DNA of 64,000 nucleotides from Ursus arctos (taxonomy: Eukaryota; Chordata; Mammalia; Carnivora; Ursidae), in assembly GCF_023065955.2 (NCBI RefSeq), contig NW_026623008.1:21138001-21202000 (forward strand), written 5' to 3'. Numbering within the stretch: position 1 is the stretch's first letter; each line of letters opens with the position of its first letter. The notes beneath the pieces are model-generated. The model was not told where the DNA came from. It saw only the letters and a list, made by a program, of their open reading frames with translations, and ran no database searches. The position numbers and the translations under genes are program-made. Below are positions 1-64,000 of this stretch, in pieces.

Positions 1-168
1 AATGTTGATTTATTTAACACACAAAAAATGTTCAGCAAAACGGACCCTTAAAAGGAATCCTTAAAAAAGAAGGGGGGGGGAATCCTTGCAACAGAACGTA
101 TTCAAATAGAAACCAGAAGATTATCCAGAATTGGTATTTTGGGGGCATCTTAAGATCCCTAATAAGAT

Positions 169-314
169 GGGTTCTTGGGTGGCGCAGTCGGTTAAGCGCC
201 TGCCTTCAACCCAGGTCATGATCCCAGAGTCCTGGGATCAAGTCCTGCATGGGGCTCCCTGCTTGTGCGTGTGCACGCTCTCTCTCTCAAATAAATAAAT
301 AAAATCTTAAAAAA
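169..314 (+). repeat. CAN-SINE
   Basis: Head GGTTCTTGGGTGGCGCAGTC and tail AATAAATAAATAAAATCTT plus A-run, flanked by a perfect 17-nt target-site duplication (AAGATCCCTAATAAGAT at 152-168 and 315-331). The clean duplication indicates a fairly recent insertion. Confidence 0.95.
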
Positions 315-499
315 AAGATCCCTAATAAGATACAGTTCTATAACTTTTGTCCTCTCAATATTTTGTTACTTTATAAGTTAATTCCTGTCTCTTTCCCCTA
401 GCCATAACCTTCTCTTTCACCTCTCCTTCAAAACCATTCTCTTGAGAAATTAGTTTACATATAACTATCTCTAGTTCCTCACTGCTTATTAGTCTATCG

Positions 500-1225
500 T
501 AATACAGGAAAGTGTGTAAAACATACATGCATATTTCAAAGAATTTTTACAAAGTGAACCCATCTGTGTAAATACCCCCAAGATTAAGAAAATAAACATT
601 ACCAGGACTCCAGAATCCCCTCTTGTGCCCCCTCCCAGTCGCTACCTCTATCCCCTAACAATCGTTACTCCCATCCCACCCATTAAAAGTAACAGATGTC
701 TTCCTGACATCTATCACCATCAGTTAGCTTTGCCTGTTTTTAAACTGCATTGTAAAAATGAAATCATACATATGTTCTCTTAGGTCTGGCTTCTTTTATT
801 TTGTTCCATATTGTGTGTTTGAGATTCATACATGTTGTGAGTAGCAGTTGATCATTCATTCTCATTTCTGTATAAAAGTTCATTGTCTGACTATACCACA
901 CTGTATATTCTACTATTGACGGATGTTTGTCTTGTATATAGTTTGGGCTTTTAAGAATCCTGCTGCTGGGGGCGCCTGGGTGGCGTAGTCGTTAAGCGTC
1001 TGCCTTCGGCTCAGGGCGTGATCCTGGGGTTCTGGAATCGAGTCCCATATCAGGCTCCTCCTCTGGGAGCCTGCTTCTTCCTCTCCCACTCCCTCTGCTT
1101 GTGTTCCCTCTCTCGCTGGCTGTCTCTCTCTCTGTCAAATAAATAAATAAAATCTTAAAAAAAAAAAAAGGATACTGCTGTTGGGAACATTTTGGTATAT
1201 GTCTTTTAATGCACATCTTTTCTGT
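500..1225 (-). repeat. Old LINE-1 (L1M class), split by a CAN-SINE
   Basis: Resembles the antisense of an old mammalian L1 3' region (...TTCATTGTCTGACTATACCACA... and TTGACGGATGTTTG). The match resumes after the SINE at 969-1170. Family is from memory; strand is less certain. Confidence 0.7.
969..1170 (+). repeat. CAN-SINE
   Basis: Full-length: GGCGCCTGGGTGGCGTAGTC head, CT-rich body, AAATAAATAAAATCTT and A-run. It is inserted into the L1 fossil; the flanks GAATCCTGCTG and GGATACTGCTG look like a decayed duplication. Confidence 0.93.
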
Positions 1226-1349
1226 CCCATAGACTTCATCCTAGCAAGCCCTTTTGATGATCAACAGCACAATTTATTGAGTGCTGGTTATGTGCTTTTT
1301 ATGTACATCAAATAATTTAATCCATAAAAACTCTGTGAGGAGAGTAGGT

Positions 1350-1518
1350 TTTAAAAAAAAAAAGTTTACTTATTTATTTTAGAGAGAGAGAGTGGAGGGA
1401 GGGGCAGAGGAAGAGAGAGAGAATCCTCAAGCTCAATTCCAGGACCTGGAGGTCATGACCTGAGCTGAAACCAAGAGTTGGACACTTAACTGATTGAGTC
1501 ACCCACCCATGCACCCCG
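1350..1518 (-). repeat. CAN-SINE, older
   Basis: T/A-rich start, AGAGAGAGAG block, CATGACCTGAGCTGAAACCA and a degraded CCACCCATGCACCCC end; antisense to the gene. Confidence 0.88.
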
Positions 1519-1554
1519 AGGAGGGTAGTTTCATTCCAATTATATATATAAGAA

Positions 1555-1685
1555 TATTGAGACTTAGATGATCTTATATAAGGTTACATAGCTAGTAAGT
1601 GGTAGAGAGGTTGAGACAGGATTAGAACTCAAGACTGTCGGACTTCAAAGCCTGTATCCATAACCATTATCCTCTCCTGTACCAC
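1555..1685 (-). repeat. MIR fragment
   Basis: TAGCTAGTAAGTGGTAGAG and GGATTAGAACTCAAGACTGT match the antisense of the MIR tRNA-like half. Confidence 0.7.
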
Positions 1686-1689
1686 AATT

Positions 1690-2325
1690 ATCATTCTCAA
1701 CAACAGCCCCTCATTTGGTCTCCCTTTATAGAGTCTTGCTTCCCCTAAGTCATGTCACTCCTTTATTTTAAATCCTTCCATGGCTTCCCCTCGCCTGGAA
1801 CTTGATAAAGTCCAAGTTTCTTGTGGTGAAATACTGTGTCCCCCCTGATCTGACCCTTGCCATTCTCTTCCATTTTGTATCTCCCCTCCTCACCTCTGTG
1901 TTCCAGCTATGCTCACCTACATGGAGCAACTGTGATGTGTCATGTTCTCTTATACCCCCTGCCTTTTTATTTACTCCCTCTTCTGTTTTGCCTGGCTAAC
2001 TCTTGTTAGTCCATGAAGACGTAGGTTAGGTCTCCCAAACATTCTCTTGAGAAACATTTCCTAACTGCCTCTTATCCCCAGTCCATTTTGGTGCACCTCC
2101 TCTGTGCTCCTAGAACACCCTATGCTCTATCAGAGCGCTCTCACACATTACTGTCAACACCTAGAACAAACCAATTATTGATTTGATAGTCATCACCTCT
2201 TCCATTAGACTGACAGCTCCTTGAGGACGAGTGCTATTTTTAAATCCTTTTTTGAAACTACAGTGCCAGCACATGGGGGCATTCCTCAAATATTTGGTGG
2301 CTAAATAAAAATGCTGTGTATTGAA
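1690..2325 (+). repeat. L2 LINE fragment
   Basis: CTTCCATGGCTTCCCCTCGC, CTGATCTGACCCTTGCC, ACTGACAGCTCCTTGAGGAC and a terminal CTCAAATATTTGGTGGCTAA follow the L2 3' end in order. Confidence 0.75.
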
Positions 2326-3689
2326 TCATTTAAATCAAGCATAAAAGTACCTATTCTTGTATACCTTGATCTTTATTATCTTGAACACATGGTTTTATAT
2401 TTGGATTTGGAGGACCAGATACGGAAGCAATAGTAATTTGTTCTATAAAGTCACTTACACCTTGGAGTCACGTGTGATTGACAGAAATCTGGGTTTGCCC
2501 TCCTTATGTGTCATAGAATGGCTGAAAAATCCCTGTAAGAAACTTGATAGCTTCAGGTTATCTTGGGAGAGTTCTCTAAAAAATAGTGGAAAATATAGAG
2601 TTGCCTCATTATGGTGAAAGATGTTTCATTCCAAAGTAGTAAAAAGTAGTCCGTTAAGAGTTCTGGGTTGCGTGGTATAAATGATGATTCTCAGAGGTTC
2701 CATGAAACTTATTAATTGGTGCTTTTGAAGTCTTCTTTTGCCTTTGGACCTGCAACAAATTAAAGTTCTTTAATCATAATGAGAAATGAGGGTTACTGCC
2801 TTTCTGACAGGGCTTAAACAAGTGTGTGCTTAGTTTTTAGTGTAAGGAACAATTTTATATTAAGCGGTATATTTTTAACACATTTCTTAATCTTCTGTGT
2901 TAATTGTGGGGAAAGGGAAGAGAAAAGGAAATTAATCCTCACTCTTGTGCTTATTGTCTGTTTTGATGACTACTTTATAAAACAGTTAAAGTAGTAGATC
3001 ATCGAATATAAGATTGTGGAATTCAAGTTCATTTCTTGGGCAGGGCAGATAGAACGGTAACCTTGTGCCTTTTGTCTTTGTTGATAGAGGGTGAGGAGTG
3101 GGTACTTTATTCTCCTTTTCTAAATATCACTAAAATTCAGTTTTAAACCTTTTGGAGGAGGGAATGGAGAGGGGTTGGGAGGAAGCAGGACAGGGGTTCC
3201 TGCGTGCTGACAATGGTAAACTAATGTGTTCACTTTGGTAAGTTATTGATCTATGCACTTACGTTTTAGGTATGTTTCTGTATGTCTCTTATATCAATAA
3301 AAATATTTTGAACAATTTAATTTAGAAATTTCTGTCTTTAAACATTTCCCAAGGAGCCTGCCAAAGATGTTAATGGTGAGGCTCTTTCCAAGTGCCATTA
3401 TTTTTCATGGTCCACCATGAATTGAAGACCCCTGCCCTAATGGGTCTGTAGACTCTAAGGGGGGTTGGAGAACAGTAAAAGGAAAGGTTAGCGTGGGCAA
3501 GAGTAGTCAGGCAAAACGACATAATCACTCATCCAGTAAATATTAACTGAGCATGAAACGTGTACCAGATGCTGCTGACATAGAAAACTTAAATGAGATT
3601 GGAGGTCAGAATTGGAGGGAAAAATAAGATCTGGGCGATGTTAATTAATCCTGGTTATATCTCTACTGCTCGTTATGGAATGATAAAAA

Positions 3690-3900
3690 TAGCAAGTGCT
3701 TATTTAGCATTTCTTGTTTACTAAAAGCTTGACATATATTAACTCATTTAAATTTCACAATAAGTCTATACGTGAGGCAGTACTACTGGTATCTCATTTT
3801 AATTTCCTCTAGTAGATGAGAAAACAGATACAGAGATGCCTAAAATCACTCAGCTAGGAAGTAGTGGAGCTAGGATTCAAGCCTGACCGTCTGGCCCCCT
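3690..3900 (-). repeat. MIR
   Basis: TATTAACTCATTTAAATTTCAC, GATGAGAAAACAGATACAGA, CACTCAGCTAGGAAGTAGTGG and GATTCAAGCCTGACCGTCTGG are the antisense MIR order. Confidence 0.85.
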
Positions 3901-4066
3901 GTTTGTCTGCTCACATTTACTATGCTGTGTGAGATTAATGCGGAGAATATCAGAAATGGAGATTGACCAAGAGAATCTATTCGAAAATGGTCAGTAATCC
4001 TGCTCTGGTACTCTGTGGTTTGTGTGTTTTGGAGCTGTGTGTGAATGCCTTTTCTTCTTTTTACAG

Positions 4067-4109
4067 ACATGGCTGGATTCTGCCAAAGAAATAAAAAAGC
4101 AGGTTCGTG
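4067..4109 (+). CDS. EPB41: EPB41 exon 6 (FERM, end of F1 lobe)
   Basis: A 43-nt exon encoding TWLDSAKEIKKQVR plus the first base of the next glycine codon. It is the end of the F1 (ubiquitin-like) lobe of the FERM membrane-binding domain and leads into the F1-F2 linker. The acceptor is TTTTTACAG and the donor is GTG|GTAAGT, close to consensus. It starts in phase 0 and ends in phase 1, and the next exon completes GGT. The peptide is identical to 4.1R as I recall it. There is no start codon: the exon is internal, and the preceding FERM exons lie left of the window. The exon number is inferred by counting back from exons 9 and 11. Confidence 0.96.
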
Positions 4110-7069
4110 GTAAGTGAATATAGTCCTTTTTATAGTTCTTTCTTTCTTTTAGTGGGTTAGAGGATTTTCACCGATTTTCTGGCTATGAGTCACTTTAAAA
4201 TTCTGGCTATGGCAGGTGGCTCTGAAATTGAGATAAAGCCTTCCCCTGGAAGGAGGAGATTCCATGATAGAAAGATACAGCAGAGGTGGACACGATTGAG
4301 ATGTAGGGCAGATCTTGATTTTTTTCTTTACAACTAGGTAAAATTGGGGAAGATTGGAATGATTGAGAAAGACAAGTTTGAGAAGAACAAAGATGAGAAG
4401 AGGAAAAGGATGTGGGAGTCAGTTCTCAAAGGAGTTTGGTCCCTGGTCCTGGTCCTTTTAAATTGTTCTGGACTGTTGCATTCTAACCTTCTTCATGCTT
4501 TCTTCTCAGTAGTTCTTTTTGTCCATTTCCAACAATCTTCTTCCAAACAGTTGTTCTGTTAGTAGAAAAACGAGAATTCCTTGCCAATGACCCTCTGACG
4601 TTGTGGCTTTTCTCTTAACGCCAAGCCCGCTAGTATATATTACTGTTGTACCCCTGCTCAGACTACTCTCCTGAGATAAATATTTCTAGGTCGAATAAAA
4701 CGTAGATTAGTATTTTGTAGCTCCAGGCCCAAAGGGCCAGCTTAAGGTGTAGAGACTCTTTTTCCTTGTTTATGACTAAATGTCCTTTTAGTTTAGTTTA
4801 TTTTTAAGGAAACTTTTAGGAACTGCAATAGAGATTTTTCATCACGGTTAGTAAGTTTTAACTCTATCACCTGAAAGCAAATTTTATTTTTCATTTGTTT
4901 CTTAAAAGAAAACAACCTTACAATCTTGCTGTGGTTAAATGTTTTCTTTTAGACCTTTTTTATAATTTATATTCTTGAGAAAGAAAAACAAGATACTCCT
5001 TTGGACTAGCAACTCTCCATATTTGTTCTTTGCTTATAAAATGTTGTTTTAAAATGCAAGTCAGAGCAAAAAATAAAATAAAATAAATACTAAATAATAA
5101 GTAAAAAATAAAATAAAATGCAAGTAAGAACAATGCATTTTTGGAATATTTGAGGCATGACAAGAAGAATATAACTCCAAGTCCGTTTCAATGAAAATTC
5201 TTTTAATATTCAGTATTATTCAGCAACAAATGATTATACAAGAAGACTAGTTAGGAAGAAAAGTTAAAGCAGAATTTATGGAGTGGAGAAGAATATCTAG
5301 TAGGTTATATCTCTGGCTATAGAAAAAATCCTTGCTATGATAAAGAACCAGTGTTTGTCATTAAAAAAAAAAATCACAAAATAATTAAAAACCCTTCCTT
5401 TAACATGGGAAAGGAACACCTTGTCTGTAGCACAAACTTAAATAGGGAATCAAAATGTAAACATTTCATTAAGCCAAAGAGAAGATCGACTTTTATCTCT
5501 TGCAAAGATTTTGTTTTTTTAAAAAAATTTTTTTCGTCACACACATAATATATACCCATTGTGAAAAATTTAAACATTATGGAAATATATCATGGAGAAA
5601 GTAAAAGGCCCCTAAATTCTATCCTCTAGATGCAATCACTGTTAAGATTAACAACAATAACTAATAATAAAATAGACAGTTACAGTAATATACCATAATA
5701 AAAGTTAATATGAATGTGGTCTCTCTCTCAAAATACCTTGTTGGACTGTACTCACCCTTCTTACGATAATGTGATGTGATAAAATGCTATGCGATGAGAC
5801 ATAGGGAGGTGAATGACGCAGGCATTGTGACCTAGTCTTAGGCTGCTATTGATCTTCTGACCATACATCAGGAGGGTCATCTGCTTCCAGACCGTGGTTG
5901 ACCATGGGAAAGTGAAACCATGGCTAAGGGGGGACTATTGTACATTGTTACATTTTATGTATTGCATTATATTATATATGCATTATGTATTATGCTATAT
6001 ATAGTTAAAAATTTGTTTAAATAGGTGATATAAATATGTGGAATAAGATTAAAAGATACAGATGAATCTAATGCAAGGTAAAGTGTCCTTCTACCCCATC
6101 CCTTAATTCCTTGGGTTCTTTCCGGAATGTACCTGAGTACATTCATATGTACCTGAGTACATATGAGTGTACATAGACATACACATATTTTAATATAAAT
6201 ATATATTTAACACATATATATTTTACATGCATATTATATTTTACTATGTATATTTTACATAAATATGTATTTAATAGGTATATTCTATATGTATTTAATA
6301 TAAATATGCAACCAGTATTTTTTATTTAACACAATTTGGAGTATTCTTCGTATCAACACATATAAATTTATTTTGTTTAAAAATTTTCTTGATTACATAG
6401 TTGTAGCACAATATATATGTAAGCAGTCCTTTTGATGGACATTTTGGGTTATTCTCAATAGTTTGCTCTTACAAACAAGTTGCAGTGAATGTTTATATAA
6501 GCGCATACATATATATGTTCCTGTAGGTAAGTTCCTAGAAGTAGAATAAAAAAATATGAATATCTAAAATCGAAATAGATATTCACTAGAAAGGCTTTTC
6601 CGTATTAAAAACATATAGAAAAGTATGGAGGCTAATGTAACAAGTAGCCCATATACACATCACCCAGAATTAACATGTTAACATTTTAAATTTAAAATAG
6701 AACAGTACTGGTAAGGTTTTTGTCTTTTTTGTTTTCCTCCTAGTCTTAGCCTCTTTTCTCCCTAGCCATAGAAATCTGTTTTCATGAATTTGGCGTGATT
6801 CAGTCCATGTTTTTATGTTTTTTCTTATATATCCATACCTATATACCATAGAGAGTATTGCCTTGTCTGTTTTTCTGAAATTTCCCTCAGACCCATTTAT
6901 TCATTTGAACCTTCTTCAGAGGTTTATCAATCTCTCTCTCTCCTCCCAGCTTAATTCCCTTGGTTCTGAATAAGAGAGATCTCCCCTACTCAGTATGGCT
7001 GTCCACCTCTGCCCCTTTCTGGAATAGTACAGACCAAAAGCAGAAAGTCCTTATACCTTCAAAGAAAGA

Positions 7070-7145
7070 AAAGGAAGGAAGGAAAGAAGGAAGGAAGGGC
7101 GGGAGGGAGGGAAGAAAGAAGAGGGAGGGAGGACGGAAGGAATCC
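7070..7145 (+). repeat. GGAA/GGGA purine-rich microsatellite
   Basis: Runs of GGAAGGAAAGAAGG and GGGAGGGAGGG; open stretches on both strands here are repeat artefacts. Confidence 0.95.
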
Positions 7146-7932
7146 TTATACCTTCTATATATACTGAAAAATACAGATATATAATTTATACAAATTATGT
7201 TTAAAAAATTCTCTAGTCCAGGTGTACCCGTTATAAACACATCTTCCTCTCCTTTCCCTGCAGGGGTCACAACTCTCCTGAATTTTGTGTAAATGATTTC
7301 ATTGTATTTTGAAATAGTTTTTATTACCTATGAATGTATACCTAAAAATACTATTTTACCTTTTGAACATCATGTAAATTTAATTATATAGTAGTTAATC
7401 ATTTGTGATTTGCTTTTCTTACTCAACGTAATTTTTGAGTTTCATCTCAGTTGAAAAGAAAATTTCACAAAGCAGTTCTTAATCTTTACTATGAGGGTTA
7501 TCCTCTGTTTTTTTTTTTTGGTTTGTATTCTATTTCATTTTTTTCAAATGCTGTTTTTGACCTACTAAGCTGACTTCTCAATGGATCGTGATCCACAGTT
7601 TAAAAAAACACTCGATTGAGGATTTATACCTGTAAGTGGAAGTGCTAGATCGTAGAGTGTGTTCTACCAGATATTGCCAAATTGCTCTCCTTTATGTTGA
7701 TTGTAAGTTTACCTCCCCACCAGGAGCAGTAAATGAGAATTCCTAGTTTCCTGTGTCCTCAGAAGGCAGGAATTTTTTCAATTATTAATTTAAAATATTT
7801 TTTGACATCATTTCAGACTTAACAGAAAGTTGAAAGAATGCAACAAAGAATTCCTGAATATCCTTTCCTCAGATTCCTCAAATGTTAATATTTTACTCCA
7901 TTGGCTTTGTCGTCTTTTCTCTATCTATACAG

Positions 7933-7933
<1 letters not shown>

Positions 7934-7969
<36 letters not shown>
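7934..7969 (+). repeat. CA microsatellite
   Basis: About 18 CA units. Confidence 0.98.
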
Positions 7970-7977
<8 letters not shown>

Positions 7978-8012
7978 GAGGTTTTTTTTTCCTGAACCAT
8001 TTTAAAGTTGCA

Positions 8013-8500
8013 TCATTGCAACACTATTCACAATAGACAAAAGGGAGAAACAACGTCCATCAATGGATAATGGGTAAGCAAAATATGATACATACACACA
8101 GTGGAATATTACTCAACCTTAAAAAAGGGAAGAAATACTGAAACACGCTACTGTATAGATGAACAGTGAAAACACTATGCCAAGTGAAAGTAGCCAAATG
8201 TTACACGTCATGTATGATTCTCTTCATATGAAGTATCCAGAATATGTAGCTCCGCAGAAACAAAACAGAGGAGTGGTTGCCAAGGGTTGGAGGTGGGGCT
8301 TGGTGAGGGAGTGACTGCTTAATGGATACACAGAGTCTCCTTTGGGAGAAAAACAAAACTGTTTTGAAACTAGATAGAGATGATGGTCGCACAAAATTAT
8401 GAATGTACTAAATGCCACCGAATTGTACACTAAATATACTGAATTGTATACTTTAAAATGGTTACTATTACATGAATTTCACCTCAATAAAAAGGAAACT
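8013..8500 (+). repeat. LINE-1 3' end (L1M class)
   Basis: GTGGAATATTACTCAACCTTA, GATGAACAGTGAAAACACTA, GGTTGCCAAGGGTTGGAGG and TTTAAAATGGTTACTATTAC mark an L1 3' end. It is flanked by AAGTTGCA at 8005-8012 and 8501-8508. Confidence 0.88.
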
Positions 8501-9233
8501 AAGTTGCAGTCATGATACCTCTCTACCCCTAAAATATCCTAAAACCTAGGAATTTTCTTATGTAGCTATAATAGTTATTAAAAGCACAGAATTAGCATTA
8601 ACATTGAGAACCTACAAGACCTTATCAGTTGTCCCAATAATATTCTTTGTAGCAAAAGAAAGTCTACACTGATATTTTACATTTAGTAGGCATATCTCTT
8701 TAGTTTTTTTGATCTGGAATAGTTCCTGAGTCTTTAAAGTATTTTATAACCTTGATAGTTTTGAAGAGTCCAGACTAGTTATTTTACAGGTGGTCACTTT
8801 GAACGTGTCTGATTTTTCTTCATGGCATGTGAGTCTTCAGGTTATGCGCTTTGGTGGGAATGTCATTGAAATGCTGCTGAGTTAGAAGGCAGAAATTTTA
8901 ATGTTAAGATTTTTTTAGAGCTTTTCTAGCCACCTTCCCCCCCCCACTAAATATTCTCCGTAAGGTATTACTAATTATATGTATCCTATTCTAGAAAGAG
9001 TCACTGACGAAAGCTTAACTTTAATATTTTTTTAAATTCTAAATGATTAACTTTTTTAGTATCTCTATTGCATTGAATCCTGAGCTAGCTTGCAGTGAAC
9101 CTGAATATTTTCATTAGCAAAATGCCAGACTCGTATCTCTTAACATGGAAAAGAACAGGAACTGAAAATTTGGGCTCCTCTTCTTACAATTGTTGTTAAT
9201 AAAAGTAAAAGAATTAATAATTGGGACATTTCT

Positions 9234-9436
9234 TTTTTTTTTTTAAGATTTTATTTATTCATTTGTCAGAGAGAGAGACAGCCAGCGAGAGAGGGAACAC
9301 AAGCAGGGGGAGTGGGAGAGGAAGAAGGAGGCTCCCAGCGGAGGAGCCTGACGTGGGGCTCGATCCCAGGACCCTGGGATCATGCCCTGAGCCGAAGGCA
9401 AATGCTTAATTAACAACTGAGCCACCCAGGCGCCTT
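9234..9436 (-). repeat. CAN-SINE
   Basis: Antisense full-length copy with a perfect 16-nt duplication TAATTGGGACATTTCT at 9218-9233 and 9437-9452. Confidence 0.96.
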
Positions 9437-9472
9437 TAATTGGGACATTTCTGTTTAGATATGGTTATTTCT

Positions 9473-9675
9473 TTTCTTTTTTTTTTAAATTATTTTTTAA
9501 AGATTATTTACTTTTTTTTGAGAGCGAGAGAGCACATGAGCTGGGGGAAGGGGCAGAGGGAGAAGGAGACTCCCCTCGGAGCAAGGAGCCTGATGCGGGA
9601 CTCGAGCCTAGGACCCTGGGATCATGACCTGAGCCGAAGGCAGACGCTTAACTGACTGAGCCACACAGGCGCCCC
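9473..9675 (-). repeat. CAN-SINE
   Basis: Second antisense copy directly after the first, with its own perfect 16-nt duplication AGATATGGTTATTTCT at 9457-9472 and 9676-9691. Confidence 0.96.
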
Positions 9676-9929
9676 AGATATGGTTATTTCTAATACAGTT
9701 AAACTTCCTTGTTTTGGGTTAAATGGAGAGAAACATTCAACCAGAATACAGGGGTTTTTTGTTTGTTTTCGTTTGATTAGGTCTAGTAACATAAGGTCAT
9801 TGGTGGATCTGTATTAATGTATGATTTTAATACATTAGTTCTTCTCCCCCCCCCCTCCACCTCGCCCGCCCCGGAGTTGTAGCATCCTTATATGACCTTC
9901 ACAACAATGCTGTGAGATCAGTTACTTTA

Positions 9930-10080
9930 TTTCATTCATTCACTCAACAAATACTTCTTGAGCATCTATGATCTACCAAGCACTGTTTTGGACCGTAGGG
10001 ATACACACCAAATAAAACAGAAAAAAAGTTCTTACGCTCAGTAATTTGCATTTTAGTGGGAGGAGACAAAGATTATCCTT
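9930..10080 (-). repeat. L2 3' end
   Basis: CATTCATTCACTCAACAAAT, CCAAGCACTGTTTTGGACC and TTTAGTGGGAGGAGACAAAG match the antisense L2 end. Confidence 0.75.
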
Positions 10081-10920
10081 TAAAAAAGTTATATGTTTAT
10101 ATTTAATAAGTAGTACATGTACGAAATTCAAATGGTATAAAAGAGTATACAGTGAAAAGAGGTTTCCATCCTATTTTCCCTTTCTTCTCCATTTTCTTCT
10201 CTAGAAGTTCCCCTTTCTAGTTTCCCAACTACTGTAAGTGGTTTAGTATATAACCTTATAAGGATTGTCTAGGCATATACCCTAACATGTATATCTTATA
10301 TTTCATATATTTCTTTCTGCCCTCCAATGCTCATGGTTGCTTTTTTAAATTTTAATTTAATTTTTATTTATTTGAGAGAGAGAGAGAGTGAGCACAAGTG
10401 AGGGGAGGGGCATAGGGGGAGAGAGAGGGAGAGAATCCCAAGCCGACTCCATGCTGAATGAGGAGCCTGATGCAGGGCTCTGTCTCATGTGATCCCAAGA
10501 TCATGACCTGAGCCAAAATCAAGAGTGGGACACTTAACTGACTGAGCCACCCCGGCGCCCCTTATGGTTGCTTTCTATATCTACTGTTCTTAACCTCAAT
10601 ATTTTTTCACCTAACACTGTATCTTGGAAATATATCTTCTCTTGCCAAATAAATCTCTATTTAGGTTGTCTCCAGACCTTTGCTATTACAAGCAGTATAT
10701 TATACGTACACTATTCTGACCACATTTAAGCATATATATAGACACATTTATGGAAATAGAATTGGGAAGTGAAAGAATATATATGTTTTATGTTTTGATA
10801 TTGTCAAATTGTTCTCCTTAGTGTCGTACCGATTTACACTCATATCAGCAATAGATAATTATTTATTTCCCCCACCAATTCTGGGTGTTATCAAGCTTTT
10901 TATATCAATTACTTAACACA
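10080..10920. repeat. Old LINE-1 fragment split by a CAN-SINE
   Basis: Resembles old L1 3' sequence (ATTCAAATGGTATAAAAGAG, TATTGTCAAATTGTTCTCC); interrupted by the SINE at 10344-10563. Confidence 0.55.
10344..10563 (-). repeat. CAN-SINE
   Basis: Antisense copy flanked by ATGGTTGCTTT at 10333-10343 and 10564-10574. Confidence 0.94.
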
Positions 10921-11066
10921 GAGCTCAAAGAGAAAAAAAAAACCCTTTCAAACTTTCTTAAATGGTTCTAAATAACTCTTTCTTTCTTTAATAAAAATCA
11001 GATTTTTCCACAAAGCATGAGACTATTTTAAAAACCTCAGGAAAAAGAAAACTTTGAATATTTTAG

Positions 11067-11207
<141 letters not shown>

Positions 11208-12799
11208 TAAATAATTTATTAATAGTTAAATATATAATAAGTAATTCTCATTAGCATGAGCTCTGGGAATTTTTCTATTTAGAACTGAAGAAAAATGATG
11301 TGCTATTAAATTTAGGAAGGTAAGCATCTGGTCACTTCAAGGCAAGTTTGTAAATAAGTGAGCCTAAAAGCCTCATATATCTGTGACGTGCCTGGAGGAA
11401 ATTGGCAGGGGAATTAACCTTGCTTATCATGGGTACGATGCCAAGCTGTGTACAGGGCACCTATAAACCACACGCCCTCCAAAGGGCAAGACAAAAATAT
11501 AAGTGGTAAAATAGCTCTACTACTTTCTCTTTTTAATACTCCTTCCCTACCTTGTTTTCTGGTATCGGTCTGAAGTCTGAATTATTATTTCGTGCGTGTG
11601 TTATTATTTCTTCTGATCTCTCTTTTAAAGTGTATGATTAGGTCCATAATCCTCACGAACTGAATCTTCCCCAGTAATTTTTAAGCCCACCTAATTTATG
11701 AAATAAATCTTGTACTCTTTGAAAACAACTTCCTGATTTTAGGAAAGTGGCCTTTATTGGGTTCTGTATAAATATTAATTTTAAAAAAGAAAATGGAAAA
11801 GCAGTATATTGTAAAGGATGCTACTATACATATTTATATCCATAACACCTTGCATGGATTCTTATACATCGTAGGTGCTTGGCAAGTGTTCGTTAAATGG
11901 AATTGTTGGTTGCTGAGAAACTGCTTTCTAATTCTGATTTTCCTGTCCACTGTTTGACTTGGGACATATATACAGTCTCTGTACCTCAGTTTTCAGATCT
12001 CTCAAAATAAGGGAGTAGCCTAAGTAAACTCTAAGTCTGATTGTTAAGTACGGTAATTTCAAAAAAATTATTCTTTGTCTAGTTAATCCTTAGTACATGC
12101 TTAAAGTTGAGATGCCATTTCTGCCTGAAAAAAAAATGTTTGCGTTATTTCTTTTTCTCAGGTAATATTTGTCTCTTAGAGTTGCTTCTTGTTCCTCTTT
12201 CTTCATGGAGGTTATGTATAAAACGAAACAAATCCCTTAGGTTCTTTGCTAATTACCTACATTTTAGAGGACTTTAAGATCCGTGTGATTTGGTTGGCAT
12301 TCCTCTTTTAAAAAAAAAAAACATGTATGTAGTGACTAATCGTAGACAGCAAAAGCGATTCTTGATACCTACACTATTCAACATCTTATTATGGTCAAAA
12401 CGAGGACATAATTCTAATCAATGCAGGAATTTTCAGTTTCATCATATCTCCCAGCTTTCCTGTTTGGTAAAACAGTCTGTATTGGTCAACTCAGCTAGAA
12501 AAGTGCTAAGGAGGTCAGGATCATTGGTGTAAATGTGATGCTGACAGAGGTGAGTGTCTAACGGATGTAGGGGCACTCCGTTTGTTCTACTGAATAGTTT
12601 GAACCCCAGTCTGAATCCCTGATAATTTAGCACATGGGTGGAATCAGTCTTACAGGATGATAGCGTGTGGAAGGCTACATGCAACTTAGCCCATCTTGAA
12701 GGGAAAAGAACTGAAACTGTTCATACCCTAGTAAAAAATGTGTCAATAATGTCATCTTTATATACGAAGGACAGTATCTACACGTTTGGCAAAGCAGCA

Positions 12800-12985
12800 T
12801 GATAGAAAGAGTCCAATTTTGGAGCCAAACAGCCTTTATTACTGTATGACATTGAGCAAGCTTAGTCTTTGAAGCTGCCTCCCTATCCGTAATCTGGTAA
12901 TGATACCCACTTCGCAAGTTTTTTCATGAAAATTAGTTGAGATAATTTATGTGGATATGGTACTTAATGTACTCAATAAAATATT
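12800..12985 (+). repeat. MIR-like fragment
   Basis: GGAGCCAAACAGCC, GACATTGAGCAAGCTTAG and GAGATAATTTATGTGGATAT in MIR order. Confidence 0.65.
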
Positions 12986-13029
12986 AATTTACCTCCTTCA
13001 GACTTTTCCCAACTTTACCTCTTTTCTTT

Positions 13030-13400
13030 CTTCCTTTTTTGTTATTGAGATACAATTGATATATACCATTGTATTAATTTCACGTGTGCAACATAATGAT
13101 TCAATAATTGCATATGTTATGAAATGATTACCGCAATAAGTCTAGTTCACAACTGTCACCATATATAATTACAAAAATGGTTTTCCTGGTGATGAGAACT
13201 TTTAAGATCTACTCTCTTAGAGTAGAACTTCCTCTTTTTAAATTGCCTTCGGAACAATTGCCTTGTTGTTGGTTTCTTTTTCAACATTTTACATGGAAAA
13301 ATTCTAAACACACAGGAAAGAAAAAATAATAGTATGATGAACGATCATATAGCCACTACCTAGATTGAGCAGTTATTAATATTACCTCATATTTATTTAA
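13030..13400 (-). repeat. Old LINE-1 fragments
   Basis: TTATTGAGATACAATTGATA and GTGCAACATAATGATTCAAT are typical of antisense L1 3' sequence; a second, different L1 piece follows from about 13290. Confidence 0.65.
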
Positions 13401-13516
13401 TCTCTCTTGTTTTTCTCCCTCCTTCTCTCCCTCTCACTCCCCTTTTCTTCCCCTTTCTCTATATCTTGTTTTTGTTGTTGCTGACATGGTGACATTTTTT
13501 TCTCTTTTGGCCATAG

Positions 13517-13735
13517 ATATTATTTATGCCTTCAGCTTCGGCAGGACATAGTGGCAGGACGTCTGCCCTGCTCTTTTGCAACCTTAGCATTATTAGGTTC
13601 GTACACCATCCAGTCTGAGCTGGGTGACTATGACCCAGAACTTCACGGTGCCGATTATGTTAGTGATTTTAAACTGGCCCCAAATCAGACAAAGGAACTT
13701 GAAGAGAAGGTCATGGAACTGCATAAGTCATACAG
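13517..13735 (+). CDS. EPB41: EPB41 exon 8 (FERM, F2 lobe)
   Basis: A 219-nt exon that begins by completing arginine and continues [20 protein letters not shown]; it ends at HKSY plus two bases of arginine. It forms most of the helical F2 lobe. In published mapping of 4.1R, exon 8 carries the glycophorin C binding site. The acceptor is TGGCCATAG and the donor ACAG|GTAAAT; phase is 2 in and 2 out. One difference from the human protein as I remember it is HGADY for HGVDY, a conservative surface change. The exon is complete and shows no frameshift. Confidence 0.97.
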
Positions 13736-13819
13736 GTAAATATGTCTCCAGGGTTTTTTCTGTGTTTGTTTTGGCAGTAAGTTTAAACTGTTGGCCTGGT
13801 TTTGATTCAGTGTTTGCCT

Positions 13820-14025
13820 TAGAGGGGATGTGGTGCTGTGGAGTCAGCTCGGGCCCCTCCAGTGTTCCACTTCGAGCAAGTCGTGTAAGCCTTCCAAACC
13901 TCAGTTTTCTCATCAGAGTAACGGGTGTTGTGTTGAAGGATGAAAACTGAATGAGGTCATAGGTGTAAAGCACTAAGGACTGTTTCTGGCACATCGTAGG
14001 TGCTCAATAAATGTTAGCTATTATT
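13820..14025 (+). repeat. MIR
   Basis: CTCAGTTTTCTCATCAGAGT, AGGTCATAGGTGTAAAGCAC and GGTGCTCAATAAATGTTAGC. Confidence 0.8.
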
Positions 14026-14089
14026 GCCTTACCTGTTTTTTTTTCAGATTTTAAGCTTATTATGCTGTATTAGGTACTTTAAGATCCTT

Positions 14090-15145
14090 AAAGCAAGGGT
14101 TCTTAGGATCTGTGTACATGGATAGACTTCAGAGGACCCATGAAACCCCTGAGGTATTTATTGAATTCAGTGCTTTTTTCCATGGAAATAATTGGTGATG
14201 TTGGAAGGTGTCACAACAGAGTGATCCAAACCAAGGGCATATGGTCACACTGAGCTGGGTTGGGATCTTGGCTCAGCTTGGTCCTGGCCTTGTGACCTTG
14301 AGTTATTCACTTAACCTCTCTGAGCCTCAGGTTCCTTATAAGTCTGAATGAGCTTATTAGCTCAGAGGAAATAGGGTGATGGATAGGATTAGAAAAGGTA
14401 TCATGTGGAAGAACTTTTTTTTTAAAGATTTTATTTATTTATTTGTCAGAGAGAGAGAGTGAGTGAGCACAAGCAGTGGGGAGCAGCAGGCAGAGGGAGA
14501 AGCAGGCTCCCCGATGAGCAAGGGCCCAATGTGGGTCTCAATCCCAGGACCCCAGGATCATGATGTGAGCCGAAGGCAGATGCTTAACCAGCTGAGCCAC
14601 CCAGGCGTCTCCGTGGAAAAGCTTAATACAATGTCTTACTCATTGTCAAAATTCAGCAAATGTTAGCTAATATTTAAGTGCCAGAATAATTTGTGTTTCT
14701 TCCTACTATACATCCCATGGTTATTTGAGTGACTTCCTAATGCTAAATTTTATAGGCTGCCTTAGCTTATTAACATGAATATCTGATGTTGGCCTTGAGT
14801 TGGTAGTACCCTGAGTTACATTAGTCTGAATTAGGAGAATCCAGCTATCTTCTAAACCAGATATTTAAAAAATTTGTAAATATGTGGAACAATGTAATTT
14901 TTTTACTACATTTTGGGAAATTATTGTTATTTTTCACACGAAAATGTTATGAATGTTAAAATATGAGCTTATTGTTATTCTTGAAAGACTTAATATGTAT
15001 TTAAAATTTTTCTTAGTTTTAATTTCTAATGTAGCAAGTATTAATAGACATAAGCCACATAAAGAAAAGCTCTTTGGAGTCCTCAATAATTGTTAAGAGA
15101 GTGAAGGGATCCTAAGGTCAAAAAGTTTGAGAACCGCTGAGCTAG
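14090..15145. repeat. DNA transposon fossil pieces (hAT/Tigger type) with insertions
   Basis: The left part (GGGTTCTTAGGATCTGTG) and right part (TCTTTGGAGTCCTCAATAAT ... GTTTGAGAACCGCTGAG) look like ends of MER-class DNA transposons. A MIR (about 14235-14400) and a CAN-SINE lie between. They may be two different elements. Confidence 0.55.
14415..14612 (-). repeat. CAN-SINE
   Basis: Antisense copy; TGTGGAAGAAC and CGTGGAAAAGC flanks suggest a decayed duplication. Confidence 0.93.
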
Positions 15146-15149
15146 GAGT

Positions 15150-15370
15150 GAGATAGAAGCATCAGCTCTGGAATCAGCCTGTCGTACTTTGAATTCAGAC
15201 TCTATTCCTTATGAACTTTTTGACTCTTAGTAAATGACTTAAGCTCTCTAAGCTTCAGTTTTCTCATCTGAAAAATAAGGGTAATGGTATGAATTTGTGA
15301 TTGTTAAAAATGTGAAGTGCTTCTCATAGTGACTAGTATGTAGTGAGAGTATTTGCTAGGATAATATTTC
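15150..15370 (+). repeat. MIR
   Basis: GCTCTGGAATCAGCCTGTC, TAAGCTCTCTAAGCTTCAG and TTCTCATCTGAAAAATAAGG. Confidence 0.8.
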
Positions 15371-15372
15371 TT

Positions 15373-15570
15373 TTTTTTTTTTAAATATTTTATTTATTTA
15401 TTTGACAGAGATAGAGACAGCCAGTGAGAGAGGGAACACAAGCAGGGGGAGTGGGAGAGGAAGAAGCAGGCTCATAGCAGAGGAGCCTGACGTGGGGCTC
15501 GATCCCAGAACTCCGGGATCACGCCCTGAGCCGAAGGCAGACGCTTAACTGCTGTGCCACCCAGGCGCCC
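15373..15570 (-). repeat. CAN-SINE
   Basis: Antisense copy of the AGACAGCCAGTGAGAGAGG type, inserted at the end of the MIR. A 17-nt duplication with one mismatch lies at 15356-15372 and 15571-15587. Confidence 0.95.
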
Positions 15571-16689
15571 CTAGGATAGTATTTCTTAACCCCATTTGAC
15601 AAGTGATGGATGTGAACCTGGGTTTAGAGAACCACTTTTTGGAACTTAACAGAATTTAAACCGAAATAAGTGAAATGATCTCAAAACACTGGTGGATATG
15701 GTCCAGTTGATGTTCTGTTAGGTATATGGATAGAAATTAAGCAATGATGGCTCTCCTTGACTAGAAAATGTAGAGGTCTGACACCTTGGAATTTACTTGT
15801 TCCTTTTTGGAAAGATTGGCACCATTTACAAACAGAAAGCCAAATGGAAAATTTAATTATGTTCAACACCATGGCATTTTAACTAATCCAGAGAAACTTC
15901 TGCTGCGGCAGAAGCATTTTACTATGCATTGAAAAGTACAAGCAAATATCACCCTGTTCTCAGATAAATAGAAGACTGCCTATGTACATGGAACCCTTAG
16001 TTAGTGGCCCTTTGCCCAGATAGAGACTTTGAAGTTATAATTAACACTGTAAATTTATACTAGCAAATCAAGCTTTAAAATTAATTGCCCTCCATTTATG
16101 GGTAGTAGGAAAGTATGTAAACTTGTCACTTGTCCCCCTACTTAACTATTTGAAATCTCAGTCCTTAATTAGGAGATGTAACAAACATTATTAAAAGGCT
16201 GTCATATAACATTGGAACTCACTGAATGGCTCTGTATCTGGACCCCACTTGCTCAAAATAAATACAGAGAAACTTTGTTTCAACGTCTCTTTTTAATGAG
16301 CAAGAGTTAACCAGTGCCAGAGCTCTCTGGTTAGATACTTTTGTAAGCTTTCAAGCAGTAAATTATTAGGTGGTACTGAATAAATTCTTAATGGCTTAGA
16401 GGTATCTAGCCTCCTCCCAGCTAGTTTATTATATTTCGGGAGTCTTGGAAAATCTAGGAGAAATCATGATCTTTAAAATTTTAAGTTGAAAGTAATTTAA
16501 ATTTAACTTGTGGTATTAAATTTGTAAAATACATGTGTTGTATTTACATATACAGTTCTGTGGGTAGTGGGATTATGAGAGATTTTCTCCCCCCCCCCCC
16601 CAGTGTGGTTATACAATGAATTCATATGATTTTTATAATCAGAAAAAGCTTCCTGAAACAATTTTGTTTTGCCATTAGGTAGGGTAGAG

Positions 16690-17821
16690 CAAGATAGTCA
16701 CCCATGCAGAGAGGCAGTCTAGCTAGGGGTATTGGGGTCTAAGCAGGATGGAGAGAGTATTCATGAGTAGGGGACCAGCCTGGCATGAGAAGTCAGAGCT
16801 CAGACAGTACGAGGAGGGTAGTCGTGTGTGGAACGTGGTGGTAGTTATCAGAGGCAGAGCAGATTGAGAAAAGCATCCACGTGGGGTAAGGCCTGCATCG
16901 GCGGAGGCCGTCGCATGGGGTGGTACCTAGTGCAGGGTGTTGAAGCCTGAGCCGGGTGAAGAAGATGTCCTTGAAAGGGGTAGCCTAACACCAGGAGTCA
17001 GAACCTGAGTGAGGTAAGGAGGGAATCCCTTTGTGGGGAGCAGCCCCACATGGGGGGTGGTTCAGAGTCCAATCAAGGTGAGGAGGGCATCCTGTAGGGG
17101 AGAAGTCAGTGGCAGCAAAGAGAGATTGGTTATATGCAAGGTGTTGATCAAATTAGTCAATATATTAATGATAATGGTAGTCAGGTTTCTTACTGTCAGT
17201 AAAGGGAGATACACATTATGAAGAGGGAGAAACCCTGTGGTATTGCATTAAAACTGCAGGTTTCATAATATAATAAAAAAAATATTTTGAAAAACCCTGC
17301 AGGTTTCAATGCTAACTCATGATTTCTGATAGATAGACAGACAGATAGATAGTAGGCACACACGCCTACATATACACATACATGCATGCATACTAACATC
17401 ATCTGACTACATTGTTCGAGAAAGGAGTGCTTAAAAAATGACAGAAATGATCAGAAGGATAAAGAATCCAGCTCGGAGAGGCTCCCACTGACCAAATCTG
17501 GGCTAATTTAAGCACCAAAATAAATAAGGAAAATAATTGATTATATTGCATTGAATAAATTGAGAATCTATGAGTCCATGCTGATATAAATGAATAAATT
17601 CAAAGTTTGATAAGGAATGGGATATTCAAAAGGTTTCAGAATATATCCCCACAGGGATCCCTGGGTGGCTCAGTCGGTTAAGTGTCTGCCTTTGGCTCAG
17701 GTCATGATCCCAGGGTCCTGAGATTGAGCCCTGCGTCAGGTTCCCTGCTCAGCGGGGAGCCTGCTTCTCTCTCTGCCTGCTGCTCCCCATGCTTGTGCTC
17801 TCTCTCATTCTTTCTCTCAAA

Positions 17822-17864
<43 letters not shown>

Positions 17865-18490
17865 AATCTTTTAAAAAATACATTCCCACAATCTGATTAT
17901 TAATTACAAAGAGATAAATAGGAACTGCACAGAAGAGAAGCCTGGCAGACATCAGTGATCAAACTGAACATTATCCACGAAGGAACGAATTGAAATTGTG
18001 CACCTCCCACCTGATAGGGTGCGGTGAGACCACGGAGCCACTTCTGTGCTATTCCTGTCAAAGATGCAAAACCTGAATCAGCTCATGGAGAAACATCAGA
18101 CCCAAATTGGGGTGTATTCTGTAGAGTAACTGGCCTGTAATCCTCAAAAGGTCAAGATGACGAAAGTCAAAGAAAGATTAAGGAACTGTTACAGACTGAA
18201 GAAGACCAGAGGCATGAACTAAATGAAATTCATGATGCTAACTAATCTGGGCCTTTCTACTATACAGAGCATTTTCTAAACAACTGGCTAAACTTGAGTG
18301 GGGTCTGAGGATAAGATAGCAGTAATGTATTAATATTTATTCCCTGCTTTTGACAGTTGTGTTGAGGTTATATAGGAGAATGTCCTTGTTTGTAGGAATT
18401 ACACATTAAAGTGTTGGGAGTGATGGGTCCTTCGGTTGACAGTTCGCTCTCAGATAGTTGAGGAAAAAATGATTTGCATTGTAGGTAACT
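16690..18490 (+). repeat. Old composite repeat block (LINE-1-like 3' part, monomer-like 5' part)
   Basis: About 16690-17110 is GC-richer and built of loose 60-65 nt units (for example GAGTGAGGTAAGGAGGGAATC and CAAGGTGAGGAGGGCATCCT). About 17400-18490 reads like an ancient mammalian repeat 3' region (ACATCAGACCCAAATTGGGG, TGGCCTGTAATCCTCAAAAG). A CAN-SINE splits it. Family assignment is uncertain. Confidence 0.5.
17654..17877 (+). repeat. CAN-SINE with long AAAT tail
   Basis: Sense copy (GGATCCCTGGGTGGCTCAGT) with about eleven AAAT units before AAAATCTTTTAAAAAA. Confidence 0.96.
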
Positions 18491-18566
18491 TCTACATTTA
18501 AGCGTTTCAAATATCAGCCAAACTTCAAATACAAGCATTATTTTCAACTAAAAAGGAAATTCATAG

Positions 18567-18765
18567 GTTTTTTTTTCTTAAGATTTTATTTATTTATTTG
18601 ACAGAGAGAGACAGCGAGAGAGGGAACACAAGCACGGGGAGTGTGAGAGGGAGAAGCAGGCTTCCCGCCAAGCAGGGAGAGCGATGCGGGGCTCGATCCC
18701 AGGACCCTGGGATCATGACCTGAGCCAAAGGCAGACGCTTAATGGCTGAGCCACCCAGGCGCCCC
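18567..18765 (-). repeat. CAN-SINE
   Basis: Antisense copy; near-perfect duplication GGAAATTCATAG / GGAAGTTCATAG at 18555-18566 and 18766-18777. Confidence 0.95.
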
Positions 18766-18823
18766 GGAAGTTCATAGTTTTAAAGTTAAAGATCTCTTCT
18801 TACTACCTGCCCTTAATACAATT

Positions 18824-18826
<3 letters not shown>

Positions 18827-18862
<36 letters not shown>

Positions 18863-18963
18863 TAGTACATAGTTATTTAAGTAATCTTCACCCAACGTGG
18901 GGTTGAACTCACAGCCCCAAGATCAAGAGTTGCATGCTCTTCTAACTGAGCCAGTCAGTTGCT
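18827..18963 (-). repeat. CAN-SINE-like short copy with TTTA array
   Basis: TTTA microsatellite, AACGTGGGGTTGAACTCACA and AACTGAGCCAGTCAGTTGCTC; flanked by a 21-nt duplication with one mismatch (18806-18826 and 18964-18984). Confidence 0.9.
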
Positions 18964-19218
18964 CCTGCCCTTAGTACAATTTTAAAGTGTGCTTATGTAG
19001 AGAAGCATTTAAATACATAGCTTGAAGCTTAAATCTGTGTTTAAATTGACCCCATTAATGTCCTTTGGAGCTGGAGGAGTAACTATGGAAAAGATTTTAT
19101 CATGGTTGCCTCATTTAATGTTTTAAAATTTGTCTTCAAGTTCAGGTGATCAAAATTTTTCTCTATTATGAATTGTGTATAGATGTCCCACTGTTACTAT
19201 CATCAGAAACTTAAAGTT

Positions 19219-19425
19219 TCTGGGGTGCCTGAGTGGCTCAGTCGGTTGAGTGGGTGACCCTTGATTTCAGCTCAGGTCATGATCTCAGGATCATGGGGTC
19301 AATCCCCAAGTCGTCTCCGCACTCAGTAGTGAGTCTGTTTGGGATTCTCTCCTCTCCCTCTGCCCCTCCCTCCCTGCTCACACACACTCTCTCTCAAATA
19401 AATAAATCTTTAAAATTTGAAAAAA
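19219..19425 (+). repeat. CAN-SINE
   Basis: Sense copy; perfect 13-nt duplication GAAACTTAAAGTT at 19206-19218 and 19426-19438. Confidence 0.95.
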
Positions 19426-19935
19426 GAAACTTAAAGTTGCAATAATAATAAACATTTATATTTTGCAGAGCAGTTTAACAACGATTATCTCATTTTACCC
19501 TACATAGTCACATTCATTCATTCAGCAAAGATAAAAAAGTCATTGCCTATCCTAGTCTCTGGAATTAGGTATTATCATGGATCTTATTTTATAAGTAAGG
19601 AGACTGAGGGAGACACCAGGTCACTACTCTTAAGTGCAGGAGGCTTGAGTAATGTGACTTGAAGTCCTGACTGAAGCCTGCTGCCTTAAACTTAAGAGTC
19701 ACAACTTGCCCATGACTATATGACCCCTCGGGGCCTATTTCTTCATCAGCAAAATCAAAATGTTGGATTCTATAATCTTCAATCTCCATTCCACCTTCAA
19801 AATCCTAAAATTGAAGCCATTGATAATAGTAACAACAACGAAAACTATAGAATGATTGGGAGTGACCTTAAATAGAAAAGTATATAACTTTATATGGAAA
19901 AAAAAAAACCTATGAAACTTTCCTGAGATGCTTTT

Positions 19936-20120
19936 TTTTTTTTTTAAGTTTTTATTTATTTGAGAGAGAGAAAGAGAAAAGGGCCAGAGTGAGAATCCCA
20001 AGCTGACTCCATGCTGAGCACCGAACCTGTCACGGGGCTCGATCCCCCAACCATGAGATCATGACCCGAGCTGAAACCAAGAATCAGTGTCTCAACCAAC
20101 TGAGCCACCCAGGCACCCTG
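19936..20120 (-). repeat. CAN-SINE
   Basis: Antisense copy; duplication TTCCTGAGATGCTTTT / TTCCTGGGATGTTTTT at 19920-19935 and 20121-20136. Confidence 0.95.
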
Positions 20121-21337
20121 TTCCTGGGATGTTTTTAGTGACTTGAATACACAGACTTGCATATGTGTTAATTTTCCCATTCTCCTTTTTTGGTGGGTGT
20201 TCAATTTTGTGTCTACTAAATAGAACTCAGGTGTGATGATTTAGTGCTTGCAGAAAAAAAGTTTATTTGGGGAGGCTGAGTCATTAACAAATCTGCAGAG
20301 TGTCTCCTGAGATTTTGCTTGTTCCAAGGAGCCCTTTGTTCTTTTTAATGAGGGTAAAGACAGATGGGTTTAGAAGAGTCTCTTCTGTTAAATGAATAGG
20401 CCACTGTTGCTTTGTTTAGTTTAAGGCAGTCCTCTGGGGAAACAGGCATTTACACCGTTTTTCTTTGGGGGTGTGGCAGCATTATTGTTAGTATGAAGTT
20501 ATATTTGATCGGCCTGAATTGTGCAGCACTAGGAGTGATATCTTTTTCTTCAGAGCTCAACATAACAGCTCGTGAGCACTTCTCCAGAGTGGGGAAAGTT
20601 ATAAAGAAGAAGGCAAGACCATCACAATGAGCATTTAGACAGTGAGACTGATTGTTTTCAAACAAATCTAATTCATTATATGCCTAGTAATGAAGACATC
20701 TTAATAACAGAGAAAGCAGCCCCCTTATCTACATGCTTCTATTAACTAATTTATTTTGTTTAGATTAGTGGGCAGGACACCATCTGTTACCAGAAAATTT
20801 CTTTTCATCGAGCCTGCCCCCATTAAGGGCCTCCAGTTAAGTAACTTCAGCTGCCCTCCTGTTTAATTTCCATAATAATTCAGAGTATGGAAGGAAAAAG
20901 GCAGCTAAGAGGATATTGTAAATTGTACCATGCCCTCAGAGGATTTAATTTGGTCACCTCCTTGGCAAGAGAAATTAGTGGGAGGAGTTTGTGTGTATTA
21001 GAGAAAAAGGCTGAGGAGAGGGAAGGGTAGAACTGATGGTGTGTGAGGCAGCCTTAAGGATATTTCTTAAAACCTTTTATTTCTAATAGTTTTTTGGTGA
21101 CTTTGTTTTTCTCCAAGATCTCTTTTTACTAAGACGTGCTTCGACGATTCAGACACAGGTAGTGATAGAAATCCTTTTCCCTAATATTTTACTTTCAGGA
21201 CTATGAAATATATCCATATACATATTGGTATATGTATATATATTTGTTTATTTATATGAAGTGTAACTAATACACAATTGTGGTTATTGTAAAAGTTGGC
21301 ATTGGGTGCTGAATTTCTAATTTTTATTCTACCAAAG

Positions 21338-21425
21338 GTCCATGACTCCAGCTCAAGCTGACCTGGAATTTCTTGAGAATGCCAAAAAGTTGTCTATGTA
21401 TGGTGTTGACCTTCATAAAGCCAAG
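21338..21425 (+). CDS. EPB41: EPB41 exon 9 (FERM, calmodulin site)
   Basis: An 88-nt exon encoding (R)[18 protein letters not shown] and then [11 protein letters not shown]. It covers the F2-F3 junction. The peptide [15 protein letters not shown] is the Ca2+-dependent calmodulin-binding sequence reported for 4.1R, and the serine after AKKL corresponds to Ser185 of the 80-kDa form, which confers Ca2+ dependence; it is present here. The acceptor is CTACCAAAG|GTCC, with only a modest pyrimidine tract. The donor is AAG|GTAACG. It starts in phase 2 and ends in phase 0. Confidence 0.97.
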
Positions 21426-21714
21426 GTAACGAATGATATCTTTGGCCTTTATTAATATACATGTATCAGACCTGGGTCATATAATACTTGCTGCCAACTT
21501 TTATCTGGGGTATTATAAAACATTCAAAAGAGAGAGTTCTTGTTAGAATTTTAAGTGTATAATATGAGTTGCCCCTTTGCAGTCCCCCTGTCAGAATGGA
21601 ATTTCACATCGAAGCCCCTGTAAGGATCAAAGATATTTCACCTAGAGCAGAAGTGATATTTTCCTAAAATGCAGACGCATTTGAAAATATAGAGGGGCAG
21701 CAAGGCATGTTTCA

Positions 21715-22075
21715 CAGCCAACATCACCTACGTCAGAACACTGGGGCATTTATTAAGTGTGTAGATTCTCAAGGTCCTCCCAGATTTACTGAATTACTTT
21801 GGACAAGGCACTAGATCTCCAAGTTGAATGAACATGTCAAATTACTCTCATTCACACCTGAATCTCAGAACCATTGGCCTAAGGTAGTGGTTCTAGAAGT
21901 GTGGTCTCCTAACCAGCATTTAGCAGCATCCAGGAACTTGTTAGAAATGCACATTTCAGGCCCCATCCCAGACTTACTGAAGCAGAAATGCTGCAGGTGG
22001 AGCCCAGCAATCTGATTTCACACTTTTTCCAGGTGATTCTAACACACATGCGATGAACCACAGTGGTTCATTTGG
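21715..22075 (+). repeat. Two MER5A-like (hAT-Charlie) fragments in tandem
   Basis: GTAGTGGTTCTAGAAGTGTG, GAACTTGTTAGAAATGCACA, GAGCCCAGCAATCTGATTTC and TCCAGGTGATTCTAACACAC match MER5A as remembered. A more decayed copy precedes it from about 21715. Confidence 0.75.
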
Positions 22076-22572
22076 AAACTCCTGGGTTAGGGAATTGGAA
22101 ACTTGAGCTTTAATCCTAGTTCTAATACAACCTAAGAGAATAAGCTCAAGGGAAGTTGCTTGACTTCCCTCATCTTTACCTACTGAAGTAGCCGGGGGTG
22201 GCCGCGGGGTGTGTGCGAGGAGTTTGTGAGGGAACGGGCTCAAGGGATGACGCGAGGTTCATTTAGAGGAACTTAACTAGGGTGTACGATGAGGGCACTC
22301 AAAACCATGTCCAGTGAGAAAGCAAAGGATTAGGGGAGACTTAGCCCATAGAAGAGAAGGTTTAGGGAAGACGTAAAACCTGTCTTTATGTATTTGAATG
22401 ATTGCTCTGTGAAGTAGAGATTTTACTATGGCTCCAGATACAAAACTAGAGCTAGTAAGATGGAAATTACAGGGAAATACCGTTCAGCATAGTTGGACAA
22501 ATTGCCTAACAGTCAGAGCTTTTCTAAGATGGAATGGGCCCCCGGCTACCATAGTAATTATTTCGTGCCTAC

Positions 22573-22795
22573 AGCATGAAAGGTCCTGTTAGTCCAGTCA
22601 GACACCAGGTGTCTGAATGTCCTTCTTTCTAAATTCCCAGCAAGCAGTTATTCTACCTATCCTGGAATAGCTCTAGTGACAGAATGCTCACTACCTTCTA
22701 TTCCAGGATAGGTAGAAAAATCACTTGGTAGGAATGTAGAAAAAAGGACATTCAAACATTTGGTGTGTGATTGGACTAACAGGACCTTTCATGCT
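22573..22795. repeat. Inverted repeat, 97-nt arms with 29-nt loop
   Basis: The left arm 22573-22669 (starts AGCATGAAAGGTCCTGTTAG, ends CCTATCCTGGAATA) is the reverse complement of the right arm 22699-22795 with about 13 mismatches (about 87 percent). No clear target-site duplication is seen. It may be a palindromic MITE, or a local inverted duplication. Confidence 0.93.
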
Positions 22796-23407
22796 TTCCC
22801 CACCCTGAATAGCTGATACCTGAAGATTCTTCCTTATTAGATTCTGTTAAATCTAATAAAATTTCATTGCATGTTCGTGGTTTTTCTTGAAATGTTGCTC
22901 TGGATTGTTTCGGCCTGGATGCTTCTGTGAATCTCTAAAGTAGGTGGTAGAAAGATCAGAGCTGAAATTGTTTGGTTTTGCTTCTCAGTTCCTGCTGTGG
23001 CTGGTGTCGATGCAGTAATGATCAGGAATAGATGAAGAAGTCAAGCATCATGTTCCTGTCCTAAATGTTGTAAAGCAAACTGTTTCTCCAAAACATATAA
23101 TTGAGAGAGATATAGTTGTCCCCACAGGCTTTAAGAATTTAAGAGGGTGTCTTCTGGGAAATTCTCAGTTATATAGTCATTGAGTTAGAGCTGTTAATAA
23201 TTTTTACTTCTCCGTTGTGTTTGTACATAACACGTATAGGCACTAACATGTTTCTCTATACTCAATTTGGGAAAAAGAATAGTCAAGAAACATTTAACTC
23301 TGGGTTTTGATTACCTATCTAAATAGTCGTTGGTAGAGATTTACTCAGGTGAAATTTATTTTCATTATTAGCAGACACAGATGATTAACGTTATATATTT
23401 AATTTTT

Positions 23408-23604
23408 TTTTTTTAAGATTTTTTTTTTATTTATTTATGTGACAGAGAGACAGCCAGCGAGAGAGGGAACACAGCAGGGGGAGTGGGAGAGGAAGAAGCA
23501 GGCTCATAGCGGAGGAGCCCGATGTGGGACTCGATCCCGGTACGCCGGGATCACGCCCTGAGCCGAAGGCAGACGCTTTAACGACTGCGCTACCCAGGCG
23601 CCCC
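23408..23604 (-). repeat. CAN-SINE
   Basis: Antisense copy; 16-nt duplication TATATATTTAATTTTT at 23392-23407 and 23605-23620. Confidence 0.95.
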
Positions 23605-23672
23605 TATATATTTAATTTTTAAAAATTACTAAGGAGACATAGAAATGTGCCTTTATCTTGCTGTTCCTTCTT

Positions 23673-23871
23673 TTTTTTTTTTTTTAAAGATTTTATTTAT
23701 TTATTCGACAGAGATAGAGACACCAGCGAGAGAGAGAACACAAGCAGGGGAGTGGGAGAGGAAGAAGCAGGCTCATAGCGGAGGAGCCTGATGTGGGGCT
23801 CGATCCCAGAACGCCGGGATCACGCCCTGAGCCGAAGGCAGACGCTTAACCGCTGTGCCACCCAGGCGCCC
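23673..23871 (-). repeat. CAN-SINE
   Basis: Antisense copy of the same subtype 70 nt after the previous one; perfect 16-nt duplication CTTGCTGTTCCTTCTT at 23657-23672 and 23872-23887. Confidence 0.96.
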
Positions 23872-24508
23872 CTTGCTGTTCCTTCTTGACTTTGGGATAA
23901 TAGTTATAATTTAATATACTTTACATCAATAATTACAAGAGTCTGAGATTCTCTCATCCTGAGTTTATACAGGGATAGAGTCAACTTCTTTACTTATGAT
24001 TTTTGGATGAATGACCACATTATCGTAAAAAATCATAACTGGGCATGTATATTCGATAGTAGACATAACCCTCAGCCCTAGCCTCCAGAAGTCATGTGGT
24101 CTACAGACTTAAACCTACATGTATAGGACACCGGTAGCTACTATAGCCACTATAGTAATTATTTACTGACCTGATAGTGACAGGTTTGAGTATTTTAGAA
24201 CTGGGAGACCAAAATGAGAACAAATGTTTACCCTAGAATTTTCATATACAGACAGGCACGGTAAATGCAGGTGAGCGTCTCTTTTGGGATTATTAAGGAA
24301 CACCTTTTTGGAAGACACAGGCTCAGTTTTATGGGAGAAGTGTTGGAAAGTTAGATGAGGTGCAAGCCCAGTGACATTTCACGATGGCTCTGGGGGTGGC
24401 AGTGATGGCTGCACTGCTTCTCCTAGGAGTCAGTTCGTATATGTCCATGTTTCTTGGACAAGTGAAGAGCAGATGTTCACTTACAGTGGTAGAGTAACAT
24501 TTAATATT

Positions 24509-24546
24509 TATTAAATATTTATTAAATATTTAATAAATATTTAATA
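24509..24546. repeat. Perfect AT-rich palindrome, 38 nt
   Basis: Alternating ATTAAAT/ATTTAAT units form a perfect 38-nt palindrome without spacer in intron 9. Confidence 0.95.
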
Positions 24547-24719
24547 TTTAATAAAACTCAATAGTCCCATGGATTAGGATTGTAAGGTTAAGCTTTACTT
24601 TTTAACGTATGCTTTGTTAAGTGTTTTTGGTTATCGATATCTTCAGTTTATCAAATGATAGTCAGCCATGTGTTAAGCACTTTGCTGAAGACTGAACTGC
24701 TAGCACTTTTCTTTTTCAG

Positions 24720-24872
24720 GACTTGGAAGGAGTGGATATTATCCTAGGTGTCTGCTCTAGTGGCCTTCTGGTTTATAAAGATAAGCTGAGAATTAATCGC
24801 TTTCCTTGGCCCAAAGTGCTGAAGATTTCTTACAAACGTAGCAGCTTTTTCATCAAGATCCGTCCTGGAGAG
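24720..24872 (+). CDS. EPB41: EPB41 exon 10 (FERM, F3 lobe, p55 site)
   Basis: A 153-nt exon of exactly 51 codons, phase 0 to phase 0, from [20 protein letters not shown] to [11 protein letters not shown]. It forms the first strands of the F3 (PH/PTB-like) lobe, including the [20 protein letters not shown] stretch shared by FERM proteins. Published work places p55/MPP1 binding in exon 10. The acceptor is CTTTTTCAG and the donor GAGAG|GTACAG. The sequence matches 4.1R with no changes that I can see. Because it is in phase at both ends, skipping it would keep the frame but remove the core of F3. Confidence 0.97.
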
Positions 24873-25339
24873 GTACAGCATGCATGCTTCTTTCCTCCTG
24901 AATCAAGCATGGACCGTGTTGAAAACATCTCTTCATTCTTGTTTTTCTTATTACGTCGTCTAAGACTTCTGTCTGTAGCTAACTGTTCAGGAGCTGGTAA
25001 TTCTGTTTTCTAAATTAATCAGCCCATAATGCTGCTTGTCTTCCTTACTACTGATGTTCTGGACATTTCTCTTTATGTAAGTAAATATACCATGGCCAGA
25101 AGTTAATCTTGGATTGCTAAACTTGTTCTTTGTTTACTCCAGGTAAAACCTTGATGGAAAAATATTTGTAACTATTTAAAAATTAAGTAGCAGGAGATTT
25201 TAATATTGTGGGGTTAAGATAGTCATGTTTTGCACCACCACTTTGTACCAGACAACTCCGTTATTAGTTGGCGTTCAGGATTTAGAATATACTAATGCTG
25301 ACCAAACTTAACTTGTACATGAAGGAGCAATCATGGCAC

Positions 25340-25560
25340 AGTGGAAAATTATTTAAGTCGAAATTAAAAAAAGTTCTAGCTCCTACTCTGCCTCTGCCAC
25401 TACTAAGCAAAATACCCAGGACAAATCTAGGGCTCAGCTTCCTTATCATTCAAGTGGGATAATACCTTCTCTGTCACAGTTGATATGAAGATCAAATCAG
25501 ATGACAGCTGTAAAAGCTCTAAAGAAGAAAGCACTGCACTAATGCAGTGTGGCTTTTTTT
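25340..25560 (+). repeat. MIR-like fragment
   Basis: TACTCTGCCTCTGCCACTAC, GGCTCAGCTTCCTTATCATT and AAGTGGGATAATACCTTCT. Confidence 0.7.
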
Positions 25561-26518
25561 GTGTGTGTATCACCATCTGCTGGTGGAAAATGGCTCATTA
25601 TTTTAGCTTGGAAATACTAGATGTGCAGCCTTAAGAATCTTGGATAAGCTCAATGAAGCATTTATATAATACCATCATTATTTACCTGTGCCTAGCAAAG
25701 AGGAGTTCCCTCAAGTGTTTCAAATCTAAGAGGCATTCAGTCACCAAGTATTTATTGATTGAGGGCTTTCTTTGTGCCAGGTACTATTCTAGGATCTAGG
25801 AGTATAGAAAATTTATACACATGCACACACATACACACAAATAACTATGATAAAGGAACTCCTTGGTTTTTTTGAATGTCAACTATATGATACGTACTGA
25901 AACACAGAATTCTTATTGAAGAAGACAATTAGGAACAACAGTAGGATTTTGAGAAGTGCAGTGTTCTGTCTACAGAGGGTGATAACAGCAGTAGCATGGT
26001 ATAGCAGAAACCACGAAGATCTGGTTCTGCCACTTGATAGCCATGAGCCTGAACAAATAGCTTCTCTGATCTTAGTTTCTACATGTGTAAATGTATAGAT
26101 GACACTATCTAATCATAGTGTTATTGGCAATACTAGGAACTAAATATAAATGTCAGTTTATTTTTATCTTATGAGGTATGCGTAAGGCAGAAACACAGAA
26201 GCAAAAGACTAGCAGAACAGTTTTTCGCATCCTTGGCAGGTTATGATTTGCTTCAGTCAAAGAGGTCTTCAGATAAATTAGTGGTCAATCAAAGGAAAAA
26301 AAGAGAAAACATTTAATAATTCAGGAATCTGGTTTGGGCCAAAATCTTAACTCCTATTACTAAAAACAATTGCGTGATAGTACTGATTGATTGGAGGAAT
26401 CACGTTATCCCATTCCCTGATCATATTGTAGTCAAGTATCCCAAATGTAGACTGTGACCAAGGAAAAGTAGTGTCCGGACAGTCCAAAGGTCACTTAATT
26501 ATGTCTCAGAAAATGTGC

Positions 26519-26570
26519 AGTGTGTGCGTGTGTGTGCGTGTGTGCGTGCGTGTGTGTGTGTGTGTGTTGT
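26519..26570 (+). repeat. TG/CG microsatellite
   Basis: Alternating TGTG and TGCG units over about 50 nt; alternating purine-pyrimidine, so potentially Z-DNA forming. Confidence 0.95.
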
Positions 26571-26823
26571 GTCGTGTCTGTAGGGGGCGTGGGTTCTGAA
26601 CAAAATAAGATGCAAATATAAGATGCACCTCCTGGTTTCTCTGCTGTGGAAAAAGCCACCTTAAGTGAGTAGATCTCTTTCAGTAACTAAGAAAAAATTT
26701 CAGTTTCTTAGACTAGTAACATTCGTTTCATTTGTAATATCCTCTTCTGTAACACCATGTTTCTATGGTACTGGATCACGTTAGTCAAATAATCATGTTT
26801 CATGTTTATTCGCGTTTTTATAG

Positions 26824-26921
26824 CAAGAACAATATGAGAGTACCATTGGATTCAAACTTCCCAGTTACCGAGCAGCTAAGAAGTTATGGAAAGTCTGTGT
26901 TGAGCATCACACTTTTTTCAG
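26824..26921 (+). CDS. EPB41: EPB41 exon 11 (FERM, F3 lobe, calmodulin site)
   Basis: A 98-nt exon encoding [20 protein letters not shown] and then [13 protein letters not shown] (last codon split). It completes the F3 lobe; [11 protein letters not shown] is the C-terminal F3 helix. [17 protein letters not shown] is the reported Ca2+-independent calmodulin-binding peptide of 4.1R and is intact. The acceptor is GTTTTTATAG and the donor TTCAG|GTATTG. Phase is 0 in and 2 out. A longer open stretch that overlaps this exon in another frame (from 26765) is a shadow, not coding. Confidence 0.97.
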
Positions 26922-27439
26922 GTATTGTTCTCACTTCAGTATTTTTCAAGGATAAATTATTTATGCATGTTTCTATTTTAAACCTGCTATTGAAATTCCC
27001 TTCTTTGTATGGCTGGCATTCTTTTATTTAGCTCAGGTGAGATCATCTTAAGCAAGACAAAATAAATCCAGTTCTCCCTTGGATTGAAAAATATGCCTTA
27101 ACATTCCCAGAGCACCTTTCTGTGGGTGGTAGAAGAAGAATAGAAGGGAGGGAAAAGGAATCTGTGTTCACTAGGGGCTCTGTGATCATCTTAATGGAGC
27201 TAAAATCAGTCTGTGAGGGGGAAGTACCCTGACTTACCTCCACAGGGAATTTCTTGAAGCAATGCTTAACTACTTTCTGTGCGGCTGTTACATTAGAAGG
27301 TTAAAGGTAGGAAGCTGATTGTTGTCTTGGCTCTGATCAGCCCCAGAAAAGAGGCACAGAGAACCATCTTTTGAAGCCCAATTGCATCAGATGATCTGAA
27401 GACAGGAGAAAGTTTCATCTGCTTTGGTTTTCAAGAGGC

Positions 27440-27620
27440 CATGTCATTAACTCCTTGTATTCATCTACCAAACATTTTCTTTGTGCTTACCCTTTGTGTA
27501 GGCACTGTAGCAGGCATTGAGAGTGTACCACAAGATAGTTCTAGTCCCTGTCCTGAGGGAACAATCACACTAGCAGAGGAGACAGCCTTTAGACAAGTAA
27601 TCGCCGCACTGAAAGGAGAA
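27440..27620 (-). repeat. L2 3' end fragment
   Basis: TTCATCTACCAAACATTTTC, GGCACTGTAGCAGGCATTGA and CAGAGGAGACAGCC. Confidence 0.65.
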
Positions 27621-27639
27621 CCAGCTAGTTGCTGTCAGC

Positions 27640-27915
27640 TTGCCTTTTAAAGAAAACTTTCTTTATTATAATTGCATACATGGTAATAGTAAGAAGGTGG
27701 TATAATGACCTACCCGGTACCTATACCCAGCTTCAGTAATATCACCCCAAGGCCAGTCTTGTTTCATCTGTTTCCTTACCCATTCCTTTCCACTCCTTCC
27801 CAGAGTATTTTGAAGCAGATCCCAGATCTCATGTCATGTCATTTGTAAATAAACTTGGCTCTTTACGAATGGCTCTCAAGAGAGATAACCATAATACCTT
27901 TTACTTTTCTTTGTA
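27640..27915 (-). repeat. Old LINE-1 fragment
   Basis: CTTCAGTAATATCACCCCAA and TTTTGAAGCAGATCCCAGAT are typical of antisense L1ME 3' sequence. Confidence 0.6.
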
Positions 27916-28127
27916 TTTTCACATCATACTTAGCCCTATAGCACAGTAGACAGGAAGAAAAGTCAGGGAAAATAACATTTTAGTTCTCATTTCACAATAA
28001 ACATAAAGATATACTTCATAACCAATTAAAGAATCTTAATTATTGGGATTGAGATACTTCTTTATGTTTTTATCATCCTCTTCTTTAAAATCAAACTAAG
28101 AAAATAGAGTTTTTAAAAAGGAGGAGG

Positions 28128-28304
28128 GCGGGGCACCTGGGTGACTCATTTGGTTGAGCATCTGACTCTTGGTTTCAGCTCAGGTCATGATCTCATGGGT
28201 TGTGGGATCAGAGTCCCATAGGGGGGCTCCACGCTCAGCAGGAAGTCTTGAGATTCTCTTCCTCTGCCCCTCCTTCCACTTACACGTGCTTGTGCTCTCT
28301 CAAA

Positions 28305-28339
<35 letters not shown>

Positions 28340-28355
28340 ATCTTTAAAAAAAATA
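28128..28355 (+). repeat. CAN-SINE with long AAAT tail
   Basis: Sense copy GGGGCACCTGGGTGACTCAT with AATAAATAAATAAATCTTTA. Confidence 0.94.
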
Positions 28356-28589
28356 AAAGGGTACAGGTCAGAAAGAGTTTTTTGAATGTTTAATATGTAT
28401 GGTATAGATTTCAACTACAGCCCAAAGTATTTACTTGTAGGACAGCATGTTTAAATCTGTTTTATCAAAATAAGAGACTGTATTAATGTGTGATGTTCAT
28501 CACACAAAAGAAAGTAAATATTTGCTGAATTAAAATAAACTATCCCAGAGGGAAAAAGTACTCTCTTTTTGGTAGTATTTGATGTAACA

Positions 28590-28745
28590 ATTTATGTATT
28601 TATTCAGCAAACATTTATTGAGTGGCAAATTAATGCCAGGCACTGTGCCAGGAGTGAAAACACAAAGGTAAATAAATCATAGTCTCTATCCTTTACCCGT
28701 AGAGAGCTCACAGCCTTGTAGTGAGACTACCACCTAGATTGTTTC
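28590..28745 (-). repeat. L2 3' end fragment
   Basis: ATTCAGCAAACATTTATTGA and TGCCAGGCACTGTGCCAGGA. Confidence 0.75.
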
Positions 28746-28874
28746 GGGTCAGTGCAGTAAATGCCGTGGCAAAAGAGATTACAGGGTAGAAAGAAGATAG
28801 GGTTCCTAACCTAACCTAGTAAATATGTTAACAGGCACTAATTGAGTTTGGAGTGCATTTGACAAAATTATTTT

Positions 28875-29060
28875 AATAGAGTGGAAAAAGTGCTCTGGGC
28901 TTGGACCCTGTTATTGTCTAATCTTTTACCAGCTATGTGATCTTAAAGCACTAACTTCTTCTAGGAAGTGCAGTTTCTTATACCTGTAAAATGATGAAGA
29001 TATTACATGGATGTAATGAAAATATTACAGTGCTATAAAAGCATTTTGGAACCCATAAGG
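28875..29060 (+). repeat. MIR-like fragment
   Basis: CCAGCTATGTGATCTTAAAG and CAGTTTCTTATACCTGTAAA. Confidence 0.7.
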
Positions 29061-29274
29061 CCCTACCTCTAGGGATATATGATGATATTATTAATATAGG
29101 CTACAATGAAATTATACTTCGAGAAATGATGTAGAATTAAAATAATGATTGCTTGATTGGGACTCTGTCTTAATAACTGTAAGGAAACTGTGAGATTAAT
29201 TCGTGATTTTTGTCTTTAATCTCCCAATCTCATTAGAGTGAGATAATACATATAATTATGTTTTTCCCCCCTAG

Positions 29275-29447
29275 ACTGACATCTACAGACACCCTTCCTA
29301 AAAGCAAATTTCTTGCACTGGGATCCAAATTTCGATACAGTGGCCGGACTCAGGCACAGACCAGACAAGCTAGTGCTCTGATTGACAGGCCTGCCCCACA
29401 CTTCGAGCGTACAGCAAGCAAACGGGCATCCCGGAGCCTGGATGGAG
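29275..29447 (+). CDS. EPB41: EPB41 exon 12 (FERM-adjacent region)
   Basis: A 173-nt exon encoding (R)[20 protein letters not shown] through [10 protein letters not shown] plus one base. This is the FERM-adjacent (FA) region, rich in Ser, Arg and Lys, found in a subset of FERM proteins and often phosphorylated. The two serines reported as PKC targets in 80-kDa 4.1R (Ser312 in FRYSGR and Ser331 in SKRASR) both fall in motifs present here. The acceptor is a C-rich TTTTTCCCCCCTAG. The donor GAG|GTTTGT is a weaker match. Phase is 2 in and 1 out. Confidence 0.97.
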
Positions 29448-29589
29448 GTTTGTGTTGAATATTAATGATTTCTTGTGATCCTAACTCATTAAGGGAGAGA
29501 TCAAAGAAGTTCAGTTGTCTATAAGGGAGCCAAATTAAAGAATCTCAGTGGTAAATGAAATGGATCTTACTAATTGTCTGTTTCAGCGG

Positions 29590-29720
29590 AATCATCTTAA
29601 GAAAAGTAGAACTGAGGTTCTGAGAGAGTAGTAACTGGATCAAGGTTCTGCTGCTTAGTAGTAGTGGATGAAACACCACTGGAATCAGAACTCAAATGCA
29701 GAATCTCTACCACAGTGTGA
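29590..29720 (-). repeat. MIR fragment
   Basis: GAACTGAGGTTCTGAGAGAG and GGAATCAGAACTCAAATGCA. Confidence 0.65.
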
Positions 29721-30169
29721 AAACCTCATGTCGTATACTGAACGAAAACCTACTCTTCAATGTTTTTGAATAGTTGTTTTTTCAAGTAGGAAAGAGGAAA
29801 AGGGTCTGGCTCACTAGAGCATTCATTTAAAAAGTTTGCCCTGTGACAATTAGAGATAGAAAAAGCAAGCAGTGGTGTTATTGGAGTCTCTAAATTTTGT
29901 TTAAATAAAATTGGGAGGAAATAGATAATTTTCATGATTGTGTATACCAACAGAAGATATTCCTGAATTTTTCATAGTCTCAAGGACTTGAGAGTATTCC
30001 TGAAATGAAATAAGAAACCATACTCAGTTCTTTATGCCACTTAAAAAAAAAAAAGGTGGCTAATAAATAAAATTTCAGAAGGCAGTAACCAAAATAGAGT
30101 ATTGTTGATTGTATTTATTAGGGAGTCACCAGAGCCCAGCTTTATGCTATCGACTGTAAGAAGAAGTTG

Positions 30170-30420
30170 CATGTTACAGAGGTTAAAGGTTTGGGTTCTA
30201 CCCTCAGATAGACCTGGTTCCAAGCTCAACCCCTGCATTTATGATCTGTCTTCTTGGGCAGCTTACTTAATCTCTGTGCCTTGGTTTTCTCATTTATAAA
30301 ATGGGCATGGTGATAATAACAATAATAGCTCAGAGAGTTTTCGTGAGGAATAAATCAGATGATGTATATATGGTGCTTAGCACAATGGCCGACACTTAAT
30401 AAGTGACCCCAGAATATTAG
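30170..30420 (+). repeat. MIR
   Basis: TTAAAGGTTTGGGTTCTACC, GGTTTTCTCATTTATAAAAT and GTGCTTAGCACAATGGCCGA. Confidence 0.82.
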
Positions 30421-30869
30421 CTATCAGTAAGATATTGTTAATATTCTAGCCACAGCATTATTATTTTGTTTGGTATCGTCCAGAATTATGCTGCCATGTT
30501 TTGGTTTGTTGCATTATGGGAGCATGTATCAGAGACACCTTGCTCAGTTTAAGAGGAATCCAGAATGAGTCAGCCACACTTGGAAAAGAGATTACCCAAG
30601 GAGTAGAACTTTTGTGCTTTCATATTGCAAGTCATGCTTCTGTCTTTCTGATGTTTCTCTACTGTCCTGAGTTTGAAGGGGTTGCTTTAATAGTGAGGAC
30701 AAAGCAGATTACAGGCTTTGTCTTTTTCAATCATCATGAAGATGCTAGGAATTTGGCTCAAAGGTTAAATAACTTTTCTTAAGATATGATAGCTGTTAAG
30801 TGGATTGGAGTACAGGTTGGTTTAACTCCAAAACTCATGTTCTTTCAGATACTTTCTCACTTATTCCTT

Positions 30870-31965
30870 TGTTCAACAACTTACTTTACCTTTCCTACAT
30901 GTCAAGTATTGTTTTAGTCACTGGAGATACAGATGTGAATATACAAACATGGTCTCTGCCATCGAAGGGCTTACATTCTATAGGCAAACAGATACAAAAC
31001 AAAACAGTTTCAGACAGTGATAAGTACTATGAAGAAAATAAAACAGAGTGATGGGTAAAGAGTGTTGGGGAGACCGGGGAACTGTTTGAGATTGAGTGGT
31101 CTATATCTAAATTTAGAAGGTCCCTCTGAGGATGTTTGGACTGAGACCTGAATTATGAGAAGGAGTAAGCCATCCCAACATTCGGGGAAGAGCATTCTCA
31201 AAGGGGGAGTAGCAAGTACGATGATCTGGAGGTAGGAATGAGCTTGGCATGGGTCTCGATCAGTGCCGTCCCCTCGAACTTTGTGTTCTGACGGAAATCT
31301 GTTTGATGATGTCCAGTTTGGTAGGCTGTGGCCACATGTGGCCAGTTACGAACTTGAAACGTGACTATGTAACTAAGGAACTGAATTTTAATTCAATTTA
31401 AATTTAAATAGCCATATGTGGCTGGTAGCTCCCCTGTTGGGTAGCATAGGTCTAGATCTTAGTGAATGAGGAGAAAGGAATAAAAAAAAATTTAAAAAAA
31501 TAAGTGGGGTCGGATAAGTGGGAGGGGCCAGATTGTATACGGCCTACAAGGCCTTATAAAGAGTTTAGATTTTATTTTGGTTGCAGTGGAAAGCTGTTAG
31601 AGGGAGTGATATGATCTGATTTCCATTTTAAAAAGACCACCCTGACTTCTGGGTGAATGCTCCACTGAACGCTCCGCTGAAGGAGCAAAGCAGAAGCATG
31701 GTGAAGTCTGTTGCAGGATCTGGGTGAGAGGTGATGACAGCTGGGACTTGAGTATTGGAATGAAGACAGGGAAAAGTGGTCAGAAATACATTTTGGAGGT
31801 AGGCCTGACAGAATTACTGATAAATTAAGTGTTGGAGATGGTAAGGAAAAAAAATTCGAAGTTTATTCCTAGGCTTGATCATTTAGTACGATGGGAAAGT
31901 CTGAGAGAGAAGCACCGTTGGGGATATAGAAAATCAAGACTTATGATTCGGACAAGGTAAATTTT
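30870..31965 (-). repeat. L2 LINE, 1.1 kb, with DNA transposon insertion
   Basis: TTACATTCTATAGGCAAACA, CAGTGATAAGTACTATGAAG, GAGACCTGAATTATGAGAAG, AAGGCCTTATAAAGAGTTTA and GTGATATGATCTGATTTCC follow antisense L2 order. Confidence 0.85.
31260..31450. repeat. hAT-type DNA transposon fossil inside L2
   Basis: CCACATGTGGCCAGTTACG and GCCATATGTGGCTGGTAGC form the characteristic inverted ends of a MER-class element; the L2 match resumes on either side. Confidence 0.7.
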
Positions 31966-33204
31966 AGATGGGGTCACTCAATCCTCATGTCTGCCATATT
32001 TATATAACACCACCAGCCATCTCCTTCCTTGTCCAGTTAAGTGTCCTGCTTTCGGTTTACCTTGGGTTTGAGGAACTATTGTTTTTATCGTCAATTTTCA
32101 GTAAGAAACTGAGGTTGGAAAGTTTAAGCAACATGTTCAATATCTCACAGATAGTAAGTTGCAAAGCTAGACCTTTGTTTGATGCCATATCCTGTGGCTT
32201 TTTCCACTATGTAGAAATTCTTCATTATTTAGATACTATGCCCGTTGTGTCCTTTCTTTCTAATAGCAAAAATAACCAAAGATTCAAATGTTAATGAGCT
32301 TTGGTATCTTAAACAAATTAGAAAGCTTTACTTACAGAGAGATTTATATTACTTTCAGAAATCATATCCCGACTGTCTCTATTTTTCTAGCTGTAGAAAT
32401 GTCACAATTCAAGACATTAAAAAATCTTGATGTCTCTGTTGACTAGCATTAGCTAGTTCTTATTAAATTGTAGTCTATCTCCAAAAATTTGTCTTCAAAA
32501 TGCTGCGGCAATGGTTGAGATTCCAAAACTAAAACATGTAAGACAATTCTAAGGGAAGATAGTCAGCTTTGGTGGCTTTACTGTTAGTATCAGAGTTTGG
32601 GGACTTCGAAAAAATTTTTGGAAATCATTGAGTTAGCCACCTAATTTTATAGAAGTGAAACCTAAAGCCTTAAAAAGTTTGTCCAAAGTTAACATGGTCT
32701 GTCTGTTCAAACTTAGGATAGAATCCTGTACATTTTTTGGTACCTAGATCAGTCACTTTTTACCTTCATATATTCCAGGATGCCTTCTTCCTATCTTTAC
32801 GTTCTGAGAATTTTTTTGAAGATGTATGATCTTTACTGGTCTTGATAGTTACCATAATTCTTGCTACACTGTAGGTGCTTAATAGATAAATGTTGAAAAT
32901 AAGATTGTTTTTCCTGTCAGCTGAATGTGAGCAGGATTTTCTGTTCCACTTTATATTGGGTGTTTTAAGTGCATTAGAATATCCTATTACAACTGTTGTC
33001 CCTCTCTTTAATTTCTTCTGCCTGGGAGAAAAGTACTTCTTTTTTGTTGTTTAATTTTTCAAACCCTCATTCAAATCCTGATGACTAATGAGTACCTTTT
33101 CTTAGTTTGTAGGTCATTTGCATGTCATCATTTCTGAAGTGCCTGTTCCAAACTTTGGCTCATATTTTTATTGTGTTGTCTGTCTGATTAGTTCGTAGGA
33201 GTTC

Positions 33205-33340
33205 TTTTTTTAAAAAAGATTTTTAAAATTTAAATTCAGTTAATTAACATATTATTGGTTTCAGAGGTACGGGTCGGTGATTCATCAGTCTTATATAACA
33301 TGCAGTGCTGTAAGAATTCTTTATACTTGTCTCACTCCCA
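33205..33340 (-). repeat. Carnivore LINE-1 3' end (short)
   Basis: AAATTCAGTTAATTAACATA and GGTGATTCATCAGTCTTATA are typical antisense carnivore L1 ends. Confidence 0.75.
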
Positions 33341-33508
33341 GTCTCAGGGAGAAACCATCAGTATTTCATAGCGAAGTATGATGTTTATTCTAGGTTTTGT
33401 TAGCTACCTTTTATCAGTTAAGGAAGTTTTCTTTTATTCCTAGTTTCCTAAGTTTTTATCATAAATGAATGGTGACTTTTATCCAGTGCTTTTTAATTCA
33501 TTGATGGA

Positions 33509-34097
33509 TATATAGTTGGCCTTTGAATAATATGGTTTTGAACTGCCCGGGTACACTTTTGGCAGATTATTTTTGATAAATACAACATAATACTATCAGT
33601 GTACTTTCTTTTCCTTACGATTATCTTAACATTTTTCTTTTTTCTAGTTTACTTTATTGTAAGAAAATAGTATATAATATATGTAACATACAAAATATGT
33701 GCTAGTCAATGGTTTGTGTTTTCAGTAAGGCTTCCAGCCAACAATAGGCTATTAGGAGTTAAGTGTTTGGGGAGTCAGAAGTTATATACAGATTTTCCAG
33801 AAGGGGGAATGAAACATGAGAGACTATGGACTATGAGAAACAAACTGTGGGCTACAGGGGGGAGGGGGGGTGGGGGAATGGGATAGGCCGGTGATGGGTA
33901 GTAAGGAGGGCACATATTGCATGGTGCACTGGGTGTTATACACAACTAATGAATCATCGAGCCTTACATCAAAAACCGGGGATGTACTGTATGGTGACTA
34001 ACATAATATAATAAAAAATCAAAGTTATATACAGATTTTCAACTGTGCAAGAGAGTTGGCACCCCTCTCCCCAGGGCTGTTCAAGGGTCAGCTATAA
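33509..34097 (+). repeat. MER2-like Tigger DNA transposon split by L1
   Basis: AGTTGGCCTTTGAATAATAT at one end and GCTGTTCAAGGGTCAGCTAT at the other are the inverted ends, with TA flanks. The interior (GTAAGGCTTCCAGCCAACAA) matches MER2 as remembered. Confidence 0.85.
33798..34021 (+). repeat. Carnivore LINE-1 3' end inside the Tigger
   Basis: GCATGGTGCACTGGGTGTTA, ACTGTATGGTGACTAACATA and TAATAAAAAA end. A perfect 19-nt duplication AAGTTATATACAGATTTTC lies at 33779-33797 and 34022-34040. Confidence 0.95.
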
Positions 34098-34565
34098 TAA
34101 TATGACTTTTTTCTCTTTTTATATTATGTGGTGGATTACGTTGACTGACTTTCAGTCGTTAAACCAACTTTGCATTCTTGGAGTCAACACAATTTGATTA
34201 TAATGTTTTTCTTACGTATTATTTTATAATTTTTTTGTCAACTATTTTCATAAGAGAGATAGGCCTGTCATTTTCCTGTCTTGTAATGTTGTCAGGTTTT
34301 AGCATCAAGTGTATGCTGATCTCATAAAATAAACTGAGAAGGATTCCCTCTTTTTCTGTTCTCTGGAAGAGTTTGTGTAAGATTGGTGTTGTGTGGAAGA
34401 ATTCACCGATAAAGCCGTCTGGTCCTAGGGATCTCGTTGTGTGGGAGTTCCTTACTTTCAGATTCGATGTCTTTATTAGATAAAGGACTGTTAAGATGTT
34501 CTAGTTCTTGTTTCAGTTTTGGTAATTGTATTTTTCTAGGAAATGTCTATTCCATCTAAATTTTT

Positions 34566-34749
34566 TAAAAAGATTTATTTATTTATTTTAGAGAGAGACA
34601 GAGAGAGCGGGGGGAGGGGCAGAGGGAGAGGGAGAGAGAGTCCCAAGCAGATTCCATGCCGACCTCAGTGCTGATGCTGGGCTTGATCTCCCAACCCAAG
34701 TCAAAACCAAGAGTCGGATGCTTAACCGACTGCACCACCAATGTGCCCC
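34566..34749 (-). repeat. CAN-SINE
   Basis: Antisense copy; duplication TCCATCTAAATTTTT / TCCTTCTAAATTTTT at 34551-34565 and 34750-34764. Confidence 0.94.
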
Positions 34750-35040
34750 TCCTTCTAAATTTTTAAATTTATTCATATAACGTTGGGTATCTTTTTAATA
34801 TCTCTAAGAACTTAGCAGTGTCCCCTTTCGTGTTCATGATATTGTGCTTCTTTTTTTCTTGAATAGTCTTGCTACAAATCTATTAATTTTATTAATCTCT
34901 TCAAAGAACCAACTTTTGGGGTTTTTTTTCATATTGTGTATATTTTAATTCATGCCAGCTAATATCTTCATTATTTTCTACTTTTATTGAACTATTGTTT
35001 TTCATTTCTTGAAATGGATACCCATCGCTGTTCATTAATT

Positions 35041-35150
35041 CTTTTTTTTATAATAATTTTTTATTATGTTATGTTAGTCACCATACAGTACGTCCTTAGT
35101 TTTTGATGTAGTGTTCCATGATTCATTATTTGTTCATTATTTCTTACAAT
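35041..35150 (-). repeat. Carnivore LINE-1 3' end (short, antisense)
   Basis: TTTATTATGTTATGTTAGTC, ACCATACAGTACGTCCTTAG and GTTCCATGATTCATTATTTG; the reverse complement of the element at 33798-34021. Confidence 0.9.
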
Positions 35151-35430
35151 CTAATCTTAGAATTTAAGTGACTTGACTAAGGTCACATAGCAACACAACT
35201 AGAAGTAGAGTCTAGGATTGTTCTCCTAGACCCATTGTTCTCCTAGACCCATGTTCTCCTAGACTCTTCACCATGATGGCTTTTTTTTTTTTTTCCTGGA
35301 AGAGGAAGAATAAAAAATACTGATATTCATTGAGTACTTAGTGTGTTCAGGCACTGTTCTAAATATTTTACACGTGGTACTATCTTTTAAGCCTCTGAAT
35401 TACATATAAACTGAATAGGACACATTTTTT
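35150..35430 (-). repeat. MIR-like sequence with a small tandem duplication
   Basis: CTAAGGTCACATAGCAACAC, AGGCACTGTTCTAAATATTT; TGTTCTCCTAGACCCA is repeated about three times at 35219-35265. Confidence 0.65.
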
Positions 35431-35609
35431 TTTTAGTTTTAGTTAGACATTCATTTCCAAATATCTTCTTTTTCTCTGTGTGCTCTCTTTTCGGTATAAG
35501 AATTAGAAACAGGTCCATGGAAACTGTTTTTCCCTCCTTTTCCTAGATCCTTCTCTATTCATCTTGAGAGAGAGACTTTTCCCTTGTTAGGCCCTCGTCT
35601 TTGGGGGGG

Positions 35610-35610
<1 letters not shown>

Positions 35611-35648
<38 letters not shown>

Positions 35649-35664
35649 TACACAATATATATAT

Positions 35665-35696
<32 letters not shown>

Positions 35697-35750
35697 AGAC
35701 TACATTTTACAATTTATATATATATAATATATATATATATATATAAAATA
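35611..35750. repeat. AT microsatellite block
   Basis: Three long AT runs separated by short spacers (CTACACA, GACTA, TACA-rich). Confidence 0.97.
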
Positions 35751-36248
35751 TAGGCCGCTAAGCTAGAGATGGTATATTAGGGAAACTTTTGCAAGAAGTG
35801 TCTTACAAAGGCCCTCACTTTACACTCCCTTTTCTGTTCTCTCTGGTGCTCAGAGCATCTGCTTCACCAGCTGAGAAGCTAAAACGGGTTCAGGTCCCAG
35901 TTTATACGTTAGAGTGGTAAGTCACAAAGATAGCTAATAACGATGACAAAGATTTTTCAGCTTATATTTTTGTTGCACTTTTTGCTTTTCAAACCAGTTC
36001 CATATATTCCTGTTTAGTACCAACAACCCAGTGAACAAGAAGCATTTAAGAATTCTTGGTTTAATCATGAGGAGACTGGGGCACAAAAAAGTTCTATAAC
36101 TTGTTAGGGTCACATAACAAGACAGTTCAGCCACTTGGTGAGTAGCGGTTACGTGATTCTTGCCAGGGGATATACCCATGTCATCTTCAGAGCTTTAAAA
36201 CAAAACAAGTGCCCAAGCTTCACTTTTAGATACCTCATCTGTCTGGGG

Positions 36249-36250
36249 TT

Positions 36251-36285
<35 letters not shown>

Positions 36286-36286
36286 G
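36249..36286 (+). repeat. GTT microsatellite
   Basis: About twelve GTT units. Confidence 0.97.
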
Positions 36287-37705
36287 CTTTTCCAAGATCT
36301 GCAGCTGATTTGTGTGGGCCCTCTAAAAATGGAGCCACTGATCCACTGTGTACCTATTGTGCCCCTACCATACGAGCAGAGATTGTGCTAGTAAGTAACA
36401 GGGCTAGACCTAAAATTTAAGTCTCCTTTTACTCATTATGATGGTTTTGGGTTTTGTTCTTCACTGTTCTAAGATATAACTGTGTCAAAATTTCTGTTGT
36501 TTTTAGACAAGAGCAATATAACACTGGAATTAATGGGCCCATAAGATTATCACAACACTCTTCTTTGTCTAGACATTCAGAATTGGGAAATAATTGAATT
36601 TTTAAAGTTAAGCATTCTCTATATATGCACCTAAATCTTGTGATAGCTAACAAATAAATTCATAAAACTGAAGAGCCAAAACATCTTAAAAAGCAACCAC
36701 TACCCCCAATAAATATACTGAAAAGCATTGAATTATACAATCTAAATGGGTGAATTATATCTCAGTCAAGATGTTTAAAAAAAGCAACACCACCGTGATT
36801 CTCTGTTGTGAACCATACTTTGTAGTTTTCTTATTGAGAAAAGAAATTTGCTTCTCTCCAGGGTTCCAGGTGAAACCTTTCACTTGAATTGCATATCAGT
36901 GTGTGCATAATTAATTTTTTCCCAGCATACTGTTGAAATGATATTAGCCCATAACATAAAAAATACAAGGACTTAGAGGTCTGACATTAAAAGTTATGAA
37001 TATTTCCGGTTTATGAAAGTATTTCTATATCCATTGAGTATGCCTTCCTAACTGTTCTATAGAGTTAATATCTTCTACATTTTACAAATGGTGAAACTTT
37101 ATGCCTCTGTTTCTAACTGCCAGTTTCCACACTTATACCTACTTTTCCACAGACAGTACAGATTGCCAGGGCTAGGAATACTGAAGACAAAAATCATTTG
37201 GCTCTGCAGTATTAGTATTGGATTAAAACCAAATGCAAGTGGCAAAATAACACATGGTGAAAGCATGGGCTATGTTTCTATGATGCCAGGCAGAGTTGAA
37301 TTAATTCTTTGAGAGGAGGTGTGAATACACATGTATAATGATAGTTTAACACAACTGTGAGCAAAATATTTTGTCACATTCCCCTGTGTTGTTAGATTTG
37401 GTCTGCCATCTGCCATTCTTGCATTGAGTAGCTTAGAGCACCCAGGAGTAGCAAGAACTTGCAAAAGGCCACAGAATTTTCATTGGAAGAGAGACGATTC
37501 CTGTGTTTCTCCTGTTTCTCCTGTGTATCCTTTGAGGAATGATTTCTTTCACTGGAGATCATTACTGGGTAACAAGCATTTTTTTCTTGGAGTTGTATGT
37601 ACAAAGTAGTTGTGAATTCCAATTTTTTTGTGTTCTAATTCGTGGAATTCCTTTGTTTTAGCTAATATTTACTACTTATAAATCTAAATTTATCAAGATA
37701 AATTC

Positions 37706-37941
37706 GGGGACGCCTTGGTGGCTCATTCAGTTACGTGTCAGACTCTTGATTTCGGCTCAGGTCATGATCTCAGGGTTGTGAGATGGAGCCTTGCTTTGGG
37801 CTGGGCTGGCACTGCTTAAGATTCTCTGCAGAGTCTTCTTAAAATTCTCTCTTTCTCCCTCTCCCTCTGCCCCTCCCCCACTTGGGCACATTATCTCTCT
37901 GTCTCTCAAAAAAAAAAAAACACCCCAAAATCTTTTTTAAA
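37706..37941 (+). repeat. CAN-SINE
   Basis: Sense copy; duplication AAGATAAATTC at 37695-37705 and 37942-37952. Confidence 0.94.
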
Positions 37942-38092
37942 AAGATAAATTCAGTATATTCAGTTTCAGAAGGCAGGAAAGCATGCAGTAAAAGTTGTAG
38001 GGATTCCCATACAAAATAATTAAAATTTAAACATCTCAGTACGTGAAAGGATAATGATTGATCTGTTATCAGAAATATTAAATCACATGGAG

Positions 38093-38224
38093 GGGCGCAT
38101 GGGTGGTTCGGTCGGGTAAGCATCCAACTAGATCTCATCTCAGGTCTTGATCTCAGGGTCGTGAGTTCAAGCCCCGAGTTGGGCTACATGCTGGGCGTGG
38201 AGCCTACTTAAAAAATAAATAAAT
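38093..38224 (+). repeat. Short CAN-SINE with tRNA-like promoter boxes
   Basis: GGTTCGGTCGGGTAAGCATC (A-box-like) and GGTCGTGAGTTCAAGCCCC (B-box-like) with a very short body; duplication AAATCACATGGAG / AAATCATGTGGAG at 38080-38092 and 38225-38237. Confidence 0.93.
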
Positions 38225-38504
38225 AAATCATGTGGAGACACAGTGCATTCCTAGACATTGCCAGGTAAGTGAGGTTACTACAAAGTATATATATGGTATT
38301 TTTTAGTTCCTGAAAGAGTGAAGGTAAAAATCATGAAAAGAATATGAGTAGTTGTTTTTGAAGTAAGCGATCTGAAACTTAGCTGCCTAACAGTCCAAAC
38401 CAAAACAACTATTAACTCTGAAAAGATCAAGCTTTTGTCATAAGTCTATTTTGCATATTGTCCCTAAAACAGTCTATATACAGCGTTTTCCCTAAGTCAA
38501 GGTT

Positions 38505-38635
38505 TCTTAATCTCAGCAGCCTTGGCCAGTACCCTCTCCTACTTCTCTCCCCAGTTGCGGCAATCAAAAATGTCTCCAGACATTCCCGTATTCTCTGAGG
38601 GACAAAATGACTCGTGGTTGAGAACCACTGCCCTA
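38505..38635 (-). repeat. MER20-like (hAT) fragment
   Basis: CAAAAATGTCTCCAGACATT and GTGGTTGAGAACCACTGCC match antisense MER20. Confidence 0.85.
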
Positions 38636-39359
38636 GATATATTAGAGAAGAGGGACTGTAATACAAATGGATAAGATTCTGAGAGAGGGCAGGACAGAAC
38701 CCAGAGGATTTTCTTTTTTTTTTTTTTTTTAAGGGCTAAAGGCCAAAGGTTTTGAATTCGTGTTATTTTAATCAAATGACTTATTAAAAGGGAAAGTATC
38801 TGGTTCAAAGATTTGCCCTTAAGCATCAAAAAGTGTACATATCTTACAAGATCAACTTATCAAGTTATTTTGTAATTGTTCCAAGCAGACTTCCTAGAAG
38901 AAATCAGACTTGATCCTTTTTTTCCCAGAACATATTTTTTTAGGTTCCTAAAAACCACCTATGTAGAAATGGATCTGTATTTCAGTATGGCTTCATGAAA
39001 GAAGTCAGACTTAATTAACCTCTCTTTTTTTTCTCCACAGACTACATGGCAGGTTCTTGAAACTAACAGAGTACAAGGTTAAACAGTCTTGCTCACTTTT
39101 TAATAAAAAGATTTTTAATTTCTTATTTTGAGCCCCTCCACCCCCTTATGGAACATGATAGTACAGTTTAGCTTTTCTGTTTTAGCTTTTTTAATGCCAT
39201 TAGTTTCCTGGCAGAGCACTAATGATTTATTCTTTGCCTTCTGTAGGATAGCCCTCTGGACACTGTGTCCTGGATTCACAATTAGTTTACCTGGTGACTC
39301 TGAAGTAGTATAGTGACTCTGGCCTTCACTTATTCTTTCTTTTTCCCTTTCTCATGTAG

Positions 39360-39529
39360 CAGCGGCTGTTGATGCAGACCGAAGTCCTCGGCCCACCTCT
39401 GCACCAGCCATTGCTCAGAGTGAGGACACAGAGGTTTCTAAAGCACAGGAGGAAACTGTGAAGGTTGAAGAGCAAAAGGAAGAAGTGCCACCTGAGCAAG
39501 CTGAGCCAGAGCCCACAGAAGCGTGGAAG
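39360..39529 (+). CDS. EPB41: EPB41 exon 13 (acidic 16-kDa region)
   Basis: A 170-nt exon that completes a GCA codon and encodes AAAVDADRSPRPTSAPAIAQ, then a Glu/Lys/Val-rich stretch ending EPTEAWK. It belongs to the variable 16-kDa linker between FERM-FA and the spectrin-actin-binding domain. The acceptor sequence TAGCAG is a tandem NAGNAG, and use of the first AG gives the three alanines of known 4.1R. The donor is AAG|GTAAGT. Phase is 1 in and 0 out. Compared with the human protein as I remember it, the middle is shorter by roughly a dozen residues (SEDTEVSKAQ here) and VDADR lacks a serine; it is the least conserved exon in the window. Confidence 0.95.
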
Positions 39530-40877
39530 GTAAGTCCAAATATCTGGCCTGGTCACTTTCTGGTTGTTTTTTTTTTTTTTTTTAATTTTTTATTTATATT
39601 CAATTAGCGCTTTCTGATTTAGACGTGTTAACTCCTTAGCCAGGAAGGTTTTCAAAGCATTGAGTCTTGTCGAATTCTAACAATATTATTTCTTCTTTAC
39701 TCTTTCTAAAAGAAAGTATTCTCCGTGAACCTATAAAGATATTTTCATAGAATTATGTCATGAAGACTAAACCATCCAAGAAGTTTTCAGGTGACCTACC
39801 TACACTGTTACCTAACTTATATCTTAAAAAAAAAAAAAAAAAAAAAAAAAGAGCCGGTAAAGCACATCAGCACTGTGATCATCTGCTTGTGATCATCTGC
39901 TTTTGAAAATGATTTTTACTCATCCAGAAGGAATCTCCACATTCCTTTTTAAGAGTAAGCTCTGCTAATAGAATTAAAATACAATTTGATTTCCTAAGAT
40001 GAGTAAACATGCAGCATACCCAGAGAATATCCCGGTTAGTGTTACATAAAGCACATCTATGTGGTTGTTCAAATTGTTTACAAAAAGGTGAAGATCCTTA
40101 TGTAGGAGCGATTATGCCACTGAATTGCTTATAGTTCTGAGTTGATTGTACCCACAGTCCACTGGCCTTGTCGAAAAATCACCAATTAGATTTCCCAGGA
40201 CTAACAGTAGCTGGACTGATCTTTTATGTGTTGATAAGCTTTTTAAACACATTTAAGTAGTGATGGGGTTGAGATGTTCACATTTACCGACATAAATACA
40301 AGTATCACTATTGGCAACAGAAATTAATAGAGGCAGTTTTTAAAAGAAAAATTACATATGTCTGTTAAGAAATTTAAAACCAAAAAAAATTTTTTAAGCC
40401 ATGTAAGACCTTAGTAAGTGCTCTCATCTTGGCAGATGGATTAATCCTGTTCTTTTGGACCCAGTTCAGTATCCAGTTTATCTGTAGAGCAGTGGCCAAT
40501 TTGGCTTTGTTTTGACTGTATTTAAAAAAAAAAACCCAAAACTATTCAACACGACATGCTGTTTTTACTGTCCTTTGGGACCATCTTGAGTCCAAAGAGG
40601 AAAAAAAAATTGAGCAAATGGTGGATATTTGCCTTTTTTTTTTTTTTTTTTTTTACCTAGCCAGATGTGTATGACATTGGCCATAATGTTCAGTATCAAC
40701 AGTGCCTGTTTAAGGTTAGACTACCCCAGTTTTTAATGTTAGGATATCTCATCTGGCACTTTTGACTATTCCTCCATTTGTTGTACTAACCGGAAAGTGT
40801 TGGATTACTGGAATTGGCAAAGGAATCTTTTTGAGAGGCTAACATTCCTTTAGTGTCCTGCTAACATACTTGTTCTT

Positions 40878-41067
40878 TTTTTTTTTTTTTTTAAGATTTT
40901 ATGTATTTATTTGAGAGAGAGAGCACAAGCAGGGGGAATGGCAGACAGAGGGAGAAGCAGACTCCTCACTGAGCAGGGAGCCCAACGCGGGGCTCGATCC
41001 CAGGATCATGGGATCATGACCTGAGCCGAAGGCAGATGCTTAACTGACTGAGCCACCCAGGTGCCCC
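40878..41067 (-). repeat. CAN-SINE
   Basis: Antisense copy; duplication CATACTTGTTCTT / CATGCTTGTTCTT at 40865-40877 and 41068-41080. Confidence 0.95.
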
Positions 41068-41689
41068 CATGCTTGTTCTTTAGCCTATAAGTCAGACACA
41101 GGTATCTTCAAGAATAGGTTCCCATTGCTCTTGGGACCTTCACAGAGGGGAGAGATCACTTCCTGGTATATGCTTCCCATTTAAGTGCCAGTAGGTGGTT
41201 TTCTTGCTGATTAATTCTGTGTACGTATATGTTTTGAGATACTTGTGTAGAGATCAGACCGAAAACCACCTCTGATGACCTTCTATTACTGTACTAGTAG
41301 TGACAGAATTAAGGGTGACTCTGAGTTGATTTTATTTATGGCAATAGAAAATAATTGTGGAATTTACCTGAAGCCATAATTATTATATAAAGCAATAGTA
41401 GTAACAAAATAACCTTGTAACACTATATAAATTTCATCACCTAACACGAATTTGGTGCCAGATAGAGGGTAGCTTTTTGCATCTTGAGTCATTTGACAAG
41501 ACCGATTTTGCAGGTGTAGAATCGTATCTTGCCCCTATGTACACCTTTATCTCATTTAATATTCTCTGAAGGGGCATGACTGACTACCTTTGCTACTTGG
41601 CCTCCACTCTTAGACTGAAGTAGAGGCTCTCAATTTCTTGCTGTTAGAAAAAAGCAAAAGGTTGTTATTCACTGAAACAAGTAATTTAA

Positions 41690-41870
41690 GCTTTACAAAA
41701 TAATTTAAAACTACCATTGGCTAAACATTCACAACTCTGTGGATATATTATCTCCACTTTATCAATAAAAGACTTAAACTCAGAGAGGTGAAATAACTTG
41801 CTAATGACCACACAGCAGATACAATGGGATTCATAGTAGAAATGACCCAAATTGTCAGTTATCCTGGTAG
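41690..41870 (-). repeat. MIR-like fragment
   Basis: CTCAGAGAGGTGAAATAACT and TGACCACACAGCAGATACA. Confidence 0.7.
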
Positions 41871-42999
41871 TTAAAAGTACCGTAGCTGGATGTGCTTATG
41901 ATTTGACAGTATCACAAAGTTTGGTGTTATGTTTTCTACCTTCTGTCCTGGGGAAGATAGCACAGTGACATGTACTCCAAGGTAATGCTGCCAAGTGTGA
42001 TTAAAAAGAATGTGTCAAAACCACAGATTGGTGAGGCTCTACAAAGAAGTTAATGATACAAAATGATTGATTTGATCCTTAATAAAACGTTTTATAATTT
42101 TGAAATACCTACAGCTTTAGGCATTGCTCACTCTAGAATGCTTCCTCTTAATAGTCTGTCTGGGTTTCTTAAATTTATACTTATGCCATTTTGGGTGTAT
42201 AAAATGACTCTTACTAAAGGAATTTCAAAGCTAGGTAGGAGGCCTTGGTTATTCTCTTCCTACTATTAAGGATGAATCTTGTTCATCCACCAAACACATG
42301 GGCCCCAGCTCCCTGGAGAGGAGATTACAGAGTGCTGAATGTTGCCGCTGAGCCCTGTGTATGCTTATTCATAAATCGGCCTGGGAAGTAATTGCATGCA
42401 TCAGTAACAATTTGGATTGAGTTTATTTTGATGTTGTCTAATAAACTCAAGGGTGAAACTGCCTCCTTAAATATATTGATCAACTAACCATTTTTTTTTT
42501 GTATTTACCCGCCTTGTGTCATATGTGGTTTATTATATATGTGCTTTGCCTGTAAAGATTTTCTTTTTGTTTTTTTTGTCATGTATGTCCTACCTTGATA
42601 TCTTCATTCGTAAATTTGTTTTTAAATGTTAAAGTACTTTTAGATCATAAAAAAAAGCCAAAACCAAAACACATGACTTATTTAAGCCCAAATTATTTTT
42701 TGTATAAGTATTTTTTTGTCAATGAGTGTAAAAATGTTTTCTTCATCGATAATTATCTTAATTTTCTTTTGTGATCATTCGGCTGTCCATATTACCTCTT
42801 CAGCCTTGAACATATGATGGTGAACTAACAGATGACCGTGGAGAGTAATGTCCTTTCCTGTCACACCCCCATCAGACTGCACCCTGTTGATCAGCTTAGT
42901 TTGCAACCAGCTTAAAGATGCGGCTTATTTGGAAATAATGCTACTCATAGAAACCTACTAACCTAAAATGTTTCTTACCACTTTATTTTTTAAATGTAG

Positions 43000-43056
43000 G
43001 TGGAAAAAACCCACATCGAGGTCACAGTACCCACCTCAAATGGTGACCAAACTCAG
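43000..43056 (+). CDS. EPB41: EPB41 exon 14 (alternative cassette)
   Basis: A 57-nt exon of 19 codons, VEKTHIEVTVPTSNGDQTQ, phase 0 at both ends. It is one of the small cassettes just before exon 16 that are known to be spliced alternatively between tissues; skipping keeps the frame. The acceptor is TTTTTTAAATGTAG and the donor CAG|GTTTGT, a weak 5' splice site that fits regulated use. The next intron is very short (172 nt). The peptide matches 4.1R exactly as I recall it. Confidence 0.96.
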
Positions 43057-43228
43057 GTTTGTGCCAACCGGCCACTTGTTCCTCTTCTCCTCCCTCCTCA
43101 ATTTTTTTCTTCTCCCCAACTCCCTTCCCTTAAAAAATATTACAAAATAAAGGTTCAAACAAACTTCAATGAGCCAATATTTTATCATTTTTCTTTTTTT
43201 TCTTTTTTTTTAAATAATGGCAAAACAG

Positions 43229-43270
43229 AAGCTTGCAGAAAAAACTGAAGATCTGATAAGAATGAGGAAG
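43229..43270 (+). CDS. EPB41: EPB41 exon 15 (alternative cassette)
   Basis: A 42-nt exon, KLAEKTEDLIRMRK, phase 0 at both ends and known as an alternative cassette in 4.1R. Its basic end, joined to the KKRER start of exon 16, gives a run RKKKRER that resembles the nuclear-localisation motif described for 4.1R. The acceptor lies after a long T-run (TTTTTTTTAAATAATGGCAAAACAG) with an A-rich gap. The donor is AAG|GTCAGC. Confidence 0.96.
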
Positions 43271-44248
43271 GTCAGCCATTTTTCACTTTCACAAAACTAC
43301 ATTACCGCCACCCATGCTGACTTCTGCAGTGCATTAAAAAGACAGTGATCCATTCTTTTCATTGATTTCTCTTCATCAGAAATTACTTTCAAATCGCAGA
43401 TATATATCTGCGCGTATATATATTTGCATACCCTCACATACATACGTATACCGAAGAAATTATAATCCTATACTATGTGTTGACATTTTTCATTAAAAAA
43501 AACTTTCTAGGACAAAAATATCCTTTCAAACACAATGAAATAACTAGTGAAGACCAAACCTATCCTTCGTAATTAAACTTTGTGAGAAATATGTCAGTGG
43601 CACCTACTCTTGGAATCGTGGACAGTATTTGATACGTACTTAGTACGGAAACCGTCATAGCAGCAACTCCTGGTATGGTTAGTAACTGTGTGTTTTGCTG
43701 CTCTGTGCCCGTTCTTCCCAACCATAGAGTGGGATGTATCAGTTCTTACTGAAGAGAATATTGACGAATCATGTACAAAGTGCCCTTCAATCTTTCTTAC
43801 GAAAGATATTAGAGATACACATACTGTGGTATTACTAAGTATAAAGTATGTCTCAAAAAGGTGAATAATGTTTTAAAGCATTTCTCTGTGCCATGGAACA
43901 TGGAATTTCAAAGCTTCTTAAAGTCATGTATTTTAAGATAACCCTCAAACAATTCAATTTCAAAAATGAGCGTAAAGCAGCTTATTATGTAAGAAGCCAA
44001 TGAAGCCAGGAGCACTGTCTGTTTAAGTAAGGTCATCACTTTCTTCCATCGTTCATGAATAGGGTCATCCGTTTTCTAGTGGTAATGTGTTCTGTGTGTG
44101 TCCTTGTAGTTTTGTGACCATTTCATGTTGGCATATGCTGCGCTGTGGACGTTTAATTTTTTTGGTTTGCCAATTTGCAGTTTTTTCCCGCAAGAACAAC
44201 ATTTTAATTTTTTATGCTTTTCTGTTTTTCCCTCTTTCATTTTCACAG
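43271..44248 (+). other. EPB41: Intron 15
   Basis: A 978-nt non-coding intron upstream of exon 16, with no recognised interspersed repeat. The absence of transposons is notable beside the neighbouring introns and fits a region under splicing-regulatory constraint. The acceptor tract is TTTTTCCCTCTTTCATTTTCACAG. Confidence 0.8.
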
Positions 44249-44311
44249 AAAAAGAGAGAGAGACTAGATGGTGAAAACATTTATATCAGACATAGCAATT
44301 TAATGTTGGAG
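44249..44311 (+). CDS. EPB41: EPB41 exon 16 (spectrin-actin binding cassette)
   Basis: Exactly 63 nt, 21 codons, from KKRERLDGENIYIRH to NLMLE, phase 0 at both ends. It is the classic developmentally switched exon of 4.1R: late erythroid cells include it, and the peptide is required for high-affinity spectrin-actin binding. The tyrosine in ENIYIR corresponds to a reported EGFR phosphorylation site. The KKRER start contributes to nuclear targeting. The acceptor is strong. The donor GAG|GTTTGT is weak, and three TGCATG motifs follow within 140 nt, as expected for Rbfox-activated inclusion. Confidence 0.98.
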
Positions 44312-44402
44312 GTTTGTATGAACTTGAAGCTTATTTCAGTTGGTTGCCTATAACCTTCTGCATCCTTTGCAATCATCCCTTTCTTTATGCTGCGTTTGGT
44401 TT

Positions 44403-44450
44403 TGCATGCCATTGCATGAAAGAATTTTAGGTTTAAAATGCTTTTGCATG
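44403..44450 (+). promoter_or_regulatory. Three TGCATG (Rbfox) intronic splicing enhancers
   Basis: TGCATG occurs at 44403-44408, 44413-44418 and 44445-44450, 92-139 nt after the exon 16 donor. Rbfox2 (Fox-2) binding to UGCAUG downstream of 4.1R exon 16 is an established activator of its inclusion during erythroid differentiation. The cluster is far above chance (about one per 4 kb expected). Confidence 0.9.
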
Positions 44451-44884
44451 TTGGTAAACATGAAGATATGCAACCATCTCTCCTTCTGACTCTTTTTAGT
44501 TTCCATCTGTCATACTTATCTAAAAAATATATGATTGGGACTACCTCTGCTTCTCGCGGTTCCATGGTTTTACCCACTTGTAGAAAATTCTACATCACTG
44601 TTAAAAACTCCTTGAATTTTCCAAGAGTGTAAACTCCTATGTGTCCCAGGCATCAAATTTGTACTATTTTTTTTTAAAAATCTTCTGAACTGAGAGAGTG
44701 TGGAAAAGTAGGAGAAATGATCACAATTCAAAATGGACTTAAAAATTGGGGATACCAGAAAATGACAGGACGGTCAGGAAAATTTAAAAAAAAAAAAAAA
44801 AAGGAAAGAGGGGACCTGGTATTTAATCAGTAGTTAATATGATATAAGATAGTCTAGTTACAAAAACAGGTCTATGGGCATAAG

Positions 44885-45010
44885 ATTATTATATTAAAGA
44901 TAAGAATATTGAGCCTTAGAGAAATTAATTTACCTGTGGTCACAAAGCCAGTAAATTGGTAAAGCTAGGATTTGAGTTAGGGTCTCTCTATCTATCTGTA
45001 TTAAACTCTA
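44885..45010 (-). repeat. MIR fragment
   Basis: GAGCCTTAGAGAAATTAATT, GGTCACAAAGCCAGTAAATT and GCTAGGATTTGAGTTAGG. Confidence 0.72.
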
Positions 45011-45404
45011 CTTTTTCCATTCAGAAATAGCAACATACTGTCTACTATAGGAATTGTAAGGTCATTTTTTCATTGCATTCAACAATGATGAGATTATTAC
45101 CAGACTTATATTAATATACTTCTCTAGTTTGGGGCTTCACATTGGATAGGGAAATATAAAACTAATTAGAAGAGTAGGGGAACTCTGTGAGGAAAACATA
45201 AAGCACCTGGAGTTATCTATGTGGAAAACACTGAGGCTACATTAGTTTACACCTCACAAAACTCATATAAAAGCTGATCAGATTATCTTACGATTTTGCA
45301 CAAGACAGAGCCAAAAGAAATGAATGTAACTCTGATACTGGGGATTTAACTTAAATTTGAAGGAAATATAAATATAGAGGAAGATGATAAACATTGTTTT
45401 CGCC

Positions 45405-45635
45405 TTCAGGAAACTTAACAATGTACAGAAGAAAGGAGGAGAAAGACAATAAATAAACAGGTGAAAAAATAGCGATAAAATGATTTCAAGTTATTATAGA
45501 AGCTATGAAGGAAATAAGCTGCATGCTGTGCTAAGAAAGATCTACTCTGAATAAGATGGACAGGGAAGTTGTCTCTGGAGAGATAACATATTAGCTGAGA
45601 CCTGAAAGATGAACATACAAGAAGTGTGCTAAATA
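45405..45635 (-). repeat. L2 fragment
   Basis: AGAAAGACAATAAATAAACA, GAAGCTATGAAGGAAATAAG and TAGCTGAGACCTGAAAGATG. Confidence 0.75.
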
Positions 45636-45880
45636 TTATTAAGCTGGAAATCTGGAGAAACTTTTCTGGATGGATTGCTGCTTTAATATAATGGCCTCCT
45701 CCTTCCTTAACCTTGTCTTATTTTTTCGTCAAAACATATATTTTGAGTGCTTGTGATGTATAAGGTACTTTAATAGAAGTGATAAAAATTATGGCCAGCC
45801 TTCATTAATCATGTACTGTGCGATGGGCTCAGTACCAAATGCTTTACGTACATTTACCTCTTGCAACATGAGGTTTTTTA

Positions 45881-46089
45881 TTTTTTTTTAAAGATTTTAT
45901 TTTATTTATTTTTATTTATTTGAAGAGATAGAGACAGCCAGCGAGAGAGGGAACACAAGCAGGGGGAGTGGGAGAGGAAGAAGCAGGTTCCCAGTGGAGG
46001 AGTCTGATGTGGGGCTCGATCCCAGAACGCTGGGATCACGCCCTGAGCCGAAGGCAGACACTTAACGACTGCGCCACCCAGGCGCCCCC
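45881..46089 (-). repeat. CAN-SINE
   Basis: Antisense copy inserted in MIR-like sequence; 17-nt duplication with one mismatch at 45864-45880 and 46090-46106. Confidence 0.96.
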
Positions 46090-48233
46090 CAACATGAAGT
46101 TTTTTAAGGCTGGGCTCTAGGATATTTCAAACTCGGCAACTAGATCTCTGCTCGAGCTCATAACTGAAACTAGATGTGAATGGTTCTGCTTCTGGGATTA
46201 GGAAGGATTAAGTCAGTTGATGTCCTTGTACTTGGCCATGTAACATCTCCCAATCCCAAACATGCCCTTTTCTTCACTAGTCCATCTTTAGTGCTTCCTT
46301 TTGACTGGAACCTGGAGTACCAATCATATATTTGTCATGTGTTCAACGAGGTGTGTTATGGCTTCTGAGACTCACAGAGTCCCTGTGTGTGATGTGTTTT
46401 TTCCCCCAGCATTGCATTGATAGCCACAAGAGGGGGTTTCTAAATAAGTGTGTGTTTGAAAATTAAAACTACTAACTACTTTTTGAGAGTATTTTATATT
46501 TAACGGTTTGGTTTGGCTGATGCTAAAATTATAAGATGATAAGCATCAAAAAGTATCTAGCCTAAAAACAGCCAAAGTAATTTGGCTAACCATCATTCTC
46601 TAGTTACGGTAAAAAAAAAAAAAAAAAAAGTCTCCCTCCCTGCCCCCCCCCATAAGGATGTTCTCTCGTTATCTGTCACTCTAGCAGGTTTTTTTTTTTT
46701 TTTTAAAAGCATCTCTCCTACCCCACCCCCACTAATGCTTTGTTCTGGCCAAATAAGGTCGAGTTCATTTTTAGATCTACCGCCGCCTCCTCCATCTCCC
46801 AGAGAGAACCTGTAGCAAGTGTCTATGACAAATTCTATTTGGAACAGGTCCCTTTGAGATCTTAATTTTACTCTGTGCCCCCACAGGTTTCTAACAGAGC
46901 CAGCTAAGAAGGATGGAGAAAGCTCCTTCAGAAGCTACTGTTTTATTGAAACATGTATTTTCTCAGGTTCCAAGCCAATCAAAAGCTAGGCAGAAGAGTA
47001 ACAAATCACCACTCTCATATTAAGAGGCTATCCCAGAGAGTTATGGTTTTACCGTAGCATCTCTTGCTCATTTTTGTTTTGCTCCATTCATACTTGTAAT
47101 TCTCCCAATTGGGTTAAGTTGTTCTCGGACCAAGCAGATTTAACTTCCAGTTAGGAGCTGGGTCACAGGGCCTTACATGCCTTGTGGGTCTCGGTTGCTC
47201 ATCCTACTACTGAGTCTTTGACCAAGCTTGTTCATGCTTTTCTTTAGCTAGTAAACATGCTTTTCTTGCTTTCAGCTAGAATAAAAGTGCACACTGTTGT
47301 TTCCCCATGGTGAAGCCCATATTCGTGGGCTATACTCACATTTTATCCCAACAAGCAAGAGGTAATTTTACGGGGGAAGCTACAGGATTGCCCTTTTTGG
47401 GTTAGTTTTCTCTTTGATCTCAGAGCAAATATACATGGTTTAGTCTTGCAAAAATAAAAAGAATGGACTAGTAAGTGAGTTTTCTGAATGAATATCTCCA
47501 GAATCAAAATTATGTGGTGTGCCTCAAAAGTTCTTTTTCCTATGCTGTTTTCCCTTTGACATTGCTTTTGAAAAATTTTTATTTAGTTAAAGCATACATT
47601 GCTCCTGAAAAGATTTTTCAAGCAATTTTTTATTTAAATGAGTTCTAATTTTTTCCCCCCAAATGTGGTGCATTTCCACAAAGAAAGAAAGACAGGCTAA
47701 TCTCAAAATTTACATAGCATATTAAAAGATATATTTAATATTATGCTTTTCTTGGATACAGAGCTGCCGTGATATATAATAAACACAGAATTTTTAGCAT
47801 TCATCAAGTGACAGGCTCCCACACATCTTGATTTCAAGCATAGATCTTCTGAGCTTTTTTGGAGAAGTGTGTTAGACAAAGAACATTTCAGTTTTTGTCT
47901 TTAAGTTGTATTTCCCATTTTATTTCTGGCCAGGTCTACCTTTTGAAAGTTTTATATGCCTCCTGTTACATAAAGCTGAATGCTATTTTTAGCTTTATTA
48001 ACCTTAGCTTTGATCCTTTCTCCCTGAAGTGAATATTAAACCTAGTTGTCCAGTATCCAGATCTGCTGGAACAGTTGGGATACTTTAAATTGTCAAGGAG
48101 AAATATAAGGTATTTGATGAATTCTTGTTAAATTACTTCCAATCCATTGAAAGTTACTGGAAGAAGGTCCCTATTTTGAATTCTACTAAGGGATGAAGTA
48201 AAGCTGTCAGAAGCTGGGAGGCATAAGGCTTTT

Positions 48234-48420
48234 TTTTTTTTTTTTTTTTTTTTTTAGTATTTTATTTATTTACTCGAGAGAGAGAGAGAGAGCACAAAGG
48301 GAGAGAGAGAAGAAGACCCCCACTGATCAGGTTGCCGGATCCAGAGCTCAGTCCCAGGAGCCTGGGATCATGACCTGAGCCAAAGGCAGACGCTTAACCG
48401 ACTGAGCCTCCCAGGCGCCC
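48234..48420 (-). repeat. CAN-SINE
   Basis: Antisense copy with a long T-run; GGAGGCATAAGGCTTTT / GGAAGGCACAAGGCTTTT flanks. Confidence 0.94.
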
Positions 48421-49164
48421 TGGAAGGCACAAGGCTTTTAGTTTGCATGAATAATATTGGTAAAGAAAAAAAAGCCATTATATTACATACCTGAGTGATT
48501 TTTCCTAGGTAGTAACAATTTGCTCTCAAGGCTTGAGACAGGAATTCTAGTAATAAATTCTTATAACAAGAAAGGGCTATTCCTGTTTATCAAAACCAGT
48601 AATATCCACCTGGTAATAAGGAAGCACAACTTATCTCCAGGTAGAAATAGAGGGATGCTGTATGATTGCAACTCACCAAAGCCAAGCAGCCAGTGGTGGC
48701 AGTTGCATCTTTTATCACGTCCTTTGCTTAATAGTTGCTCCTTATCTATTGCTGTCTCCATCCTGCCTGAGCTGAGCCTCAATCAGTTCATATCAAGCCG
48801 AGGCTAATTGAGCTGTGAGATTACCCTCTTGGGATGAGGAGCTGGAGATCTAGCGCTGTGTCATAATGGGAAGAAAAGCTGCAAAATTAAGGAGTGAGGT
48901 CTATGGGTTACATAACTGCTAAGAGCTGTGGGGTTATGATGCTGCACTGCTTCCAAGAAAAGCACCTCATTTAAAAAAAAAAAAAAAAGCAAGCGAATAT
49001 ACCATGCCATATATTTAAAATTTGAATGCAGTTTATAGATTCGTAGCATCTGCCCTGGATGTGGTGTGTTTCCTACCACTGCCCATAGTCTGGTGGGCTT
49101 CCCTTGATGTGTTTTTTTTCCTCTGAGTATTCATTATTTTGCATCTTTGTCCTTTCAACTATAG

Positions 49165-49341
49165 GATTTAGACAAAAGTCAAGAAGAGATTAAAAAACAT
49201 CATGCCAGCATCAGTGAGCTGAAAAAGAACTTCATGGAGTCCGTACCAGAACCACGGCCTAGTGAATGGGATAAACGCTTATCCACTCACTCCCCATTCC
49301 GAACACTTAACATCAATGGGCAGCTTCCCACAGGAGAAGGA
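49165..49341 (+). CDS. EPB41: EPB41 exon 17 (spectrin-actin binding domain core)
   Basis: A 177-nt exon of 59 codons, DLDKSQEEIKKHHASISELK through NINGQLPTGEG, phase 0 at both ends. With exon 16 it forms the 10-kDa spectrin-actin-binding domain. LKKNFMES is the reported actin-contacting motif, and the helical start (DLDKSQEEIKKHHASISEL) fits the spectrin-binding part. The acceptor is CTTTCAACTATAG and the donor GGA|GTGAGT. One difference from human as I remember it is GQLPT for GQIPT. It is the last canonical exon in the window; the usual next exon (PPLVKTQTV...) is not found before position 64000. Confidence 0.97.
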
Positions 49342-51112
49342 GTGAGTACTTTGTCCATGTGACCACTTGTGAGAATGAATGAAATAAGTGTTACTGTATA
49401 TTAATGTTATGTATATAAGTAAAATAAGTAAGTTTAGAGCTAAAATTGAGCTTTGGTTCCTCACAGGTTCATTGCAGCTTTAAGGCATTCCTAATCAAAC
49501 ACTTATTTTTTAAGTCACGTGGGCTACCCAGTCCAATTACAGGAGCCATTACTAGCTACCATTAGAAGACTAGACTCTTGAGAACTGCCTCCTTCTGGCT
49601 AGTGTGTGTTTACAAATTGACCATAAGCCAGTGGAACTTTATGTTCAAACTGTGCCTCCAAGGACCAGAGAGTTTACTAAATTTAGTAAGGTCAAAATTG
49701 GAACAGGATAAACATTTTTTAAAAACTTTATTTGAACATTTGCACAACTTAGAAATGTCTGGAATGGTTGACCACAATTATATAATAAACCAAGGAGGCC
49801 TCTAAGCCAGAGAATGCAGGACACCACCTATTAATGGTTGTGTTTCAATTTTAGAAAAATTATTGATGATTCATCTTTATAAGTAGCATCAAACTTTTAA
49901 CATGTTGTTTTAGAAGAAGTCAGAAATACCTTTCAGAGGCTGCTTTTTATGTGTTGTTGTCATGACCTGTTGTAGAAATCCTACATCTGCCTAAATGAAT
50001 CTGTGTGATGGAATATCTTAAAAGTTACCTTAAGCATATATTTAAAAATTCTTTACTTACTCTTTAGCCTATACAGGTTAATATTTATATAAGTAGTCAC
50101 AATGACTTAATGAGTGATGATAATAATTTTTAAAATTATGTGCCTGTTTTTCACTAATAGCAATAGCAATTCTAGTCAAGAAAGGTAGTGATGTCTTAAT
50201 AACTTAAAAAAAAACTTTGTTTTTATATTCAGAATTCATGGTAAACTATTCAACTTTGTTTAGTTTCTGGAACTGGAGAAGATGATAAAAGTTGACTCAC
50301 AATGGGTACTTTTTATATTTTTCAAAATGCAATTGAAATTGGCTGAGAATTCTCTAAGTAGAGTCGGATGAGTTTCACCAAGTAAGACTGGAGAATTCCT
50401 GAATGATAGTAGCTAGTTACTGGGGGTGATAGCATACAATTGTTCTTTTTCACTGTCCTCTTCAGCCTCCATTCCCCGATGTAAAAGGACATCAGTTTTG
50501 TATTCTAAATGCAGATAATGTAGCCTGAACTGGGACAGTGACTCTGCTTTCTATAAATCTAGAATTCAGGAGACAGGCCTTATTGCTATCTTGACTGGTT
50601 AACCCTCTCTGTAAACCGTAACTGCATATTTTCTAGAAGTTTTCTTTTTGACTCCATGGAAGTAATAAAAGAGGCTCAATTACTTTGAAAAAGTAACTTA
50701 ATACTCTTTTGGATGAAGTTTGGTTAATTTGAATCCATCTCCATTTCCAGAAAATCTCTTATATCTTAATAGAAACCTTCCAGAAATCATCTCAGGGCTG
50801 GTTGGAAATGGGTATGTCATTCTGTGGACTTTAAAGAAAGAACTTTTTATAAATTAGATTAGTAGGGAGTACTTGAGCCGCTTTAGCTCCATGCTTCTGT
50901 ATATTATTCCTCGAAACGAATAGCAGAATAAATAAGAAGAACTGTCCTATGCTAACCTTTTATAAAGGATAACTCCACTTTCTGGCGTATTTTACTTTTT
51001 CTTTAATAATTAGGGCAATATTTCTGTTCTCTGGGATTACCGCTTCCGTCTTTGGCAGCATTGTTGTTGCATTTCAAGGCTACTGAATTTTATATAATTT
51101 GTGTATGACCAG

Positions 51113-51163
51113 GTGAAGAAAACCTCTGTCCTTCCCTCGGAAAGAAAGGTTGGTGGGCCAGAG
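51113..51163 (+). CDS. EPB41: Candidate in-frame cassette exon after exon 17
   Basis: Fifty-one nt, 17 codons reading VKKTSVLPSERKVGGPE, phase 0 at both ends, so it could be inserted after exon 17 without breaking the frame. The donor GAG|GTAAAG is good. The acceptor GACCAG is valid, but the pyrimidine tract is weak; a branch-like TACTGAA lies about 33-40 nt upstream. The composition (Lys, Ser, Glu, Pro) fits 4.1R linker sequence. Epithelial cassettes called 17a/17b are described for EPB41, but I cannot match this one to them from memory. It could be a chance open stretch. Confidence 0.35.
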
Positions 51164-51288
51164 GTAAAGCTGCTGTTATGACTTGTGCTTCTTAATCCAA
51201 ATTTGCTCTTGTCATGGCACTAAGCAGATAATCCCCCCAGAACTGAACAGCAGCTGCTGAGTAATTTTTTTTCTTTTGGCTCTACTAG

Positions 51289-51405
51289 TTAATTCACACC
51301 CCACTGCCTTTTGACCTAACACATAACATTTCCACTGCTGCAGCTTTTGCAGCTTTCAAATTTGCTTATTTCGGCGCATGGCTGGTTGAAAAGCTGCATG
51401 AAGAT
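51289..51405 (+). CDS. Weak candidate cassette exon (39 codons)
   Basis: Follows a pyrimidine tract (TTTTTTTTCTTTTGGCTCTACTAG) and is open in the exon 17 frame for 39 codons up to a possible donor GAT|GTAAAT, or for 47 codons up to TGA at 51430-51432 if unspliced. The translation starts LIHTPLPFDLTHNIS and has an Ala/Phe/Tyr-rich hydrophobic middle. It is supported only by splice-site-like signals and phase; no family is recognised, and chance cannot be excluded. Confidence 0.15.
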
Positions 51406-51546
51406 GTAAATATGTATTCAGAGAGAAAATGAATTTAATTGTACCCTGTTCTTTTTATGTTGTCTTTCTTCTCCCTCTTTATATTCTTTTAAAAATCATT
51501 ATAATTTTGCATCCTTTCTTTTCCTTTTTTCTTTTTTGCTGACCAG

Positions 51547-51675
51547 TCCCCCAGCTACTTTCTCCCTGATACATATCACTTAGGGGTGTGCAAAGAACCT
51601 GTGTCGAAATTCCAAACTGACCAGAGAAGGCTGGCCCAACTGAGAGAACTTAGAGCCAAGTTTTTCCTTTCATAG
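51547..51675 (+). CDS. EPB41: Candidate alternative last exon A (42 codons + stop)
   Basis: A long pyrimidine tract (TTTCTTTTCCTTTTTTCTTTT) and CTGACCAG precede an open frame that continues exon 17 in phase 0: SPSYFLPDTYHLGVCKEPVS, then a Gln/Arg/Leu-rich segment (QRRLAQLRELRAKF) ending FLS and TAG at 51673-51675. The last part is helix-prone and basic. An AATAAA lies at 52090-52095, giving a 3' UTR of about 430 nt. Spliced to exon 17 it would replace the C-terminal domain with 42 new residues. No family is recognised. About one in eight random 42-codon windows would be open, so the support rests on the combination of signals. Confidence 0.35.
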   Translation, partial: SPSYFLPDTYHLGVCKEPVSKFQTDQRRLAQLRELRAKFFLS

Positions 51676-52089
51676 ATAACATCTGTCTTGACTAGATGGC
51701 AGAGCATAGAAATTGTCGGGGGAGAAAAACTCAATTGGACAATTGGAAAAGACAACTTACCTTAAAAGTGTCAAAAGTTCTTGCTTAATGTGATATATAA
51801 ATCTTCATGATGGTTGTTATTACTATTATTTTTAATCATGATTCTGCAAGAGGGGGAGGGAGTTTATAGTTGTTGAGATTTGTGGGGGGTTTTTTGTTTG
51901 TTTTTGGTAGACCTTGGAGGCACGTAGAAACTTTTATACTTTTGTTTTTCTTTTGCGATCTTTCAAATGTATGGGATTAAGATTTTTATTCCCTTGAGCA
52001 AAAGCTAATTGCCATACTGAATGAGCAGTTTTTTAAGTCTATATGAAGGGATATGAGGATAACTTTTTATATTCTGCCATTCTATTTGT

Positions 52090-52095
52090 AATAAA
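52090..52095 (+). promoter_or_regulatory. Polyadenylation signal AATAAA for candidate last exon A
   Basis: AATAAA lies 415 nt after the TAG of the candidate last exon at 51547. The downstream GU-rich element is weak. Confidence 0.35.
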
Positions 52096-52490
52096 AGTAA
52101 CTTTTCCAATGGCGAGAAGAATGCTTCATTATTGGCTTTGCCCAAGTGATCTAAGAAAAATTGGCAGCACTAAAACAATGACAAATGACCCAAAACTCAT
52201 CTGTGAGTATCCTTGAAGGAGGAACAAATACTACAACTAAGGAAGTCAAGTAATTGCTTGAACTCTCAGGACTTCTAATGTTCATTCATTCAAAAAATTA
52301 CCTATTGAATACGCTACTGTGTTATAGAAACTTTGCTGGGATAAATTGCCAAAGTAAGGTGAAATAAAGAGTGGCCCCAAAGATCTTCCCAAAGCCTTTG
52401 CACATCCCCAAGTATCATTTTTGAGCATTTTTCCATCTGTCATTTTGTTCATCTTTCTCTGTCTTTCTTGATCTTCTACCGTGAAAGCAG

Positions 52491-52742
52491 ACACAGGAAC
52501 GTGCTCTGTTAGTGCAGGATGAAGAGAAAATTAAAAGGCAAGAGAGATCTACTGAGAGAGCCTTGCCCCAGCAAGACAATGAAGAAATTCTTCCCAAGGT
52601 TTCTATTCCAATCCCTGAGGATCACAAGTCTCTCAAAAAGTGCCGCCTCTACTCTAGTACTTTTCCATCTCCTCGTATTCCTTTCATGATGTCTTTTCTT
52701 GTGATTCTTGCGTTGGCTGTTTGGTGGTTGGTCTTTCTGTGA
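52491..52742 (+). CDS. EPB41: Candidate alternative last exon B: tail-anchored 4.1R C-terminus
   Basis: Eighty-three codons plus TGA, open in phase 0 from an acceptor with a clear pyrimidine tract (TTTCTCTGTCTTTCTTGATC ... GAAAGCAG). Residues 1-30 are charged and Gln-rich (EEKIKRQERSTERALPQQDN). Residues 31-62 hold an acidic/proline stretch and a basic patch (KSLKKCRLY). Residues 66-83, MMSFLVILALAVWWLVFL, are fully hydrophobic and end at the stop: a typical tail-anchor layout with essentially no lumenal tail. An AATAAA at 52886 and a GT-rich element follow. Joined to exon 17, the product would keep FERM and spectrin-actin binding, lose the usual C-terminal domain and insert into a membrane. 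FRMD3 and FRMD5, other FERM proteins, also carry a C-terminal hydrophobic segment. A second in-frame AG (ACACAG, 6 nt downstream) could also be used. Confidence 0.6.
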   Translation, partial: TQERALLVQDEEKIKRQERSTERALPQQDNEEILPKVSIPIPEDHKSLKKCRLYSSTFPSPRIPFMMSFLVILALAVWWLVFL

Positions 52743-52885
52743 TCGGGAACAGGGTGCTCATCTGAAATGTCAAGACTAAAACCATTGAACTTTTGTCATT
52801 TACTTCTGTGTTATCTCCTGTATGATACCCTCTGATCTTGATAGTTCACTGTCCTAGGGAAGCTCTTTGTGATCATTTTTCTGTC

Positions 52886-52922
52886 AATAAAGTGTTACTC
52901 TTTGTAGAGTGTGTATTGTGGG
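52886..52922 (+). promoter_or_regulatory. Polyadenylation signal and GU-rich element for last exon B
   Basis: AATAAA at 52886-52891 is followed after about 15-25 nt by the GT-rich GAGTGTGTATTGTGGGG, the classical arrangement for cleavage and polyadenylation. The implied 3' UTR is about 150-170 nt. Confidence 0.6.
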
Positions 52923-55092
52923 GTCCAAAGGAGTAGCAATGGATTGCCCAAGCCAGCTTTCCTCGCTGACGTTGAACAAGTTCAGACAAATCAGATTTAA
53001 GCATACGACAGTTGGTATTTTCCCCAAGAGGTTTAACTCTTATCCTGCATGTTTGTATTGTTCACTGCTGTTGTGTCCTCCTCTCCAGTGTTACACGCAA
53101 AGCAGGATACTCTGTAGAAATATTTGATGGAATATTTCCTAATCTTCTATAGTCATTTGTGTGGCATGGGCTCTGTAGTTTAAGAAAAAAAAATTCAACT
53201 TGGTAATTTTTCAAAAGCCTTAAAATGATACGTTTGAATCTATGAATCCATAACCACTCCTTTTCTTGAGATATCAAACCAGTGTATACAAAGGCCTTTT
53301 TTGGAAAAGGGCTTTTGACTTCTGTGGCCTTCTTATGTGTATTTCTGAAATGTACACGGAAAAACACCTTTATCCTGCCTGGTGTATAGGAGGGATCTGC
53401 AAAGGTTAAATGCCAACTTTTCACAAGTAGAATGTTGATGGTTTGAGGAAAATGGTGCTGGTGCCCCTTAGCCTCCAGCCAGGGCTGAATTTCCAGACCA
53501 CTGTACCCATCTTTAAAAGTCCTAGAATACAGGTTTATTTAAGATCTGTACATAAATATACCCTTCTCTGAATTAATACTGTTACTTCTTTATGACTTAA
53601 GTAATTATATTGCTAGAAGCAATGTTTAGCCATTATCACAAGCTTAATATATATATTGATATATTCTGTTTTCCTGGTAGACTTCAGACCTGTTTATTCT
53701 TACATTTGTGTTGAAATTAATTGTTTTTAATTGATGGCCTTGTGAGCTAAGGTTCTGTCGTGACAAGTATATGTCCCTCTGTTTGCATGTTGATTTTTAA
53801 GGCTTCCCTGAAGTAAATGCGAGTGTGCTCTGTCTTCACAACACAACTCCGACGCCTAACCTGTGGTTTTTTACCTCAGTATTAATGACATCTTGCATGT
53901 AGCTTACTTTTTATGGCACTTGAATGTACCAATATGGATGATTTGGTTAATGTTGTCTCAAATATTTGTTTTGAAATCGGAGTTCACGGGGTTATCAAAC
54001 TGAGATTTTTGCACTTTGTTTTACTTCTCAATGCTTTTTAGTTGATGAAACTTCTAAACAAGACTTTTTGTTTTTTAAATGATGGCTTCTTACAGGAAAA
54101 AAAAAAAAAGAGGGAGAGAGAGAGAGCAAGAACACTAATGCCAAGAATCTTTTGTCCTTCAACACCCACCACGATTCTATTTTCTCTGGAGACATGTAGA
54201 AGTAATTCTCTGGTATTTCCTGAAAACTGCTCTTCTGTCATCTTAGGCTTTCCCAAAAAATGGGAAAAGAAGTAAGGGGCGGGTTGAATTTTAAAATCTG
54301 TTATGGGTGTTATCTTTCATGTCACAGGCTATGTCTGTTTATAACACATATTTTGTAACTAAGCCTATTTCTTGGTTCACTCATAATTAGGAAAGAGAGA
54401 CTTCAGTCAGCCTGACACATTGCAAAGCTGTCCTCTGACACAGAAAGTGATCATCAGAAGTACTCCCCTTTATCTTTGAAATAGAAATGTAGGAGCTTTC
54501 CATATGAAATAACAAAACTATATTGGTTAGAGTCTTTTAAAATTTTTTCAGGGAACCGAAAAGGAAATAATCAGGATTTTATTGATACTTTTATAACTGT
54601 TTACGATTATATTTCCAGTTTTCATCCTGGTACACAGCTTTTTATTAATTGTTATTATAAACTTCACCTTGGATTTGTTTCCCTTTGTGTTAGAGTTATT
54701 CCAAGTCCCTTAAAAGTCTAGCATAAGCCAATGATATTTTTCATTTTTTTGAAGTGCAGCAGGAATCCTCAGAGATCCTTATTGATAGTTAACGGAGAGG
54801 CCCTTTCTTTGATTAATAGGTAAGAATGGTTGAGAGGAGAAGGGCCAAGCCTTTGTATTGGATTAAGCTGGTCAGTGCAGGTTCAAAGATATACCCATCA
54901 CAGTTGTCAGAGGAAAAATAGTAGACATTACAGCTTTGTATTAACTAACATTAATACTGCTGAGATTTGTAACAAAGCTGTAAATAGTCTTAGTTTCCTT
55001 CTCATTTCTCATTCCGTTCTGAATGCCAGAGACAGAGCCAAATCACTGTGTATTGGTTTTATCCTGGTTCAGCTTCTTAATGGCTGGTTGAT

Positions 55093-55096
<4 letters not shown>

Positions 55097-55131
<35 letters not shown>
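55097..55131 (+). repeat. Run of 35 A
   Basis: An uninterrupted A-run without a recognisable SINE or L1 upstream; ATTGGATTAA (about 54858) and ATTGGACTAA (55131) might be a decayed duplication of a short retroinsert. Confidence 0.9.
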
Positions 55132-55134
<3 letters not shown>

Positions 55135-58100
55135 GACTAAAGGTATCAATACAGACCAGTAAAAAGTCTTGGGTTTATATTGCCTTGGTTTTTGCTATTA
55201 ATCATTTCCAGGGTGACTCTGAGAAGTTCACTTAATTACTTGGTGCCCAGATTTCCACCTAGTAACATAGAGACAAACCTACCTCATGAGAATGAATCTG
55301 TAACGTGTTGGTTGTTGTTCATTTCTTGGTCTTTTGGGGACTGGGAAGATGAAAACTTAAAAACAGACATTAATTTCTTGGAATTTTTCATATGAAAGCA
55401 AGCAGTGAAATAGTTGTGTTGATTTCCATCTGCTTCTTACTGGTATTTGACCAAGCACTTAAAACTACTGAAGGTAGAAATGTCTTTCCAAAGTCATCAT
55501 ACTCTTAAGCAATTCATCTTATCCTTATGGTATTCTTACAGTGGCCCAAACTTGAAAATAAACCCAGCATCAATCCTTTAACCATTTTCTTATGCTGACA
55601 CTTAGAATATGAAGGCGATTCAGTTCACATGGATCCAGTTTTACAACTTGTTTACGTCTCTGATAAAACTTGTGAAGGGAGAAGATGCTGACTCTGTTGA
55701 CAAATATTAGATTGGGGATTTTCTGTGGATTAGATTTCCAGTCATCCTAGATCCTAGTACATTTCTTTCTAGTAAATGTTGTAAATTTTTTCTCTGAATT
55801 TTCTGTGGATATAAGCCAATTTACTGTCTCCTACATTCCTAAGTTACTTTTGTAATATTTCCTACAGATAAGCATGGAGAATACACCAGGCATAAGAGGT
55901 TTGCTTATTTTTTAGAAGGCATTAGCAAGCAAAATTTATACTTGGGCTTTACCTAGTGATCACGTATTTACAAAAGGAAGACAAAATTAAAAAATAGTAT
56001 GAGACACTTTCGCATTGTTGCTGGCTTTTTATTCCCCCAAAAGTATTGAGTATAGTAGAGATATATAGAATTTCTCTACAGTTTCCTTCCCTTGTATTCT
56101 TCACAGAAATTGTTAAATCCCAAACTTCTTTACAGCGTTCTGTACCACACTGAGAAAAAAATGTCGCTTGTTTTCATTGCACTCAAACTAACCCTGTTGT
56201 TTGTAATTTTGGTACTAGAAATGGAGAAGAGTCCTTGTTCTATTCTCCATTATGCATGGCATGTGGGATAACTGTATCGGCCTCCTCCGCATTATAGTGG
56301 ATAGTGGATCAATGAGTCTGCTCTCATTTCTGTTTCTGTTACCCCTCATGCCTTAGGATCTCCTTCTTTACTGAAGCAGAGCATGATACAAACATTGGTG
56401 TGGACCTGGGATTGGGCACCAGAAACGGTTAAGAAGGTATGACTGTTAGAGTGAGGAAGCCATGTAAGGTTAGACCAGAAGGCGATCAGAGGTGGCTGTG
56501 ACAAACAATTACAAATTCGTAGAGTATTTCACTTCATAAATGAAATTCTTATCATACTAGAACTTGAAAGACAAAAAGAAGTAGTTTGTTACTCCCACAG
56601 ATCAGAAATACAGGCTAAAAGCTAAATAACTTCAGTCATTGCCTAACTAAATGTGTGGGTGACAGGTCGTTGAGGAAGTGTATGCTTTAGGAATGCTTTT
56701 CTAATCTTTTGTGATTGATGTCCTAGAGGGTAGCGTTCCCCTTTATGATAGTAAGAATCCTGTTTGCAGTAAATAATAAAATAAATCTAACATTTCAAAG
56801 ATTAGAGGGCAGGAGAAGCATGGATCCCAACTATCTCTTCAGGTACCCCCCCCCCCAGTCATTAAAGGGTGCAGTTTAGTCTCTCATTTTCTCCTCTACT
56901 GTCTCCTTAAAGAAGAGTCTTCATATGTACAGGATCCTGTCTCAATAAAACACAGAGACTAAGAATTAAGGGGAAACCATGGTTACTGCTATGCATTTAC
57001 TCATTGCCCACTAGGGCAATGTATTGCAGAGTTCAGAGAGGCAGCGTTATCAGAATTTTAGGTTTGGATAAGCCCCTAATCCAACTCTTCTCCACTCCAA
57101 CGCTTGACTCTTCTGTACAATATCATTTAGTGATTTAAAACCATTTATAGACTAAGTGGTCTCTAGCCTCCCAAGATATAGCACACTACATCTTTGGACA
57201 TCTCTGATTTTTGCATATAAATCATTCTTATATTAACTCAAAATCTGTTTCCCTATAGATTTCAATTCTTGGTCCTGATTGGAGGCCTTCTGAAGAATTT
57301 CCTATCTTCCATATTATAAGCTCTTCACATAATTAACTATAACTCCCATGTTGGAATTAGTCATAGCTCTTGCCCTCAGATAACTTACCATCTGATGTCC
57401 AGATCTGCCCCAGTCTTCGCCCCAGCATGTTATCCTCTTTCTTCTTTCTTTTTCTAGCTGTCCTTATTTTATCAGCTCTTTTTCTCTTTGGCTCCGTTGC
57501 CCATGGGTTGCTTGCCAATGGTTTATTCATCTTATGTTCTTACCCGTTGACTTGCCCTCTCTCTTAAAAAGAACATCTTGAAATTCCTGGAAATCCTCAA
57601 GCTTCTTCATAGATGACACAGGCACGTGGGATTTTTTTTTTTTTTTTTTTTTTTAGATGAAAGAGTGGAGGTGGGATAGTTCTGTAGCTTGGGGAACTTC
57701 TTGTAGCCCAGAATCTGTTGACAAGACAGAATCGCTATTCTATTTTGAAGAAGCATACCGCCACAGCCTGCATTCTAAGTTTGCTTGCCTTCTCTGACTG
57801 ACTAATCTTTACATACTTTAGCACCCACGTGATTTAATTTATATCATTGTGATATGATAAACTTATGGAAACTTACTTCCTGTTTAACATTCTGGTTATG
57901 GCTTAGATCCCCACCAGAAAAAGTGGTATTAAAAATTTGAAATGTTGTTAGTCCATCTCTTTTAGCTTGTACCTGTCTCCTCAAAACTGTGAGATTCTCA
58001 AAGGTGAGAGGCTTTGTTTTATTCATCTTTGTTTGCCAGTCCGTCACCTTTGTATCCCAGATATGTAACAAATAATTGAAATTTGTTAAATTGGATTGAA

Positions 58101-58604
58101 TGATCAGTCACAGATGGTAATGGATAAACTCGAACTTTTCACGTAGAATCTCTTTTATTGGAACACAAATTTGTGCCAAATTAGTCACCATACGCCTAAT
58201 CAGTATATGCGAGTAGCCCGAAAAACCCATATATGAGCCAGAAGCCACTATTTCTCTTATTAATTCTGTCGTATGGTCCGTGGTTTCTTCGAAGAATTTA
58301 CTGTGGTAGGTGTCAGTCTCTCTTGTGAATGCCTCATAATTTGGTTCAATTAAAAGCTCTTATCCATTTACCAAAGGTAACAATCAACTGTTTTCCCTAT
58401 GGAAGGTATTATTGAGACTGGGGGCTTGTTTGTATGAATAAATTCATCTCGGAGTGTGATGCCATAAAGGGAACCTGATATTTGACAATTTGTGTTTATC
58501 TAAAATACATTGCAGAGAAGAGTTTCTTTTTTCTTGTGTTTCACATAGTATAAAAGCATCCAATGTATCAAACTCTTGTGATATCAAGGGTTTTGTATAT
58601 CAGA

Positions 58605-58940
58605 TAGACCAGGAGTTGGCAAACTTTTTCTATAAAGGTCCAGATAATACATATTTTAGGCTTTGCAGGCCTTACGGTCACTGGTGTAACCACTCAACTT
58701 TGCCATCGTATAGTGAAAGCAGCACAGACAATAAAACAATGAACATGAACGTATTCCAATTCAGACTTTATTTATGGACACTGAAATTTGAATTTCATAT
58801 CATTTTTATGGTCACTAAATATCATTCTGTGTTTTCCAAACCATTAACAAACATAGAGCCGTTTTTAGCTCATAGCAATACAAAAACAAGGAGTGGGCTG
58901 GATTTGGACTGTTGGCTGTACTTTGCTAACCCCTGATAGG
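58605..58940 (+). repeat. MER-class DNA transposon fossil
   Basis: The ends CCAGGAGTTGGCAAACTTTT and GTACTTTGCTAACCCCTGAT are imperfect inverted repeats, and the interior (AAGGTCCAGATAATACATAT, CAGGCCTTACGGTCACTGG) is a common non-autonomous mammalian DNA transposon. It is open for 148 codons by chance. Confidence 0.88.
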
Positions 58941-59237
58941 GGTCCAGAGAATCAGAGAACTGATTAATTTACTCTTTCTGCCTTCCTACTACTTGAAGAG
59001 CTGTAGAAGCTCTTTGCATCTTTGTTCAGTGCTGAAGTATTTGTGGTCTTATTTATGACTAGAATTGGAAAACAAAACACAAGGCATTTGTTTCTATTTA
59101 TTTAGCAGTTGGGGTGCACCAGAACGGTAATCTAACATATCTGTAACCACCGCAACACCCCTGCCTTCGTCAGTTTTCCAGATGGTTCGATGTTAACCGT
59201 GCTCTTAACATACTTCGTGATGAATTCGGCTAGCCCC

Positions 59238-59263
59238 TTGGTTTGGTTTGGTTTGGTTTGGTT
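59238..59263 (+). repeat. GGTTT pentamer microsatellite
   Basis: Five GGTTT units. Confidence 0.9.
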
Positions 59264-62200
59264 TTCAAGGGTCTGCCTTCGTTTTCCCCTAAGGAATAAA
59301 GAAACAATTTCCAGATTCACTTTCTGTTTAGATAGGTTTTAGAGATAGCTAACAAACACGGTAAAGGAAGTGAAATGCTTTTTACTCTGAAGTTTCGGTA
59401 TGCCCTAGTGTCTCGAGCAGTTGTATAAATTTAAGGTTGGGAATCTAAGGAAAACATTTTAGAAGGGTTCCTCTTTCTAAATAAAGAGATTTCCCTAAGA
59501 GGAATTCCCCCCGGTTCAGGACCTGTTGGGGCGGTATTTACCAATAAGTCAGAATAAAATAAATTGATGTTCTTTCGCAAGTGTCTTTGCTTCCTAGTTG
59601 ACGTGGACGTGAATGTGTTCTGGAGGATTCCTTTGGTCTGTGTTTAGCTTTGGGAGGTGCTTTCTAATAAGTCTGTAAACCTATGTTCCTTTCCGGTCCC
59701 TGGTCCAGGATGCTTCAGATCTAACACTAGGCTGAATACATTGTTTGTCCCTTAGCAGTTCAGCAAGGTATTTAACCCTAAAGAAATCTGCTAAGAAATT
59801 CTCTTTTGGAACATTTTCTTCGATATTTTTCTCACGTTATTTACTGTTAATATGTAAATTTATCATGAATAAATCTTACTGAAAATCTGATTCTGGTTGA
59901 TAGTAGTCATTAAGGAAGTAGGAGCCAGCAATGCAGTATATAGACCCACTTAAAAAAAAAAAAAAAGGAAAAAAAACCTGCTTGGGGGGATTAGCAAGAA
60001 ATATTGTTAGCCAGTCTTTCCAGAAAAGTTTCCTTGTTTTTCCATATTTTCACTCTTCTCTATGTCCCAATAGTTGTCTTTTGCTCAGTCCTAAAGCAGA
60101 GATAACCTTGACATGTGTTCAGTTCTTAGAATATTAATGTTTTAAAGTCAGATTGGAACTCATTTGACTTACTTATACCAAGTGTTATAAATAACTTTTT
60201 TCTAACCATCTTAATTAGTCACTACAACACATGTAATTGTCGCATCTGTTAGAAGCATTTTTAATATGCTGAGTTTGTCTTTTGTTTTTTTTTAAAAAGC
60301 ACTCTACAAATTAGTGGTTATTAACCATCCAGTATTGCCACTGCGATCATAGTGAAGAGAGAAGAATGCAGTGGGTGTGGCTATGTGGGTGTGAGGAGAG
60401 CGTGCTCCTGTAAGGTAGAACCAACAGAAGGTATACCACTTTATCTTTCACTTCACCTTGGGTAAACCTTATCTCTTATGTTACTTTCCCAGCTCTAGAT
60501 TCTATTGTATTACCCAGGTAATCACTTAAAACCAACACTCCACATTTTGAAGTGGTCTGTTTACGAGCTCAAAGTATGTACTTCATGGCCACGTCTGAGT
60601 AGTATAAAATTTTGAAGAGTTTCTTCAAAGCCGTGTTCTTTTTAAGAACTTGTTGAAAATGTTAACATGGAAAGTCATTTTCATTGTTACAGAATTTTTC
60701 AGGAAGAGGAGACACAGCTAGTTAGTATCCAATAATAGTTTCCTGTTGTACTTAGTTCTGTGGAATCAAGATGCTATTTTCTAGATAATAAATTGGGCCG
60801 TAATATTTTTTTAAGTACTTATTATGTCTATAATCATTTTTGGAATTGGGACTTCTGAGAAATCCTGCCGAATATATTTAATTGTGTTCCATACTAAGTG
60901 ATCAGAGTCTTTGTACTGGTTATAATTCCTTCCTCTTCATCTCCATTTCTCTATCTCAGACCTTCTTAGTATCTTGAAATAAAATCGACCAACCAAAGGC
61001 TTCTGCTCTCCTAGACATGTTTAGTATAACTTTTAATATTTGCTGAAAACTTTGACTTCTATAGCTCTATTCAGGTTTGAGAACACTCATATGATCTGTG
61101 GAGTCCTTGCTGGTGAGTGCACTGTTAAGGCAAAATTTTCTATTACCTAATAGATAAAATTTTGCACCAGGCACTGATTTCGAAGCTGTTTGCTTTTACA
61201 GTCACCTTTTCTGGGGATAATCTAATAACAGCACTATTAAGGAAAGTATAAAAACTATGTTTGAAGGATAATTGTCATTGGCGAATTTCATTTGCTGGCA
61301 TTTGTGAGAGGCTGCATTATGGAGTGATTTTCTTATAATAAGCAGTTTTACCAACTGTAATTTAATGAAGGCCAACATCTAAGTAAGCTCCTTTACCCAG
61401 ATGTAATCTTTATATGCCAGAGAATAGCAATCAACCAGGAAAATGACTCAAGTTTTGTGGAGAAGCTAGTGAGCACTACAAGGATGTGTTTCTAGCTAGG
61501 GTCCAATAGCATACTAACTTTATTTTTTAAAAAAAGTGGGGGTGGATGTAGCCAAGAGAGAAAATTTAGAATGAAGGGAAATGTATTGCAAGATACAGAA
61601 TGGCACACTAGAGAGGAAAGATAGAATTTTTAAATCATCTTTGCTAGCCACATGGTTACTCTGTTGTTAGTTTATCCCCATCCTGAGTGTTTGCCATTCT
61701 AATGTCCTTTTTCAAACTGTCAGCTGGCCTGAGTTTTCCACTGAAAGTGTACCAAAACTATTATTTATGAGGCTTTGGGGGGTAGGGGGGGGCCAGGGAA
61801 TGATTTTCTTTTTGGTGATTTTTTGTTCTTTCTTCATCCGTTTCCTTTTTTGGCTGAAGAATGGGCTACTGCTGCTTGACTTGTCATCTTTATGTGCTGT
61901 TTATACGTGGCTTTTACAAAAGAAGCTATTACCACATCTGATTTATCTTTTATTGCAAGTGCCCATATAAAAGCATTTAACGAAATTTTTTAAATCACCA
62001 GCTTGATGTTCCTACTGAATATTATACAAATACAGGAAACACCAATATTATTAATTTTCAAAATGGGAATAAGATTAAATGTTGATACTAAATTAATGTA
62101 TAAAGACATATGTTTTGGGTTTTTTTAGAGCTCTTCCCCAAGGCATTTAAAGCCGTTCTTTGCTGAAACATAAACTTGCCATGTTTTGTTAAAGAGAAGA

Positions 62201-62792
62201 ATGTAGAAACAAAGCACTCGCAATTAACTGATCTAATCAGGATTGGATCCTACATTTTTTAGCTTGCATGTTGCAGACCGTTTGGGGGTATTATTTAAAC
62301 AGACTGTTGATAAGTTAAGTGACTGTAATATTTATCGTTTGCTTTAGTAAAGAACCAGGAGCTGGACACTACTGCTGGGTATCTTCATTCTGTGCTTAGC
62401 AAGATAACCTCGAATCCTGCTGGTTCTGTGGGCATTTGCGGTGCAGAACATTTCTTACTGGGTTTGCAAAGCAAGGGTAATGTGCTCTGTGGGTGTATGT
62501 GTGTCTGTGCACAACTCTGTCCCTCAGTCCCTTTGCCACCTTCTGCTCACTCCCTTTTTCTTATCAAATTTATTTTTTTAATTATGTAAATCTTGTTAAA
62601 AAGTCTAACGAATACCCAGATCCCCTTTTTGTGACATACAGAAACACTGATAACCGTTCAATGTATTAACTTTCCCTGAGGTATTTGCATTTGAACAGGC
62701 CACAAAGTCATTGCAAACATGATAACATTACGGAGCTGATTGTATCCTTGAGCAGTACGTGTAGGGCCAGTCCTAGGTCTCTGGTAAAATCC

Positions 62793-62889
62793 AGGAGCGC
62801 CTGGCTGGCTCAGTCGAGGGAGCATGTGTTTCTTGATCTCAGGGTTGTGAGTTCAAGCGCCACATTGGGTGTAGAGATTACCTAAAAGA
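62793..62889 (+). repeat. Short CAN-SINE, tRNA-like half
   Basis: AGGAGCGCCTGGCTGGCTCA with B-box-like GGTTGTGAGTTCAAGC; lacks the CT-rich body. Confidence 0.88.
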
Positions 62890-63479
62890 ACGGTAAACTA
62901 GAATGAAGAGAATGTAAAAACCAATGGTAGTTTAATAGATGTGGTAGATTTAGGATTCCATTGTGGAAAGTAAGTATAGAGGTTAATATGCTAAATCTTA
63001 AACTCTTTTTATAGAAAATTTAATAATTTCAGGAAGCAAAATCTGTGATAGTAACATTGATATGATTTGGGCTTAGAAAAAGCAGTAAATCTATTGAACT
63101 TTAAAATGGTTGTAAATTTTGTGACTAATCAGAACTGTTTTTCCTAATTTTCTTTCTTAATAGACAGTATACATCTCAAAACTATTTGAAGTGGCCTGTC
63201 TAGTGTTTTACATGAGGATGTTGGCTCAGGAGTCTTTATTAAATATTCTCATAGAGTGCCTATTTTAATTCTTATATTCTGCCACAATTTCCTTCTTCAA
63301 ATTTCTGTCTGGCTGAGAACTTGCTAAGCCGAAAGGAAGACCAGCTTTAGTTAAATCTATAGGATTGGCCCACTTTGGGTGCTCGGGAAACACTTCCAAG
63401 TAGAGACTAGGTGTCTATTGCTCTGGTTCATGTTTCTTTGCAAAAAGTAAAATGTTAAGGAATAGAGTACAAAGACATA

Positions 63480-63700
63480 TAGTATCTAGTATTTGCCTAT
63501 CACTTCATTGTGCACACCTGTACAGTGAACCCTCATAATAACCGTAAAAGTGCTGTTCTTGCTTCATCTGATAAAACAGAGTCTCAGAGGTTGAGAGGTC
63601 TGCCCAAGAACAAGCAGTTTTTAGTGAAAGAACTGGCACTGGAACCCAGGTCTTCGATGCTTCAGCCCGGTGACATTCTGTCATGCCACAGCTGTCTCCT
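63480..63700 (-). repeat. MIR
   Basis: GTGAACCCTCATAATAACCG, CAGAGTCTCAGAGGTTGAGA and ACTGGAACCCAGGTCTTCGA. Confidence 0.82.
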
Positions 63701-64000
63701 AAGTCACTCAGTCCCCAAATGAAATATGGTAAAAGTTACAGAGTGTGAATTAAGGAGAAGGTTGGACTTTGTGAGACCCTAATGATTTATGAAACTGGGT
63801 ATTAAAAATGGCTTTCAGAAAAGAAAATGGTTCTCTAAGATCCTGAAGCCACCGATTTATTAATGCTGGACTCCCTTTAAGTCTCCCAGGTTGAGTCCTA
63901 CAGAATGTCCCAGAACCTGAAATACGATCTCTCTCAGTGTATAGGAACCAGAAGATAAGGATGAGAAATGAGGCCTTGCCTGTGGTTGAGACAGAGGTGT

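Follow-up and report, generated by a model that had tools for sequence, protein, structure and literature searches.

In the 64,000-nucleotide stretch of Ursus arctos DNA analysed here (the window), positions 52491-52742 are likely to represent a composite terminal exon of EPB41, the use of its polyadenylation signal leading to a 4.1R without the C-terminal domain (CTD) and tail-anchored in the ER or the nuclear envelope, and the use of an internal donor leading to a soluble form that carries the start of the exon as a cassette. The exon has an open frame and its own processing signals, and the tail that it encodes is conserved and closes annotated isoforms of many amniotes. The product is probably a deeply conserved, tail-anchored isoform of 4.1R, a protein otherwise regarded as a model peripheral component of the membrane skeleton. 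The features of the locus are the following, in window positions.

4067-4109, 11131-11206, 13517-13735, 21338-21425 and 24720-24872, plus strand: EPB41 exons for FERM, FA and SAB, bounded by AG and GT
26824-26921, 29275-29447, 39360-39529, 44249-44311 and 49165-49341, plus strand: EPB41 exons for FERM, FA and SAB, continued, bounded by AG and GT
49165-49341, plus strand: exon 17, upstream partner of the tail exon, phase 0, donor GTGAGT
51113-51163, plus strand: in-frame exon of 51 nucleotides, VKKTSVLPSERKVGGPE, with AG before and GTAAAG after; in its short version the exon stops at 51148
52491-52742, plus strand: coding part of the tail exon, 83 codons and TGA; main acceptor at 52491, with equivalents of 52488 and 52518 in relatives
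52491-52598, plus strand: internal cassette part of 36 codons, spliced into CTD-bearing forms (P0109-P0120)
52599-52604, plus strand: weak internal 5′ splice site AAG/GTTTCT, log-odds 1.38
52657-52662, plus strand: second internal donor GTACTT, used by black-bear isoform P0126, log-odds -0.12
52683-52739, plus strand: predicted transmembrane helix FMMSFLVILALAVWWLVFL, tail residues 65-83, up to the stop
52886-52891, plus strand: polyadenylation signal AATAAA of the tail exon
about 52903-52923, plus strand: GT-rich downstream element, from sequence reading

When the ten upstream exons and the tail are joined, a chain without internal stop is obtained. Its first 283 residues do not differ from those of giant panda (P0018) or black bear (P0126) and show one mismatch in mink, one in meerkat, and two in dog, as is expected of bear DNA. 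The last of the ten is exon 17, numbered after the human 4.1R protein. No convincing match to the CTD exons of relatives is found within the 64-kb window, so these exons should be located outside it. Also, two alternative exons on the SAB side, VEKTHIEVTVPTSNGDQTQ and QKLAEKTEDLIRMR, are seen at 43000-43267, in the interval from 39529 to 44249; one of them, VEKTHIEVTVPTSNGDQTQ, agrees with the peptide of exon 14 in a camelid red-cell paper (PMC9926112).

The tail exon translates into 83 residues from 52491 to 52739, with TGA next, within a stop-to-stop frame of 85 codons (52485-52742). The original prediction described a frame in phase with exon 17, a pyrimidine tract with AG, AATAAA followed by a GT-rich element, and a hydrophobic segment running up to the stop, and all of these are borne out: the joined chain stays open after the phase 0 exon, the AG lies at 52489-52490 behind a pyrimidine-rich tract, the 3′ signals are in place, and the hydrophobic segment comprises 19 residues.

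To compare relatives, matches from three tail searches were pooled: the window tail as scoring region with E up to 1 (128 proteins, 120 of them among the matches listed), a turtle tail with E up to 10 (111 matches out of 119 candidates), and a Peromyscus tail (78 matches out of 84 candidates). The pool contains 126 distinct "protein 4.1" proteins, all of them computed, automatic models that include redundant isoforms, a single duck supplying 10 of the 112 tail forms. These 112 proteins, in which the tail is the protein end, belong to placental mammals, birds, turtles, lizards, and a snake; a hand count of the names gives 26 species of placental mammals, as against 61 birds, turtles, and squamates. 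In 13 others, the protein ends with the CTD, 12 of them reached through the 52599 donor and one (P0126) through that at 52657. A bird-like protein, P0106, a 336-residue open reading frame on a contig of 2,254 bases, carries the tail and reads past the usual stop, which could reflect a different genetic code applied in the prediction, an error, or a real change.

The annotated relatives amend the splicing route first proposed. Direct joining of exon 17 to the tail occurs in one tail form only, the owl isoform P0122, and is not the usual route, because the 51-nucleotide exon, sometimes five codons shorter, intervenes in 111 of the 112. In the window, this exon encodes a peptide with 100 percent identity to that of giant panda; the goat CTD form P0116 skips it too. 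As judged from protein junctions (P0084 by hand), the acceptor equivalent to 52491 is used in 77 tail forms, 52518 in 25, and 52488 in 10. An alternative acceptor at 52497, also suggested originally, was seen in none of the annotated relatives compared and was discarded.

Moreover, the same set shows the two kinds of product expected from a composite exon, the tail form in 112 of the 126 proteins and the cassette form in 12, together with an acceptor, an internal donor, and a polyadenylation signal in the DNA. The cassette forms (P0109-P0120) match the tail through ...ILPK and then continue into the CTD or a 17B-like sequence. The donor at 52599 reaches a log-odds of 1.38, as compared with 3.24-12.46 for 12 other annotated donors, and this value is equalled or exceeded by 27 percent of the 3,589 GTs in the window, so that on DNA grounds the site is at chance level; its support is therefore the 12 cassette proteins and not its strength in the DNA. 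In the case of P0126 (TCTA/GTACTT), about 27 residues absent from the other proteins precede the CTD, and these probably correspond to a lineage-specific exon.

In the mechanism that we propose, the 52599 donor would be skipped and the signal at 52886 used, with a 3′ end near 52900-52920, and the readthrough mRNA would encode a 4.1R with FERM, FA, and the spectrin-actin binding region, lacking the CTD. If the donor were used instead, the first 36 codons would become the cassette of a soluble, CTD-bearing form. The domain content of the annotated proteins agrees with the predicted retention of FERM and spectrin-actin binding and the loss of the CTD: Pfam detects the FERM parts, PF08736, and PF04382 in the 112 tail forms, and PF05902 (the 4.1 C-terminal domain) in none of them, this family being found in the 13 CTD forms. 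As annotated, then, the tail form is an EPB41 product without CTD. According to PMC10887211, exon 16 is linked to high-affinity spectrin-actin binding and the CTD has NuMA and FKBP13 as partners. Since the exon-16 peptide is present in 98 of the 112, most annotated tail forms would keep the high-affinity binding, and since the CTD is absent, they should lose NuMA and FKBP13 as partners.

The tail itself is well conserved. Among the matches listed, identity to the window tail ranges from 61 to 99 percent, and the giant panda tail (A0A7N5K1E5) has 74 of 75 residues the same (98.7 percent). Tails from the 52491-type acceptor number 87, P0106 included, being 83 residues long in 76 and 82 in 11; the 51 distinct ones were aligned with the window in 52 rows, and the other 26 tails were left out. 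Over these rows, the window included, residues 1-36 have a mean identity of 0.70 to the window, residues 37-63 one of 0.84, and residues 64-83 one of 0.81, the segment exclusive to the tail form being thus more conserved than the segment shared with the cassette. Across 55 distinct last-47 segments, the invariant positions include, among others, S, P-E, K, C, L, P-F, S, W-W, and the final F-L; S68 is one of them, as are WW, F, and L close to the end. In the helix, hydrophobic residues are replaced by hydrophobic ones, with A/T at position 76, and such a pattern is to be expected if a membrane helix is under selection. The frameshifts and stops in other mammals that the original prediction had named as a refuting result did not occur in the relatives compared. 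Also, a Cys at tail residue 51 (52641-52643), which follows two lysines and could be lipidated, is invariant in 52 of 52 aligned tails.

Regarding the distribution, neither mouse nor rat is among the 78 named representatives from the rodent-tail search, where 90 percent clusters may hide them, and human is likewise missing from the names, orangutan being present (P0029 and P0030). In the matches listed, the named tail forms include no marsupial, monotreme, crocodilian, amphibian, or fish. The searches with 111 and 78 matches list only 4.1R, none of the entries being a 4.1G, 4.1N, or 4.1B tail, with a method that needs shared five-residue words. A scan of genome contigs with the tail matched no relative, and one of viral contigs gave three loci that match 19 residues at 74 percent and are regarded as fortuitous.

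This conservation bears on a different role for the exon, that of a regulatory switch in which intronic polyadenylation reduces full-length 4.1R and the tail is a degron, recognized by BAG6-type quality control, that leaves little stable protein. Switches of this kind usually consist of a weak donor adjoining a polyadenylation signal, and hydrophobic C-termini are degraded when their insertion fails. Nonetheless, the conservation of residues present only in the tail, the invariant WW, S, and Cys, the fixed stop, and the purely hydrophobic replacements exceed what a switch or a degron would need, and we consider this explanation unlikely.

The features of the C-terminus are in keeping with a tail anchor. 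The tail would comprise a linker, basic and disordered, and at the very end a hydrophobic helix of 19 residues. Among 33 distinct final 19-mers, the mean Kyte-Doolittle hydropathy is 2.31-2.72, and K, R, D, E, H, N, and Q occur in none. An AlphaFold model from the single sequence, with mean pLDDT of 65, pTM of 0.25, and no information on a membrane, places a helix at residues 65-82, with pLDDT of about 94 in the block 71-80. By prediction there is one C-terminal transmembrane segment, and hydropathy windows reveal neither an N-terminal signal nor a second segment in 111 of the 112 tail forms, where no other 19-residue window reaches at least 1.6; the exception, P0121, has such a window near an aberrant N-terminus. 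Basic residues precede the helix and no residue follows it, an arrangement that fits a tail anchor with the N-terminal bulk of the protein in the cytosol.

Hydropathy, the uncharged end, and the predicted helix point to a tail anchor of the ER or the nuclear envelope. Most likely, the helix would be inserted post-translationally as an ER anchor from which the nuclear envelope could be reached, and an internal membrane would thereby hold the FERM and spectrin-actin modules on its cytosolic side. The tail groups with ER proteins under the two-parameter targeting rules of PMC5450235, which in their leave-one-out test misplaced 14 of 43 proteins, about a third. Anchoring elsewhere, in the mitochondrial outer membrane, the Golgi, or the plasma membrane, would be compatible with the overlap of these rules, and a lipid on the invariant Cys 51 could shift the site; however, the absence of charge after the helix and its hydropathy favor the ER under the same rules, and we regard another destination as improbable. 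An ER or nuclear-envelope anchor could also be one explanation of the 4.1R that PMC10830384 reports from proteomics of the nuclear envelope and in association with emerin and lamin A.

The length of the frame is by itself of little weight. The value of 2 percent originally given for 83 open codons is right for one given frame and fails as a measure of significance, because between 49342 and 64000, 10 of 945 sense AG sites, corresponding to four distinct reading frames, and 8 of 1,063 antisense AG sites stay open for at least 83 codons. The hydrophobic end is a different matter: the two strands of the window hold 2,357 stops with 19 open codons before them, and the tail stop is the only one for which the mean Kyte-Doolittle value of those codons is at least 2.59. 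The tail exon stands beyond chance because of its conservation at the protein level, with 51 distinct full-length tails of other records aligning. The common occurrence of frames of equal length and the computed nature of every record seen would favor a chance frame or an annotation artefact, but this explanation is hardly credible and was dropped, being contradicted by a frame and stop common to those 51 tails of placental mammals, birds, turtles, and squamates and by the uniqueness of the hydrophobic end within the window. Annotation pipelines usually draw on RNA-seq.

Pfam, with E up to 10, returns no family for the 83-residue tail, the PDB a single match at chance level (E = 1), and Rfam, at gathering scores, no match in the whole window. 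The tail is not a tandem repeat, because the only such repeat in 49300-56000 is a poly-A run at 55097-55131. This run, 35 bases on the plus strand, may mark where a retroelement ends.

A transmembrane or tail-anchored 4.1R is not mentioned in the accessible parts of the literature searched, mostly for 4.1R and EPB41 (PMC10887211, PMC9926112, PMC3820963, PMC10830384, PMC6970983, PMC5450235, PMC11450717, and PMC9750877). The tail form is thus apparently uncharacterised in this literature, and an earlier description in older papers on EPB41 exons is possible. If the proposal is true, spectrin-actin modules would have a direct path to ER or nuclear membranes, which would aid the reading of reports of nuclear-envelope 4.1R; a form without CTD would escape any study that assumes the presence of this domain. 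More tentatively, an amniote-specific exon may turn peripheral 4.1R into an integral protein of the ER and inner nuclear membrane, through which spectrin and actin would have a direct link to that membrane and from which part of the nuclear-envelope 4.1R would derive, with the choice between donor and polyadenylation site setting the ratio of soluble to anchored protein.

Finally, the tail form can be placed among known systems. It has the gene and the FERM, FA, and SAB exons in common with CTD-ending 4.1R, from which it differs by a tail of 74-84 residues, a predicted transmembrane end, and the lack of CTD. The same tail is present in RefSeq and UniRef under generic names ("protein 4.1 isoform X..", for example A0A7N5K1E5), in computed records whose names are silent on a membrane anchor; because the isoform is in these databases without mention in the literature searched, what is new is the interpretation and not the sequence. 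Like the tail-anchored proteins of the ER and nuclear envelope (emerin, PTP1B, and FALDH-ER), it has a single hydrophobic segment at the extreme C-terminus and an uncharged end, whereas in 4.1R the anchor would be conditional, supplied by one exon to an otherwise peripheral protein. The layout of the exon would be that of the IgM heavy chain, where a weak donor in the terminal exon competes with a polyadenylation site to give soluble or membrane protein. The polarity, however, would be opposite, the use of the polyadenylation site in the EPB41 tail exon leading to the membrane form.
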